DNA of 64,000 nt from Urbifossiella limnaea (GTDB lineage: Bacteria; Planctomycetota; Planctomycetia; Gemmatales; Gemmataceae), in the NCBI RefSeq assembly GCF_007747215.1, contig NZ_CP036273.1:3890322-3954321 (forward strand), in the 5' to 3' direction. The notes beneath the pieces are model-generated. The model was not told where the DNA came from, ran no database searches, and worked only from the letters and a program-made list of their open reading frames with translations. Position numbers and translations under genes: made by a program. Numbering within the stretch: position 1 is the first letter of the stretch; each line of letters starts with the position of its first letter. Of this stretch, positions 1-64,000 are shown in pieces.

Positions 1-233
1 GGGCGTTTCTTCCGCGGGTCGGTGTCAGTGCGTAGAGTGCGGGTGAGGTCGCGGGTCGAGGTGGCCGACATCTGAGTGGTGCCTCGTGCCCGTCAGTTAA
101 CCTGGTCCCGGGAGCCTGCGATCACATCACTGGTGGCACCCCGTGTGTCCCCGCTTGGGAAACTGCTCGACGATCACACCCTCCCGCGCCCGCGACCTCA
201 CCCCTGTACCCATCGCCCACCGCGGAGGCGGTC
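1..233 (+). other. Non-coding flank upstream of the IS110 transposase (possible left end / bridge RNA region)
   Basis: No credible gene is visible here. The stretch directly precedes the IS110-type transposase. In characterised IS110 elements such as IS621, the non-coding segment at this side of the transposase encodes a structured bridge RNA. The stretch holds several short self-complementary segments, but I could not fold it or locate the element's left boundary, so an RNA gene here is inference from the family. Confidence 0.3.
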
Positions 234-1676
234 ATGAGTACGCGCACGACCCGGACGAAGACCACGACCGACCCGCCGAAGGCGCCCCCGCGGCCGCGCG
301 CGGCCCGGCGGCTGCGGGTGACCAACCCCCACGCCGCCGGCATCGACATCCACTCCGACATCCACTGGGTCGCGGTCCCGCCCGACCACGCCCCCGCCCC
401 GCCGCCCGACCACCCGGCCAACCTGCCGGCCCACGTGCGGGCGTTCGGGGCCTGCACCGCCGACCTGTACCAACTCGCCGACTGGCTGGCCGCCTGCGGG
501 GTCCGGACGGTGGCGATGGAGTCCACCGGGGTGTACTGGATCCCGCTGTTCGAGCTGCTGGAGGCGCGGGGGCTCGAGGTGTACCTGGTCGACCCGCGGC
601 AGTCGCGGCACGCGCCGGGCCGGCCCAAGAGCGACGTCCTCGACTGCCAGTGGCTCCAGCGGCTGCACAGCTACGGGCTGCTGACCGCGTCGTTCCGCCC
701 GGCCGAGCGGGTGGTCGTCCTGCGGGCCTACCTGCGCCAGCGGCAGATGCTCCTGCGGTACGCGGGGCAGCACGTCCAGCACATGCAGAAGGCGCTGGAG
801 CAGATGAACGTGAAGCTGACCGAGGTGGTCTCGGACGTCACCGGCGTCACCGGCCTGGCGATCATCAAGGCGATCCTCGCGGGCGAGCGCGACCCGGACG
901 GGCTGGCCGGGCGGCGCAACGTGCTGTGCAAGCGGACCCGGGCGGAGATCGCCCGGGCGCTGGAGGGGAGCTGGCGCGCCGAGCACCTGTTCGCGCTCAA
1001 GCAGGCGGTGGCGCTGTACGAGTTCTACCACCAGCAGATGCGCGAGTGCGACGCCGAGCTGGAGGCCCACCTGCGGACGTTCGCGGACCGGGCCGACGGC
1101 CGCCCGCTCGAGGACCGGCCGGGTTACAAGCGCCGGTCGCGCCGGGCCAACGACCTGGCGTTCGAGGCCGTGCGCGAGCGGCTGTACCGGATGGCCGGGG
1201 TGGACCTGACGGTGCTGGAGGCGGTGGACGAGGGCCCGGCGCTGGTGATCCTCGCCGAGGTCGGCACGGACGTGAGCCGGTTCCCGACGGCCAAGCACTT
1301 CACGAGCTGGCTGGGCCTGTGCCCACAGCACCAGGGCTCGGCGGGGCGGATCAAGAGCCGGGGCGTGCGGCGCGGGGCCAACCGGGCGGGTCGGGCGTTA
1401 CGCCTGGCGGTGCGGGGCTGCCACCACGCCAAGAACGCGCTGGGGGCGTTCTACCGGCGGGTCCAGGCACGGGCCGGCGCGCCCAAGGCGATCGTGGCGA
1501 CGGCGCGGAAGCTGGCGGAGCGGGTGTACCGGCTGCTGCGGTACGGCGAGCAGTACGTGCGCCGGGACGCGGAGGAGTACGAGGCGGCCTACCGGGCGCG
1601 AGTCGTCAAGGGGCTGGCGCGACGAGCGGGCGAGTTGGGATATCGGCTGGAGCCGACGGCACCGACCGGGACATGA
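234..1676 (+). CDS. IS110 family transposase (DEDD recombinase)
   Basis: This encodes a 480-residue recombinase that would catalyse excision and insertion of its own element. The N-terminal DEDD (RuvC-like) domain shows an Asp near residue 37 (GIDIHSD), a Glu in AMESTGVYW near residue 100 and two Asp in KSDVLDCQW near residue 137. The C-terminal transposase_20 domain (about residues 320-410) contains the conserved Ser region GSAGRIKSRG. Length is a little above the usual 340-450, mainly from a basic Pro/Arg-rich N-terminus. The ATG at 234 is followed by a basic tail and then the domain, and no later start would keep the first Asp. The gene looks intact. Neighbouring DNA on both sides is non-coding, typical for this family, which lacks long terminal inverted repeats. 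Family assignment is secure; activity is not shown. Confidence 0.95.
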   Translation: MSTRTTRTKTTTDPPKAPPRPRAARRLRVTNPHAAGIDIHSDIHWVAVPPDHAPAPPPDHPANLPAHVRAFGACTADLYQLADWLAACGVRTVAMESTGVYWIPLFELLEARGLEVYLVDPRQSRHAPGRPKSDVLDCQWLQRLHSYGLLTASFRPAERVVVLRAYLRQRQMLLRYAGQHVQHMQKALEQMNVKLTEVVSDVTGVTGLAIIKAILAGERDPDGLAGRRNVLCKRTRAEIARALEGSWRAEHLFALKQAVALYEFYHQQMRECDAELEAHLRTFADRADGRPLEDRPGYKRRSRRANDLAFEAVRERLYRMAGVDLTVLEAVDEGPALVILAEVGTDVSRFPTAKHFTSWLGLCPQHQGSAGRIKSRGVRRGANRAGRALRLAVRGCHHAKNALGAFYRRVQARAGAPKAIVATARKLAERVYRLLRYGEQYVRRDAEEYEAAYRARVVKGLARRAGELGYRLEPTAPTGT

Positions 1677-2039
1677 GTGGGATAGGACCGATCGGGAGCC
1701 GCGGGCCGTGCGTCGCATCGGTCCCGCAGGGGGGCGTTGCGCTCACTCGGTCGAACCTCGACGCAACGCCCAGCGATCTCGACGGAGTGTTCCTTGGGAA
1801 CAGGCTGAGGGGGGCAGAACGACGAAACACCTAGGATTTCAGGCGTCTCGCGCCTATTAACTGGCGGGTTGGCCGTCGATGGCAAGTTCGTCCCAATAAT
1901 TCCTTCTGGGACGCCCGCCGACGTTCCGGCGCTTAACAGAATAGAGGCATCGATGGTGTGCGCTCTGCCGGCCCCAAGGCGTCTCCCACTCGCCCACGTT
2001 CCTCGGCGATGGCCGCTCGCCGACCGCCCACTCTGCTCA

Positions 2040-2260
2040 CCCGACGTATTCCCCGTCGGCCGTCACGCCCCGCCGAGTACGTCGAGGTCGGTCGCGGGTG
2101 GCTCCTCGCCCCCGCCGAAGTCCTTCTACAAGAACAGCCGCATCCGGGCCGGGCGGCTGGCACAGCTGTGAATGGCCACGTCCGCCCGCGCGTCGCCGTC
2201 GGTGTTCGTGACCGCCACCCGGGAGCCGCCCCGGTCGTTCAGGGCGCCGCACGTGGAACA
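2040..2260 (-). pseudogene. C-terminal remnant of an FG-GAP/VCBS-type surface protein
   Basis: On the minus strand one frame reads a typical planctomycete FG-GAP ending: GSRVAVTNTDGDARADVAIHS, then an in-frame stop, then KDFGGGEEPPATDLDVLGGA. The NTDGDARAD segment matches the Ca-binding DxDGDGxxD core of such repeats. There is no start and the reading is interrupted, so I call it a decayed 3' end. It lies downstream of, and in the same orientation as, the intact surface protein at 2528-5614 and may be what is left of a neighbouring paralogue. The rest of 1677-2527 shows nothing I can support. Confidence 0.45.
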
Positions 2261-2527
2261 GCTCGCCACCGGACTCGTCCTGGTCGCTGACGCCCGATGA
2301 GCCTACGCCACTTCAGAATCGAGGGAAAACCCGTTGCGTCCCGCCTGTGCTGTTCCGCGTTCACGGACTGGTAGTACGCCAGGGCCAGTCTGCACTCCGC
2401 ATTTGAAGGACTGATTTCTTGGACCGATCGAAATCGAACACAAGGCCAGGTTTGAGATAGTTCGCAGGCGGTGAGGTCGTTGTGGGGCCAGCGTCTTGCT
2501 AGCCCCCGTGAGCTTTCGGGTAACGTG

Positions 2528-5500
2528 TTACGCAGACTTGCCACCGCCACCGCCACCGCCACCGCCACCGCCACCGCCACCGCCGCCACCGCCGCCACCG
2601 CCGCCACCGCCGCCACCGCCGGTGCTCGCGGCCTTCACCTTGACCAGGCTGCTGCCGGTCAACAGCGGGTTCGACACGTCGGTCACCGACAGGGTGAAGT
2701 CACCCGGCGCCGCGAACACCATCGTGAAGGTGTGCGAGCCGGCGTCGTCGGCGGTGAAGGTGTAGTCCACCGGCACGCCGCTCGCGCCGACGAAGTGGAT
2801 CGTGCCGAAGTAGTTCTTCACCTTGTTCCCGTAGGCGTCTACCAGCGTCACCTTCAGCGTCGCCGCGGCGCCCACGGTGGCGTTCGACGGCGCCGCGAAC
2901 ACCAGCTTCGCCGCCGCCGCGTTCACCACCTCGAAGTTCGTCAGCGTCGCCGCCAGGGCGACGTTCGAGGCGTCGGTCACGGTCACCGACCAGACGACGC
3001 TGTTCGGGGTCGCCGTCTTCAGCACCACGGCGAACGTGTGGCTGCCGGCGTCGGCGGCGGTGAACGAGTAGTCGGTCGGCAGCGCGGCGATGGTGTCGGT
3101 GCTGGTGAACTTCGCCTTGCCGCGGTACGCGGCGACGGTGTTGCCGAAGGCGTCGATCGCCCGCACGGTCAGCGGGACGGCGTCGCCGGCGGTGACGAGG
3201 ACGTGCCCCTTGCTGTCGGCCCCGAGCGAGGTCGTGACGCGGTAGCCGGCGAAGACCCCCGCCGACACGGTGATGCCGCCCTGCGAGCCGGACAGCGCCC
3301 CGCTCAGGTCGCGCACCGCGATCGACTGCGTGCCGGCGGTGCGGAGCGTGGCCGCGAACGTGTGGCTGCCGGCGTCGGCGGCGGTAAACGTGTAGCTCGC
3401 CGGGAGCCCGGCCTGCACGTCCGAACTGCTGAAGTACACGGTCCCGGTGAACCCGCTGGCCACCTGGCCGATCGTGTCGCGGACGGTGACGGTGAAGGCG
3501 TTCGCCACGCCGGCGGTGATGGCGACCGGGTAACCGCCGACGCTGAACAGGGCCGGGACCGGCGGCGTGGCGTCGCTCGACACCGTGCCGCTGAGCGCGG
3601 CGTTCGCCACGTCCGTCGCCGTGATCGTCTGCGTGCCGACGGTCAGCAGTTTCACGCTCACGGTGGCGACGCCGTTCACCAGGGCCGTGTCCGCCGGCAG
3701 CACCGCGGCCGGGTCGGAGCTGGTGACGTGAACCGTGCCGCTGTAGCCGGTGGCAGTGTTCCCGAAGGCGTCGCGGGCAACGACCGTGACCGGCCGGGCC
3801 ACGCCGATCGCCCCGCCGCCGCCGGCCAACACGAGCGTCTGCGCCGCGGCCGGGGACACGCTCACGGTCGCGCCCCCGGTGATCGAACCGCCTACCTCGG
3901 TGGCGCTGACGAACCGCGCGCCGGCCGTCTGCAGCGTCACTGTGAAGGTGTGCGTGCCAGCGTCGGCGGCGGTGAACGTGTAGTCGGCCGGGAGGCCGGC
4001 GAGCACGTCGGTGCTGGCGAAGTGGACGCGGCTGGAATAGCCGGCCGCCAGAAGCCCGCCCGTGTCGATCGCCGAGACAGTGACGGCGAACGTGTCGCCG
4101 GCGCCGGTCGCGGCGGGGGCGGCCACGGTCAGCCGCGCGACCTGGCCGGTCACGGTCACCGCGGCCGAGCCGGCGGTCAGGTTCGGGGCCGACACGGTCA
4201 CCGTCTGGTCGCCGCCGGTGACGAGCCGGATGGCGCCGACGAACGAGTGGGTGCCGGCGTCGGCGGCGGTGAACACGTAGGGGATGCCGGCGTCGAGCGG
4301 GTTGAAGGCGTAGCCGGCGGCGGTGGTGGCGCGCGGGTCGCTGCTGCTGACGTACACCACGCCGCGGAAGCCCGTGGCCACGTTCCCGCTCGCGTCCACC
4401 ACCGTGATCGTCATCGGCAGCACCGACCCGGACGTGGTGGTGGCGGGGGCGGTCACTTGGAACGTCACGGCGCCGGCGAGGTTCTGGTAGTCGGCGTGGT
4501 CGTTGGTCACCACCGTCACGCCGGTCGTGCTCGGGTACGCCAGGTCCACGGCGCCGTCGCCGTTGAAGTCCCCGTGCGTCCCGGCCTCGAACCGCCCGGA
4601 CGGCGTCGGGAACGACACCGACGGGTAGAACGTGCCGTCGCCCTTGCCGTGGCTCACCATGTACGACGACCCGCCGCGGACGGCGAAGTCGTCGTTCCCG
4701 TCGCTGTTGAAGTCGGCCACCTCGATCTCGTACCCGGTCTGGGCGATGCCGTAGGTGTGGGGCGCGCCGTAGGTGCCGTCGCCGTTGTTGAGGAGCACGC
4801 TCATCGACGTGGCGGCGTAGGAGTTCGGGCAGGCGAAGTCGAGGTAGCCGTCGTGGTTGAAGTCGCCGGCCGCGAGGTACACCGGGGCGGTGAACGCGTA
4901 GTAGCTCTGGGCCGGCTCGAACGACCCGTCGCCGTGGCCGCGGAGGACGCCGACGGTGCCCACGCTCGCGGTGTTGGACGAGGCCATGTCGAGGTTGCCG
5001 TCGCGGTCGTAGTCGCCGACCACGAGGTTGATGTTGTTCCCCGGCAGCCCGGTCGCCAGCGCCGCGCCGAGGGTGCCGTCGCCGGCGCCGACGTACACGG
5101 CGGCGCCGTTGGTGCTCACCACGCCCACGTCGAGGTTGCCGTCGTTGGTGAAGTCGGCGACCTTCACCGAGTGCGGGCCGGCCGCGGGGTAGCTCACGGG
5201 CGCGGCGAAGGTGCCGTCCCCGTTCCCGAGCAGCACGTCCACCGCGGAGCCGACCACCACGAGGTCGCGGACCCCGTCGCCGTTCAGGTCGCCGGCGGCG
5301 GCGTCGAACGGGGACGCGCTGGTGGCGTAATCGACCCGCGGGGCGAAGCTGCCGTCGGCGTTGCTGAGCATCACGCCGACGGAGCCGGCGAGGGTGTTGC
5401 TGACGACCGCCATGTCGTCGCGGCCGTCGCCGTTGAAGTCGCCGACGGCGATGCCGGCGGGGTTGGCGCCGGCGGCGTAGCTGGTGGGGGTGAGGAACGC

Positions 5501-5614
5501 GGGCACCTCGCGGCTCTCGAGCCCTTCGAGGCCCAGGCGCGGGCGGCGCGAAGCGTTGCGGATCGGGCGGCGCGGGGCGGTGCCGAAGAGCTGCCGGAGC
5601 CAGTGATGAAACAT
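2528..5614 (-). CDS. Secreted FG-GAP / Ig-like repeat surface protein with poly-glycine C-terminus
   Basis: About 1028 residues. The N-terminus (MFHHWLRQLFG...) is basic and leads to LEGLESREVPA, the planctomycete extracellular motif (PF07595-like) found on exported proteins. About residues 30-370 form FG-GAP/VCBS repeats with DFNGDGRDD-type Ca-binding cores. About residues 380-980 are Ig-like modules, five of which carry a near-identical Y(T/V/S)FTAxDAG(S/T)H(T/S)F strand. The last ~30 residues before KSA are almost pure glycine. I chose the ATG at 5614 because the only longer start is a GTG at 5659 with no better ribosome site. It faces another surface protein across 300 bp. Probable role is cell-surface structure or adhesion; no enzymatic motif is visible. 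Confidence 0.85.
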   Translation of the reverse strand: MFHHWLRQLFGTAPRRPIRNASRRPRLGLEGLESREVPAFLTPTSYAAGANPAGIAVGDFNGDGRDDMAVVSNTLAGSVGVMLSNADGSFAPRVDYATSASPFDAAAGDLNGDGVRDLVVVGSAVDVLLGNGDGTFAAPVSYPAAGPHSVKVADFTNDGNLDVGVVSTNGAAVYVGAGDGTLGAALATGLPGNNINLVVGDYDRDGNLDMASSNTASVGTVGVLRGHGDGSFEPAQSYYAFTAPVYLAAGDFNHDGYLDFACPNSYAATSMSVLLNNGDGTYGAPHTYGIAQTGYEIEVADFNSDGNDDFAVRGGSSYMVSHGKGDGTFYPSVSFPTPSGRFEAGTHGDFNGDGAVDLAYPSTTGVTVVTNDHADYQNLAGAVTFQVTAPATTTSGSVLPMTITVVDASGNVATGFRGVVYVSSSDPRATTAAGYAFNPLDAGIPYVFTAADAGTHSFVGAIRLVTGGDQTVTVSAPNLTAGSAAVTVTGQVARLTVAAPAATGAGDTFAVTVSAIDTGGLLAAGYSSRVHFASTDVLAGLPADYTFTAADAGTHTFTVTLQTAGARFVSATEVGGSITGGATVSVSPAAAQTLVLAGGGGAIGVARPVTVVARDAFGNTATGYSGTVHVTSSDPAAVLPADTALVNGVATVSVKLLTVGTQTITATDVANAALSGTVSSDATPPVPALFSVGGYPVAITAGVANAFTVTVRDTIGQVASGFTGTVYFSSSDVQAGLPASYTFTAADAGSHTFAATLRTAGTQSIAVRDLSGALSGSQGGITVSAGVFAGYRVTTSLGADSKGHVLVTAGDAVPLTVRAIDAFGNTVAAYRGKAKFTSTDTIAALPTDYSFTAADAGSHTFAVVLKTATPNSVVWSVTVTDASNVALAATLTNFEVVNAAAAKLVFAAPSNATVGAAATLKVTLVDAYGNKVKNYFGTIHFVGASGVPVDYTFTADDAGSHTFTMVFAAPGDFTLSVTDVSNPLLTGSSLVKVKAASTGGGGGGGGGGGGGGGGGGGGGGGGGGGKSA
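2541..2622. repeat. Microsatellite CCACCG/CCGCCA tract coding for poly-glycine
   Basis: An uninterrupted run of CCACCG units followed by CCGCCA-type triplets. Read on the minus strand it encodes the glycine tail of the surface protein ending at 2528. Every triplet is GGN glycine, so slippage in whole codons would change only tail length. Confidence 0.9.
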
Positions 5615-5914
5615 GATGAACCCTGATCGGAACGGATGACGTGAGTGGGACGCGGGCACGGCGCCGGCGGCCGTCGGGGCGACGCCGGAGGAAGTCGGTC
5701 GCGACCGCGCCGTCCGCCAAGAATCGCACCGATTCCACTCATCGGCCGGAAAGAGCGTCGCAACTCCTTGCGAGACTGCGACTTCCGGCGCGCCGATTAT
5801 TCGGGCGGGTTTCTGGCGGACCGAACCGCCCGATCCGACTCTCTACCGGTGAAGGGGTTCCGGCCGGCTCGGCCGCCCGGCCCCGGTCGCCCGGACTGCG
5901 TTGAGGACTGAGTG
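5615..5914. promoter_or_regulatory. Divergent intergenic region between two surface-protein genes
   Basis: This 300-bp gap must hold the promoters of both divergent surface-protein genes. A hairpin is visible at 5801-5833, with arms TCGGGCGGGTT and AACCGCCCGA that pair with one bulge. I see no convincing -10/-35 pair. The GAGG at about 5903 is the likely ribosome site of the plus-strand gene. Confidence 0.4.
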
Positions 5915-7180
5915 ATGCGCGCGGCTTTCCGCCCGACGTTGGAACGGTTCGAGGAGCGTGCGGTTCCCGCCGCCGGCTGGCGCCCCATCCCGGACGACTC
6001 CGTGACCACCGGCCCGGACGACGGCGGCGTGCCGCGGGTCAAGATCATCGACCCGGTGACGGGCGAGGACGTGGGCGAGATCGAGGCCTACGAGCTCGGC
6101 TTCCGCGGCGGCGTCCGCACCGCCCTCGGCGACGTGACCGGCGACGGCGTGGACGACCTGATCATCGCCCCCGGCGTCGGCGGCGGGCCGCGGGTGAAGA
6201 TCGTCAACGGCGCCACCGGCGACCAACTCGCCGACTTCTTCGTGTACGAGCCGTCGTTCACCGGCGGGCTGTACGTCGCCGCCGGCGACGTGAACGGCGA
6301 CGGCCGCGCCGACATCATCACCGGCACCGGCAACGGCGGCGGCCCGCGCGTCCGGGTGCTCGACGGCGCCACCCTGGGGCAGACCGTGCTCCGCGACTTC
6401 CTCGCCTACGAGGGGTCGTTCCGCGGCGGCGTCCTGGTCGCGTCCGGCGACATCGACGGCGACGGCCGCGACGACGTGGTCACCGGCACCGGCGTCGGCG
6501 GCGGGCCGCGCGTCGTCACCTTCTCCGGCCTCACCGGCGCCCAGCTCGGCAGCTTCTTCGCCGCCGAGGACTCGTTCCGCGGGGGCGTACTGGTCGCCGC
6601 CGGCGACGTGAACGGCGACGGCCGCGACGACGTGATCGCCGGCGCGGGGGTCGGCGGCGGGCCGGTCGTGCGCGTGTTCGACGCCCTCTCCCGCGACCAG
6701 CTCGAATCGTTCCTGGCTGACGACATCTCGTTCCGCGGCGGCGTGCGGGTCGGCTCGGCCGACGTGAACGGCGACGGCCGCGACGACGTGGTGGCGCACA
6801 CCCGCCACGGCAACGACGACGTGCTCTCCGTGTTCGACCCGGCCTCGGACGGGCCGATCCGCCGGCTGACGCGGGCGGTGGACGACAACCCCTCGCCGAG
6901 CGACATCGCGGAGGGCGGCTCCGGCGGCGGCACGTCGGGCGGGTCTACGACCGTGGCGAGCCATGAGGAGGGCACGGTGATCGCGGTGAACGCGGGGGCC
7001 GGCACGGTCACGCTGCGGCGGTCGAACGGGACGACGGTGGTGGTCCGCACTGGCCCCGGGACGAAGGTGGAGCGGAACGACGCCGACGCCACGCTCGCCG
7101 CGTTCCGGGTGAACGACTTCGGGCAGGCGAAGCTCGGCGCCGATGGGGTGGCGCTGAAGGTGGAGGCGGTCGGCCCGTGA
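5915..7180 (+). CDS. Secreted FG-GAP repeat protein
   Basis: 421 residues. The N-terminus carries LERFEERAVPA, the planctomycete extracellular motif, followed by about six repeats built on FRGGVxxAxGDVxGDGxDDxIxGxGxGGGPRV, an FG-GAP-like beta-propeller blade with a Ca-binding DVNGDGRDD core. From about residue 330 a Ser/Gly-rich linker leads to a small all-beta C-terminal domain (EEGTVIAVNAGAGTVTLRR). I chose the ATG at 5915, one codon inside the longest frame (which begins with GTG at 5912), because GAGG sits about nine bases upstream. The protein is likely cell-surface and non-enzymatic. The sigma factor gene begins 67 bp downstream on the same strand. Confidence 0.85.
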   Translation: MRAAFRPTLERFEERAVPAAGWRPIPDDSVTTGPDDGGVPRVKIIDPVTGEDVGEIEAYELGFRGGVRTALGDVTGDGVDDLIIAPGVGGGPRVKIVNGATGDQLADFFVYEPSFTGGLYVAAGDVNGDGRADIITGTGNGGGPRVRVLDGATLGQTVLRDFLAYEGSFRGGVLVASGDIDGDGRDDVVTGTGVGGGPRVVTFSGLTGAQLGSFFAAEDSFRGGVLVAAGDVNGDGRDDVIAGAGVGGGPVVRVFDALSRDQLESFLADDISFRGGVRVGSADVNGDGRDDVVAHTRHGNDDVLSVFDPASDGPIRRLTRAVDDNPSPSDIAEGGSGGGTSGGSTTVASHEEGTVIAVNAGAGTVTLRRSNGTTVVVRTGPGTKVERNDADATLAAFRVNDFGQAKLGADGVALKVEAVGP

Positions 7181-7247
7181 CCGGGTGGACCGGCGGGCGG
7201 GAGCGTGCCACAATACCGGTGCCCGCCACGTCCCAACAGGTAGCGCG

Positions 7248-7835
7248 ATGGCCGACCCGACCGGCCCCGACCCCGCACCCACCGACGCCTCGCTCCTCGG
7301 CCGCTTCCGCCGCGGCGAGGGCGACGCGGCGACCGAACTGTACCTCCGCTACGCCCGCCGGCTCCGCGCCGTCGCCGAGGCCCAGACGGCGCCGGACCTG
7401 CGCCGCCGGCTCGACCCGGACGACATCGTCCAGTCGGTGTTCCGCACGTTCTTCCGCCGCGCCGCCGCCGGGCAGTACGACGTGCCGGCCGGCGAGGAGC
7501 TGTGGAAGCTGTTCCTGGTCATCGGCCTGAACAAGGTGCGGGCGGTCGCCGCCCACCACCGGGCCGCGAAGCGCGACGTGGCCGCCACCGGCGGCGACAT
7601 TACCTCCGCGGCCGCCCCCGAGTCCGACGACGAGTCGCTGACGGCCCTGCGGCTGACGATCGACGAGATCCTGGCGCGCCTGCCGCCGGCGTACCGGGAG
7701 GTGGTCGAGCTGCGGGTGGCGGGGCACGAGGTGGCCGAGATCGCGGCCCAGACGGGCCGGGCCAAGCGGTCGGTCGAGCGGATCCTGCAAGAGTTCCGGG
7801 AGAGCCTCCGCGGGCAGGTGAATGAACCGGACTGA
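7248..7835 (+). CDS. ECF-type RNA polymerase sigma factor (kinase-linked)
   Basis: 195 residues with the two expected sigma domains. Region 2 (about residues 10-90) includes [18 protein letters not shown], and region 4 (about 135-190) contains the helix-turn-helix [26 protein letters not shown]. It should direct RNA polymerase to a small regulon. The in-frame frame begins at 7185, but homologous starts of this kind (MADPTG...[17 protein letters not shown]) point to the ATG at 7248. The gene overlaps the following kinase by 14 bp, implying translational coupling and a shared function. This ECF group is typical of planctomycetes, where sigma and Ser/Thr kinase genes are often paired. Confidence 0.9.
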
Positions 7836-10800
7836 CACCCCGCCGGCCCCCGCCCCGCCCGCGTTCGACGCGGAGCTCGACGGGTTCGTCGCGGCCTTCG
7901 AGCGTGCCGCCGCCCGCGACCCGGCCGCCGCCCCCGCCGCCTTTCTTCCCCCGGCCGATCACCCGAAGTACCGGGCGGTGTTGCGCGAGCTGGCACGGAT
8001 CGATTTGGAGTTCGCCTGGGACCGCGGCGCGCCCCGTCGGGTGGAGGCGTACCGCGACCGCCTCCCCGAGCTGTTCGCCGACGCGGACGGGCTGCGGGCC
8101 GTGGCGTGGGAGGAGTACCGCCTCCGCCAGGCCGCGGGCGAGTGCCCCACGCCCGCCGACTACCACCGCCGCTTCGGGATCGACCTGGGCGGCGCCACCG
8201 GCCCCGCCCACCTGCCGCGGACGAGCGTGCTGGGCTCCGAGGCCGGCGACGAGCCGTCGACGATGCCGGCCCCCGGCGACCGGGTGGGCGAGTTCGAGCT
8301 GGTGCGCGAGCTCGGCCGCGGGGCGTTCGGGCGCGTGTTCCTGGCGCACGAGCCCGGCCTCGCCGGGCGGCCGGTCGTGCTCAAGGTGTCGTCGCGCCTC
8401 GTCGGCGAGGCGCAGACCCTCGCCCGGCTTCAGCACACGAACATCGTCCCGGTCTACTCGATCCGCCGGCACGGGCCGTACCACGTCCTCGTCATGCCGT
8501 TCCTCGGGGCGACGACGCTGGCCGACCTGCTCGCGTCGTTCCGCGGGCCGGGCGGGCTGCCGGGGTCGGGGAAGGGGCTCGTCAGCACACTCGCCGGCCA
8601 CGCCCACCGCACCACCGGCGGCGCGTCCGACGCCACGCCCGCGCCGCCGGCCGGCGACGCCCCCGGCCTGTCGCGGGCGGCGCTGGCGCGGCTCGAGGCG
8701 CTGAGCTACCCCGACACCGTACTGTGGCTCGGGGCGCAGCTGGCCGACGGGCTGGCGCACGCCCACGACCGCGGCGTGCTCCACCGCGACCTGAAGCCGG
8801 CGAACGTGCTCGTCACCGACGACGGCCGGCCGATGCTGCTTGACTTCAACCTCGCGGCCGACGCCGCCGACCCGGCCGTGGGCGACCTGCCGGCAGGCGG
8901 CACGCTCCACTACATGGCCCCGGAAGTGCTCGCCGCGCTCGCCGACCACCGCGGCCACGCCGACCCGCGGGCCGACGTGTACGCCCTCGGGCTCGTGCTG
9001 TACGAGCTCCTCACCGGCACGTTCCCGTACCCCGACCCGCCGCCCGGCCCGCCCGCCGCGACCGTTCAGGCGATGCGCGCCGCCCGCGCCGAACCCGCCC
9101 CGAGCGCCCGCCGCTTCCACCCCGACCTGGCGCCGGCGGTGGCGTCGATCCTGGCGACATGCCTCGATTCGGACTTCACCCGCCGCTACCCGACGGCCGC
9201 GGCGCTGCGCGACGACTTGCAGCGGCAGCTCGACGCCCGGCCGCTGGCGTTCGCGGCGAACCCGTCGCCGCGGGAGCGGTTCGCCAAGTGGCGGCGGCGG
9301 CACCCGCGGGCGGCGTCCGGGGCGAGCGTCGCGGCGGCGGCGGCGGTCGTGCTGGCGCTGACGGCGGGCGGCTTCCTGGTCCGCCAGCAACACCTCGGCC
9401 GGCTCGAAGCTGCGGACGCGCGGCACGGGCTCGCTGCCGAGCGCGACGCCGTCGAGGCGCTGCTGATCGACCACGACGCGCCCGGCGCGTTCGCCGCCGA
9501 CGCCGCCCGCCGCGCGGAAGCCGTGCTCGCCCCGTACCACACCGACGCCGCCGACTGGCCCGCCGGCCCGCTCCTGGCGCGGCTGCCGAGCGAGGAGGCG
9601 CACGCGGCGCGGGCGGACGCCGGCCGGCTCCTCATGGCGCTGGCCGAGGCACGGGCCGCGCTCGCCGCGCGCGAACCCGACCCGGCCGCGCGCGCCGACC
9701 GCTTCGCGGCCGCACTCCGCGCCAACGAGCAGGCTGCGGCCGTGACCGACGCCGCCCGGCCGCAGCGGGCCGCGCTCCGCCGCGCCGCCGGGCTGCCGCC
9801 CGAGCCGGACGCGCCCGCCGTCACCCCGGCCGAGGGCGTCGCCGAGTCGATCCGCGCCGGCCGCTACCGCGAGGTGATCGAGCGGGCGCGGCCGCAGGGC
9901 CGCGAGGCGCACTACCCGGCGTGGGTCGTGCTCGGGTACTGCCACCTGCGGCTCGCGGAGAACGCCGACGCGGTGCGCTGCCTCGACGTGGCCGCCGCCC
10001 TCGCCCCGGACGCCGCGGCCGTGCGCTTCCACCGCGGCATCGCCCTCCACCAGCTCGGCCGCCACGCCGCCGCCCGCGCCGAGTTCGACGCCGTCCTCGC
10101 CGCGCTCCCCGACCACCCGGAGTCGCTGCTGAACCGGGCGCTGGCGCGGCTCGGCGAGAAGGACCACGCCGGGGCCGTCGCCGACCTCGACCGGCTGGAG
10201 CGGACCGGCGCCCGGCTGCCGCGGCTGTATTTCGTCCGCGAGCACGCCCGGCGGCTGGCCGGCGACGCAGCCGGGGCCGCCGCCGACCTGCGGGCCGGGC
10301 TGGCGGCCGAGCCGAACGACCCCGCCGCGTGGGTGGCCCGCGGCCGCGCCCGCCTCCGCGCCCGCCCCGCCGACCCGGCCGCGGCCCTCGCCGACTTCCG
10401 CGCCGCGACCCGCCTCGACCCCGGCTACCTGCTCGGCTGGGAGAACGCCGCCGAGGTGCTGTCCGAACACCTGAACCGCCCTGACGAGGCCGTCGCGGCG
10501 CTCGACCGAGTGTTGGAGTTGAACCCGGCGCACGCCCCGGCCCGCGCCGGGCGGTCGGTGCTGCACGCCCGCGCCGGCCGCACCGCCGCCGCCCGCGCTG
10601 ACGCGGCGCGGTGCGTCGGGGCAGACACGCCGGCTCTGATCCTGTATCAAATCGGATGTGCCCATCTGCTTTGCGCCGCGACCGACGACGAGCGGCAGAC
10701 CGGTCTCGGCTTCCTACGCGCGGCCCTGAGGAAAGACCCGTCGTGGGGCCGGTTCATGCCGTCCGACGCCGACCTGAAGACCGTCCACGGGGTGGAGGCG

Positions 10801-10842
10801 TTCCGTGCCATGGTCGCGGCCGCCGCCGTCCTCGCACCCTGA
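7822..10842 (+). CDS. Transmembrane Ser/Thr protein kinase with TPR-rich C-terminus (DFN variant)
   Basis: 1006 residues. A helical N-terminal region (1-150) precedes the kinase domain (about 155-470). The Gly loop is GRGAFGRVF, the catalytic Lys is in VVLKVSS, and the catalytic loop is HRDLKPANV near residue 320. The metal-binding motif reads DFN (residues 341-343) rather than DFG. The Asp is kept, so catalysis is possible but atypical. About 60 extra residues rich in Gly/Ala/Pro are inserted between the N-lobe hinge and the HRD helix. A membrane helix lies at about 496-518, and the outer part (about 620-960) holds TPR-like repeats such as [19 protein letters not shown]. The start overlaps the sigma gene. 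The pair is likely one signalling unit. Confidence 0.9.
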
Positions 10843-10870
10843 CCCACGTCATTCTCCCGGTGGTGAACCG

Positions 10871-12883
10871 ATGACCGATACCCGCTCCCGCTTCCGCCCG
10901 CGGCTCGACGCCCTCGAAGGCCGCGAGGTGCCGGCGCAGTTCGGCGTGGCGTGGGGCGACCCGACGCACCTGACACTCAGTTTCGTGCCGGACGGCACCC
11001 CGGCGGAGGGGACGCCGAGCACGCTGTTCGCCACCCTCGACGCGGCCGTGGGCCGGGCCGCGTGGCAGGGGGCGGTGCTGCGGGCCGTGCAGACGTGGAG
11101 CGAACTCGGCAACCTGAACGTCGGCCTCGTCGCCGACGCCGGGCAGCCGTTCGGCACGCCCGGCGAGACGCAGGGCGACGCGCGGTTCGGCGACATCCGC
11201 GTCGGCGCCGTGCCGATGACCGCCGAGCTGGCGAACGCCGTACCGCCCGACCCGTTCCTGTCCGGCACCCTGGCCGGCGACGTGTTCCTGAACACCGCCG
11301 GGCACTTCGACCCCGCCAACCTGTACGGCGTGGCGCTGCACGAGGTCGGCCACGCCCTCGGGCTCGGGCCGAGCGCCGACCCGCGGTCGGTGATGTACAA
11401 CCAGTTCTCGGGCAACACCGTCCCCACGGCCAGCGACACGGCCGCGCTGCGGGCGCTCTACGGGGTGCGGGCGCCGGACGCGAACGAGGGGGACAAGGGG
11501 AACGCCGAGCCGAAGACCGCCACCCGCATCCACTACCCCCAGTCGCCGACGGGTGCCGAAATCTTCTCCGCCCCGCTCGTCGGGTACGGCGACGTCACCA
11601 CCCGCCAGGACGTGGACACCTTCTACCTGTCGCCCCCGGGCGGGTACACGGGGCCGATGACCGTCCGCGTCCAGACTGCCGGCGTCAGCTTCCTGGCCGC
11701 CCGGCTGAGCATCGTCGACCTGAACAACCGCGTTCTCGCGCAGGCCGTCGGGGGCGGGTCGGCCGGCGGTGTGCTGAGTCTGACGCTCCCGTCCGTGAAC
11801 CCGTCCGCGAAGTACTACGTCCGAGTCGAGGCTGCGCCGGGCGGGCCGGTCGGCGTCGGCCGGTACGCCGTCGCGGTGACGATGGACCGCCTCCAACTGC
11901 CGACCGTCACGCCGCTCGACGCCGTGCTCCGCGGCCCGTACGACACGCTCGACGCTAACGACCTCTACGCCGTGTTCACCGACCCCGACCACGCCTTCTA
12001 CGACGACGACCTGCACGCCGACGACACGATCGATGTGGCGACGAGTCTCCCGGCCACGCCGGGGTACGCGGCCGACAGCCACTACCGGGTCGTCGCCAGC
12101 CTGGCGGACGCGGCCGACAACGACTTCTACCGCGTCCGCGCCCCGGACGTGCGGACGGCGCAGGTGATGACGGCGACGGTGCGGGCGGTCGACCTGAACG
12201 CCGTCGCCCCGCGGGTCGAGCTGCTCGACGGCAGCAACCGCGTCATCCCGGCGCGGGTGCTGGTGAACGGGAACGGGACGTTCACCGTCCAGGCGACCGG
12301 CGTGCCGCCGCGGAAGGCGAACTACTTCGTGCGGGTGTATGAGGCGGGCGGCGCGTCGGGCAACTACGCCCTCGACGTGAGCTTCGGCACGACCGCGGCG
12401 GCAGTGAGCGACTTTGCCGCCGGCACGCTGGCCGGGGCCGGCGCCGCGAGCGGGTTCAACGTGTACGTCGGCCAGACGCAGCTGTTCGGCCTGACCCTGA
12501 CTGCGACCGGCGCCGCCGCCGCGGTGCGCGTGCAAATCCGCAGCGCCGCCGACCCGACGGGGCCGGCGCTGTTCGACCTGACGGCCGCGGCCGGCGACAC
12601 CGTCTCCGGCCCGGCACTGGTGCTACCGCCGGGCGCCTACGTGGTGACGTTCACGGCCTCGGCGGACGCGACCGGGCCGCTCGGGTTCGTCCTCTCGGGT
12701 TCGACGCTGACCGACCCGGTCGGCCCGGTAGCAGGGGATACGACGCTGACACCCCAGTACCTGGCGCCGACCTCGCCGACCGCGAGCACCCAGCCGTCGA
12801 TCGACACACAGGCCGTGTACCAGTTCCTGTACCCCACGGGGCGGCTTGGCTACGACCCCTATCTTTGGGTTTTCTCGTTCTGA
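10871..12883 (+). CDS. Secreted matrixin-like zinc metalloprotease with C-terminal beta domains
   Basis: 670 residues. The planctomycete extracellular motif LDALEGREVPA lies near residue 17. The catalytic domain occupies about residues 25-200. It has HEVGHALGLGPSAD at residues 157-170, the HExxHxxGxxxxxD zinc site of matrixins, and SVMYNQ supplies the Met-turn. Two or three pre-peptidase-C-like beta domains follow (for example FYLSPPGGYTGPMTVRVQTAG). The protein should cleave extracellular proteins or process surface proteins. The ATG at 10871 starts 28 bp after the kinase stop with GGTGG upstream, so it may be transcribed with the sigma/kinase pair. An earlier start at 10805 would lie inside the kinase gene. 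Confidence 0.87.
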   Translation: MTDTRSRFRPRLDALEGREVPAQFGVAWGDPTHLTLSFVPDGTPAEGTPSTLFATLDAAVGRAAWQGAVLRAVQTWSELGNLNVGLVADAGQPFGTPGETQGDARFGDIRVGAVPMTAELANAVPPDPFLSGTLAGDVFLNTAGHFDPANLYGVALHEVGHALGLGPSADPRSVMYNQFSGNTVPTASDTAALRALYGVRAPDANEGDKGNAEPKTATRIHYPQSPTGAEIFSAPLVGYGDVTTRQDVDTFYLSPPGGYTGPMTVRVQTAGVSFLAARLSIVDLNNRVLAQAVGGGSAGGVLSLTLPSVNPSAKYYVRVEAAPGGPVGVGRYAVAVTMDRLQLPTVTPLDAVLRGPYDTLDANDLYAVFTDPDHAFYDDDLHADDTIDVATSLPATPGYAADSHYRVVASLADAADNDFYRVRAPDVRTAQVMTATVRAVDLNAVAPRVELLDGSNRVIPARVLVNGNGTFTVQATGVPPRKANYFVRVYEAGGASGNYALDVSFGTTAAAVSDFAAGTLAGAGAASGFNVYVGQTQLFGLTLTATGAAAAVRVQIRSAADPTGPALFDLTAAAGDTVSGPALVLPPGAYVVTFTASADATGPLGFVLSGSTLTDPVGPVAGDTTLTPQYLAPTSPTASTQPSIDTQAVYQFLYPTGRLGYDPYLWVFSF

Positions 12884-13042
12884 TTGTTGGGAGTCATGTT
12901 TCGCGACGACAAGTTGTGGGCAGATGCCGGCGAGTTCGCGGGTGACGCGCGAGCTGCGGTTCAGGGTCACGGCGCCGTACTTCATCGCTCCGAACACCGG
13001 CTTCCCGTCTACGAACGCCGCCGCGATGAACAACCGGTAGCC

Positions 13043-13321
13043 CTATCGGCAATCGACGTGGACGGAGACGACATGTGGGTGGCGGAGGTTGGCGGCAGTC
13101 TTCGACTCACGGATGGACTGCATGATTTGTGCTGGATTGTTGAACACCTTGGGGTTGGGCACCTTGAACGCCACTCCTGGTAGAGTTCCGGGTTGTATGC
13201 CCGGAACGCGGTTCCGAACGCCCCGGCCCCACGCATTCCACTGACAGCGAATCGCCCGACACCCTCCACCTTCTCGGCGATGGCGGCGGTGGGTGTGAAC
13301 GCCCCCTCAGATGTACGGCTA
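13043..13321 (-). pseudogene. Ser/Thr kinase pseudogene, N-lobe part (left of the IS630 insertion)
   Basis: The minus strand reads RFAVSGMRGAGAFGTAFRAY, a kinase Gly loop, then NPELYQE. After a one-base loss near 13172 it continues VAFKVPNPKVFNNPAQIMQS and LRHPHVVSVHV, the beta3 Lys and alphaC segment, and stops at 13043-13045. The right-hand neighbour of this text on the minus strand is a mobile element; the missing 5' codons are found on its other side at 14538. The reading 3' of 13043 (RLFIAAAFVDG...) could be a continuation but is too degraded to assign, and no catalytic loop remains. Dead gene. Confidence 0.7.
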
Positions 13322-14537
13322 GTCGGCTGACGCTTTCGAGTTGCGGACAGCCCACCGATCAGCTCCACTGGGGCGATCGGGAGGACTCCGCCATGAAGAA
13401 GTACGTCGTGACCCTGACCGCCGAAGAGCGGGTCGAGTTGACCGGGTTGCTGGCGGCCGGGAGGACGGCCGCCCAGAAGGTGGCCCACGCCCGCATCCTG
13501 CTCAAGGCCGACACCGCCGACGGCCGGCCGGGGTGGACGGACGACCGGATCGCCGAGGCCGTGGAGGTCAGCACCGACACCGTCGGGCGGGTCCGCCAGC
13601 GGTTCGTCGAGTCGGGGGTGGCCGCCGCCCTGACCCGGAAGGCCCAGGCCAAGCCGAGTCGGGAGCGGGTGCTGGACGGGGCGGCCGAGGCCCGACTCAT
13701 CACCCTCGCCTGCTCCCCGCCCCCGGACGAGCGCACCCGGTGGACCCTGCGGATGCTGGCCGACAAGTTGGTCGAGCTGGAGGTCGTTCCCGCCGTCTCG
13801 GCCGAGACGGTCCGGCGGGTGATGAAAAAAACGTGGTGAAGCCGCACCTGAAGGAGCAGTGGTGCCTGCCGGACGGCCCGAGCGGGGAGTTCGTGGCCCG
13901 GATGGAGGACGTGATCGAGGTGTACCACCGGCCGGCGGACCCGAAGCGGCCGCTGGTCTGCATCGACGAGTCGTCCAAGCAGTTGGTGAGTGAGGTCCGT
14001 GAGCCCCTGCCGACCGCCCCGGGCGCCCCGGCCCGGTACGACTACGAGTACAAGCGGGAGGGGACGGCGAACCTGTTCATGATCTCCGAGCCGCTGGCGG
14101 GTTGGCGGCAGGTGACGGTGACGGACCGGCGGACGGCGAAGGACTTCGCCGAGGTGCTGCGGTGGCTGGTGGAGGAGCGGCACCCCGGGGCCGACAAGCT
14201 GGTCCTGGTGACGGACAACCTGAACACCCACGACCCGGGGTGCCTGTACGAGGCGTTCGAGCCGGACCGGGCGCGGCGGATCGCCGCGAAGCTGGAGTGG
14301 CATTACACCCCGAAGCACGGGTCGTGGCTGAACGTGGCGGAGTGCGAGTTGGCCGCCCTGTCGGGTCAGTGCCTGGACCGCCGGATCGGGTCGGCGGGCG
14401 CGGCTGAGCCAGGTGGTGACGGCGTGGGTGAAGGAGCGGAACGAGCGGAAGGTCGGAGTGAACTGGCGCTTCACGACGGCCGACGCCCGGGTCAAACTCC
14501 GCCGGCTCTACCCCGCACCTCAAAAGTGCTGACCGAC
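13322..14537 (+). mobile_element. IS630-family element with terminal inverted repeats and TA target duplication
   Basis: The ends are imperfect 19-bp inverted repeats: left GTCGGCTGACGCTTTCGAG at 13322-13340, and right, read inward, GTCGGTCAGCACTTTTGAG at 14519-14537. They agree at 13 of 19 positions. Both ends are flanked by TA (13320-13321 and 14538-14539), the target duplication of the IS630/Tc1 group. The element is 1216 bp. It splits a kinase gene on the opposite strand, whose frame is restored exactly when the element plus one TA is removed. Confidence 0.85.
13393..14532 (+). pseudogene. IS630 family transposase, two reading-frame breaks
   Basis: The first part (13393-13839, 148 codons) is the helix-turn-helix half: ERVELTGLLAAGRTAAQKV and TPDxIAEAVEVSTDTVGRVRQRF-like. 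It ends right after a run of seven A (13825-13831). The catalytic half continues in the -1 frame with KNVVKPHLKEQW, VCIDESSKQLV (first Asp), LVTDNLNTHD (second Asp) and GSWLNVAECELAAL (Glu), a full DDE set. Slippage on the A7 run could join the halves, as proposed for other IS630 elements. A second break near 14395-14405 has no slippery run, and the true C-terminus (VVTAWVKERNERKV...) is in another frame. That break probably inactivates this copy. Confidence 0.85.
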
Positions 14538-14640
14538 TAGCGGCTTTGAACCGGGACCCGCACGCCGGGCACCCGACCGCCCTGCTGACTGCCGCGTCTG
14601 GAATTGTCGATCGGCGGGCACGCGCCGGGTTGGGTAGGCG
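14538..14640 (-). pseudogene. Ser/Thr kinase pseudogene, N-terminal zinc-ribbon-like part (right of the IS630 insertion)
   Basis: The minus strand reads AVSRAVGCPACGSRFKAA up to the TA target site. Joined across the element it runs in frame into SRTSEGAFTPTAAIAEKVEG and the kinase Gly loop at 13043-13321. A CxxC motif before the kinase domain is common in planctomycete kinases. I could not fix the original start codon. The upstream limit given is approximate. From here to 15011 I see no other gene. Confidence 0.6.
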
Positions 14641-15011
14641 ACCGGTGCGAGCATGTCGCGGTCTCAGAGCGTGAGGAGAACCTAGCAAACTCCAGAACGA
14701 GACACCCCCAGTGGCGTGCCTCGCTGGGACCTGATTCCGGTCAGTGGTAAGACGTTTGGCGTCCCGAAGCGAGGCGGACCACTGCAGCGCTCGGCGTCGA
14801 CGGGCTCGCCGTGGTAAGAATTAACCACCACCAAGTGGCAGTCCAGCACGGAACGACCGTCGAGTGGGTCAGAAAGACCCTCTTGATTTACGGTCGGGCA
14901 CTTCTTGCCCGTTCGGGCAATTAGCACGTCCAGAGACTCCCGCCAGACAGCCGCCGGCCGGTGCCGCCGAATGTCGCTGTGGGCCACACCCCGTCCGGAG
15001 GTGCCGACGTG

Positions 15012-15176
15012 ATGACGGCCGCTCCCGTTCGCCCCTTCGACCGCACGCCACCCGCCGAAATGACCCCAGCCGAGCGGGCCACCGCCGTCGCCGCACTCCA
15101 CGCTACCGGCCTCCTCCGCTACCTCTACCCTGCCGCCTTCCCGCACCCGGACGGCACCACGAATTCGCAGGAATAA
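15012..15176 (+). CDS. Small conserved-looking protein of unknown function (54 aa)
   Basis: A short frame starting MTAAPVRPFDRTPPAEMTPA and continuing with a helix ERATAVAALHATGLLRYLYP. A perfect GGAGG lies 12 bases before the ATG at 15012, which favours real translation. The pattern MTPAERxxxVAALLATGLLR resembles short proteins that accompany transposase and recombinase fragments in Gemmata-like genomes. That is recollection, not a search result. It precedes a broken DUF2924 gene, which suggests both are parts of the same former mobile unit. Function unknown. Confidence 0.5.
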   Translation: MTAAPVRPFDRTPPAEMTPAERATAVAALHATGLLRYLYPAAFPHPDGTTNSQE

Positions 15177-15264
15177 CCAGCCGAATCGACTTGATGCGTC
15201 GCCCCGCGCAAGCGTTACTGTCCACGCCGGTTAACGACCCCGAGACGCCCGAGAGGAGGCCCGC

Positions 15265-15396
15265 ATGCCTGCGACAACCGAGAAGCCGCCGACGTTGGCG
15301 AAGGAGCTGGCGGCGCTAATGCGGATGACCGCGGCCAAACTCCGCGACAAGTACGCGGCGGTGTTCGGCGAGCCGGCCGCGTCCGGCGACCAGCGG
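15265..15396 (+). pseudogene. DUF2924 protein, N-terminal fragment
   Basis: The first ~43 codons (MPATTEKPPTLAKELAALMR, MTAAKLRDKYAAVFGEP) are a typical DUF2924 beginning. After GEPAASGDQ the reading becomes antisense to a transposase fragment, so the gene is truncated at about 15396. DUF2924 proteins usually sit beside recombinase genes. The frame happens to stay open into the downstream sigma gene, but the two are unrelated. Confidence 0.65.
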
Positions 15397-15651
15397 CTTG
15401 ACGACTTCGTGGGCCAGGCGGGCGGCTATCCAGTCGGTCCGCGCACCGGCGGCCGCAACGGTGGTGTAGCACGGGCGGTACTCGTCGCTCAGCCCGGCGG
15501 CCCGGCCCCAACTCGTCACCGTCCGACGGCCGCGGGCCAGGACGGCCCCGACGAGCAGCCACGCCAGCCGGGGAGCCGATCGTGGGTCGAGGACGGACGC
15601 GAGGCGGGAAAACGGGTGGCACGACGGGGGGAGGGGATGCGAAGATGGCAT
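15390..15651 (-). pseudogene. IS701/DDE_5-type transposase, N-terminal fragment
   Basis: The minus strand starts at the ATG at 15651 and reads ASVLDPRSAPRLAWLLVGAV, LARGRRTVTSWGRAAGLSDE, YRPCYTTVAAAGARTDWIAA and RLAHEVVKPLVAG, the N-terminus of a DDE_5-type transposase. It is cut at its junction with the DUF2924 fragment near 15390, so the DDE residues are absent. The two pieces are fused tail to tail. Confidence 0.65.
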
Positions 15652-15882
15652 GGCCGGTTCCGTCCGGGGCGAGGGTCGTGTGGTACCGCCATCGTCCCGG
15701 ACGGGCCGGCCGTCGTCTACCCGCCCAGGGTCAGCCGCTCAAGTACAGGAAGTTGCGGAAAGCACAGACCTGACCGATCCAGCCCCCTGAGAGAATCTTG
15801 CCGCATTTCGAGATTTCTGTCGGCAAAGCGGACCCGGCGGCATTTTACTGTACATCGACAGCCCGCGCCGCGGTCGGACGCC

Positions 15883-17856
15883 ATGGACCCACTGGAACAC
15901 ATCCTCCGTCGATTTCTGGCTGACGAGCCCTACCGGCGGTTGAGCGACGACGACTTGTGGGTCCGGTTCCGGGATCACGGGGATGAGGGTGCATTTCGAG
16001 TGCTACTGCAGCGGGTCGGTGGGCGGATCTACGCTCGGTGCCGCGCCGTCCTGGGTGACGATCACCTGGCCGAGGAAGCCGTTCAGGAGACGTTGCTCGC
16101 CCTGATCCGTCACCGCGGCCGCCTGCCGACCTACGGGGCCGCCGTCGCCTGGCTGTACCAGACGGCGACCAACACTGCTCGGCAGGTCAACCGTCATCGG
16201 TGGAGGCTGACTCGGCGCGAACAGCGGAAAGCGGAGGAGTGCCCACCGGAAAGCACTCCCGCCCCGGACCTCGACGCGGATGCCCGGCATGCAACACTGA
16301 CGGCGGCCCTGCTCCGATTGCCGACCGCCCAGCGGCGATCCCTGGAGTTGGTCTACCAGGAGGGGATGACGCACGCCGAGGCGGCCGCTGCATTGGGCTG
16401 GTCCCGCGGCTCGGTCAGTACGTGTGTCCAGCGCGGACTGGGGCGGTTGCGGCAATTGCTCGGTCGAGAAGACATACTCGCAGTCGGAGGAGTGGCGGTT
16501 CTGGAAGCCGCCCTCTCCGCCCGCTCAGCGGGGCTCGATCCACCCCGAGCCGCTGCCCTCGCTGACATCACCTGGGCCCGGGCGGAGGCGGGCGTCCCGC
16601 TGACCGGGGGGTGGTGGATGCCGCGAGGGATCCCGTCGGCGATCGGCCTGGTCGTTTGCGCCGGAGGCGTGGCGGCAACCGGTGCGGTGCAGGGTTGGTG
16701 GACGGCCACACGGAGCCCCCAGCCACTCGCGCCGACCCCGGCCGTCGCCGCGGCCGTCGAGCCGGAAAACCTGCAGGTGAAAAACCTGCGGATCACGCGG
16801 GAAGAGATCGCCCCGCAGGTCCGGGACATCTTCCAGCGATTCTACCCCAAGGAGAACTTGGTCCGTGTCGAGAGCGTCCGTGCGTTCGGGTCGGAGGTCG
16901 AAGTCGAGCTGCGGGTGACGCCACCGCCCCCGGCGATCACCCAGCTCGCCGCCGTGTCGCGCGGCCGCTACTGTGTGTTTCGGCGCAAGCTTCGGGTTGA
17001 CTCGCAGCCGACTGGGGATACCCGCTGGTACTGGATGAACCCGGAAAAGCCCGTCGCCATCAAACTCCCGGCTTTGTCCGGGCCGGGGCGGGAGGTCGTG
17101 ATTGGGCGGGACGAGTTCGCGGCCACGGAACGGCTGTTCGACCGACTCCCGAAGGACGAACGAGCCGAGGCCGCGCTACTCCGACTGCTCTTCGGCCCGC
17201 CGGGTAGTGAGTTGCTGCTTCCGGCCAGGAGTCTGGGAGCCTCGGGATTCTCCGGCAGGGTGATCCTGGCGGCGGAGTGCGGCGGGTTGTACGTCCGGGA
17301 CGACACCGACTCGTGGCGATACACCGGGGAATGTCCCGGCGTCTCGCCGGTGGTGGCGGACGGGCGCGCCTTCTGCCACGTGAATGGCGGGATCTGGTCT
17401 CGACTGCTCGCCGAGCCGACGGCCCCGTGGGTGAAGTGGTGCGACGAGCCGCCACTCGAACCGGGCGACCAGGACCGTCGCGACTTGTTCATCGCTGGCG
17501 GGCGGTTGTGTATGGCCATGAAACCGCACGCCCTAAACTCCCGGCCGCTGTCCGACCCGGCAGTCGGCTGGGTGCGGACCACACACCCGGTCCAACATGG
17601 GGGCTTCGCGGTCGTGGGTGACTTTTTGTTCGGGAACGACGGCGAGCGCCTGTTCAAGCGACCCGCGAGCCAGCTCGATGCGGCCTGGGTTCCGGTCGGC
17701 CCGTGGCCGCCCGGGTACGACCGATTGGTCGCGGACGGAGACCGCCTGCTAGCGTTCGGCCGGGACCCGGGGCCGATCTACGCCCGCCCGGCCGCAGCCC
17801 TCGCGGACGTGCCCTGGACGGAAGCCGGCCGCGTCCACGACCCGTACAAGCAGTGA
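15883..17856 (+). CDS. ECF sigma factor fused to a membrane-anchored C-terminal domain
   Basis: 657 residues. About residues 1-185 are an ECF sigma factor: region 2 (DDDLWVRFRDHGDEGAFRVL, then DDHLAEEAVQETLLALIRHRG) and region 4 (LPTAQRRSLELVYQEGMTHA, SRGSVSTCVQRGLGRL). A hydrophobic helix near 247-267 (IPSAIGLVVCAGGVAATGAV) would anchor the protein. The remaining ~390 residues should lie outside, with a mixed domain (ITREEIAPQVRDIFQRFYP) and a Trp/Gly-rich beta part resembling a propeller. Such a fusion could sense an envelope signal and release or restrain the sigma domain. The frame is open from 15265, but sigma homology begins at the ATG at 15883. Confidence 0.85.
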   Translation: MDPLEHILRRFLADEPYRRLSDDDLWVRFRDHGDEGAFRVLLQRVGGRIYARCRAVLGDDHLAEEAVQETLLALIRHRGRLPTYGAAVAWLYQTATNTARQVNRHRWRLTRREQRKAEECPPESTPAPDLDADARHATLTAALLRLPTAQRRSLELVYQEGMTHAEAAAALGWSRGSVSTCVQRGLGRLRQLLGREDILAVGGVAVLEAALSARSAGLDPPRAAALADITWARAEAGVPLTGGWWMPRGIPSAIGLVVCAGGVAATGAVQGWWTATRSPQPLAPTPAVAAAVEPENLQVKNLRITREEIAPQVRDIFQRFYPKENLVRVESVRAFGSEVEVELRVTPPPPAITQLAAVSRGRYCVFRRKLRVDSQPTGDTRWYWMNPEKPVAIKLPALSGPGREVVIGRDEFAATERLFDRLPKDERAEAALLRLLFGPPGSELLLPARSLGASGFSGRVILAAECGGLYVRDDTDSWRYTGECPGVSPVVADGRAFCHVNGGIWSRLLAEPTAPWVKWCDEPPLEPGDQDRRDLFIAGGRLCMAMKPHALNSRPLSDPAVGWVRTTHPVQHGGFAVVGDFLFGNDGERLFKRPASQLDAAWVPVGPWPPGYDRLVADGDRLLAFGRDPGPIYARPAAALADVPWTEAGRVHDPYKQ

Positions 17857-17922
17857 CTCGCCCGCACCGCGTCCCTGCTCGAAGTGTTGCAGTCTCGTAA
17901 GTTCCTCCGCCGGAGTCGCCCG

Positions 17923-20900
17923 ATGCTTCGCAAGTGGTTCGCCCGCCTGCCCGGTCTCTACCAGATCCCGTCCCGCCGCGACCGCCGCTCGGCACGGGCC
18001 ACGCCGCCCAGCCGACCGCGATTGCGAGTCGACCCGCTGGAGGACCGGACCGTGCCGGCGACGGTGACGTGGGACGGCGGCGGCGGCAACTTCGACTGGA
18101 ACACGGCCGCGAACTGGAGTGCGGACGTGCTGCCCGGGGCGAGTGACGATGTAGTGATCGACCTCGGGAGCAATAACTTCGCGGTCACGCATTCGGCAGG
18201 CGACACCGCAATTCAAAGCCTGAGGAACTTGGCATCCCTCAGACTTGTCGGCGGTACGCTCGACATCGCCGCTGCCTCGTCTGTTGCCAAGGACCTATTC
18301 CTCACCTCAACTCTTTCTGGCAGCGGAAACTTGAGCATCGGAGGCGAGTTCGCGTGGTCGGGCGGGGCCATGACGGGCGCGGGCACGACGACGGTGCTGG
18401 CGGGCGGGACGTTGACCGGCACCGGCGGCCACCTCCGGCTGTCGGGCCGCACGCTGGCCAACGCCGGCACCGGCAGCTGGAACTCGCAGCGGTTCATTCT
18501 CAGCAACGGCGCGGCGGTCGTTAACTCCGGGTCGTTCGCCATCGGCAGCCTCGACATGTACGGCGAGGCCGGCGGCGGCAGCTTCACCAATACGACGACC
18601 GGTTCGATCACCAAGACGGCCAACGCGAGCACCGCCTACATCTATGACGGCGTCGGGTTTTCCAACGCTGGCTCGGTGCAGGTCGGCAACGGAACCCTGT
18701 GGATCGACACCCCGGGAACCAGCAGCGGGTCGTTCGATGGCGCGGTGAACACGACGTTGGTGCTCTACCAGCAGAACCTGACGGCGACGTCACGCGTCTC
18801 CAGCGCCGGGACGGTCGGGCTGACCGGCACGACGGTGGCGGGCAGTTACGCGGTGACCGGCGCGACCGACACCGGGGCGGTTGACTTCACCGGCACGGTC
18901 TCCAGCGTCGGCAAGCTGACCGTCTCCGGCACGACCGATTTCCACGGCATCGCCGTCAGCCCGAGCGACCTGTATTTGACGGGCACCCTGCAGAGCAACG
19001 CCCCGATCACTGTTGCCGGGACGTTCGCGTGGTCGGGCGGGGCCATGACGGGCGCGGGCACGACGACGGTGCTGGCGGGCGGGACGTTGACCGGCACCGG
19101 CGGCCACCTCCGGCTGTCGGGCCGCACGCTGGCCAACGCCGGCACCGGCAGCTGGAACTCGCAGCGGTTCATTCTCAGCAACGGCGCGGCGGTCGTTAAC
19201 TCCGGGTCGTTCGCCATCGGCAGCCTCGACATGTACGGCGAGGCCGGCGGCGGCAGCTTCACCAATACGACGACCGGTTCGATCACCAAGACGGCCAACG
19301 CGAGCACCGCCTACATCTATGACGGCGTCGGGTTTTCCAACGCTGGCTCGGTGCAGGTCGGCAACGGAACCCTGTGGATCGACACCCCGGGAACCAGCAG
19401 CGGGTCGTTCGATGGCGCGGTGAACACGACGTTGGTGCTCTACCAGCAGAACCTGACGGCGACGTCACGCGTCTCCAGCGCCGGGACGGTCGGGCTGACC
19501 GGCACGACGGTGGCGGGCAGTTACGCGGTGACCGGCGCGACCGACACCGGGGCGGTTGACTTCACCGGCACGGTCTCCAGCGTCGGCAAGCTGACCGTCT
19601 CCGGCACGACCGATTTCCACGGCATCGCCGTCAGCCCGAGCGACCTGTATTTGACGGGCACCCTGCAGAGCAACGCCCCGATCACTGTTGCCGGGACGTT
19701 CGCGTGGTCGGGCGGGGCCATGACGGGCGCGGGCACGACGACGGTGCTGGCGGGCGGGACGTTGACCGGCACCGGCGGCCACCTCCGGCTGTCGGGCCGC
19801 ACGCTGGCCAACGCCGGCACCGGCAGCTGGAACTCGCAGCGGTTCATTCTCAGCAACGGCGCGGCGGTCGTTAACTCCGGGTCGTTCGCCATCGGCAGCC
19901 TCGACATGTACGGCGAGGCCGGCGGCGGCAGCTTCACCAATACGACGACCGGTTCGATCACCAAGACGGCCAACGCGAGCACCGCCTACATCTATGACGG
20001 CGTCGGGTTTTCCAACGCTGGCTCGGTGCAGGTCGGCAACGGAACCCTGTGGATCGACACCCCGGGAACCAGCAGCGGGTCGTTCGATGGCGCGGTGAAC
20101 ACGACGTTGGTGCTCTACCAGCAGAACCTGACGGCGACGTCACGCGTCTCCAGCGCCGGGACGGTCGGGCTGACCGGCACGACGGTGGCGGGCAGTTACG
20201 CGGTGACCGGCGCGACCGACACCGGGGCGGTTGACTTCACCGGCACGGTCTCCAGCGTCGGCAAGCTGACCGTCTCCGGCACGACCGATTTCCACGGCAT
20301 CGCCGTCAGCCCGAGCGACCTGTATTTGACGGGCACCCTGCAGAGCAACGCCCCGATCACTGTTGCCGGGACGTTCGCGTGGTCGGGCGGGGCCATGACG
20401 GGCGCGGGCACGACGACGGTGCTGGCGGGCGGGACGTTGACCGGCACCGGCGGCCACCTCCGGCTGTCGGGCCGCACGCTGGCCAACGCCGGCACCGGCA
20501 GCTGGAACTCGCAGCGGTTCATTCTCAGCAACGGCGCGGCGGTCGTTAACTCCGGGTCGTTCGCCATCGGCAGCCTCGACATGTACGGCGAGGCCGGCGG
20601 CGGCAGCTTCACCAATACGACGACCGGTTCGATCACCAAGACGGCCAACGCGAGCACCGCCTACATCTATGACGGCGTCGGGTTTTCCAACGCTGGCTCG
20701 GTGCAGGTCGGCAACGGAACCCTGTGGATCGACACCCCGGGAACCAGCAGCGGGTCGTTCGATGGCGCGGTGAACACGACGTTGGTGCTCTACCAGCAGA
20801 ACCTGACGGCGACGTCACGCGTCTCCAGCGCCGGGACGGTCGGGCTGACCGGCACGACGGTGGCGGGCAGTTACGCGGTGACCGGCGCGACCGACACCGG

Positions 20901-23900
20901 GGCGGTTGACTTCACCGGCACGGTCTCCAGCGTCGGCAAGCTGACCGTCTCCGGCACGACCGATTTCCACGGCATCGCCGTCAGCCCGAGCGACCTGTAT
21001 TTGACGGGCACCCTGCAGAGCAACGCCCCGATCACTGTTGCCGGGACGTTCGCGTGGTCGGGCGGGGCCATGACGGGCGCGGGCACGACGACGGTGCTGG
21101 CGGGCGGGACGTTGACCGGCACCGGCGGCCACCTCCGGCTGTCGGGCCGCACGCTGGCCAACGCCGGCACCGGCAGCTGGAACTCGCAGCGGTTCATTCT
21201 CAGCAACGGCGCGGCGGTCGTTAACTCCGGGTCGTTCGCCATCGGCAGCCTCGACATGTACGGCGAGGCCGGCGGCGGCAGCTTCACCAATACGACGACC
21301 GGTTCGATCACCAAGACGGCCAACGCGAGCACCGCCTACATCTATGACGGCGTCGGGTTTTCCAACGCTGGCTCGGTGCAGGTCGGCAACGGAACCCTGT
21401 GGATCGACACCCCGGGAACCAGCAGCGGGTCGTTCGATGGCGCGGTGAACACGACGTTGGTGCTCTACCAGCAGAACCTGACGGCGACGTCACGCGTCTC
21501 CAGCGCCGGGACGGTCGGGCTGACCGGCACGACGGTGGCGGGCAGTTACGCGGTGACCGGCGCGACCGACACCGGGGCGGTTGACTTCACCGGCACGGTC
21601 TCCAGCGTCGGCAAGCTGACCGTCTCCGGCACGACCAGTTTTATCCCGGCTATCGGACCGCAGTCCCTCACCATTCCGGAATTGACCGTAATCGGAACGC
21701 TGCGGGGCGCGGACGATTTCCTCGTGACGGGCTCGTTTAACTGGTCTGGCGGCACGCTTCAAGGCGTCGCCGGTCTCGGTAGCCTCACCGTCCTCAGCAA
21801 CATGACGCTCAACGGCACGTACTCCATCCGCGACTTTACCCTCATCAACGCTGGCGACGCGGTCTGGTCCGGCGGAGCGGTGAACTTCTACGGTGCCGAC
21901 AGTCACTTCACCAACCTGTCGGGGGCGACGTTCGAGGACCGGGCGGGCGGGCACTTCGGCAGCGCCGATAACAACTGCCCCGACTTCGAAAACCAAGGCC
22001 TATTCCGAAAGACCACCGCCACCACCACGGACCTGCACATGCAGCTGTTCAACAGCGGCAGCGTGCAGGTCGAGCAAGGGTCGCTCAACATCGATTGCGG
22101 CCTCGTGCAGGTCACGACGACGACGAGCGGCGGCAGTAGTTCCGGCACGATCACCGGAAACTTCAGCGGGCCGGTCACGACCGCCGTCGTCAACTCCGGT
22201 CAGGTGTCGTCGCAGCCCTCGCCCACGCCGCCGCCACCCGTCACCAACTACACCCAGACCGCCACGGGCAGCTTGACGGAGTTGATCGGCGGGCTGACAC
22301 CGGGCACCGGGTACGGTCAGATCGTCGTGAACGGGAACGTCAGCCTGGCCGGGACGTTGTCCATCGTCCTCACCAACGGCTTCTCTCCGCACCTGAATGA
22401 CACGTTCACGATCATCGACAACCGGGGCAGCAACTCGGTCGTCGGCACGTTCTCCGGCCTGCCGGAGGGGGCGACTGTTAAGATCGGGAGCATCACGTAT
22501 CAGATCAGTTACCAGGGCGGGACCGGCAACGATGTGGTGTTGGCGGTCATCTCGGTCAACGCCCCGCCGACCGCCAACGCCGGCGGGCCATACACCGTCG
22601 CGGAGGGTGGGTCCGTCACGCTCGACGGCTCGGGCAGCAGCGACCCGGACCAGTCGGCCGGCACGCTCACCTACACGTGGGATCTGGACGGCGACAACGT
22701 TTTCGGCGAGACGGGCGCGGCCGCCGGGCGCGGCGACGAGGTTGGCGTGAACCCGACGTTCTCGGCGGCCGGCCTCGACGGCTTCGCCGGGGCCGCGGTC
22801 GCGGTGCGGTTGCGCGTCACGGACTCGGCGGGGGCGAGCAGCGACGGCAGCGCCACGGTCAACATCACCAACGCGAACCCGATCCCCGTGATTTCTTCGA
22901 TCGGCACCGTCCGGGTCGAAGGCACGTCGATCGCGGTCACCGGGTCGGCGACCGACCCCGCCGGGGCGAACGACACCCTGACCTTCGCGTGGGCGGTCTA
23001 CGTGGGTAGTTCTGCCTCCGCGTTCGCCACGGGCGGCAACGGTACGTCTTTCAGCTTCACGCCCACGGACAACGGCAGCTACCGCATCGTGCTGACCGTC
23101 TCCGACGAGGACGGCGGGGCGGCGACGACCGAACAGACGATCGCCGTGGGCAACGCCACCCCCGCGGCCTTCAACGGCGGCGCGACCACCGGCACAGAGG
23201 GTACGTCGGTCCTGCTGACCGGCTCTGCCACCGACGCCGGGGCTATCGACCAGGCCGCCGGGTTCACGTACGTCTGGACCGTCACCCGCAGCCGCGACGG
23301 CGGTGCGACCTTCTCCCCCTACGTCGTCGGCAGTGGGGCGGCCCTCACCCTGAACCCGAACGACGACGGCCTCTACCGCGCGACCCTCACCGCGACGGAC
23401 AAGGACGGCGCGACTAGCGCGCCGGCGACGCACACGATCGCGGTCGGGAACGTCACGCCGTCGGCGACGGTCTCCGGCCCGACGACCGGGCAGGTCGGTA
23501 TCGACTTCTCGGTACAAGTCGCCAGCGCATCCGATCCCAGTTCGGTGGACGCGGCCGCGGGCTTCACGTACCAGTGGTCCGTCCTGCGGTGCGGTACGCC
23601 CGTCGATCTGACCGGCGTCGCCACGACCGGAACGACCCTGAACTTCAGGCCGACCGAACCCGGCGCTTACACCGTCACCATGACGGTGACGGACAAGGAC
23701 GGCGGGGCGACGACCGCGTCGCACCTCGTCACCGTCGGCGCACCCTCCGGCGTGACGCTGCTGCCCGGTGGCCTACTGGTGATCGTCGGGACCAGCTGCG
23801 ACGACGACATCAAGGTGAATCCGGGCGGCGGGGCACCGGAGATCAAGGTGAAGTTGAACGGCGTGCAGTCCACCTACGTGGGCGTTACCGCGATCGTGGT

Positions 23901-24435
23901 CTACGCCGGCGCGGGGGACGACTTGGTACAGGTCGCCGGCGGGGTGACGGTGCCGCTGACGGTGTTCGGCGGGACCGGGAACGACCTGCTGAAGGCGGGC
24001 GGGGGGAACAGCATCCTCGTCGGCGGCGACGGGTGCGACGTGCTGCTCGGGGGAAACGGCCGGGACATCCTGATCGGCGGCCGCGGGTCGGACCTGATCG
24101 GCGGTCAAGGGGCGGACGACATCCTGATCGCCGGGTATACGGCGTTCGACGGCAACTTGGCTGCGCTCGATCTCGTCCGGGCCGAGTGGTCATCCGCCCG
24201 GTGTTTCTCCGACCGGGTGGCGAACCTGTCCGGGACCGGCACGACCGGGGTGAACGGTGAGGCGGTGTTGCGGGCGACCGGCCCGACGGCGACGGTGTTC
24301 GACGACGCCGCCTGCGACCTGCTCGCAGGCGGCGGCGGGAGCGATTGGTTCATCTTCAACAGCGTGGGTGGCCCGCACGTCGATCTCGTGGCGGACATGT
24401 CGGCGTTCGAGGGGCTGTTCGACACGGACCTGTGA
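17923..24435 (+). CDS. Giant secreted repeat protein (tandem 225-residue repeats, PKD-like domains, RTX-like C-terminus)
   Basis: 2170 residues. The basic leader and VDPLEDRTVPA mark a planctomycete extracellular protein. GGGGNFDWNTAANWSADVLPG (around residue 48) is the entry motif of autotransporter-like beta-helix passengers. Residues about 143-1238 are almost five copies of a 225-residue repeat starting FAWSGGAMTGAGTTTVLAGG. PKD/Ig-like domains follow (about 1545-1945, TANAGGPYTVAEGGSVTLDG and similar). Near the end are glycine-rich GGTGNDLLKAGG and GGNGRDILIGGRGSD repeats of the Ca-binding RTX type. The ATG at 17923 has GGAG upstream; a GTG at 17884 is possible. Likely role is surface coat or adhesion. 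It starts 66 bp after the fused sigma gene. Confidence 0.88.
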   Translation: MLRKWFARLPGLYQIPSRRDRRSARATPPSRPRLRVDPLEDRTVPATVTWDGGGGNFDWNTAANWSADVLPGASDDVVIDLGSNNFAVTHSAGDTAIQSLRNLASLRLVGGTLDIAAASSVAKDLFLTSTLSGSGNLSIGGEFAWSGGAMTGAGTTTVLAGGTLTGTGGHLRLSGRTLANAGTGSWNSQRFILSNGAAVVNSGSFAIGSLDMYGEAGGGSFTNTTTGSITKTANASTAYIYDGVGFSNAGSVQVGNGTLWIDTPGTSSGSFDGAVNTTLVLYQQNLTATSRVSSAGTVGLTGTTVAGSYAVTGATDTGAVDFTGTVSSVGKLTVSGTTDFHGIAVSPSDLYLTGTLQSNAPITVAGTFAWSGGAMTGAGTTTVLAGGTLTGTGGHLRLSGRTLANAGTGSWNSQRFILSNGAAVVNSGSFAIGSLDMYGEAGGGSFTNTTTGSITKTANASTAYIYDGVGFSNAGSVQVGNGTLWIDTPGTSSGSFDGAVNTTLVLYQQNLTATSRVSSAGTVGLTGTTVAGSYAVTGATDTGAVDFTGTVSSVGKLTVSGTTDFHGIAVSPSDLYLTGTLQSNAPITVAGTFAWSGGAMTGAGTTTVLAGGTLTGTGGHLRLSGRTLANAGTGSWNSQRFILSNGAAVVNSGSFAIGSLDMYGEAGGGSFTNTTTGSITKTANASTAYIYDGVGFSNAGSVQVGNGTLWIDTPGTSSGSFDGAVNTTLVLYQQNLTATSRVSSAGTVGLTGTTVAGSYAVTGATDTGAVDFTGTVSSVGKLTVSGTTDFHGIAVSPSDLYLTGTLQSNAPITVAGTFAWSGGAMTGAGTTTVLAGGTLTGTGGHLRLSGRTLANAGTGSWNSQRFILSNGAAVVNSGSFAIGSLDMYGEAGGGSFTNTTTGSITKTANASTAYIYDGVGFSNAGSVQVGNGTLWIDTPGTSSGSFDGAVNTTLVLYQQNLTATSRVSSAGTVGLTGTTVAGSYAVTGATDTGAVDFTGTVSSVGKLTVSGTTDFHGIAVSPSDLYLTGTLQSNAPITVAGTFAWSGGAMTGAGTTTVLAGGTLTGTGGHLRLSGRTLANAGTGSWNSQRFILSNGAAVVNSGSFAIGSLDMYGEAGGGSFTNTTTGSITKTANASTAYIYDGVGFSNAGSVQVGNGTLWIDTPGTSSGSFDGAVNTTLVLYQQNLTATSRVSSAGTVGLTGTTVAGSYAVTGATDTGAVDFTGTVSSVGKLTVSGTTSFIPAIGPQSLTIPELTVIGTLRGADDFLVTGSFNWSGGTLQGVAGLGSLTVLSNMTLNGTYSIRDFTLINAGDAVWSGGAVNFYGADSHFTNLSGATFEDRAGGHFGSADNNCPDFENQGLFRKTTATTTDLHMQLFNSGSVQVEQGSLNIDCGLVQVTTTTSGGSSSGTITGNFSGPVTTAVVNSGQVSSQPSPTPPPPVTNYTQTATGSLTELIGGLTPGTGYGQIVVNGNVSLAGTLSIVLTNGFSPHLNDTFTIIDNRGSNSVVGTFSGLPEGATVKIGSITYQISYQGGTGNDVVLAVISVNAPPTANAGGPYTVAEGGSVTLDGSGSSDPDQSAGTLTYTWDLDGDNVFGETGAAAGRGDEVGVNPTFSAAGLDGFAGAAVAVRLRVTDSAGASSDGSATVNITNANPIPVISSIGTVRVEGTSIAVTGSATDPAGANDTLTFAWAVYVGSSASAFATGGNGTSFSFTPTDNGSYRIVLTVSDEDGGAATTEQTIAVGNATPAAFNGGATTGTEGTSVLLTGSATDAGAIDQAAGFTYVWTVTRSRDGGATFSPYVVGSGAALTLNPNDDGLYRATLTATDKDGATSAPATHTIAVGNVTPSATVSGPTTGQVGIDFSVQVASASDPSSVDAAAGFTYQWSVLRCGTPVDLTGVATTGTTLNFRPTEPGAYTVTMTVTDKDGGATTASHLVTVGAPSGVTLLPGGLLVIVGTSCDDDIKVNPGGGAPEIKVKLNGVQSTYVGVTAIVVYAGAGDDLVQVAGGVTVPLTVFGGTGNDLLKAGGGNSILVGGDGCDVLLGGNGRDILIGGRGSDLIGGQGADDILIAGYTAFDGNLAALDLVRAEWSSARCFSDRVANLSGTGTTGVNGEAVLRATGPTATVFDDAACDLLAGGGGSDWFIFNSVGGPHVDLVADMSAFEGLFDTDL
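18349..21636 (+). repeat. Tandem 675-bp repeats, four full copies plus a 588-bp partial copy
   Basis: Unit starts are at 18349, 19024, 19699, 20374 and 21049, exactly 675 bp apart, all in frame. The fifth unit diverges at 21637. I found no difference between copies, and translations of successive units in three frames are the same, so the nucleotide identity is near or at 100 percent. Flanking repeats outside the array differ, so the array arose recently or is being homogenised. Confidence 0.95.
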
Positions 24436-24439
24436 TCCG

Positions 24440-24715
24440 GCTGGGGACTGCACCCCGGCGGGTGAGCGCCTCTCGCCCGCCCGCATTAGGTACGACCGCG
24501 CTGGGCCTGGCCACGGCGCTGATCGCGGTGCCCACGGCGGGGCTGTGGCTCGGGCTGACGAACCCGGAGGTGGAGGAACGCCGGCGGGGTGAGGGGCTAC
24601 CCCGACGACCTGTACCGCGAGTCGGCCGCCAACCCGGACCTGCCACGGGTGGTCAAGGAGCAGCTCGGCCAGATCGCAACCCTGTCTGCTCTTTCCGCAA
24701 CTTCTTGTGTCTGAG
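24440..24715 (+). pseudogene. Possible remnant of a membrane protein gene
   Basis: One frame reads LGTTALGLATALIAVPTAGL followed by WLGLTNPEVEERRR, a hydrophobic helix with a charged end. After a frame change near 24595 it continues YPDDLYRESAANPDLPRVVK and EQLGQIATLS to a TGA at 24713. The compositional pattern looks coding but there is no convincing start and the product is unrecognised. It could also be chance. Confidence 0.3.
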
Positions 24716-24787
24716 CAGCTGGCCGTGGGCGACTTGACGGAGCGGACGCGGGCGCGGAGTTCTGCTGTCGCTGACGGCTAACGAAAG

Positions 24788-24813
24788 CCCGGCCGGGCCG
24801 TCACCCGGCCGGG
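24788..24813 (-). terminator. Hairpin terminator of cassette copy A
   Basis: A perfect 10-bp stem CCCGGCCGGG with a 6-base loop, just past the stop of the 54-aa membrane protein. On the minus strand it is followed by CTTTCGTT, a weak T-rich stretch. The second cassette has a matching hairpin at the same place. Confidence 0.65.
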
Positions 24814-24831
24814 GATCGTCTGTTGCATACC

Positions 24832-24996
24832 TCACCGCCGGGCGAGGCGGATGCTCCCGCCCCACACGCCCAGGCCGAGCAGCCCGAGCAGGAACGCCAC
24901 GAACGCCCACCACGACTGAAACGCCAGCCCGAGCCACCCGGCCACGACCGCCGCCCCCGTCGCGTGCAGCTGGTTCAGCTTCTGCCGCGCACCCAT
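24832..24996 (-). CDS. 54-residue single-pass membrane protein (cassette copy A, third gene)
   Basis: The frame begins MGARQKLNQLHATGAAVVAG and continues into a long hydrophobic stretch (WLGLAFQSWWAFVAFLLGLL) before a basic tail ending LARR. It would form one or two membrane helices. The ATG at 24996 has a near-perfect ribosome site, AAAGGAGGTAAGTG, directly upstream. A copy in the second cassette (58830-59003) is about 85 percent identical in the shared part, which supports a real gene under selection. It is the last gene of the cassette and lies 39 bp after the 94-aa gene. I do not recognise the family and infer no function. Confidence 0.8.
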   Translation of the reverse strand: MGARQKLNQLHATGAAVVAGWLGLAFQSWWAFVAFLLGLLGLGVWGGSIRLARR

Positions 24997-25035
24997 CACT
25001 TACCTCCTTTGGTCTCGATTGTCGAATATCGCCGG

Positions 25036-25320
25036 CTACCGCGGCCGCGGCTTCCGGCCCGGAGCCGGCAGCGCCGGCGGGGGCGGCGGGGCCAACCCGC
25101 CCGGCCCGTCGCCAGTGGCCTTCAGCCCCCGTGACCGCCGCTGGACCTCGGCCGCGGCCCCGTCGAGGCCGTCCGCCTGCCACGCCGCCGCGAGCTTGTC
25201 CAGGCCGCCGGCCCGGCCGGCCGCGCCGGCCAGGAAGTCGGCCTCCAGCTCCTGCACCGCCCGGGCGGCCAGGAGCACCTTCACCCGGTCCACCAGCGGC
25301 CCCAGGATCGTCGCAAACAT
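25036..25320 (-). CDS. 94-residue protein of unknown function (cassette copy A, second gene)
   Basis: It starts MFATILGPLVDRVKVLLAAR, an amphipathic helix. A helical segment rich in Ala/Gly follows (ELEADFLAGAAGRAGGLDKL, AAAWQADGLDGAAAEVQRR), then a Pro-rich basic tail (PPPPPALPAPGRKPRPR). I chose the ATG at 25320 over the adjacent in-frame GTG (25323) because GGGAGG lies seven bases before it. It begins 31 bp after the sigma-like gene. The counterpart at 59044-59324 is frameshifted. The helix pattern and basic tail would suit a protein or nucleic-acid partner, but that is a guess; family unknown. Confidence 0.75.
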   Translation of the reverse strand: MFATILGPLVDRVKVLLAARAVQELEADFLAGAAGRAGGLDKLAAAWQADGLDGAAAEVQRRSRGLKATGDGPGGLAPPPPPALPAPGRKPRPR

Positions 25321-25351
25321 CACCTGCCTCCCCTCGTGTTGCCGGCCCCGG

Positions 25352-25978
25352 TCACGCGGGGCCGTCGTGGAAAGCCTCCCACTGTTCGGCCAGCTCGCGG
25401 CGGAGCTGGCTAACCCGGGCCGGTGTGACGCCGAGCCGGGCCGCGGCCGCCCCCGTCCCCCACCCGGCCGCCAGCAGGTCCAGTGCAGCTTGGCTCGCCG
25501 GCGTCAGCCCGCCGCGGAACCGGGGGAAGTCGACGCGGAAGGCGGCCTGGTCGGGGACCTTCACCCGCGGGTCGGCCGCCGCCAGTTCCGCCGCCACCAC
25601 CTCCCCGGGACGTCGGCGCCGACCCCGGTCGCGGTCCCCGAGCCGCTCGACCCGCACCCGGCCGCGGAGCCGGGCGAGCGGCGAGAGGACGTCGCGGGCC
25701 CTCTCCGCCCCGCACACCCGGCGGCCGCCCAGCGCCGCCTGGGCCGCGCGTCGGGCGATGGTGGTGACGAACTTCCCCGGCTCCTTCCCCCGTCGGAGGA
25801 GCGCGACGTAGCACCGCCAGGCGAGGGCCACCGCCTCGGCCTCCAACTCTTCCCGGGCGTCCGGGCACGGCACCCGGCGGGTCGCGAACCGGGCGACCGC
25901 CTCCACCCGCGGCAATGCGGCGGCGAACGCCTCCCCGGCCGCCGGCCCCGGTCGGGCCGCCGACAGTGTGACGCACAT
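25352..25978 (-). CDS. Sigma-70-like helix-turn-helix protein (cassette copy A, first gene)
   Basis: 208 residues from the ATG at 25978 (MCVTLSAARPGPAAG). The N-terminal half has a region-2-like helix set (FAAALPRVEAVARFATRRVP, AREELEAEAVALAWRCYVAL, KFVTTIARRAAQAAL). The C-terminal half has a region-4-like helix-turn-helix (LTPASQAALDLLAAGWGTGA, AAARLGVTPARVSQLRRELA). That layout is an ECF sigma factor with a divergent region 2, and a long Arg-rich linker lies between. It may drive the cassette or other loci. A longer frame from 26002 exists but the duplicated copy also starts at this ATG. Intact here, frameshifted in the second cassette. Confidence 0.75.
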   Translation of the reverse strand: MCVTLSAARPGPAAGEAFAAALPRVEAVARFATRRVPCPDAREELEAEAVALAWRCYVALLRRGKEPGKFVTTIARRAAQAALGGRRVCGAERARDVLSPLARLRGRVRVERLGDRDRGRRRRPGEVVAAELAAADPRVKVPDQAAFRVDFPRFRGGLTPASQAALDLLAAGWGTGAAAARLGVTPARVSQLRRELAEQWEAFHDGPA

Positions 25979-26170
25979 GTGTTGTCTCCGACGCGTGATC
26001 ACGTGGCCGGGCCGAGACGTGGCGGCCGGCGGGGCCGGATGCTGCTCGTCCCCAGTGATGCTGACAGCCGGAGGTGGCGGATTCAGGCGGACCGGGGTTC
26101 CACGGCTTTAACCGCGCCGGGGAAGGGAAGTCGCTCAGACGACAGTTCGCGGCGATCAACCGGCTCGGGG

Positions 26171-26349
26171 CAGTGTCGGGTCAGTGTCGGGTGCCGAACC
26201 GACGCGGATTAGTTGCGCAAAATGCTTCTTTATAACCATTTACGTCGAATTCACGGGTCAGTGTCGGGTGTCGGGTGAGAGGGAGTGGTCACGACCCCCG
26301 CAGGCCGGCACGGCCGCTCCCCGCCCACTTACCCGACACCCGACACTGA
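26171..26349. repeat. Iterated CAGTGTCGGGT motifs and a 19-bp inverted repeat
   Basis: CAGTGTCGGGT occurs twice in tandem (26171-26181, 26182-26192), again at 26259-26269, and inverted at 26338-26348. TCAGTGTCGGGTGTCGGGT at 26258-26276 is perfectly inverted at 26331-26349, giving a 19-bp stem with a 54-base loop. It lies upstream of cassette copy A. Two further partly matching GTCGGGT elements occur at about 26404 and 26423. Confidence 0.8.
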
Positions 26350-26479
26350 GACTCGGTGGAGTCGCAAACCTTGTTTTTGCAGTGGGTAACGGCCCGGAGC
26401 AGCGTCGGGTGGGTACCCGACTCTGACCCGACGCTCGGCCCCGGGTGTCGACGGGGCGAGTGGCACGCGCGAGACACTC

Positions 26480-26660
26480 CCCGTTCCCTGATCGATGCGA
26501 GGGGCGGGCAGGGCGGCGCAGTACGCGGCGTCGAGCATCCATTCGGGAATGGCGACGTGCGTTCCGTCCGCGAGCCGCACGATGACCGTGGGCTCGGTCC
26601 GCCGGATGAGGCGGACGATCACCACGTCCTGGGAGAAGAACGGATGGTGGCGGTAGCAGA
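26480..26660 (-). pseudogene. Fragment of a transposon-associated protein (DUF5372-like)
   Basis: The minus strand reads [20 protein letters not shown], then VIVRLADGTHVAIPEWMLDA and AYCAALPAPRID. The HPF...TVIVRLxDGTxxAIPxWMLD pattern is that of a small protein that accompanies transposase genes, similar to DUF5372. There is no start codon in place and the C-terminus runs into unrelated sequence, so it is a remnant. The family name is from memory and uncertain. Confidence 0.4.
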
Positions 26661-26690
26661 CGCGCGCGGTCGATCGATGAGCAGTGTGAT

Positions 26691-26855
26691 GACGCGTTGC
26701 GCCACTGTTTCGCGACCCAGCTGCTGGAGGATGGGGCAGACGTGCGGACGGTCCAGGAGCTGCTAGGGCATGCGAACCTGGAGACGACGATGATTTACAC
26801 CCACGTACTGAACAAGGGCGGGCGGGGGGTGACCAGCCCGGCTGACCGGCTGTGA
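26691..26855 (+). pseudogene. C-terminal fragment of an integron-type (IntI/Xer) tyrosine recombinase
   Basis: The frame reads [40 protein letters not shown] and [14 protein letters not shown], then TGA. This is the C-terminal end of a tyrosine recombinase: the LRHxFAT box, the HxN box and the catalytic Tyr in MIYTHVL. [13 protein letters not shown] is characteristic of integron integrases. Only about 55 codons remain; the rest of the catalytic domain is missing upstream, where unrelated sequence begins at about 26690. It cannot be active. Confidence 0.8.
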
Positions 26856-26873
26856 TCCGTGCTGCTTATCCGG

Positions 26874-26909
26874 CCGTACTATGCAGCAGTCCCGGGCTGC
26901 ATAGTACGG
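26874..26909. other. Perfect 14-bp hairpin after the integrase remnant
   Basis: CCGTACTATGCAGC is exactly inverted as GCTGCATAGTACGG after an 8-base loop. There is no T-tract. It starts 19 bp after the integrase stop. It could be a folded recombination site, a terminator or the leftover end of an element. Confidence 0.7.
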
Positions 26910-27424
26910 TTTGGCTGGCGGGGACGCGTTCCGGAGTTGTTGACCCAGAGCGTAGATGCGGCTACCGTCTCCACGAGGCGGTCGGCGTTATGCAGTCCAG
27001 GCCGCCGTACTCTGCGGATCTGCGGAATTGATGGTTCGGGCTGGATAGGTGGTTCGGGGGAAGCCATGTTGCGGAAACCGGACCGCCGATAACCCAGTAT
27101 CGCGGCGGAAGCGGCCTCGGCCGCGCCCCGGCCGGGTGTCGCGATGCTCTATACCCAAACCCCGGCGGTCCCTCCCGGCGTGGCTCGCCGGGCGGGTGAC
27201 GCCGAAGCTGAGCGAACCAACGTCCGCTCGGCGAACTGGCCCCGCCCAGCCCGAACCCGGCGCTGGAGCGGACCAGCGCGCCGACAGCACCCTGCTCGCC
27301 ACAGGGGGAGCGGCGCGCTGGCCGCTCAGCTTCAACGTTCGGCCACGGAGGCGCGAATGCTACCAATCCCGCCGAAAAGCTAGGTGTGGCCCGCGCGATT
27401 GATTCCGATTGGGGACGGGATCGA
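26910..27424. other. Region without recognisable gene
   Basis: No frame here looks coding. An 11-bp inverted repeat GAAGCTGAGCG is present at 27204-27214 and 27323-27333, enclosing 108 bp. I see no integrase site consensus. Confidence 0.5.
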
Positions 27425-27973
27425 ATGCCTGACGTAGTGTCCTTCCACCGCCTTCCGAATCAGATCGACGCCGCCCCGGACGGGTCGGCCCTCGTGGTCG
27501 GGTACGGTGACTACATCGGTCCGGTCCTCGTCACCGACGACCCCTGGCGGCTGCCCCGCGGCCAGCAGTTGGCCCTGGCCCTCCGGGCGGCCCCGGGGGC
27601 GGACCCGGCGGCCCCGGTGGCGGTCGGCCACGAGAATGCCACCGGGCTGCTGGAGGACGACTTCGTGCGGTACGAGTGCCGGATCCGGCCGACCCCGGCG
27701 AACGTCCTGGCACTGTGGGCCACGCGGTTCGCCTGGACGGCCGCGGCCGAGCGGTTGGCCGGCCCGGTCGCCCCGCCGGCGGGTGCGGTGGCGGCGGTGC
27801 GGCAGGGGATGGCCGAGCACGCCCGGCGGGACCTCGCCGCCCACGACCGCGTCCACGAACTGATCCGCCTGCTGTCCGCGGCGGACCGGGGGTCGGCCGA
27901 GGCCGCGGCGCTGGCGGCCGAGTTGCGGGAGTTGGTGGGCAGCCCGGCCGCCCCAGGAACTTCTCTTGAGTAG
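27425..27973 (+). CDS. Hypothetical protein, unrecognised family
   Basis: 182 residues beginning MPDVVSFHRLPNQIDAAPDG. The first half is acidic and beta-rich (VGYGDYIGPVLVTDDPWRLP, PVAVGHENATGLLEDDFVRY). The second half is helical and Ala-rich with several charged heptad-like repeats (MAEHARRDLAAHDRVHELIR). No signal peptide or membrane segment is seen. I chose the ATG at 27425; the in-frame start at 27386 adds 13 residues without a better ribosome site. No operon partner is apparent, since broken genes lie on both sides. The composition and third-position GC are like real genes nearby. Function unknown. Confidence 0.55.
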   Translation: MPDVVSFHRLPNQIDAAPDGSALVVGYGDYIGPVLVTDDPWRLPRGQQLALALRAAPGADPAAPVAVGHENATGLLEDDFVRYECRIRPTPANVLALWATRFAWTAAAERLAGPVAPPAGAVAAVRQGMAEHARRDLAAHDRVHELIRLLSAADRGSAEAAALAAELRELVGSPAAPGTSLE

Positions 27974-28131
27974 CCGCGTCGATCACCTCTGCTGACCGAG
28001 CCGTCGTGGGTCCTCGGCGCGTACCTCCGACGCCGACCACCGGACTCGACCGGTCGCCACGCACGTCACTCGTCCCCGATCACCCCGCCTCTCGGCTGCC
28101 CGACACGTGCCCGCCGCCTCACCCCGCCGCC

Positions 28132-28330
28132 TCACCCCGCCGCCGCGTCGGCCGGTGCCGGCGGCTCGACCTTCCGGACCTCGTACCCCAGCTTCTTCGC
28201 CCGCCGGTGGGCCGACAGCCTGACCAGGTTGGCCCGCTGGCGGACGTAGCTGCGGAGCGTCTGGGTGGCGTCGTCGGGCTGGAACACGGTAAGCGTCCGG
28301 TGAAAGGTGAAAGGCTTGATGGCGGCATCG
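28132..28330 (-). pseudogene. Probable IS110-type transposase remnant with internal deletion
   Basis: The minus strand reads FQPDDATQTLRSYVRQRANL followed directly by VRLSAHRRAKKLGYEVRKVE and PPAPADAA before a stop. The first part resembles the mid-domain (FRPAxxxVxLRxYxRQRxxLV) and the second the C-terminus (xRAxxLGYxLxP) of IS110 transposases such as the one at 234-1676. The ~250 residues normally between them are missing. The match is short, so the assignment is tentative. Confidence 0.4.
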
Positions 28331-28365
28331 GCAGTGGGATTTCCCGCGCCCATGCCGCCCGCATC

Positions 28366-28405
28366 CGGTACACTCGGGCAAATGTCTGATGTGACCCCGG
28401 AGTCG
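28366..28405 (+). pseudogene. Beheaded 5' end of a TIGR02999-type sigma gene
   Basis: GGTACACTCGGGCAAATGTC is followed by TGATGTGACCC, so the start reads MSDVT. It lines up with the start of the intact sigma gene at 54567 (GGTACACTCGGGCTGATGTC), including TACACT seven bases before the ATG. After five or six codons the similarity ends. It is a leftover of a third copy of this start region, next to the IS110 remnant. Confidence 0.5.
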
Positions 28406-28424
28406 GTCTCCCACCGACGACCGG

Positions 28425-29381
28425 CTAGTTCTTTTTGTTCGCCGCAGCCCTCATGCCCTCGGGCGTGAACGTGTCCGGTTGGAATTGCCCGGCTTCGGTC
28501 ACGACCTCCACGTTCTGGAAGTAATACTCCCCGATCAGGTCGCCGTTCGCCCTCCTCAATACTGTGCCGACTTGGAGCCACCGGTCGGCGTCGATCATCA
28601 CCGTTACCTCAGAAAAGCCGTCGCGGTCGATGTTCGCTGCCGCGGGCGGTGTCTTCTCGCCAATCACAAACGAGTCCACCTCCGCCGGTGTGCAGGTCCG
28701 GCGGATGATGTGGCACACGCGGCCCCCGGCCTTCTCGACGCGGTCCTTGCCTTGGTATTTGACCGTCAACTCGTTTCTGTCCTTCAGATTCTTCCACGCG
28801 GTGTACGTGCGGAGCATCCCGCGGTAGATGCCCGAGTCCGTCACGCAGTACCGAGACGCGTTCCGGGCATCGGGGGATCGGGTGGCGATGGAGTAGTCGG
28901 TCAGGAAGGCGTCGGGCCGGAAGGTCAGCATCTCATTGCTGTTGTCGGGGGACGGGTACAACACCCCGTGGACCTCGTAAGAGAGGCCAAGTCGCCCTGC
29001 CTTTTGGAACCCCTTCTCCCAGACCATGCGCACCCGTGTTCTCGGCCGGACCCCCGGTTCGTCGGGTACCTCTCCCGCGACGGCGATCTGAATGATCTCC
29101 CGGTCGTGAAGGACGCCTGCCACGAACTCCCGCTTCTCCAGCGTCGCGCGAAACCCCTTAACCTTGTTTTCGTACCGGTTCATGCAGGCGGCGAGTATCG
29201 CGACCGGGTCAGTCCTGGCAAGCTCGGCGAACTCTTCATCAAGGGGCGGGGGCTCCATCCTCGGGCCGTGCGGCGGGTCGACTTCGACCGGTTGTGAGGA
29301 CGGCCACAGGGCGCAACTGGCGGCACCGACCCCCATCAGGCAGAGTCCGACGGCGACGCTCCGCACGAACCGGCGACTCAT
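28425..29381 (-). CDS. DUF1571-type predicted lipoprotein
   Basis: 318 residues. The N-terminus MSRRFVRSVAVGLCLMGVGA leads to a Cys in AASC, a weak lipobox, so the protein is probably exported and lipid-anchored. The body matches the DUF1571 pattern: MNRYENKVKGFRATLEKREF, then RVRMVWEKGFQKAGR, YVTxSGIYRG-like and a late TVMIDADRWLQVGTVLRRAN. DUF1571 proteins are related in fold to lipoprotein-binding or outer-membrane proteins with a half-barrel, but the function is not established. The ATG at 29381 has GGGGAG upstream. A longer frame from 29621 is unlikely because it would bury the signal peptide. No operon partner is adjacent. Confidence 0.8.
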   Translation of the reverse strand: MSRRFVRSVAVGLCLMGVGAASCALWPSSQPVEVDPPHGPRMEPPPLDEEFAELARTDPVAILAACMNRYENKVKGFRATLEKREFVAGVLHDREIIQIAVAGEVPDEPGVRPRTRVRMVWEKGFQKAGRLGLSYEVHGVLYPSPDNSNEMLTFRPDAFLTDYSIATRSPDARNASRYCVTDSGIYRGMLRTYTAWKNLKDRNELTVKYQGKDRVEKAGGRVCHIIRRTCTPAEVDSFVIGEKTPPAAANIDRDGFSEVTVMIDADRWLQVGTVLRRANGDLIGEYYFQNVEVVTEAGQFQPDTFTPEGMRAAANKKN

Positions 29382-29481
29382 CGCGTTTCTCCCCGCTGAG
29401 TTGGGTGCGTAGCGATCAACTTCTTCCCCGGGCCGGCGCCGTAGAGTCATGCTCTCCGGTGAAGCGTACGCGCTCGGCGGA

Positions 29482-30423
29482 TCACGGCCCGGCCATCGGC
29501 AGTGACCTGAAGGCCGACTCCTTGTGACCGGCGGCCGAGCACTCCGCAAGGTGCGGGTAGCTGCACGACGTCGGGAACGAACTGCCCGCCAGTCGCAGAT
29601 CCTTGCACCCGCACGTTCCAAACGTCAGACCCCGACGCGTGCACTCGGCGTTCAACCACTCGTAGGTCGCCCGCTTCCGCTCCAGCGGCACCGAGTAGAC
29701 CGTGCCGCCGTCGATCGGGCACGCCTCGGTGCAGTACGACGCGGCCGCTGGCAGGTACGGTGCGCCGCCGAGCCGGGCGTGGCTGACGCCGGATGTGAGG
29801 AACAGATACGCAGCTGACACCTGTACCGCCCCGGCGCCGGCGATTGCGTCGAGAAGCGATGCCAGTTGTTCTGGGGAGTCGTCCACGCCGGGCAGCACCG
29901 GGTCGAGCCGCACGAACCGGGCCGGCAGCCCGTACTCGCGGGCCAACACGAGATTCGCCAGCCGCGCCCGGGCCGGCGCGCACCCCGGTTCGACGGCCCG
30001 GTTCCGCGCGTCGTCGAGATTCGTCAGCCCGACGAACAGGAGTACCTGCTCGGGATACTCGGCCAGCAACCGGAGCACACGCCGCGGGACGACTCCCTTC
30101 GTCGAGATGCCGACACTCACATTCCGCGGCAACACGCGGCGCAACAGCGCCTCCAGATTGCCCCGCGCGGCCGGCGCGAGCGGGTCGGTGAACGGGCTGA
30201 GGTAGAGCGCCGGTGGGTACTCGTCGCGGCGGAGCAACTCGTCGAGCGCCAGCGCCGGGGCGACATCGGCTCCTCCGGCCTCGTGGCGGAGGGCCATCGA
30301 CTGGTACCGATGGAAGTGGCAGTAGCCGCAGCGATGTTCGCAGCCGGCCGTGAGGTCCACGCCCCACTGATCGCACATCCCGGCGACCCGGACGATCCGG
30401 GCCTGGGCGATTGGTCGCGTCAT
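29482..30423 (-). CDS. Radical SAM protein (spore photoproduct lyase-like group)
   Basis: 313 residues. AGCEHRCGYCHFHRYQS holds the CxxxCxxC iron-sulfur motif (Cys28, Cys32, Cys35), and LYLSPFTDPLAPAARGN and SVGISTKGV follow as expected in SPL/Rv2578c-type radical SAM proteins. It would generate a 5'-deoxyadenosyl radical; the substrate is unknown. The C-terminal part adds a Cys-rich region (SYCTEACPID, LTFGTCGCKDLR, SFPTSCSYPHLAEC) that could bind a second cluster. The ATG at 30423 overlaps the kinase stop (ATGA), so the two are translationally coupled. It is the third gene of the sigma-kinase operon, an unusual partner for such a pair. Confidence 0.85.
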   Translation of the reverse strand: MTRPIAQARIVRVAGMCDQWGVDLTAGCEHRCGYCHFHRYQSMALRHEAGGADVAPALALDELLRRDEYPPALYLSPFTDPLAPAARGNLEALLRRVLPRNVSVGISTKGVVPRRVLRLLAEYPEQVLLFVGLTNLDDARNRAVEPGCAPARARLANLVLAREYGLPARFVRLDPVLPGVDDSPEQLASLLDAIAGAGAVQVSAAYLFLTSGVSHARLGGAPYLPAAASYCTEACPIDGGTVYSVPLERKRATYEWLNAECTRRGLTFGTCGCKDLRLAGSSFPTSCSYPHLAECSAAGHKESAFRSLPMAGP

Positions 30424-32060
30424 CGGTTCCCCATTGGGTTCGAGTTTGCGCCGTCCGGTTCCGGCTCGCGGTCCAGACGGATCAGATACACCCCGACCAG
30501 AAGCGTCACCCCGCCGTGGACGACCGCGAACATCCACGGCCCGATCGCGGGGACAAGCTTGAACACGACGGCCAGGCCGAGGTAGCCCGCCGCGAGAAGG
30601 TGGTAACCGCCCCAAAACGGATGCGCGAGCGCGAGGTACGACACGCCGGTGATCAGCGCCAGCAGCGGGTAGAGAGACAGCCGGTACGCGGTCAGGTCGC
30701 CACCGTCCGACGGCCAGTACACGACCGGCAGTAGCGTGGCCGCGACGACCAACCCGATCATGACGGTCAGGGTGTGCCGGTCGCCGGCCCGGAACCGCCG
30801 CCGGCGCAGAATCACCCAGTACAACACGGCGAGCGCGGCGACGTTCAAGGCTGTCGCGGCGGCAAACGTTCCGCGCGGCAGCCCGGCGGAGATGGCCCAC
30901 GCACAAAACAGGTGGAACGCGATGATGAGAATTCCGCTCCAGACGGACACCCACCCCCACGCGCCGGGTTTGTCGAACTGCTGCCGCAGCACGGCGCGCA
31001 CGGCCTTGCCCCAGATGCCCGGCAGCCGGGCGCGCACCGGTTCGCCGCTGAGGAACCGCTGCAGGTCATCGGCCAACTCCTGCGCCGAGGCGTACCGCCG
31101 GGCCGGTTCCTTCTCCAAACACTTTGCACACACCGCGGCCAGGTCCTTACCCACGTCCCGGCGCAGCGCCCGCACCGACGGGGCCGGGTCCTCGATCACC
31201 CGGCGCAACACCGCGGCGATGTCCCCACCGCCGAACGGGGTTCGCCCGGTCAGCAGCTCGAACAGGATCATGCCCAGCGCGTGAACGTCCACCGCGACGG
31301 TCAGGTACTTGTCGCCGCGGGCTTGTTCGGGCGCCATGTACGCCGGCGCACCGGCGATGCCCGTCGCGGTCGCGTCGGCGCGCCGCGCGAGACCGAAGTC
31401 GGCGACCCGCGGTGTGCCCTCCGCGTCGAGTAGGATGTTCGCCGGCTTGAGATCGCGGTGGATCAGTCCCTGTTGGTGCGCGTGGTGGACGCCCCGCGCG
31501 ATGTCGCGGACGATCTCGGCGGCCTTCGTCGGCGCGGTGAACCGGCCCTTCAACCATCCGGCGAGCGAGCCGGTCATCAGCGGCATGACCAGATACGGTT
31601 CACCGTCGGCCTCGCCGGAGGCAAACACCGGCATGACGTTGGGGTGGCTCGCCTCGGCCATCGACTCGGCCTCGAACCGGAGCTTCGCTCGCTCGGCCGC
31701 GGACAGCGCGCCGCGCACCACCTTCAGCGCGACCACGCGCCCGAGGCGCCGGTCCCGGGCGCGGTACACGACGCCCATCCCGCCGCGCCCGATCTCCTCC
31801 AGGATCTCGAAGTCGCCCAGCGCGCCGCCGGGCGCCCGCGCCGGAACCGGGGTTCCGAGCAGAGCGCCCATCCGGCGCCCGGCGGCGACGCACCCGAGCA
31901 GGTCCGTGGTGCGGTCCGGCCGGCGCGCGAGCCAGTCCACGACCGGCGCCCAGTCGCCGCGGTCCTCCGCTTCCAACACGAGCGCGAACCCGGTGTCCTC
32001 GGGATCGGCAGTTGAACCGACGTGGTGCGAGCGGGTCGCGTCGGGCGAGTCGTCCGGCAC
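30420..32060 (-). CDS. Ser/Thr protein kinase with multi-pass membrane C-terminus
   Basis: 546 residues. A full kinase domain spans about residues 85-345: Gly loop GRGGMGVVYRA, Lys in [24 protein letters not shown] and the APE region MAPEQARGDKY. After a linker, at least six hydrophobic helices follow (for example WSGILIIAFHLFCAWAISAG, TFAAATALNVAALAVLYWVI, IGLVVAATLLPVVYW), so the C-terminal third is a polytopic membrane module that could sense the membrane or bind a ligand. The start is GTG at 32060 with GAGGA upstream. It lies 14 bp after the sigma gene and overlaps the radical SAM gene by four bases. Confidence 0.9.
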   Translation of the reverse strand: MPDDSPDATRSHHVGSTADPEDTGFALVLEAEDRGDWAPVVDWLARRPDRTTDLLGCVAAGRRMGALLGTPVPARAPGGALGDFEILEEIGRGGMGVVYRARDRRLGRVVALKVVRGALSAAERAKLRFEAESMAEASHPNVMPVFASGEADGEPYLVMPLMTGSLAGWLKGRFTAPTKAAEIVRDIARGVHHAHQQGLIHRDLKPANILLDAEGTPRVADFGLARRADATATGIAGAPAYMAPEQARGDKYLTVAVDVHALGMILFELLTGRTPFGGGDIAAVLRRVIEDPAPSVRALRRDVGKDLAAVCAKCLEKEPARRYASAQELADDLQRFLSGEPVRARLPGIWGKAVRAVLRQQFDKPGAWGWVSVWSGILIIAFHLFCAWAISAGLPRGTFAAATALNVAALAVLYWVILRRRRFRAGDRHTLTVMIGLVVAATLLPVVYWPSDGGDLTAYRLSLYPLLALITGVSYLALAHPFWGGYHLLAAGYLGLAVVFKLVPAIGPWMFAVVHGGVTLLVGVYLIRLDREPEPDGANSNPMGNR

Positions 32061-32074
32061 GGGAGTTCCTCTGG

Positions 32075-32626
32075 TCAGGCGTCCGGGTCTTCGAGCATGC
32101 CTCGTAACGCGGTCAGCGCGCGGTGGAGGAGTTGCGAGACGGCGTTCGCGTTCTTGTTCATCCGCGCGGCGATGTCGGCGACGCGCAGGCCGTCGATGAA
32201 CCGCAGGACGACCGCCACCCGCTGCGCGTCCGGCAGCACCGCGATGGCGTCGGCGAGCCGGGCGAACTGCTCGGCCCGCATCGCCCGCATGCTCGGTGTC
32301 GTCAGGTCGCCGCCGAGCCGGTCCAACAGCTTCTGCGACGACTCTTCGCAGAGGTCGAGCGGCACCTCGCCCGACTCGCGCCGGTTCTCGTCGCGGGTGT
32401 TGTTTCGCACCGCCGCCACCAGGTACGCGTGCAGTCGTTCATCCGACATCCCGGCCAGTCGCTCGGGGTGGAACAGCACTTCCTCGAACGTTTGCTGCAC
32501 GAGGTCTTCCGGGTCCAGGCGGGCACGGGCGCGCTCGAAGAGAGACAACCGGGCGACCCGTAGCAGCCCCGGCCGGTGGCGCTCCAGACGGTCGCGGAGG
32601 GGTGGCTCGGGCGAGTGACCAGCCAT
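32075..32626 (-). CDS. ECF-type sigma factor (kinase-linked)
   Basis: 183 residues. Region 2 is LSLFERARARLDPEDLVQQT followed by FEEVLFHPERLAGMSDERLH and AYLVAAVRNNTRDENRR. Region 4 is LPDAQRVAVVLRFIDGLRVA then DIAARMNKNANAVSQLLHRA, a clear helix-turn-helix. It should recognise a small set of promoters. It starts the operon sigma-kinase-radical SAM. The ATG at 32626 has GAGGT about nine bases upstream. The 215 bp before it hold no gene; I see TTGACA at 32759 but on the opposite strand and without a partner. Confidence 0.9.
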   Translation of the reverse strand: MAGHSPEPPLRDRLERHRPGLLRVARLSLFERARARLDPEDLVQQTFEEVLFHPERLAGMSDERLHAYLVAAVRNNTRDENRRESGEVPLDLCEESSQKLLDRLGGDLTTPSMRAMRAEQFARLADAIAVLPDAQRVAVVLRFIDGLRVADIAARMNKNANAVSQLLHRALTALRGMLEDPDA

Positions 32627-32841
32627 GCGCGTACCTCGGGCTGCACCAGGCCAGTCGGGCGGGGCGGCCCGATCTTACGCGACATTCTGGGAAAAATGAT
32701 GGGCTGGGATGCGATTCCGCCCCGGTCGGTACCGTGGTAGCACGGGAGTAGCTGTGTTGACAAAGACGCTGCTGCTCGGGAAGCGTGCACAGTACGGTCG
32801 TGGTGTGCGTTGAGTTTTTGGCGGCGCGGCGAGTTGGGACC

Positions 32842-33063
32842 TCAGTGGTTGACGAGGAAGTGCTGTTTGGCCCAGGCGTCAGGCAACAGATGCGTCACGT
32901 CGGCCGGCTTGGCGGCCAGCTGCGTCAACACGTCGCTCAGGTAAGCCCACGGGTTCAACGCATGCCGCTTCGCCGACGCGCACACACTCATCAGCACCCC
33001 GGCACTCGTCAGCCCCCCGTCACCGCCCACGAACAGCCAGTTGCCGCGGTTATGCGGAGGTTT
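32842..33063 (-). pseudogene. IS66 transposase C-terminal fragment (minus copy)
   Basis: The minus strand reads HNRGNWLFVGGDGGLTSAGV, LMSVCASAKRHALNPWAYLS and DVLTQLAAKPADVTHLLPDA followed by WAKQHFLVNH and a stop. This is the IS66 C-terminal element (NRxNWLFxGxDxGGxxAAVL, HxIxPxxYLxDVL, LLPxxW). The Glu-rich catalytic part is missing. It stands head-to-head with a divergent copy on the plus strand. Confidence 0.8.
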
Positions 33064-33082
33064 GCATAACCGCGGCAACTGG
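33037..33082. repeat. 19-bp perfect palindrome at the junction of two IS66 fragments
   Basis: CCAGTTGCCGCGGTTATGC (33037-33055) is exactly inverted at 33064-33082 after the 8-base spacer GGAGGTTT. The arms are the matching coding segments (HNRGNW) of the two head-to-head transposase ends. Confidence 0.9.
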
Positions 33083-33292
33083 CTGCACGTCGGTGGGGAT
33101 CGTGGGCTGAAGACCGCATCCGTGTTGCTGAGCGTCTGCGCCGGCGCGACCCGGCATCGTCTCGACCCGTGGTCGTACCTGACGCACGTGCTGTCGGAGT
33201 TGCCCGCCCGGCGGGCCGGGGCTGACCTGACGGACCTGTTGCCGGATGCATGGGGGAAGTCCCGTGGCGAGACCCACCGCCGAGTGGGTTGA
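33064..33292 (+). pseudogene. IS66 transposase C-terminal fragment (plus copy)
   Basis: The plus strand reads HNRGNWLHVGGDRGLKTASV, LLSVCAGATRHRLDPWSYLT and HVLSELPARRAGADLTDLLP, then DAWGKSRGETHRRVG and a stop. It is the same IS66 C-terminal element as in the opposite orientation at 32842, but clearly diverged. It keeps only this end. Confidence 0.8.
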
Positions 33293-33392
33293 CGGCGGCC
33301 GGCGGTCACTCCGGCTTGACGTTCTGCCAGAACTCCGTGGGCCGCTGGTCGTTGATGATCCCCCATCGCCTCGTCGCCAGCAGTTCCTCGAC

Positions 33393-36300
33393 TTACTTCG
33401 GCTCGATGGTGCCGCCGTCCCAGGCGATCTTGCACTTCGGCAACGCTTTGGCCAGCCCCTCGACGCCCCTCGCCGTCACCTTCGTCCTGGCGAGTTTCAG
33501 CTCGATCAGCATGTCCAGCCCGGTGAGGTGTGACAGCCCCGCGTCCGTGACCGGGGCGCCGTCCAGCCAGAGTGTCGTCAGGCCGCCGCACTCCTTGAGC
33601 CGGGCCAGACCGGCATCGCCCACCTGTGTGCGGCTCAGGTTGAGGTGCATCAGGTTCTTGCAGTCCTTGAAGTGCGACAGACCGGCGTCGGTCGTCTGCG
33701 TGTCCCCCAGTTGCAGGTAGGTCAGCTTCGTGCAGCCCTTGAGGTGGGCCAACCCCGCGTCCGTCACTTTCGTGCCGCACAGGTCGAGGCCCGTCAGCCC
33801 CGTGCCGTCCTTGAGATGAATGAGCCCCGCGTCCGTGACCGGCGCGCCCTCCAGTTGGAGACCGCCGAGGTTCTTGCAGTCCTTGAACGCGGCCAGCCCC
33901 GCGTCCGTCACCTGCTTGTTGTTCGGCAACCCGACCCACGTGAGCCGGAACGCCTCGCGGGGCAGGTTGGTCACGGCCTTGATCGCGGGCCCCTGCTCGT
34001 TGACTGTAATCTCCCCGCCGATGGACAGCACATACTCGGCGGCCTTGCGGTCCGTGTCGGCGACCGGTGCGGGGGCGGCGGCCTTGCCAAACTCCCCCTT
34101 GTCGTAGCGCTCCCAGAACTCCGCCGCCGGCCAGATTTTTTCAGGAAAAAAGTGGATGCCGATCGTTTTGAGGCTCTTCATGCCGCGGAGGATGTCCAGA
34201 CCCTGGGTGATGTTCTTGGGGGTCAGGCGGATGCTCTCCAACTGCATCCCTTTCAGAGGCGACAGGTCGGTCACGCTGGATTCAAACATACTCAAAGACT
34301 TCAGCGGCATGCCTTGTAGCGGTGTCAGGTCCTGGATCTGAGTACCCCAGATGTTGAGTGTTTTGAGCGGCATGCCCTTGAGCGGCGTTAGATCAGACGT
34401 TTTGCATTCGCCAATCATCAGCAACCCCAGGGGCATTCCCTTCAGCGGCGAAAGATCGGTAACGTGTGTCTGTTCAATGTCCAGAGAGGTCAGCTTCATG
34501 TCTTTCAGTGGCGTCAAGTCGTCCACCGGTGCGCGGCAAAGAAGAGATACCAGCGGCATCCCTTTTAGCGGGGACAGATCTTTAACGTGCCTAAGATTGA
34601 AGATGAGGAGACTTTTCAGCGGCATCCCCTCAAGCGGCGTCAGGTCGGCCACATTGCTATCATCCCAGAGCCTCAGATACTTCAGTGGCATCCCCTTGAG
34701 CGGCGACAGGTCGGTCACGTCTGTCCCTTCAAGGTTTAGCGAGGTGAGTGCCATGCCCTTCAGCGGCGAAAGGTCCGATAGCTTCCCTTTGACCTCGTTG
34801 GTGCGGCTGCAATCGAGAGAAACGAGCCCCTTCAACGCCCGGACCGGCGCGATGTTGTCCACCTCGTCGGTGAGGAATTTCAATCCGGTCACCACACCGT
34901 TGTCGATGGTGGGCTCGACCTTGCCGTCGAATTTGGGATTGAGTCGCTTCAACTCTTTGCGGACTTCCTCGACCTGCTGCTCGGCCGGCAGCGCGGCGAT
35001 CCGCTGGACGTCGGCGTCGGTGAACGGGGCGACGGCGGGTGGTGGCGACTTCGCTGCGGGCGAAGGAGTGCCGACCGGAACTCGGGCCAAGCGCAGGCCG
35101 AGGTGGAACTGCCGGTACGACGGCGGGAACGTATAGCGATACGCCGCCCGGCAGAGCCAGGAGTCGTCGTTCCAGCCGCCGCCCCGCCACACCCCATGCG
35201 AGGCGCCATCGGCTGCTTTCTCGGTGTCGTCGCACCACTCCCAGACGTTGCCGTGCATGTCGTAGAGGCCAAGCGAATTCGGCTCGTACGAACCCACCTG
35301 AGACGTCCGCTTCAGACCCCTGCCCTCCGCCGGGGTGAAATTCGCCTGCTCCGGCAGCAACGTGTTCGTCGGCTTCGCAAAGTAGAAATCGTAGGCGCTG
35401 TCCAACTTGTCCGAAAGCACCATCGGGCCGCCCCGACAGGCGTACTCCCATTCCGCCTCCTTCGGCAACCGGTAGACCCAGCCCGTCTCCTTCTCCAGCT
35501 TGTTCAGCTTTGCCACGAATAACTGGCACTGTTCCCACGACACCCTCTCGACCGGGAACCGCTTCAGGTCCGCGTCCGGGACGTCCTTCACCGCGTCCTT
35601 GCCGCCGCCCGTGCGCGAGAAGTGGCTAGGGTTCTCGCCCATCACCTTCACCCACTCCTCCTGCGTGACCTCGTACTTTCCCAGGTAGAAGTCGGCCGGA
35701 AACTCAACCTCCTTATCGCCCAATTTGTCCTTACCCCCGCCCAGCCACGACTTGCCCTTCGGCACGACCACGAACTCCATGCCGATGCCGTTCGTGAACG
35801 TGGGCGGCAGCGGTTCCTGCTTCGCGACCAGAACCGGCGTTTGGTCGCCACCGGGCGTGATCGGGTTGGGCGTCGCCTGCGGCCGGAACAGCTGCGTCAC
35901 CCCGGCGAACTCCGTCACGGCCAGCGCGAGCACGGGAAGCAGCACGACGGCCGCCGCGGCCCACTTCCAACTGCCGGACTTCCTTGTGGTGGGTTGCTTG
36001 CTGAGCGGAATGCGGCTGAAATCCTTCAACTTCGAATTGGCTTTGAGTTGGGCCTCGCAATCAGCCAGCACGTCGGCCACCTCGCGGGCCGACTGGTAGC
36101 GGTCGTCCGGGTTCTTGGCGTGCAGCTTGGCGATGATGTCGCACAGCCACTGCGGCACCTCCGGGACGATCTCCCGGATGTCTCGCGGGGTGTCCTCGGC
36201 GACCCGCTTGAGCACCGCCACAGTGCTGTTCGCCCGGAACGGCGGCCGGCCGGCGGCCATCTGGTAGAGCACGCTGCCGAGGCTGAACAGGTCGGCCCGC

Positions 36301-37136
36301 TGGTCGAGCTTCTCGCCCTTGGCCTGCTCCGGGGCCATGTACATGGGCGTGCCGGCGATGATCCCGCTCTGCGAGATGCTGGCGTCGTCGGCCGCCCGGG
36401 CCAGCCCGAAGTCGGTGATCTTCACCCGCCCGGCCCCGCCCTCCAGCAGGACGTTCCCCGGTTTGATGTCCCGGTGGATCAGGTCCTGGCCGTGGGCGGC
36501 GGCCAGCCCCTCGGCGATCTGCCGGCCGATCCGCACCACCTCGGGCGGGTCGACCGGGCCGATGCGGTTGAGGCGGTCCTGGAGGGTCTCGCCGGGGATG
36601 AACTCCATGGCGATGTACGGCAGCGGGGTTTCGCCGACCTCGTACACCTGCACCACGTTCTCGTGCCGCACCTGGGCCGACGAGCGGGCCTCCCGGAGGA
36701 ACCGCTTCCGGGCCGGCGACGTGGAGGCCATCTGCGGGGCCAGCACCTTCACCGCGACAACCCGGTGGAGCACGTCGTCGAAGGCGCGGAAGACGATCCC
36801 GAACCCACCGTGGCCGAGGACCTGGAGCACCTCGTAGTGCCCGATGCGGCCGAGCGAATCGGGACGGGTGGCCGGCTCCAGGAACCCGAGCGGCACCTCG
36901 TCGTCGGTCGCCACGCCGCCCTCGTGGCCGACCGTGCGAGTGGCATCCGGGTCGGGGTCGTGCGGGGCGACCGCCGGGTGATCGAGCAGGCTGTCCGGCC
37001 GGTCGTGGGCGCGGAGCAGCGCCTCGACCCGGGCCTTCAAGCCGGCGTCACCGCCGCAGGCGTTGCCCAGGTAGGCGGCCCGGGCCGCCGGGTCGGTCAG
37101 CTCGCATGCGGCGGTGAAGATGTCGCGCTCGCTCAC
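33393..37136 (-). CDS. Ser/Thr kinase fused to a SUMF1 (formylglycine-generating enzyme-like) domain and leucine-rich repeats
   Basis: 1247 residues with four parts. A short regulatory leader precedes the kinase (about 108-375: GHGGFGIVFRAFD, VVAVKVLAPQM, HRDIKPGNVLL, DFGLARA, MAPEQAKGEKLDQRADLFSL). A membrane helix lies at about 395-415 (AAAAVVLLPVLALAVTEFAG). A SUMF1/FGE-sulfatase domain covers about 450-700 (GIGMEFVVVPKGKSWLGG, YEVTQEEWVKVMGENPSHF, YRLPKEAEWEYACRGG, GNVWEWCDDT, WRGGGWND). Then come leucine-rich repeats: one block of the type LTDLSPLKGMPLKSL (about 780-1000) and one of the type VTDAGLAHLKxCTKL (about 1080-1235). The outer domains probably sense or bind proteins. The paired sigma gene lies 98 bp upstream. 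Confidence 0.92.
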   Translation of the reverse strand: MSERDIFTAACELTDPAARAAYLGNACGGDAGLKARVEALLRAHDRPDSLLDHPAVAPHDPDPDATRTVGHEGGVATDDEVPLGFLEPATRPDSLGRIGHYEVLQVLGHGGFGIVFRAFDDVLHRVVAVKVLAPQMASTSPARKRFLREARSSAQVRHENVVQVYEVGETPLPYIAMEFIPGETLQDRLNRIGPVDPPEVVRIGRQIAEGLAAAHGQDLIHRDIKPGNVLLEGGAGRVKITDFGLARAADDASISQSGIIAGTPMYMAPEQAKGEKLDQRADLFSLGSVLYQMAAGRPPFRANSTVAVLKRVAEDTPRDIREIVPEVPQWLCDIIAKLHAKNPDDRYQSAREVADVLADCEAQLKANSKLKDFSRIPLSKQPTTRKSGSWKWAAAAVVLLPVLALAVTEFAGVTQLFRPQATPNPITPGGDQTPVLVAKQEPLPPTFTNGIGMEFVVVPKGKSWLGGGKDKLGDKEVEFPADFYLGKYEVTQEEWVKVMGENPSHFSRTGGGKDAVKDVPDADLKRFPVERVSWEQCQLFVAKLNKLEKETGWVYRLPKEAEWEYACRGGPMVLSDKLDSAYDFYFAKPTNTLLPEQANFTPAEGRGLKRTSQVGSYEPNSLGLYDMHGNVWEWCDDTEKAADGASHGVWRGGGWNDDSWLCRAAYRYTFPPSYRQFHLGLRLARVPVGTPSPAAKSPPPAVAPFTDADVQRIAALPAEQQVEEVRKELKRLNPKFDGKVEPTIDNGVVTGLKFLTDEVDNIAPVRALKGLVSLDCSRTNEVKGKLSDLSPLKGMALTSLNLEGTDVTDLSPLKGMPLKYLRLWDDSNVADLTPLEGMPLKSLLIFNLRHVKDLSPLKGMPLVSLLCRAPVDDLTPLKDMKLTSLDIEQTHVTDLSPLKGMPLGLLMIGECKTSDLTPLKGMPLKTLNIWGTQIQDLTPLQGMPLKSLSMFESSVTDLSPLKGMQLESIRLTPKNITQGLDILRGMKSLKTIGIHFFPEKIWPAAEFWERYDKGEFGKAAAPAPVADTDRKAAEYVLSIGGEITVNEQGPAIKAVTNLPREAFRLTWVGLPNNKQVTDAGLAAFKDCKNLGGLQLEGAPVTDAGLIHLKDGTGLTGLDLCGTKVTDAGLAHLKGCTKLTYLQLGDTQTTDAGLSHFKDCKNLMHLNLSRTQVGDAGLARLKECGGLTTLWLDGAPVTDAGLSHLTGLDMLIELKLARTKVTARGVEGLAKALPKCKIAWDGGTIEPK

Positions 37137-37234
37137 GGTCGGCCCCTTCTGGTGGGAGTGCTCTCGTTACCCAATGCGAGAGCGGCGGCCGGATCGCGCG
37201 ACGGATTCGGCGATTTTTTCCCCGGGGGCCGGGG

Positions 37235-37795
37235 TCAGTCCCCGTCGCGGAGGGTGGTGGCGAGCCAGGCCCGGGCGTAAGCCCAGTCGGCATCAGCGGT
37301 TCGGGTCGAGATGCCGAGGGCGGCCGCGGCCGCCGCGACGGTCAGGCCGGCGAAGTAGCGGAGCTTCACCACCTCCGCGGCCCGCGGCTCGACGGCCGCG
37401 AGCCGGTCGAGGGCCTCGTCCAGGGCGAGCAACCGCAGCGACGGTCCCGGGGGCTCGGGCTGATCGGGGTCGAGGGCGTGGCGGGCGTAGTCGCCGCCGC
37501 GCTGCGGCCCGTGCCGGCGGCGGGCGGCTTCCACCAGGATGCGGCGCATGGCTTCGGCGGCCGCGGCGAAGAAGTGCTCGCGGTTGTCCCAGCGGAGCGC
37601 GTCGGCCGGGCCGACCAGCCGGAGGTACGCCTCGTGGACCAGGGCGGTCGGCTGGAGGGTGTGGTCCGGCGACTCGGCGGCCATGCGGGCGGCGGCAAGC
37701 TTCCGCAACTCGTCGTAGACGAGCGGCAGCAAGTCGCCCGCGGCGCGGCGGTCGCCGGCCGCGGCAGCATCGAGGAGACGAGTCACGTCGGACAT
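37235..37795 (-). CDS. ECF sigma factor, TIGR02999-like
   Basis: 186 residues. MSDVTRLLDAAAAGDRRAAG, LLPLVYDELRKLAAARM and PTALVHEAYLRLVG are the signature of the planctomycete-rich ECF group (PF07638/TIGR02999). Region 2 continues with REHFFAAAAEAMRRILVEAA, and region 4 is EVVKLRYFAGLTVAAAAAAL with GISTRTADADWAYARAWLAT. The ATG at 37795 is preceded by TACACT exactly seven bases upstream, the same arrangement as at 54567, which suggests a promoter driving a leaderless mRNA. It precedes the kinase-SUMF1-LRR gene on the same strand and should form a regulatory pair with it. Confidence 0.92.
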   Translation of the reverse strand: MSDVTRLLDAAAAGDRRAAGDLLPLVYDELRKLAAARMAAESPDHTLQPTALVHEAYLRLVGPADALRWDNREHFFAAAAEAMRRILVEAARRRHGPQRGGDYARHALDPDQPEPPGPSLRLLALDEALDRLAAVEPRAAEVVKLRYFAGLTVAAAAAALGISTRTADADWAYARAWLATTLRDGD

Positions 37796-37808
37796 GGAGG
37801 CGAGTGTA
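37796..37808 (-). promoter_or_regulatory. TACACT-N7-ATG element of the sigma gene at 37795
   Basis: Read on the minus strand, TTACACTCGCCTCC precedes the ATG. TACACT resembles a -10 box, and a start about six bases later would fall within the last bases before the ATG. The same arrangement occurs at 54554-54566 and 28369-28381. Confidence 0.6.
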
Positions 37809-37849
37809 ACCGCCAGGTTACGCGGGGACGACTCGGAAATAGCGGTATG

Positions 37850-38706
37850 GCCATCAGCATCGCCACCGGACGGCTACGGTGCACCTCCCGCGGGTACGTC
37901 CGGCCGACGTGCCGCAGGTGGGCCGCGAATGCCGCCTGCATGCGGCGCGTCTTGCTCAACCCGGTCTTCTTCTTCGCGTTCTTCTGGCTTTCCAGCGTGT
38001 TGGCGTGGACCGCCGCAGTGGTCAGGGTGACGACCGCGAACACGTACCGCAGGTCCTTGCCGTCGCGGGTGCCGACGGTCGGCCGGTGCCCCTTGACCCC
38101 GAGGGTCGCCGCCGGGGTCGGGACCATCGGGAACCGGGCCTCGTCCTGGCACAACAGGACGACCTCCCCGGCCCGTGCGCGTTTCCTGGGTAGGCCAAGT
38201 CGCTCGCGGTCTGGGCCTGCTTCTCGGGCTGCCCCCGCAGATGCCGGTACGTCGGCCGGTACGGCCGGATGCCGCTCCCCGAGCAAAACCGCTGGACGGC
38301 ACTCCGTCCGGGAGGTGCAGATGCCCTTCGTCTTGAGGAGGTGGTCGGCCAACTCCTCGTGGGTCCAATTGGCCCGGTCCAGCCCCTGCCCGGCCGGCCC
38401 GTCGATGACCCATCCACGGACCTCGTCGGCCAGGGAGGCCGGGATCTTGCCGGGCATCCCGTTGGCCGACTTCGGTCGCAGCCCGTCGAGGCCGGCGTCG
38501 CAGTAGGCGTTGACCCACCGGGGCACGGTCCGGCGATTCACCCCCAAGTCGGCGGCGATGTCCTGGCGGGGACACCCCCGGTGGGCCATAAGGACGATCT
38601 GGAGGCGGTCACGGAGTTTGCGGTCCGTGGTCGAGCGGAACAGGTCATCCAGGGAGTCGGCGTCGGTCTGGGGGAGCACGACACGGATCGCGGCGGCATC
38701 CTGCAA
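37850..38706 (-). pseudogene. IS630-type transposase, truncated and frame-disturbed
   Basis: The minus strand starts at a TTG (38706) and reads DLFRSTTDRKLRDRLQIVLM, AHRGCPRQDIAADLGVNRRT, an IS630-type helix-turn-helix, then GQGLDRANWTHEELADHLLK. In the middle, the conserved text (AVQRFCSGSGIRPYRPTYRH, LRGQPEKQAQT) is in a neighbouring frame and the frame later returns at EVVLLCQDEARFP. The catalytic domain continues to THLRHVGRTYPREVH and is then lost at about 37850, so the last DDE residues are missing. It ends about 55 bp before the sigma gene start at 37795. Confidence 0.75.
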
Positions 38707-38715
38707 CGGGAGGTG

Positions 38716-38979
38716 TTACCTCCGGTTCGAGGATGCGACACTGCCATCGGGTTCATGTATGGGGCGGAGGCCGTCGAGCCCGCGGTCGAGGTAGGCGTTG
38801 AGCCACCGTTGGACGGACCGCGGGGTGGTACCGGTGTCGTCCGCGATGTCCGGGTGCCGGCGTCCCCGGTGGGCCGTCAGGACGATCTGGACCCGGTGCC
38901 GCAAAGTCGCGTCGGCGGCATCACGGAACACCGCCTCCAGTCGTTGCAGGTCGTCGTCCGGTAGGGAGATGCGGATCAC
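38716..38979 (-). pseudogene. Second IS630-type helix-turn-helix fragment
   Basis: 87 codons from the ATG at 38979: MIRISLPDDDLQRLEAVFRD, ATLRHRVQIVLTAHRGRRHP, DIADDTGTTPRSVQRWLNAY and LDRGLDGLRP, then unrelated residues to a stop. It matches the N-terminus of the adjacent IS630 pseudogene in layout but is a different copy. No catalytic domain. The two ends lie tandem, one truncating the other. Confidence 0.7.
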
Positions 38980-39061
38980 GGCCGGTCCTCAACGGGGTCG
39001 GGAATCCTGCCGATGACAAAATAGACAGGCTCACCCGGATCGTGAATCGGGGATGGGAATT

Positions 39062-39095
39062 GCGGTCGGGGCGCAGCTACCCCGCGCCCGACCGC
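39062..39095 (-). terminator. Hairpin downstream of the BIG2/DUF1549/DUF1553 gene
   Basis: GCGGTCGGGGCGC and GCGCCCGACCGC pair with one bulge around a 9-base loop. It lies about 110 bp past the stop of the minus operon ending at 39206. No T-run follows, so intrinsic termination is uncertain. Confidence 0.4.
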
Positions 39096-39205
39096 CGTGG
39101 TTCACGTTTCGCCTCACGTACAGCTTACCCCAGGCCCGATCGACCGCGGCACAGTACCTCCCGCCCGGGGTGCCGCCATACTTCACGTTGTAGAACGAGT
39201 GTTGG

Positions 39206-41641
39206 TCAGTGGACGAGGAGGAAATCGCGGCTGTTGAGCAGTGCCCACATGAGGTCCTGGGCAGCCTGATCCTTCAGCGCGCCGGCCGACCGGACGAACT
39301 GGGCGCCGACCGCCAGTTCCCGCGGGCTCGGGTGCCGCGCCAGCGACCACAGGTACAGCTCGATCACCAGGTTCTCGTCCGTCAGTTTCTCGCGCAGGAG
39401 CAGCGCCGGCCGCGCGGCCGGGTTGCGAACGCGGCCGAGGATGCTCTTGCCGTTCAACAGGCTAAGCGCCTGGAGCATGTTCGAGCCGTTGTCGCGCTCG
39501 CACTCGCACGCGTCCATCCGCTGCGGCTTGCCGAACAGCCGGAGGAACTCGCTCGCCACGTCACCGTCCGGCAGCTGCGCCGCGCGAAACCCGCCGGGCG
39601 CGCCGCCCACGTTCTCAGCGACGCCCGTCGCCTGCACCAGCGAGTCGAGCAGCGCCTCCGCGGGGATGCGCCGCGGCACCGCCCGCGAGAAGTTCTGCTC
39701 GTCGTGATTGTTCGACCCGGTCGGCACGCTCGACCGCTGGTACGTCGCCGACCCCACGATCGTCCGCATCAGGTGCCGCAGGTCGAACTTGTTCTTCACG
39801 AAGTCGGCGGTGAGGGCGTCGAGCAGCTCGGGGTTGATCGGCGGGTTGGTGCTGCGCACGTCGTCCACGGGGTCGATGATGCCGCGGTGGAAGAAGTAGC
39901 TCCACACGCGGTTGACGAGGCCGCGGGCGAAGAACGGGTTCTGCGGGCTCGTCAGCCACGCGGCGTAAGCCTCGCGGCGGTCGACGCCGGGCGGCAGCGG
40001 CGGCTCGGCGCCCCCGAGGAACCGCGGCGGCTGTAGCTTGCCGGTGCGCGGGTTCGTCGCCGAACCGGCGTTCAGGTTCAGGGCGATCAGCTTGCTGTTC
40101 GGCACGGCCGGCGCCCGCGCGTCCGGTCGCACCGCCACCTGCGTGAAGAAGCTGGCGACGCCGAAGTAGTCGGCCTGCGTCCAGTTCTCCAGCGGGTGCG
40201 AGTGGCAGCGGGCGCACAGCATCCGCACGCCGCAGAACACCTGGGTCACCCGCTCGACCGTGTCGTTGACGTCCTTGCTCGCCGCGAAGTACCCGCTCGC
40301 TGGGTCGTCGGCCGGGCCGCCGCGGGCGGTCAGCACGCGGCGGGCGAACTCGTCGGCCGGCGTGTTCGAGGCAACGGCGCCGCGCATGAACTCGCGGAAC
40401 TGGTACACCGCCGCGGGGCTCGCCGTCGTGCGCGAGTTTTGCAGCAGGTCGCCCCACTTGAGCGACCAGTGATCGACGAACTCGGGCCGGGCGAACAGCG
40501 CGTCCGGCAGCTTCTCGCGCTTGCGCGGGTCGCGGTCGGCGAGGAACGAGCGGATGTCGTCCGGCTTTGGCTGCACGCCGATCAGGTCGAGGTACGCCCG
40601 CCGCAGGAACTCCTCGTCGGTCGCCACGCCCGACGGCGCGACCCGCAGCCGGTTCAGCTTCTCGAGGACGGGCCGGTCGATGAGGTTGCTCGGCACCGGC
40701 GTCGGTGTGAACGGCCCGGCGGCGTCGAGGACGGTGACGCCGGTGGCGGCGAACTTGCGCTCGAACCGGCCGATCACCGCCGTCTCGCCGGGCAGACCGC
40801 CGACCACCACGCCGGCCTCGTCGGCCTTCGCGTGCAGGTCGTTGTTCGCGGCGAACAGGCCGAGCCGCGTCACGTCGCGGGTCGAGCCGTCGGCGTAGTC
40901 GGCGAGGAGTTGGAGGCGGTGGCGCTGGCCGGGCTTCATCACCAGCACGTCGGGCACGAGCCGCACGCGGACGACGCGGCCGGCGTCGGCGATGTCGCCG
41001 GGCGTCCCCTCGCGCACCCAGCGCGTCAGGATGTCGTCGGACAGGCTGCCGCGGGCGAAGCGTACCCCGCCCTCGTGGCCGGCGTCGCCGCGCCCCTTTG
41101 CCAGCAACAGACTCTCGGCCGGCGATAGGTAGCTGATACGCCGGCCGGCGGCGTCGCGGACGACGGCGCCAAAGTCCTGCTCCGGCGACTCGCCACGGAG
41201 CGACAGCTTGAACCCGTTCTTGCCGAGCGAGTAGCCGTGGCACGAACCCATGTTGCACCCGGCGCGCGTCAGCACCGGCATCACCTCGTGGCGGAAGCTC
41301 GTCGCCGGTTCGGCCGCGGGGAGCTGCACGGTGATGTGAACGGCCGTCGTCTTCCCGCCGGCGGTGACGGTGACCGTGGTCGTGCCATTCGCCACCGGTC
41401 GCACCCAGCCGGCCGCGTCCACGGTGGCGACCTTCGTGTCGGCGCTGGCGTAGGTTGCGGCGGCGTGGAGGTCGAGCGAAAAGCCGTCGGCGGTGCGGCC
41501 GAGCACCTGGAGGGAGTGCGGGTGGCGGTGGTGGCGGATCGTCACCGCCGCGGGCGAGACGGTGACGCTTGTCGCTTCCTGCGCCGGTGCGCTGGGTGCG
41601 AACGCGAGCAGCGCGGCGAGTGCGGAGAGGCGTCGAATCAT
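39206..41641 (-). CDS. Secreted BIG2 / DUF1549 / DUF1553 protein (PSCyt2-PSD1 type)
   Basis: 811 residues with a signal peptide (MIRRLSALAALLAFAPSAPA). A BIG2 Ig-like domain lies at about 25-110. AGCNMGSCHGYSLGKNGFKL near residue 128 is the CxxxxCH-type motif that opens this family. DUF1549 (about 370-600) contains FLRRAYLDLIGVQPKPDDIR and MLCARCHSHPLENWTQADYF, a CxxCH heme-binding-like motif. DUF1553 (about 640-810) contains NPFFARGLVNRVWSYFFHRG. Such proteins are thought to be exported and are abundant in planctomycetes, often beside DUF1501; their activity is unknown. The ATG at 41641 overlaps the upstream stop (ATGA), so translation is coupled. Confidence 0.9.
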   Translation of the reverse strand: MIRRLSALAALLAFAPSAPAQEATSVTVSPAAVTIRHHRHPHSLQVLGRTADGFSLDLHAAATYASADTKVATVDAAGWVRPVANGTTTVTVTAGGKTTAVHITVQLPAAEPATSFRHEVMPVLTRAGCNMGSCHGYSLGKNGFKLSLRGESPEQDFGAVVRDAAGRRISYLSPAESLLLAKGRGDAGHEGGVRFARGSLSDDILTRWVREGTPGDIADAGRVVRVRLVPDVLVMKPGQRHRLQLLADYADGSTRDVTRLGLFAANNDLHAKADEAGVVVGGLPGETAVIGRFERKFAATGVTVLDAAGPFTPTPVPSNLIDRPVLEKLNRLRVAPSGVATDEEFLRRAYLDLIGVQPKPDDIRSFLADRDPRKREKLPDALFARPEFVDHWSLKWGDLLQNSRTTASPAAVYQFREFMRGAVASNTPADEFARRVLTARGGPADDPASGYFAASKDVNDTVERVTQVFCGVRMLCARCHSHPLENWTQADYFGVASFFTQVAVRPDARAPAVPNSKLIALNLNAGSATNPRTGKLQPPRFLGGAEPPLPPGVDRREAYAAWLTSPQNPFFARGLVNRVWSYFFHRGIIDPVDDVRSTNPPINPELLDALTADFVKNKFDLRHLMRTIVGSATYQRSSVPTGSNNHDEQNFSRAVPRRIPAEALLDSLVQATGVAENVGGAPGGFRAAQLPDGDVASEFLRLFGKPQRMDACECERDNGSNMLQALSLLNGKSILGRVRNPAARPALLLREKLTDENLVIELYLWSLARHPSPRELAVGAQFVRSAGALKDQAAQDLMWALLNSRDFLLVH

Positions 41642-43911
41642 GGCGTCTTCGCTCCCGGCCGGAGTGTCAGCACGATGTCGCTGTCGCGGGACTTCACACG
41701 AGCCGCCGCCTGCGCCGGGTCCGGCGCCGCGGAGGCGGACAGCTTCAGCCCGCGCACGTCGCCGGGCGGCGTGGTCGGCGGCAGCGTCAGCTTCAGGGCG
41801 AAGCGCGTCTCGCCAGTCTTGACCGTCGCCGGCGGCGCGGTCGCGCCCGGCGGCAACCCGGCGAGCGCAACGACCGCGTCGCCCGTGAAGTCGCCGGCTC
41901 GGGTCACCTCGCCCTTCAGCTCCACGACCGTCGCGGCCTTCGCATCGAGCGTCGCGGTTATCGCCGCCCCGCCGTCGAGCTTCACCGCGACCGGCAGCCG
42001 CACGGGGAGACGGCGGACCGCCGTGACCGCCGTCGCCAGCACCCGCTGCTTGTCGGCGGACAGCACCTCGGCCTGCACCGCGAGGTCGTAGCCGTCGGCG
42101 GGGAGCTCGGGCGGCACGAGGGCGACCAGCTCGCCGTCGGCCGCCTTCGCCGCGAGCTCCACCGCCTTCTCGGCGCGGACGGTCTTCGCCGCGTCGGGCT
42201 GGTTGTTCTGGAGCGGCGGGTTCTGGCTCGTCAACAGCGTCAGCCGCACGGGCGCCGCCGGGTCCGGCCGCGTCACCTTCACCGGCAGCTTGAGCTTGAA
42301 CGGCGGCGCGAGCGCGGCCGCGTCGGGGAGGGCGTTCCACTCGACCGCCACGTCCGCCTTGCCGGCGACCGGTGCTGCCGCGAACTCGGCGGCGAGCCAC
42401 GGCTGGAAGCGTTCGAGCGGGTGTCCCTTCACCGTCAGCGGACGCCCGTTCCCGGTCCAGCCCATCACCGCGGCCTCCGCGGCGGCGGCAGTGCGCGTCA
42501 GCGTGACGAGCGCCCCGTCGGCGTCGGGCGGAATCGTCGTGCCCGTCGCGCTCCAGCCGGCGGGGAGGGCCGTCGGGGTGAGCGTGATCGGCCCGGCGAA
42601 CCCGCGGCGGTCGGCGAAGACGGGAAGCACGCCGCGGCCGCCGGCCGGGAGCGACAGCCGTTGAGCCGGCGTGAACAATCGCGAGTCCTTCACCGCGCCC
42701 GCCCCGGGATCGACCACGAGCCGGTACGCGGCGCGTGGGCCGGCGCGGCCCTGCGTCTCGACCACGCCGACGGTCACGCTCGTCGTCTTGTCCGGCACCG
42801 CGTACTCGAGCACGGGGTCGAGCGTGCCGGGGCCGTCCTCGGCGCGGGCGAGCAGCGTCCCCTTGTCGTCGCGGACCACGAGCGCGGCGTCCACCGGGAA
42901 GCGGTAGCGCTCGGCGAACACCTCGAACCGCACCTTCGACTTCGGCTCGACCGGCACCTTGTACCGGTGCTCCGCGAACGGCACCGCGAACCGCGCCGAC
43001 ACGCCGACCGAACCCGCCGGCAGTTCGACCGGCGTGTCGCCCGTCGGCTCGGCCGTGCGCTCGGCCCGCGGGCTGATCTCCAGGACGGGCCGCGGCCCGG
43101 ACCACGCGCCACCTGTCGGCCACGGCAGTGGCCCGGCGGCGCGCGCCGCCGGCAGTTCGACGCGCACGGGCGGGCCGGCGCCGAGCAACTCGACGGCCTG
43201 CGTTTCGGCCCCGGCGACGGGCGGGAAGACGAGGTCGGCGGTCTTCCACTGGCCGATCTTCAGGCGGAAGAAGCCGGGGTTCCCCGCCGCGTACTCGGCG
43301 TCGTGGAGCGTCACCGTGTACGTGCCGGCCTCGGGCAGCGTCGCTTCGAGGCGGGCGTCGCCGAGCAGGTCGGGCACGCCCCACGCCCACGCAAGTTGGA
43401 GCCGCTTCGCCGTGTAAAGGTGAACGACGGGCCGCAGCTTGCTCCCGAGCCGCTGCGCCTCCACCTCCACGATCACCTTCTGACCCGCGGCGCCGGCGAA
43501 GGTCGTTTCGAGCACCTGGCTGCCGCCGACAGCGCCGTGCAACGCCGCCGGCAGCGCCTCGACCGCCGGCGCGAACGGCCGCTGCGGCAGCGCGTCCACG
43601 GCGATGACGGTCGGCAGGCTGACGCCGCCGTCGGTCACGGCGCGGAGGTGGTACAGGCCCGGAGCGACCGCCGCGTCCGGGGTCACGGTAAACGTCGCCT
43701 GCTTGTCGGTGTTCTTCTCGCCGGACGTCTGCTTCGCCGCGAACGGCAGGAGGAGCTTCGGAGCCTTGCCGAGGTCGTCGCCGTCAATGGTGACGGTCGT
43801 GGGCGCGCCGAGTTGCAGGCCGCGGACGCTGACGGCGCGAACGGTCGGCTCCGCGGCACCTGCGTGCGGGCCCAGGAGGATCAATGCGAGACACGCCGGG
43901 AGTCGGGACAT
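41638..43911 (-). CDS. Secreted PPC/IPT-type beta-domain protein
   Basis: 757 residues with signal peptide MSRLPACLALILLGPHAGAA. An IPT-like Ig domain follows at about 25-105 (SVRGLQLGAPTTVTIDGDDL). A pre-peptidase-C-terminal-like beta domain lies at about 120-215 (FAGAAGQKVIVEVEAQRLGS, LPEAGTYTVTLHDAEYAAGN), and a second similar domain is near 300-400. The remaining residues form further beta domains with no catalytic motif visible. This protein type usually precedes a DUF1549/DUF1553 gene, as here, and the two probably act together outside the cell. It begins 182 bp after the DUF1501 stop and overlaps the next gene by four bases. Confidence 0.85.
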   Translation of the reverse strand: MSRLPACLALILLGPHAGAAEPTVRAVSVRGLQLGAPTTVTIDGDDLGKAPKLLLPFAAKQTSGEKNTDKQATFTVTPDAAVAPGLYHLRAVTDGGVSLPTVIAVDALPQRPFAPAVEALPAALHGAVGGSQVLETTFAGAAGQKVIVEVEAQRLGSKLRPVVHLYTAKRLQLAWAWGVPDLLGDARLEATLPEAGTYTVTLHDAEYAAGNPGFFRLKIGQWKTADLVFPPVAGAETQAVELLGAGPPVRVELPAARAAGPLPWPTGGAWSGPRPVLEISPRAERTAEPTGDTPVELPAGSVGVSARFAVPFAEHRYKVPVEPKSKVRFEVFAERYRFPVDAALVVRDDKGTLLARAEDGPGTLDPVLEYAVPDKTTSVTVGVVETQGRAGPRAAYRLVVDPGAGAVKDSRLFTPAQRLSLPAGGRGVLPVFADRRGFAGPITLTPTALPAGWSATGTTIPPDADGALVTLTRTAAAAEAAVMGWTGNGRPLTVKGHPLERFQPWLAAEFAAAPVAGKADVAVEWNALPDAAALAPPFKLKLPVKVTRPDPAAPVRLTLLTSQNPPLQNNQPDAAKTVRAEKAVELAAKAADGELVALVPPELPADGYDLAVQAEVLSADKQRVLATAVTAVRRLPVRLPVAVKLDGGAAITATLDAKAATVVELKGEVTRAGDFTGDAVVALAGLPPGATAPPATVKTGETRFALKLTLPPTTPPGDVRGLKLSASAAPDPAQAAARVKSRDSDIVLTLRPGAKTP

Positions 43912-44093
43912 CAGCGGGCTTGGCTCGGGTCTTGTGGGTCGGGTCGAGGCTTTTCGAGACCCGTCGCGTGGGACGGGTGCGGTGGCGGGATGTCGAGGGC
44001 GCCAATCCTACGTGGTTTTCCGGTCCCGAAGTCAAGCGTTCGGCGGCCGCGGCCCGCGTCGGGCCTCGAAGTCTCGGCCCGACCTACCGTAAG

Positions 44094-45476
44094 TCACCGG
44101 AACAACTGGTGGATCGGCTCGGCCTCCACGAGGCGGATCGGGCGGTCGCCGGGGCCGGGCATCATCGTGCTGTCCAGGTCGATCCCCATCCCCTTGTAGA
44201 TGCTCGCCAGCACCTGCGGCGGCTCCACCGGGCTGTCCACCGGGCGCGAGCCCGTCTTGTCCGTCGCGCCCACCACCTGCCCGCCGCGGATGTTCGCCCC
44301 GCACAGGAAGTTCGTCCACGCCGGCGGGTAGTGGTCGCGGCCGCCGCGACCGTTCACCTGCGGCGTGCGGCCCATCTCACTCAGCACCGCCACCACCGTG
44401 TTCTCCAGCAGGCCCCGCTGCTGCAGGTCCTCGATCAGCGCGGTGAACGCCCAGTCGAACTGCGGGCACAGGTGGCGCTCGTAGTCGAGGTACGTGTTGT
44501 TCAGCCCGCCGCCGTCGGCGTGCATGTCCCAGCACGACAGGTTGAACACCGTGTCGAAGTGGTTCACGGTCACGTACCGCACGCCCGACTCGACCAGCCG
44601 GCGGGCCATCAGGCAGCTCTGGCCGAACGTGTTCCGCCCGTACCGGTCACGCACCGCGTCCGACTCGCTGTTGATGGCGAACGCCTGCTTCGCGGCGCTC
44701 GACGTGAGGAGCCGGAACGCCCGCTCGTAGCTGCTGTCGTGGGCAGTCGTCGTGCGCGTCTCGGTGCGGCGCTGCAGCTCGTCGATCTGGTCGAGCAGCC
44801 GGCGGCGGTTGTCGAACCGGCTCGCGGAGTCGCCGGCCGGCACCTCCAGGTCGCCGACCTTGAAGTCTCGGCGGCTCGGGTCGGCGTTCAGGAAGAACGG
44901 CTCGTGCGCGCTGCCGAGGTAGCCGGCCGTCTGGCCGTGGAACGGGCCGGCGCCGGTGTTCCCGATCGGGCCGGGAAGGATCACGTTCGCCGGCAGGTCG
45001 CCCTTCGGCCCGAACACCCGGCTGACCACGCTGCCGGTGTGCGGCTTCACCGCGTCCGGGTTGAAGTCGTGGCCGGTCATCATCCAGCGCTGGCCGTTCT
45101 CGTGCGTGGCGCCGGTCTTGTGATGAAGGCTGCGGATGAGCGCCACCTTGTCCATCATCCGTGCCATCAGCGGGAAGTGCTCGCATATGCGGACGCCGTT
45201 GACGTTCGTCTGTATCGGCTTGAACTTGCCGCGGACGGTGTCCGGGGCGTCGGGCTTCATGTCCCAGGTGTCGAGGTGGCCGGGCGAGCCGACGAGGAAG
45301 ATGGTGATGCAGTTCTTGATCTGCGACCGGCTCGTCTCGGCCACCTGGCCGTTGGCTTCGAGGCGGAACAGGTCGGGGAGCGCGAGCCCGGCCAGCCCAG
45401 CCGAGCCGGCGGTGAGGAAACTGCGGCGGGTGGCGCCGTGGCAGACCGGCACGCGGACGTTGCCGACGTTCAGCAT
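44094..45476 (-). CDS. DUF1501 family protein (sulfatase-like fold, Tat-type signal)
   Basis: 460 residues. The N-terminus CHGATRRSFLTAGSAGLAGL has the twin-arginine RRSFL pattern. Family motifs follow: ITIFLVGSPGHLDTWDMKPD, VNGVRICEHFPLMARMMDKV, ALIRSLHHKTGATHENGQRW, SGVRYVTVNHFDTVFNLSCW and VAVLSEMGRTPQVNGRGGRD. DUF1501 proteins share the alkaline-phosphatase/sulfatase fold and several metal-site residues, but the substrate is unknown. It lies in the operon between the 103-aa gene and the PPC protein. The start ATG at 45476 is the only one that keeps the signal region intact. Confidence 0.92.
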   Translation of the reverse strand: MLNVGNVRVPVCHGATRRSFLTAGSAGLAGLALPDLFRLEANGQVAETSRSQIKNCITIFLVGSPGHLDTWDMKPDAPDTVRGKFKPIQTNVNGVRICEHFPLMARMMDKVALIRSLHHKTGATHENGQRWMMTGHDFNPDAVKPHTGSVVSRVFGPKGDLPANVILPGPIGNTGAGPFHGQTAGYLGSAHEPFFLNADPSRRDFKVGDLEVPAGDSASRFDNRRRLLDQIDELQRRTETRTTTAHDSSYERAFRLLTSSAAKQAFAINSESDAVRDRYGRNTFGQSCLMARRLVESGVRYVTVNHFDTVFNLSCWDMHADGGGLNNTYLDYERHLCPQFDWAFTALIEDLQQRGLLENTVVAVLSEMGRTPQVNGRGGRDHYPPAWTNFLCGANIRGGQVVGATDKTGSRPVDSPVEPPQVLASIYKGMGIDLDSTMMPGPGDRPIRLVEAEPIHQLFR

Positions 45477-45532
45477 GGGCGGACTCCGCGAGGCGAGGCC
45501 CGGGCGTCGGCCCGGGAGGGGAGGCGGGAGGG

Positions 45533-45844
45533 TCAGATCGTGTAGCGGACGGCGTTCGAGATCGGGATGAACTTGCTGGCGGTGAACTCGCCGTCGGCGC
45601 CCTTCGCGTAGCTCACGTACCGCCACGTCTGGAGGGTGATTTCGTACGTGCCGGGCGTCGTGTCCGGGTGCTCGTAGCTGTCGCCGGAGCGCGGCGCGGC
45701 GACGGTGGCGGCGGGCTTGCCGTCCTTCGTCACGAGCCAGCGGAGTTGGAGGCCCCAGTCGTTGAGGACCGTAGAGCGGGTGACGCGGCGGCCGCGGAGG
45801 GTGAGTTCGGCCATCGGCGCGGGGCCGTCGTACTTCTGATCCAC
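45533..45844 (-). CDS. Small conserved-type hypothetical protein (103 aa)
   Basis: It reads LTLRGRRVTRSTVLNDWGLQ, LRWLVTKDGKPAATVAAPRS and YEITLQTWRYVSYAKGADGE, an all-beta pattern. The start is GTG at 45844 with GGGGTG upstream; an ATG at 45814 (MAELTLRG) is also possible. It precedes the DUF1501 gene by 56 bp on the same strand and may be the first gene of this operon. I know this type only as a companion of DUF1501/DUF1549 clusters; function unknown. From 45845 to 46289 I see no gene. Confidence 0.7.
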   Translation of the reverse strand: MDQKYDGPAPMAELTLRGRRVTRSTVLNDWGLQLRWLVTKDGKPAATVAAPRSGDSYEHPDTTPGTYEITLQTWRYVSYAKGADGEFTASKFIPISNAVRYTI

Positions 45845-46289
45845 GTGACACCCCGGGGGCAGGTGGGGAGGGTGGGAGTGTGTCGCGTGGTGGGAACGGA
45901 AGGCGACACGAGTTTAGTGAAGAGTACCCGACTGTCCGCGGCGAGACAATCAGAAACCCCAGACCCCAGAAACCTACCCGAGTCCGAGTACCCACCGCAT
46001 GCTCGGCCCTTCGGTGCCTGACAGGAAGCCTTCAGCGTGAACTGGTCAGGTGAGAAGTCGACTTCCGGGCGATCGGGAAGCGGTCGCCACGCAATCGGCG
46101 GAGGCCGCCCGCGCAGCGTGTACGGGGCCAGCCTGGCCAGTTCGGAGCGGCGGCCTTCAGCTGCCGTTCCCACACCACACTCCTCTCAACCCACAGCTAC
46201 CCCTCACTCCGCCGAGCCCTGGCAGCAAACCGCTAGGGCCAACCGCGGCCGGATGCGCCCGGCGTGCGGGTGATCTCTCCCGTGATGGG

Positions 46290-46777
46290 AGTGTGTCGCC
46301 CCCGCCTCGTAATCCCGCAGGGTTCGAGACCGTCGGTGGCGCGGCCGTGGGGTCGGGGCGCGAGCGACAAGTACCCGAGGCGGTGGAGCAGATAGTACAC
46401 CGCGCCGAGGGAGCCAGCGACGCCGAAGTCCTCCTTCTGGACCCGGCGCTAGTCCTCCCCTCCGCAGGGCGTCGACGCCTGTGGCGGGTGTCCGCCCGAC
46501 CTCGAGGCGGGCGCAACCGGGACTCTTGGTCGGCGTCGAGCGGCTTTGCACCGCGGCCGGGGGCGTCGTCCAGACCGGGCAGGAACACGGCATTGAACCG
46601 GGCCACTTAGGTCTGGACCGACCGGCAGCTGTACCCGGTGCGATCGGCCACGGTCGGGGAGTCGAGCCCGGCGAGTGCAAGCGGAACGGCCCGGAGCCGC
46701 TCGGCCCGGTTGGCGTCCTTCTCCCGAGCGATGAGGCGGTCCAACGCGACCTCGGTGACGTGCGGCTCGACGTTCAT
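46290..46777 (-). pseudogene. IS630-type transposase pseudogene
   Basis: From the ATG at 46777 the minus strand reads VALDRLIAREKDANRAERLR, AVPLALAGLDSPTVADRTGY and SCRSVQT, an IS630-type helix-turn-helix. A TAA then replaces the usual Trp codon, and the text goes on VARFNAVFLPGLDDAPGRG. Further on, the conserved reading (ARLEVGRTPATGVDALR) shifts to another frame, and the catalytic domain is not recognisable beyond about 46300. Dead. Confidence 0.6.
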
Positions 46778-47139
46778 CAGCGCGGTTCCGCGGGTGATCG
46801 CAGGAGGCTACACGATTGGTGGATTGGGCGCAAGGGTCGGTGTGCAGAATCCAGTTGCGATGCGTTTATTCGCAAAGCTGCACTGCAACCGGCGTCTTTC
46901 GACAGGCGGTACGCACATGCAATCCGGGGTACCCATCCTGCCCTTCCCCAGCCGGATGGGACTCGTGCCACGGTGCTGCTTCAACCGTGGCAACGACACC
47001 GAAACGCACTACCGGCCACGTTGCCGGTAGACCGCTATTACCGCGTCATTTTGCACGCTTCTGCACGAGTTTGCACGGACTTGCCATACCCCCCTCTCGG
47101 GCCTAGTATCATCCCTGCAAACCACTTCCGCCGTCCGTC

Positions 47140-47203
<64 letters not shown>

Positions 47204-47286
47204 ATCGCAAGTCTTTCACCGAACAGCTCTTGCTGTTATCCTCCCGGTGGTCGGTGGGCTTCCCCGGAAGTCATGGAGTCCGATTA

Positions 47287-47406
47287 ATGGGTGTAGACTC
47301 CGAAGGAGGAGCGCACCAACGGCCCGCAGGACCTACACCCGCGAGTTCAAGCTTCAAGCCCTGAAGATGCTCACCGACCAGGGGCTCTCTTACGCAGTCC
47401 ACTCAT
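47287..47406 (+). pseudogene. IS3 family OrfA N-terminal fragment and left end
   Basis: TGGGTGTAGACTCCGAAGGA at 47287 onward looks like an IS3-type end with a ribosome site (GGAGG). One frame reads TARRTYTREFKLQALKMLTD and QGLSYAVHSSGA, then stops at 47404-47406. RRTYTREFKLQALKMLTDQG is a typical OrfA start. Only about 30 codons remain. From 47407 to 47655 I see nothing further. Confidence 0.6.
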
Positions 47407-47655
47407 CGGGCGCGTAGCCAGCAGCGTGAAGAATGCTCTGCACCGAGCGACGGGGCATATCGCCGGGGAGTCCGGAAATTGTGCCGGCGCGGCATCGGGC
47501 TCGTTATGATGGTTACCACGGTCACAACTGCCGTTCGCCGCCTGTCTGAGTCCGAGTAACTCACGGTGGACGAACTCGGGTGTTAATCCCCGACTCCGTC
47601 CTCAGACAAACGGCGTGCGAAGGCCGTTCGGCCGCCCTTCAGCCCGGGTCCGGCC

Positions 47656-51414
<3,759 letters not shown>

Positions 51415-51426
51415 CCGCGAGGGCCG

Positions 51427-52866
51427 TCAGCCGTGGGCCGGCACCACGTCCGGTCGGTAACCGAAGTACCCGCAGCGCTTGATGACGCCCGCGACACCGG
51501 CCGGGACCATCTCCTCCCACGCGGGGTCGCCGGCGGCGATCTTCCGGAGGACGTCGGCGGGGAAGATTGGCAGGCACCTCTCGTCGAAGTTGTTCAGTTG
51601 CTCGATGCAGCCGCGGTCCACCAGGAACCCGTAGAGTTTGCGCAGCCCCGGCGCGACCTCCAGGTTCTGGACGGCGGTCAAGTCGCCGGTGGCTTGGTCG
51701 AGGTGCGGGTAGACGTAGAGCCGCAGGTCGTTCTTGAACAGCCGCCCGAACGCCTCCAGGATGCCCCCCTCAAGCCCGGCGTAGTACTTCTCGTCGAACA
51801 GCTCGCGGAGGCCGGCGACGCCCAGCGCGATTCCGATCCGCTGCTTGGTGTGCCGGGCGAGGTACGCGGCGAGCCGGTAGTACTCGAAGTAGTCGGAGAT
51901 GAGCACCGTCAGCCCTTCGGCCGCCAGCAGGTCGGCCCGCGCCAGGAAGTCGCGGTGGTCCACCGCCCCGCCGGCCAGCAGGCTGCTCATGGTCACCTCC
52001 GCGAGCTGGACGACGGCCTCACCGCGGACCGCAGGCTCTTGCAGGAACTTCTCGCGGGCGCAGCGGAGCAGGTCGAGGTGGACGCGGGTGACCGGCCGGA
52101 AGCTGCCGCGCTCGACCAGGATCGGCCGCTTGTACAGCACCTCCGACGGCTGGAGCACCGTCCCGTCGGCCGCGAACATGGCCGCGTCGGTCAGCCCGAG
52201 CAGCACCAGCCGAAGGCTCATGACCCGGTTGTCCACCTCGCGGAAGGCGGCGCCCGAGAACTCGACCATGTCGACCTCGATCCGCTGGACGCCGAGGTCG
52301 TCGAGGAGCGAGTCGAGGACGTGTTCCGGCTCGGCGTGGTGGGCGAACGCGCCGTACAGCAGGTTCACGCCGACGACGCCGAGCGCCTCCTGCTGCTGGG
52401 CGTTCTCGGGGTCGAGCATCCGGACGTGGACAATGACCTGGCTCGCGGGCTCGCGGGGGCGGGCCTGGAATTTCACCCCCATCCACCCGTGGCACTCGTT
52501 CGTCCCCTTGAAGTTGCGGGCCGACACCGTGTCGGCGAACGCGAAGAACGCGGTCGCGCCGCCGCGCGCCGGGCCGAGTTCGCGGACGGTGCCGTCGAAC
52601 TCGGCGTCGAGCATGCTCTGCAGCCGCTGCCGGCACACGTACCGCTCGCACGGCCCGTAGTAGGCGTCGCTCACGGCCATGTCGTAGGCGGAGATGCTCT
52701 TGGCGATCGTGCCTGCGGCGCCACCGGCGCGGAAGAACCAGCGCACGACCTCCTGGCCCGCGCCGATCTCGGCGAAGGTGCCGTACCGGCCCAGGTCGAG
52801 GTTGATCTGCAGGGCCTTCTGAAGGGCGCCCGGCTTTGCGGTCCGGTCGGTCGGGGCGAGGGCCAT
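51427..52866 (-). CDS. Conserved ~480-residue protein of unknown function
   Basis: 479 residues. It opens PTDRTAKPGALQKALQINLD and YGTFAEIGAGQEVVRWFFRA, then ISAYDMAVSDAYYGPCERYV, FFAFADTVSARNFKGTNECH and VIVHVRMLDPENAQQQEALG. This strongly conserved family occurs in many bacteria and is often labelled TonB-dependent receptor or nucleotide adenylyltransferase, which I do not trust: I see no signal peptide and no plug or barrel pattern. The ATG at 52866 has GGGAGG just upstream, better than the ATG at 52887. It follows the response regulator at 52884 with 17 bp between. It may be an output protein of the phosphorelay. Confidence 0.8.
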   Translation of the reverse strand: MALAPTDRTAKPGALQKALQINLDLGRYGTFAEIGAGQEVVRWFFRAGGAAGTIAKSISAYDMAVSDAYYGPCERYVCRQRLQSMLDAEFDGTVRELGPARGGATAFFAFADTVSARNFKGTNECHGWMGVKFQARPREPASQVIVHVRMLDPENAQQQEALGVVGVNLLYGAFAHHAEPEHVLDSLLDDLGVQRIEVDMVEFSGAAFREVDNRVMSLRLVLLGLTDAAMFAADGTVLQPSEVLYKRPILVERGSFRPVTRVHLDLLRCAREKFLQEPAVRGEAVVQLAEVTMSSLLAGGAVDHRDFLARADLLAAEGLTVLISDYFEYYRLAAYLARHTKQRIGIALGVAGLRELFDEKYYAGLEGGILEAFGRLFKNDLRLYVYPHLDQATGDLTAVQNLEVAPGLRKLYGFLVDRGCIEQLNNFDERCLPIFPADVLRKIAAGDPAWEEMVPAGVAGVIKRCGYFGYRPDVVPAHG

Positions 52867-52883
52867 GCCGTCCTCCCGCGTGG

Positions 52884-53336
52884 TCATGCGTCCGGCCGGT
52901 CGACGGTTCCCTCCCGGGCGGCACGGGCCTCCCGGAGTGCCTGATTCTGGTCCGCCAGCGCCCGCTCGAGGTTGACGATCCGCTCGCCCGCCCGCAGGCG
53001 GACGCGGAGTTCCTCGGCGAGGAACGGCTTGTTCACGAAGTCGTCGGCCCCAGCCTCCATCCCCTCGACGAGGTCTTCCTTCTGGGACCGCGACGTCAGG
53101 AGGATGGCGTAGACGTAGTGCGGCCGCTGACTGGCCCGGACGCGGCGGATCAACTCCGTCCCGTTCAGTTCGGGCATCACCCAGTCGGTGATGACGATCG
53201 GGTACTCCTCCTGCTCGAACAGCCGCCAGGCGTCCGCGCCGTTGACGGCGGTGGCGACGTCATAGCCCCACTTCTGGAGGTAGCTCTGGAGCAGGCGCCG
53301 GGAGACGGGGTCGTCGTCCGCGATCAGGACTTTCAT
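52884..53336 (-). CDS. Single-domain response regulator
   Basis: 150 residues. MKVLIADDDPVSRRLLQSYL and YPIVITDWVMPELNGTELIR hold the acidic pocket and the phospho-acceptor Asp (TDWVMP, about residue 51). LLTSRS gives the conserved Thr/Ser and VNKPF the Lys. After the receiver a coiled-coil tail of about 30 residues (ERALADQNQALREARAAREG) follows, with no DNA-binding domain. It should shuttle phosphate or bind a partner. The ATG at 53336 has GGAGG eight bases upstream. Its neighbours, a receiver with ATPase domain and the unknown 479-aa protein, point to one pathway together with the hybrid kinase. Confidence 0.92.
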   Translation of the reverse strand: MKVLIADDDPVSRRLLQSYLQKWGYDVATAVNGADAWRLFEQEEYPIVITDWVMPELNGTELIRRVRASQRPHYVYAILLTSRSQKEDLVEGMEAGADDFVNKPFLAEELRVRLRAGERIVNLERALADQNQALREARAAREGTVDRPDA

Positions 53337-53424
53337 GGCGACCTCCGGACGGCTGATGCTTCCGAATCCACTCGACCGCTTCCTCACCTTACCACGAATC
53401 ACGGCCGGGCACCGGCGCGCGGGG

Positions 53425-54339
53425 TCACGACTCCGGCCGGCGGATCAGGGCGACTTCGTTCCCCTTGGCGTTGTGCCGCACCTCGGACATGAACGCCCGC
53501 ATGAGGAGCAACCCCCGGCCGCTCGACTTCTCCAGGTTGGCCGGGTCGGTCGGGTCGGGCACCGCCGTGGTGTCGAACCCCGGCCCCTCGTCGCGGATCA
53601 CGACCACGGCCTCCGCCGGGGTGTCCCGCGCGGTAACGTGGACCCGGCGGCCGGCGTAGCGTGGGTCGGACCGCCGCTCGTCGGCGAGGCGGTGGTACTC
53701 CTTGTCGTCGCGGCCGCGGAGGTCGGAACTCATCTCCAGGTTGCCGTGCTCCATGGCGTTCATCAGCGCCTCCCGCAGCGCCATCGTCACCCGGACCAGT
53801 TCCGTCTCGTCCGCACTGCTGATCCGGAACACGCACTCCCGGAGGTGGCCGACCAGCGGCGGGATGAGGGACGGGTCGTTGTCGAGCACGAAGTCGGCCT
53901 CGCTCCGGGTCAGGCACTTCATCAGCCGGGCGTGGCCGCGCCGGGTCTTGGACGCCTCGACGACCGCCTCGACCGACTGCAGGAGGTCGCGGGCCAGGTC
54001 CCGCTTCGGGACGTAGCTCGCGGCACCCGCCTGGAGGGCGCGCACGGCCATCTCCTCGCTCCCGTGCGCGGTCATCAAAACGACGGGCACGAGCGGGTGC
54101 CTGGCCCGGACCTCGCGGACCAGTTCCAGCCCAGTCATTTCGGGCATCAGCAGGTCGGTGACGATGACGGCCGGGGCCTCGCGATCGACGGCCGCGAGGG
54201 CCTCCCGGCCGTTCGCCGCGTACGTCACAGTGAACCCGGTCGGCTCCGGGCCGTCGGTCGGGGACGTCCGCGACTGCAACAGCCGACCCGCCAGTCGCTG
54301 GTCGATCATCGAATCGTCCACGACCAGGATCGAAGCCAT
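53425..54339 (-). CDS. Response regulator with RsbW-like (HATPase_c_2) domain
   Basis: 304 residues. The receiver domain (1-130) shows MASILVVDDSMIDQRLAGRL, then VIVTDLLMPEMTGLELVREV with the acceptor Asp near 63, LMTAHG and VPKRD. The C-terminal domain (about 150-300) is an anti-sigma/serine-kinase-like ATPase: VTMALREALMNAMEHGNLEM with the N-box, IRDEGPGFDTTAVPDPTDP with the G1 box, and SSGRGLLLMRAFMSEV with the G2 box. Such proteins usually phosphorylate an anti-anti-sigma factor or bind a sigma factor in a receiver-dependent way. It is the first gene of the operon, 88 bp before the second regulator. Confidence 0.92.
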   Translation of the reverse strand: MASILVVDDSMIDQRLAGRLLQSRTSPTDGPEPTGFTVTYAANGREALAAVDREAPAVIVTDLLMPEMTGLELVREVRARHPLVPVVLMTAHGSEEMAVRALQAGAASYVPKRDLARDLLQSVEAVVEASKTRRGHARLMKCLTRSEADFVLDNDPSLIPPLVGHLRECVFRISSADETELVRVTMALREALMNAMEHGNLEMSSDLRGRDDKEYHRLADERRSDPRYAGRRVHVTARDTPAEAVVVIRDEGPGFDTTAVPDPTDPANLEKSSGRGLLLMRAFMSEVRHNAKGNEVALIRRPES

Positions 54340-54553
54340 GAGTCGGCCTCCCCGTCAGTTGGCCCGAGCCACGAAACCGGCACGGCTTCCGCAACGGGCA
54401 ACGCGGCCAAGGGTCGAGAGGAATCGACTAACGAGCACCTGATGGTTTGTAGCGTACGCCCGCGTCCGCTCGGACGCAATGACCGTCCCGCCGGAAGCCG
54501 GAGTCGGCCTCCGGTATGGACGGTTTGCGGATACGGTCGCGAGTCGGATCGGG

Positions 54554-54566
54554 TACACTCGGGCTG
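54554..54566 (+). promoter_or_regulatory. TACACT-N7-ATG element of the sigma gene at 54567
   Basis: GGGTACACTCGGGCTG runs straight into the ATG, with TACACT at 54554-54559 and seven bases between. No Shine-Dalgarno is present, which fits leaderless transcription. The gene remnant at 28382 carries GGTACACTCGGGC in the same place. Confidence 0.65.
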
Positions 54567-55142
54567 ATGTCCGACGTCACCCGGCTCCTCGACGCCGCCG
54601 CGGCCGGCGACCTGGCGGCCGCCGACGACCTGCTCCCGCTCGTGTACGACGAGTTGCGGAAGCTCGCGGCCGCCCGGTTGGCGGGCGAGCGGCCGGGGCA
54701 GACGCTCCAGGCGACCGCCCTGGTCCACGAGGCATACCTGCGCCTGGTCGGCGACGGCCGGCCGAGGACCTGGAACGGCCGCGGCCACTTTCTCGCGGCC
54801 GCGGCCGAGGCCATGCGCCGCATCCTGGTCGACCAGGCCCGGCGGAAACTCCGCGCCAAGCACGGCGGCGGCCGCGACCGGGTCGACCTCGACGAACTGG
54901 CCGTCCCGACGCGGGACGACCGGGCCGCCGACCTGCTCGCCCTGGACGAGGTCATGACCGCCTTCGCGCGCGAGGAGCCGGGAAAGGCCGAACTGGTCAA
55001 GCTGCGGTACTTCGCCGGCCTCACCCTCGAGGAAGCGGCCGCCTGCCAGGGGATCTCACCCGCCACGGCGAAGCGACACTGGGCCCTGGCCCGCGCCTGG
55101 CTGTTCGCCGCCCTGACCGATCCACCCGTGCCGTCGGGCTGA
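54567..55142 (+). CDS. ECF sigma factor, TIGR02999-like
   Basis: 191 residues. MSDVTRLLDAAAAGDLAAAD, LLPLVYDELRKLAAARL and QATALVHEAYLRLVG identify the planctomycete-rich ECF group. GRGHFLAAAAEAMRRILVDQ and the helix-turn-helix ELVKLRYFAGLTLEEAAACQ with GISPATAKRHWALARAWL complete it. Residues 1-45 are almost the same as in the sigma factor at 37795. It starts without a ribosome site behind a TACACT box seven bases upstream. The kinase gene follows at once, its likely start 75 bp downstream. Confidence 0.92.
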   Translation: MSDVTRLLDAAAAGDLAAADDLLPLVYDELRKLAAARLAGERPGQTLQATALVHEAYLRLVGDGRPRTWNGRGHFLAAAAEAMRRILVDQARRKLRAKHGGGRDRVDLDELAVPTRDDRAADLLALDEVMTAFAREEPGKAELVKLRYFAGLTLEEAAACQGISPATAKRHWALARAWLFAALTDPPVPSG

Positions 55143-55217
55143 GTGCTCATTTTTCGTGAGCCGTTCCGGCCCGGGACGGCGCCAGGTGAGGTAGGACCGG
55201 CTCTCAGGAGACTCGGC

Positions 55218-57923
<2,706 letters not shown>

Positions 57924-58793
57924 ACCGCCTGCCCTGCGGCACCCACAGTCACTTCTTACTCGACTCCTTGACGAACCTAACGGTCTGCTCCGGCGCCGGG
58001 AGCCGCACCCCTGTCGGGCACGTCGACGGTCACGTGAGAGCAGGACTTTGAGAAGTGCCGCCAGTACCCTGCCGTCTGGTGGGGCCTCGCGATGGCACGT
58101 AGCCCGCATCTTGGACGGGGAGTAGTTGCAAGGCACGATGCCCCTGGGTACAGCTGCAACACCGACACGGGTCGCATGCATCACACGATGCGCGATCGGT
58201 CCGACACGCCGAGGGTGGTTCTCGTTCGGGGCTGGCCTTCTCGCCACGGTCCTGCACGACGCACGACCCTTCTGGCCCTCGCGATAGCAGGACCACGCGG
58301 ACGGAGTGGGCGTACGGCGGGCGCGATAGCCGCACCCCACCCCGCCCGGACCCGGGCGGCGAGATCGACGAAGCCGACGAGAACCGCACCCGCCGGGTGA
58401 CCGCGATGTCCCATCCCGCCGAGCCGGCCCGGCACGCCCCCTTCCGCCTCACCCCACTGCCTCCACCGCACCACGCACGACCCTTCCGACCGTCGGGCGG
58501 TGCCTACGACTCGACTTGGGCGAGGGTCGTGCAGCGTCGTGCAGCGTCTGGCGTACCGACATCACGAATGGTGGTCGCACGGGCCATCGCGACGCCACTC
58601 GACGTACGACCCGTCCGACCCTCGGACGCATCGTGCCCGACGGGCGGCCGGTTCCGTCCCTCCGCACGCGGCAGCTTATTCGAGCCGGCCCCGAACCCCG
58701 GTGCCGAGGGTCGGAAGCGTCGTGCGTCGTGCGAGGTCGGGCCCCCGCGGTCACCCCACAGCGGTCGGCGGCCCCGCTGACGGCTAACAAGAA
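57924..58793. repeat. Gene-free region with iterated GTCGTGC / GCACGAC motifs
   Basis: No convincing gene in 870 bp. GTCGTGC or its complement GCACGAC recurs: GCACGACGCACGACCCTTC at about 58255, CACGCACGACCCTTCCGACC near 58463, GTCGTGCAGCGTCGTGCAGC near 58527 and GTCGTGCGTCGTGCG near 58719. Both orientations occur, so it could be a protein-binding array or decayed small repeats. It lies between the kinase and cassette copy B. Confidence 0.5.
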
Positions 58794-58822
58794 CCCCGGC
58801 CGGTCGAGCTGACCGGCCGGGG
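58794..58822 (-). terminator. Hairpin terminator of cassette copy B
   Basis: A perfect 12-bp stem, CCCCGGCCGGTC with GACCGGCCGGGG, around the 5-base loop GAGCT. On the minus strand it is followed by TTCTTGTT. It starts 7 bp past the stop of the small membrane protein gene, as in copy A. Confidence 0.7.
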
Positions 58823-58829
58823 ATCTCTG

Positions 58830-59003
58830 CTACCGGGCCAACCGGCCGGAGCGTCTGATGCTCCCGCCCCACACCCCCAGCCCCGGCAGCCCGAGCAGGA
58901 ACGCCACGAACGCCCACCACGACTGGAACGCCAGCCCCAGGAACCCGGCCAGGACCGCCGCCCCCGTCGCGTGCAACTGGTTCAGCTTCCGACGCGCACC
59001 CAT
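58830..59003 (-). CDS. 57-residue membrane protein (cassette copy B, third gene)
   Basis: It begins MGARRKLNQLHATGAAVLAG and continues with FLGLAFQSWWAFVAFLLGLP, then GLGVWGGSIRRSGRLAR. It is almost the same as the 54-residue protein at 24832, with substitutions mostly conservative. One or two membrane helices with basic ends are predicted. The ATG at 59003 is in the same position relative to the second gene as in copy A and is preceded by GGAGGTGG. It is the only one of the three genes still open in this copy, which may mean selection acts on it or that decay has not yet reached it. Confidence 0.75.
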   Translation of the reverse strand: MGARRKLNQLHATGAAVLAGFLGLAFQSWWAFVAFLLGLPGLGVWGGSIRRSGRLAR

Positions 59004-59043
59004 CACCCACCTCCCTCCGGTTCCGATTGTCGAATATGGCCCG

Positions 59044-59324
59044 TCACCGCGGCCGCGGCTTGCGGCACGCACCCAGCAGCGCTGGCGGTGGCGGCCCGCC
59101 CGGCCCGTCACCGTCCGCCGCCTTCAGCCCGCGGGACCGCCGCTGGACCTCGGCCGCGGCCCCATCAAGCCCGTCCGCTGACCACGCCGCGGCCAGCCGG
59201 TCGAGGCCGCCGGCCCGGCCGGCGGCGCCGGCCAGGCATTCGGCCTCCAGCTCCTGCACCGCGCCCGGGCGGCCAGGAGCACCTTGACCCGGTCCACCAA
59301 GGGACCCAGGATCGTCGCGAACAT
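59044..59324 (-). pseudogene. Frameshifted homologue of the 94-aa protein (cassette copy B)
   Basis: From the ATG at 59324 it reads MFATILGPLVDRVKVLLAAR, as in copy A. Two extra bases then appear in the GCCCGGGCGCGGTGCAGG region (59265-59275), and the remainder (VQELEAECLAGAAGRAGGLD, AAAWSADGLDGAAAEVQRR) is in another frame. Without that insertion the protein would match copy A closely to the end (RKPRPR). Confidence 0.75.
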
Positions 59325-59355
59325 CCCCCACCCCCTCTCGTGTTGACGCTCCTGG

Positions 59356-59981
59356 TCACGCGGGGCCGTCGTGGAACGCTGCCCACTTCTGGGCCAGCTC
59401 ACGGCGGAGCTGGCTGACGCGGGCCGGGGTGACGCCGAGCCGGGCCGCGGCCGCCCCCGTCCCCCACCCCGCCGCCAACAGGTCCAGCGCGGCCTGAGTT
59501 GTGGGCGTCAGTTCCTCGCGGAACCGGGGGAAGTCGACGCGGAAGGCGGCCTGGTCCGGGACCTTCATCCGCGGATCGGCCGCCACCAGCTCCGCCGCTA
59601 CGACCTCTCCCGGACGCTGGCGCCGACCCGGCACGCGGTCCCCGAGCCGCTCAACTCGCAACCGGCCGCGGAGCCGGGCGAGCGGCGAGAGGGCGTCGCG
59701 GAGCTTCTCGATCCGCACACGCGACTGCCGCCCAGCGCCGCCTGGGCCGAGCGTCGGGCGATGGTCGTGACGAACGCCCCCGGGTCCTTCCCCCGCCGGT
59801 GGAGGGCGACGTAGCACCGCCAGTCGAGGGCTACGGCCTCGGCCGCCAGTTCCTCGCGAGCGTCCGGGCACGGCACCCGGCGGGTCGCGAACCGGGCGAC
59901 CGCCTGAACTCGCGGCAATGCTGCGGCGAACGCCTCCTCGGCCGCTGGCCCGGGTCGGGCCGCGGACAGCGTGACGCACAT
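59356..59981 (-). pseudogene. Frameshifted homologue of the sigma-like protein (cassette copy B)
   Basis: From the ATG at 59981 it reads MCVTLSAARPGPAAEEAFAA through FVTTIARRSAQAALGG in one frame. Near 59712 one base is missing relative to copy A (GTGTGCGGATC for GTGTGCGGGGC), and the rest (EKLRDALSPLARLRGRLRVE, LTPTTQAALDLLAAGWGTGA, GVTPARVSQLRRELAQKW) is in the next frame. All other conserved text is present, so it is a single-indel pseudogene. Confidence 0.8.
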
Positions 59982-60105
59982 GGTCTGTCTCCGACGCGTG
60001 ACATCTGGGCCGGTCGGCGACGTGGCGGCCGGCGGGGCCGGATGCTCCTCGTCCCCGGAGATGCTGACAGCCGGATGGCCGAGATTCAGACGCCAGCGGG
60101 TTCAC

Positions 60106-60689
60106 GGCCGTAACACGGTCGTGGGACGGAGGCCCTGAGAGGAAATGGCGGCGATCTACCAGCGGGTCCGCGTCGGGTCCCGACCCGACGCCGCGGTGCG
60201 GCTCAAGCCAATCGCGGACCGCCAGCTCCGGCGACGCGGTGGCTCGCGTCGCGGACGCGAGTGGTGCCGGCCGGCACCAGATGCGCGACTGCGATCTCGG
60301 GCAGCCCCTGCGGCTGCTCGTGGCGTGGTTCAAGGAGCGCGGCTGCCACGGGCTGTTAGGATTGATGCAGACCCACGCCCTCGACCGCGCGAGCGTGGCA
60401 GCCGCCAAGGACGAGGCGATCCTCGAGGCCGACGACGTGCTCCTCGTACTCCCGGCGGACGCCGTGCGACAGAACACCCCGCCGCCCACGCGGACTCTGC
60501 TCGAGTCCGCCACGGTGCGCGACGAGGAGACTCTCAACAAGTGCACCCGAAATCGTTGGCGCCCGGCCGAAGAGCTACGGCATCCCGTAACCGGCGAAGG
60601 CGAACGGCGACCGCCGATGCCGCGACGTGTAAACGGGGCAGTTGCTCCAGGTCCCACGGCGGTTCGCCGTGGAGGTGGGACTGGCGGAG
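60106..60689. other. Stretch upstream of cassette copy B without a secure gene
   Basis: A perfect 9-bp inverted repeat, GCGTCGGGT and ACCCGACGC around CCCG, lies at 60170-60191. A plus frame from the ATG at 60281 reads LVAWFKERGCHGLLGLMQTH, ALDRASVAAAKDEAILEADD and VLLVLPADAV, which looks coding, but it has no ribosome site, no recognisable family and runs on into the inverted repeats at 60690. I leave it as an unclear remnant. Confidence 0.35.
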
Positions 60690-60865
60690 TGACCCCCTAC
60701 CCGGGGGTCGTACCGATCGCCACCGTCGTCCACGCCGGTGTCATGACCCGGACGATCCGGAACCGGGTGACGGCGGGCGAAAACCTTGAAACCCTTGCTC
60801 GTGCGGCGCCCTGTTCGCGGCGTCAGGGACGATCGGGGCAACCCCCGGGTATGGGGGACCGTGAC
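60690..60865. repeat. MITE-like inverted-repeat pair
   Basis: CCCCCTACCCGGGGGTCGTA at 60692 onward recurs inverted near 60842-60862 (rc CCCCCATACCCGGGGGTTGC), and the match continues into CCGATCG, about 26 of 31 positions in all, with some 110 bp enclosed. Each arm also forms its own hairpin. GTGA lies next to both ends but I cannot prove a target duplication. Confidence 0.4.
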
Positions 60866-61066
60866 GATGCGGTACGACGTGGTCGCGCTCCTGAAGGTGG
60901 TCGGACAACCCCGCTCCGGACGTACAGCCGGACGACCTGACCGCCGAGTGGCAGGACGCGTACCGGGTGCGCCGCCGTCCGCGAGGTGTGCGGCGGGCTG
61001 CCCGGCGAACTCGCCGCGCACGACGCCTTGCTCGACACGCTCGAACTGATGACGTCGTTGGAGTAG
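60866..61066 (+). pseudogene. Remnant of an unidentified gene with frameshifts
   Basis: Pieces of coding-like text appear in different frames: MRYDVVALLKVV at 60868, then VQPDDLTAEWQDAYRVRR from about 60922, then AVREVCGGLPGELAAHDALL and DTLELMTSLE to a TAG at 61064-61066. The last frame resembles the helical end of an uncharacterised small protein. No family recognised. Confidence 0.35.
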
Positions 61067-61227
61067 TGCTCGACTGACCGACACGACGGAGCCCCGGCCA
61101 CGGGCCATACCTTCGCTCCGATCCACTCTCGCATCCGCCGCTGCTCCTTTCCGCCGCGCTTCGGGTCCACGCGACACGGCCGTCGTCGCCGGCCGACGCT
61201 TGAACGGTCCGGGGCGTTCGGGTACAA

Positions 61228-62613
61228 GTGGACGTGGCCGCCAGCCCCGCCGCCGACCCCCGCCGGCCCACCCCTCCCGCCCGCGAGCGCCCCGTGCTCA
61301 CCCTTCACTCCCGCCGCGATGACTGCCGCTGCGGCACCATCCCGCGCCGCGCGTTCCTCACCGCCGGCGGGCTGTGCGTCGGCGGGTTCACGTTCGCCGA
61401 CCTGCTCCGCGCCCGGGCCGCGGCGGGCGAGCCGCCGACCCGCGGGAAGGCGGTCATCATGGTCTACCTCAACGGCGGGCCGTCCCACCTCGACATGTAC
61501 GACCTGAAGCCGGACGCGCCGGTCGAGTACCGCGGCGAGTTCCGCCCGGTCCGCACGAACGTCGTCGGGCTCGACGTGTGCGAGCACCTGCCGCTCCACG
61601 CGACGATCGCCGACAAGTTCACCGTCGTCCGCAACATGCGCTTCCAGCAGGAGGGGCACACCGGGCCGGAGCTGTACACCGGCTACCTGCGCGGCAACCA
61701 CCCGTCGATCGGGTCGGTCGTCAGCCGCGTCCGCGCCGACGCCGGCGTGCGCGCGCCGCTGCCGCCCTACGTGTACCTCGGCGACGTCAACCACGTCGGC
61801 GGGCCGGGGTTCCTCGGCAAGGCGCACGAGGCGTACACCCCCGGCGAGAAGGCCGCCAACCTCGGCCGGTCGCGGGCCGTCACCCTCGACCAGCTCGACG
61901 ACCGCCGCTCGCTCCTCGCCGCCTTCGACCGCACCCGCCGCGACCTGGACGATCGCCGCGGCGGCCGCGCCGGGATGGACGCGTTCACCGCCCAGGCGCT
62001 CGACATGATGACGACCAACGCCGCCCGCGACGCCTTCGACCTGGCGCGGGAGCCGGCCCGCGTCCGCGAGAAGTACGGCAAGGGGACCGAGTACCTCCTC
62101 GCCCGCCGGCTCGTCGAGGCCGGGGTGCCGGTGGTGTCGATCACGCCGCAGAACCACGGCGTGCCGGCGACGTGCAACGGCCAGTGGGACCACCACGACC
62201 ACGTCTTCGCGTGCCTGAAGGCGGTGCTGCCGCAGTACGACCGGTCGGTCCACGCGCTGCTGACCGACCTGCACGACCGCGGGCTGGCCGACGACGTGGC
62301 GGTGGTGATCTGGGGCGAGATGGGCCGCACCCCGCGGGTGGGGACGCAGCGCGGCACGACCGGCGGCCGCGACCACTGGCCGCAGGCGGGATTCGCGGTG
62401 GTGGCCGGCGGCGGGTTCGCGACGGGGCAGGTCGTCGGCGCGACGACCGCCCGCGGCGAGCGCCCGGAGGGCCGGCCGTACACGCCGCAGAACGTCCTGG
62501 CGACGCTGTACCGCCACCTCGGCATCGACCCGGCGACGACGACACTCCCCGACCACACCGGCCGCCCCGTCTACCTCCTCGACGACCCGCGGCCGGTGAC
62601 CGAACTGGTGTGA
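61228..62613 (+). CDS. DUF1501 family protein
   Basis: 461 residues. CRCGTIPRRAFLTAGGLCVG has the RRAFL Tat-like pattern. IMVYLNGGPSHLDMYDLKPD, GLDVCEHLPLHATIADKFTV, MRFQQEGHTGPELYTGYLRG, GVPVVSITPQNHGVPATCNG and VVIWGEMGRTPRVGTQRGTT are the family motifs in order, so the sulfatase/phosphatase-type fold is likely complete. The start is a GTG at 61228; a second GTG at 61294 lies nearer the signal motif. The next DUF1501 gene starts 37 bp downstream on the same strand, so the two form an operon. Confidence 0.9.
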   Translation: MDVAASPAADPRRPTPPARERPVLTLHSRRDDCRCGTIPRRAFLTAGGLCVGGFTFADLLRARAAAGEPPTRGKAVIMVYLNGGPSHLDMYDLKPDAPVEYRGEFRPVRTNVVGLDVCEHLPLHATIADKFTVVRNMRFQQEGHTGPELYTGYLRGNHPSIGSVVSRVRADAGVRAPLPPYVYLGDVNHVGGPGFLGKAHEAYTPGEKAANLGRSRAVTLDQLDDRRSLLAAFDRTRRDLDDRRGGRAGMDAFTAQALDMMTTNAARDAFDLAREPARVREKYGKGTEYLLARRLVEAGVPVVSITPQNHGVPATCNGQWDHHDHVFACLKAVLPQYDRSVHALLTDLHDRGLADDVAVVIWGEMGRTPRVGTQRGTTGGRDHWPQAGFAVVAGGGFATGQVVGATTARGERPEGRPYTPQNVLATLYRHLGIDPATTTLPDHTGRPVYLLDDPRPVTELV

Positions 62614-62649
62614 CCCGTTCGGCGGCAGAGTAGCCCCGGAGTACCCGCG

Positions 62650-64000
62650 ATGCTCCGCATCCTCGGCAGTTCGAAGCGGACCTGCGACGGGATCACCCGG
62701 CGCGACCTGCTCCGCGCCGGCCCGCTCTCACTCCTCACCGGGGGGGCACACACCCCGCCCGCCGCCGGCACGCCGAGCGGGGGTAAGGCGAAGAACGTCA
62801 TCCTGCTGTACCTGTTCGGCGGGCCGAGCCAGCTCGACACGTTCGACCCGAAGCCCGACGCCCCGGCCGAGGTGCGCGGCGACGTGAAGTCGATCCGCAC
62901 GACCGTGCCCGGGATCGACATCTGCGAGCACCTGCCGCGCGTCGCGACGGTGATGGACCGCGTCACCCTCATCCGGTCGCTCAACCACCCGTGGAACTTC
63001 CACGGGATGCAGTACGCGACCACCGGCCTGCCGCAGGGCACCATCCCCATCGAGGAGACGCAGTTGCACCCCGAGCAGTGGCCGTTCATCGGCTCGGTGG
63101 TCTCGTTCCTCGACCACCAGCGGAGCGGAGCGAAGCCGCGGGGCCGGGTGCCCGACAACGTGGTCCTGCCGTGGCTCCTCAGCTCGAAGCGGACCATGCC
63201 GCCCTACGGGCGGCTGCACGCGGCGTACCTCGGCGGCGAGTTCGACCCGATCTGGGGCGAGTTCCGGGGCGACGCGCTGCGGGCCGTCACCCGCACGGCG
63301 TGGGGGCCGGCCGAGGAGGTCCGCGACCCCCACCTCGGCATCACGCCCGGCAGCCGGTTCGAGCTCGCGGCCGGCACCGCCCTCGACGACGCCATGACGC
63401 TCGACCGGCTCGGCACCCGCCGCTCGCTCCTCGACCAGTTCGACGCGGCCCGGCGCGACGCGGACGCGTCCCGCACCGGCCGCCGGCTCGACGAGAACCG
63501 CGCGCGGGCGTTCGCGCTCATGGACTCGGCGGCCGTCCGCACCGCGCTGGACCTGGACCGCGAGCCGGAAAAGGTTCGGTCCCGCTACGGCCTGACGCTG
63601 TTCGGCCAGGGTGTGCTCCAGGCGCGGCGGCTGGTCGAGGCCGGGTGCCGGTTCGTCACCGTCATCTGGGACGAGTTCGGCCAACTCAACACCGGGTGGG
63701 ACACGCACGTCGACCAGCGGAACCGGCTCCGGAACGAGTTGTTGCCGGGTTTCGACCACGCGTTCTCCGCGCTGGTCGACGACCTGACCGTGCGCGGGCT
63801 GCTCGACGACACGCTGGTGCTGGTGCTGAGCGAGATGGGCCGCACGCCGCGGCTCGACGGCGACGGCCGCGGGCACTGGGGGCGGGCGTACTGCAACCTG
63901 CTCGCGGGCGGCGGCAGCGCGCGGGGGCGAGTCATCGGCCGGACGGACCGGATCGCCTCGACGCCGGTCGATCGCCCGGTGCGGGCGAAGGACGTGCTCG
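62650..64000 (+). CDS. DUF1501 family protein, truncated by the window end
   Basis: At least 450 residues with no stop before the window ends. The start MLRILGSSKRTCDGITRRDL has a Tat-like RRDL. Motifs follow in order: NVILLYLFGGPSQLDTFDPK, VPGIDICEHLPRVATVMDRV, TLIRSLNHPWNFHGMQYATT, GCRFVTVIWDEFGQLNTGWD and LVLSEMGRTPRLDGDGRGHW. It belongs to a different DUF1501 subgroup from the preceding gene, which keeps a His-rich middle instead. The two adjacent paralogues probably arose by old duplication. They would be secreted and may act on related substrates. Confidence 0.88.
   Translation, partial: MLRILGSSKRTCDGITRRDLLRAGPLSLLTGGAHTPPAAGTPSGGKAKNVILLYLFGGPSQLDTFDPKPDAPAEVRGDVKSIRTTVPGIDICEHLPRVATVMDRVTLIRSLNHPWNFHGMQYATTGLPQGTIPIEETQLHPEQWPFIGSVVSFLDHQRSGAKPRGRVPDNVVLPWLLSSKRTMPPYGRLHAAYLGGEFDPIWGEFRGDALRAVTRTAWGPAEEVRDPHLGITPGSRFELAAGTALDDAMTLDRLGTRRSLLDQFDAARRDADASRTGRRLDENRARAFALMDSAAVRTALDLDREPEKVRSRYGLTLFGQGVLQARRLVEAGCRFVTVIWDEFGQLNTGWDTHVDQRNRLRNELLPGFDHAFSALVDDLTVRGLLDDTLVLVLSEMGRTPRLDGDGRGHWGRAYCNLLAGGGSARGRVIGRTDRIASTPVDRPVRAKDVL

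What the first reader, a model, noticed from the sequence alone, without database searches (positions are those of the whole stretch)
24768..26105. A duplicated, unrecognised three-gene cassette: sigma-like HTH protein, 94-aa protein, 54-aa membrane protein
The same order, strand, small spacings and terminating hairpin occur here and at 58778-60105. The products are a sigma-70-like helix-turn-helix protein, an amphipathic-helix protein with a Pro-rich basic tail, and a 54-57 aa membrane protein with near-perfect ribosome sites. The small membrane protein is the best conserved. A sigma-like gene driving two tiny companions looks like a self-contained regulatory or mobile unit. I do not know a described system of this shape; that part is inference.
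Basis: partly seen in the sequence, partly recalled or inferred. Interest (0 to 1): 0.75.

Follow-up and report, generated by a model that had tools for sequence, protein, structure and literature searches.

The report
Sigma-factor cassette with a dispersed regulon
A planctomycete carries four scattered copies of a small three-gene unit headed by a sigma-factor-like gene, and the unit shares a rare promoter-like DNA signature with this genome's MoxR-ATPase/sliding-clamp operons and recombinase elements, so it looks like a detached control module for mobile-element genes rather than an unknown mobile system of its own.

Summary
The cassette is real and occurs four times in the 7.8-Mb genome, not twice. 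The second window copy is damaged: its sigma and 94-aa genes are frameshifted and only the membrane protein is intact. None of the three proteins passes a curated family cut-off. All three do belong to families found in a larger planctomycete operon: sigma-like gene, MoxR ATPase, vWA protein, DUF6744, DnaN-like clamp, 94-aa family, membrane family. In this genome that operon is split: four core operons lack the three genes, and four cassettes carry them.
The 5' edge of cassette conservation is a promoter-like signature, CTNAA-N16-GTCA-NN-AT. Exact matches (CTDAA) number 11 in the whole genome: four at cassettes, three at core operons (the fourth has one mismatch), four within about 2 kb of genes of two recombinase elements. 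In 1.18 Mb of fetched loci there are 23 matches at spacing 16 and 3 at all other spacings from 10 to 23. The signature also precedes these operons in other genomes.
Best reading: an ECF-like sigma factor drives its own cassette and, in trans, the core operons. Sigma-promoter recognition is inferred, not shown. Mobility of the cassette is unproven.

The parts
26058..26086 (-). promoter-like signature of cassette c1: CTGAA-N16-GTCA-GC-AT, 108 nt before the sigma start codon
25352..25978 (-). gene 1 (208 aa): sigma-70/ECF-like protein, sigma2-like N-domain, about 60-residue low-confidence linker, sigma4-like HTH
25036..25320 (-). gene 2 (94 aa): helical protein with Pro/basic tail; family also seen in the core operons of other genomes
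24832..24996 (-). gene 3 (54 aa): small membrane protein, conserved M(G/S)ARxKLN...SW..F...G.IR family
24786..24816 (-). terminator-type hairpin after gene 3; stem kept in all four copies with different sequence
26166..26435 (.). array of direct and inverted AGTGTCGGGT repeats upstream of c1; c4 has a similarly laid out array with unit AGTGTCGAGT
60061..60089 (-). promoter-like signature of cassette c3: CTGAA-N16-GTCA-GC-AT
59356..59981 (-). second window copy (c3), sigma gene, frameshifted by a 1-nt deletion
59044..59324 (-). second window copy (c3), 94-aa gene, frameshifted by a 2-nt insertion
58830..59003 (-). second window copy (c3), membrane protein gene (57 aa), open
58791..58823 (-). 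terminator-type hairpin of c3

Best explanation
The cassette is one transcription unit, from promoter to terminator, headed by an ECF-like sigma factor. The sigma factor directs RNA polymerase to a dedicated promoter, CTNAA-N16-GTCA-NN-AT. It thereby drives its own cassette (positive autoregulation) and, in trans, the four MoxR-vWA-DUF6744-DnaN-like-clamp core operons elsewhere in the genome, and possibly recombinase elements that carry the same signature. The 94-aa and 54-aa proteins are small accessory components of that MoxR/clamp system; in relatives they are encoded in the same operon. In this genome the operon is split into four cores that lack the three genes and four cassettes that carry them. 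Shown: copies, selection, family membership, operon relationship, sigma-type fold match, the signature and its distribution. Inferred: that this sigma recognises the signature, that control is in trans, and what the two small proteins do.
For: Sigma identity: AF2 model has a three-helix N-domain and an HTH C-domain; Foldseek/VIA hits are dominated by ECF and sigma-70 factors, sigma4 part aligned at 1.4-2.4 A over 56-67 residues, Z 9-10. Operon relationship: G340 has short-sigma > MoxR > vWA > DUF6744 > clamp > C48 > 94-aa family > membrane family; full-length sigma sits inside or next to the same genes or a large serine recombinase in G344, G347 and G004. This genome has four DUF6744 loci, each with MoxR, vWA and clamp genes, and no sigma, 94-aa or membrane gene detected beside them (whole-genome counts). 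Signature: all four cores and all four cassettes carry CTNAA-N16-GTCA 90-160 nt before the first gene. Whole-genome search: 11 exact sites; 4 cassettes, 3 cores (4th with one mismatch), 2 in an integrative element with a sigma homologue, 2 in an element with a serine recombinase; the last four were not used to define the motif. Spacing control: 23 hits at 16, 3 at the 13 other spacings together. The signature also lies upstream of the operon in G340, G002, G347, g20 genomes and an IMG/VR contig, in variant form in G006, and of sigma genes in L150 and L151. Small genes under purifying selection.
Against: No experiment links this sigma to the motif. Genomes of genus g20 have operon plus signature, but no sigma homologue was found in them. 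Several sigma loci lack the signature within 700 bp (L148, L153-L157; the L149 MoxR operon too). In the two recombinase elements the sites lie about 1-2 kb from the genes named. The motif was first seen by eye in these loci. The background model for the PWM test comes from a GC-rich genome, so p-values for AT-richer relatives are optimistic. Sigma2 sequence similarity is below Pfam's cut-off.
Confidence: 0.6

Rival explanations
1. The cassette is a decaying remnant of the MoxR/clamp operon, multiplied by ordinary duplication or by an unidentified recombinase, with no present function; the signature is inherited from the parent operon.
For: One copy is frameshifted in two genes and one is split by an IS630-type insertion. 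The stub keeps the families found at the head and the tail of the operon and lacks the middle.
Against: dN/dS is 0.17-0.39 across copies in all three genes, the leader and the terminator stem are kept, and two copies are fully open.
Confidence: 0.2
2. The cassette is itself a mobile unit that copies and inserts, a miniature derivative moved in trans by the recombinase of the larger elements.
For: Four dispersed copies in unrelated surroundings; flanks are mostly unalignable although dS is only 0.1-0.4, so about the length of one transcription unit was duplicated. Large serine recombinases accompany the sigma family elsewhere.
Against: No terminal inverted repeats or target duplications found, no solo ends, no empty site available, and c1-c3 similarity runs about 110 bp further upstream. 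The sharp 5' edge coincides with the promoter-like box, so it need not be an element end.
Confidence: 0.15
3. The signature is an operator for another DNA-binding protein, or a promoter for a host sigma factor, and the cassette protein acts differently.
For: Operon plus signature without a detectable sigma homologue in g20 genomes.
Against: Fixed 16-nt spacing, same orientation as the genes and typical promoter distance; only 11 exact sites genome-wide, confined to this system and two recombinase elements, which is odd for a host factor.
Confidence: 0.2

Closest known systems
ECF (group IV) sigma factors
   Same: sigma2 + sigma4 architecture, about 200 aa, fold matches to ECF factors, signature before its own gene as in positive autoregulation
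   Different: about 60-residue linker (ECF norm under 50, PMC8103513), no recognised anti-sigma beside it, boxes CTNAA/GTCANNAT instead of AAC/CGT, sequence below Pfam cut-offs, linked to mobile-element operons
MoxR-vWA-centred ternary conflict systems (Kaur et al. 2020, PMC7159879; Pfam bpMoxR PF20030)
   Same: core operons linked by the signature have a bpMoxR-type AAA+ ATPase and a vWA protein, in planctomycetes
   Different: third component is DUF6744 plus a DnaN-like clamp; no beta-propeller was seen; the paper's text does not contain 'sliding clamp' or 'sigma factor'
Integrative elements with large serine recombinases that carry their own regulators
   Same: sigma family and signature occur beside large serine recombinases and a GP88-family gene
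   Different: the window cassettes have no recombinase beside them; only a 52-aa tyrosine-recombinase remnant lies near c1

Membership tests
ECF sigma factor | only sigma2 and sigma4 domains | tested here: met
   AF2 model: helices 12-83 and 151-204; fold hits dominated by ECF and sigma-70 factors. Model confidence is modest (mean pLDDT 66.5).
ECF sigma factor | linker under 50 residues between the domains | tested here: not met
   residues 90-149 are an unstructured low-confidence linker of about 60 residues; criterion from PMC8103513, later relaxed in that review
ECF sigma factor | promoters with AAC (-35) and CGT (-10) | tested here: not met
   signature is CTNAA(T/G) and GTCANNAT; CGTC occurs in part of the sites, not in the cassettes; assignment of the signature to this sigma is itself inferred
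ECF sigma factor | positive autoregulation | tested here: inconclusive
   the signature precedes the sigma gene in all four cassettes and in L150, L151; no expression data
ECF sigma factor | co-transcribed cognate anti-sigma factor | tested here: inconclusive
   the 94-aa and 54-aa proteins match no family; p94 single-sequence model is a helical hairpin
ECF sigma factor | core RNA polymerase binding and promoter-specific transcription | not testable with these tools
   needs in vitro transcription
MoxR-vWA ternary system (linked core operons) | MoxR AAA+ ATPase plus vWA protein | tested here: met
   bpMoxR E 4.9e-47 in L188; vWA homologue beside it, VWA_2 E 7.5e-4 for a relative, below the curated cut-off
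MoxR-vWA ternary system (linked core operons) | one of the described third components (VMAP, iSTAND, FtsH, beta-propeller) | not tested
   the third component seen here is DUF6744 plus a DnaN-like clamp; the described components were not searched for systematically
Insertion sequence / miniature transposable element (cassette) | defined ends with target-site duplication, own or trans transposase | tested here: inconclusive
   no transposase inside, no terminal repeats or duplications seen, no solo ends; no empty sites to compare

The most novel reading that the evidence does not exclude
A stand-alone sigma cassette has become a trans-acting master switch for several MoxR/vWA/sliding-clamp operons scattered over one chromosome, with a dedicated promoter used by nothing else in the cell. 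The 94-aa and 54-aa proteins together act as a two-piece membrane-tethered anti-sigma factor that keeps the switch off.
Probability: 0.12. Interest if true: 0.8.

Novelty: new variant of a known kind. Interest (0 to 1): 0.6.

Why it matters
It connects orphan small proteins and a divergent sigma family of planctomycetes to a MoxR/vWA/clamp operon through a concrete, searchable promoter signature. Genomes can be scanned for the signature to find further operons and the elements that carry them. If the sigma-promoter pairing holds, it gives a dedicated regulon that spans several loci and an orthogonal expression tool for a phylum with few genetic parts.

Tried and rejected
Integron-cassette idea (IntI-like fragment beside c1, GTTAGCC after the hairpin): dropped, the 3' hairpin is terminator-like with a different sequence in each copy and no attC-type core pair was found. 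PRTRC plasmid system (recalled from memory from a ubiquitin-like gene near distant membrane-protein homologues): the ubiquitin-like protein gave only weak NCBIfam hits, so not claimed. Phage origin: no sigma relative in IMG/VR; one distant membrane-protein relative there lies in the same MoxR operon. Flank repeat arrays as element ends: the exact units are specific to cassette flanks but differ between copies and are not at all four, so left unexplained. Cassette leader against core leaders by plain alignment was unconvincing; only the spaced signature is shared. The p94 model gave no lead. No paper on DUF6744 in the held library.

Full report
Observation. The three genes lie on the minus strand at 25978-25352 (208 aa), 25320-25036 (94 aa) and 24996-24832 (54 aa), with a terminator-type hairpin behind them. 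The whole 7.8-Mb genome (one contig) holds four copies: c1 (this one), c2 at 1640674, c3 (the second window copy) and c4 at 4672360. Aligned, they are 85-91% identical from about 110 bp before the sigma start codon to just after the hairpin. In c3 the sigma gene has lost one base and the 94-aa gene has gained two, so only the membrane gene is open; in c4 an IS630-type element (DDE_3, perfect 12-bp terminal repeats by eye) sits between genes 1 and 2. dN/dS is 0.20-0.29 for sigma, 0.34-0.39 for the 94-aa protein and 0.17-0.20 for the membrane protein between open copies. The proteins have been under selection. The c3 frameshifts are recent or are assembly errors.

What the proteins are. No curated family takes any of the three: Pfam gives Sigma70_r2 at 19.9 bits (cut-off 24) and HTH_23 at 18.4 (24.6) for gene 1 and nothing for the others; NCBIfam, PHROGs and PADLOC give nothing useful. 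An AF2 model of gene 1 from five sequences has a three-helix N-domain, a low-confidence linker of about 60 residues and an HTH domain. Foldseek (best E 0.04) and VIA-align hits are dominated by sigma factors, mostly ECF. Thirteen divergent homologues share ...GRR...D...D(F/W)..W...R(V/I)SQLRRE. The membrane protein belongs to a planctomycete family (10 of 95 genomes of the bacterial family; also other families). The 94-aa protein family is rarer (4 of 95). The full sigma profile matches 18 of 95.

Where the families live elsewhere. In G340 (same bacterial family) one operon reads short-sigma, MoxR, vWA, DUF6744, DnaN-like clamp, C48, 94-aa family, membrane family. The short-sigma genes are region-2-only relatives of gene 1 (E about 1e-12). 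G002, in the window's own genus, has short-sigma, MoxR, vWA, DUF6744 and the 94-aa family on one contig and clamp plus membrane family on another. In G344 and G347 full-length sigma sits between MoxR and vWA; in G344 a large serine recombinase and a GP88-family gene lie just upstream. In G004, sigma lies between a serine recombinase and ThiS-like/ThiF genes. The clamp assignment rests on a profile search against solved structures (DNA polymerase III beta, E 5.5e-13); MoxR is bpMoxR (E 4.9e-47); DUF6744 is PF20529.

In the window's own genome, DUF6744 occurs four times, each time in a MoxR-vWA-DUF6744-clamp-C48 operon, and no sigma, 94-aa or membrane gene was detected beside any of them. The cassettes therefore hold what these cores lack. 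One core operon's MoxR gene is split around a group II intron reverse transcriptase. That both sets number four may be coincidence; I did not find pairing.

The promoter-like signature. Upstream of all four core operons lies GCTWAA-N16-GTCA. Cassette conservation begins exactly at YCTGAA-N16-GTCA (read by eye, then scripted). The stricter pattern CTDAA-N16-GTCA-NN-AT has 11 exact matches in the whole genome: the four cassettes, three of the four cores (the fourth, at 1078219, has one mismatch), two at 4503852/4504178 in an integrative element with a sigma homologue and several recombinases, and two at 2198386/2198870 ahead of a gene set with a serine recombinase. By base composition I estimate under one chance match (own estimate, not a tool output). 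As a control for spacing, the same boxes at spacings 10-23 in 1.18 Mb of fetched loci gave 23 hits at 16 and 3 at all 13 other spacings together. Outside this genome the signature lies 80-500 bp upstream of the operon in G340, G002 (two loci), G347, four g20 loci and an IMG/VR contig, in variant form in G006, and about 100-150 bp upstream of sigma genes, in variant form, in L150 and L151. It was not found within 700 bp upstream at L148, L149, L099, L146, L153-L157 and L159.

Mechanism. The simplest reading is a dedicated sigma-promoter pair: the cassette sigma drives its own unit and the core operons in trans. The steps shown are fold match, selection, operon relationship, and signature with its distribution. 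The sigma-signature pairing, trans control and the role of the two small proteins are inferred. The strongest counter-evidence is that g20 genomes have operon and signature but no detectable sigma homologue. What the MoxR/clamp operon does is unknown. MoxR-vWA ternary systems are proposed conflict systems in multicellular bacteria (PMC7159879); the clamp suggests an action on DNA replication or repair (inference).

Mobility. Four dispersed copies with mostly unalignable flanks at modest dS show that about one transcription unit was copied to new places. The 5' edge is explained by the promoter-like box, no transposase or terminal repeat was found, c1-c3 similarity continues about 110 bp upstream, and no solo ends exist. 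I leave mobility open. Repeat arrays flank some copies, with exact units not found elsewhere or nearly so; they are unexplained.

Verdict. A new variant of a known kind: an ECF-like sigma unit tied to mobile-element and MoxR/clamp operons through a specific signature. The finding is more interesting than 'duplicated unknown cassette' because it yields a testable regulon, but the central pairing needs an experiment.

Noticed in passing
window 26697-26852 (+): 52-aa C-terminal fragment of a tyrosine recombinase (Phage_integrase E 3.5e-14), IntI-like ending [22 protein letters not shown], a remnant beside cassette c1.
   Followed up: partly
window 26166-26435; L013:8017-8282: Arrays of direct and inverted repeats upstream of c1 and c4 with similar layout but different unit (AGTGTCGGGT, AGTGTCGAGT); the pattern CGACACTGANNCGACACTG occurs only at these two places in the genome.
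   Followed up: partly
window 58475-58725; L013:10913-11270: Hairpin arrays of GCACGACNCTTCCGACC downstream of c3 and c4; six copies in the genome, five of them here.
   Followed up: partly
L186:11561-15091 (G000:C1, about 1.075 Mb): MoxR gene of one core operon split around a group II intron reverse transcriptase with HNH domain.
   Followed up: partly
L161:7327-7412, L176:16651-16723, L165:15302-15381, L179:15418-15478: Intergenic hairpins whose arms are short tandem repeats (such as GGGGTGAAGGGGTGAA), each with its own unit; terminator-like.
   Followed up: no
window 18200-21700: ORF pattern repeating every 675 bp on both strands inside the 2170-aa ORF 17923-24435, pointing to near-identical tandem protein repeats.
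   Followed up: no
L088, L091-L094: Another planctomycete gene cluster combines DUF2997, DUF1257, an AAA ATPase, a DnaN-like clamp and the same small membrane protein family, in some cases with ThiS-like and ThiF genes.
   Followed up: partly
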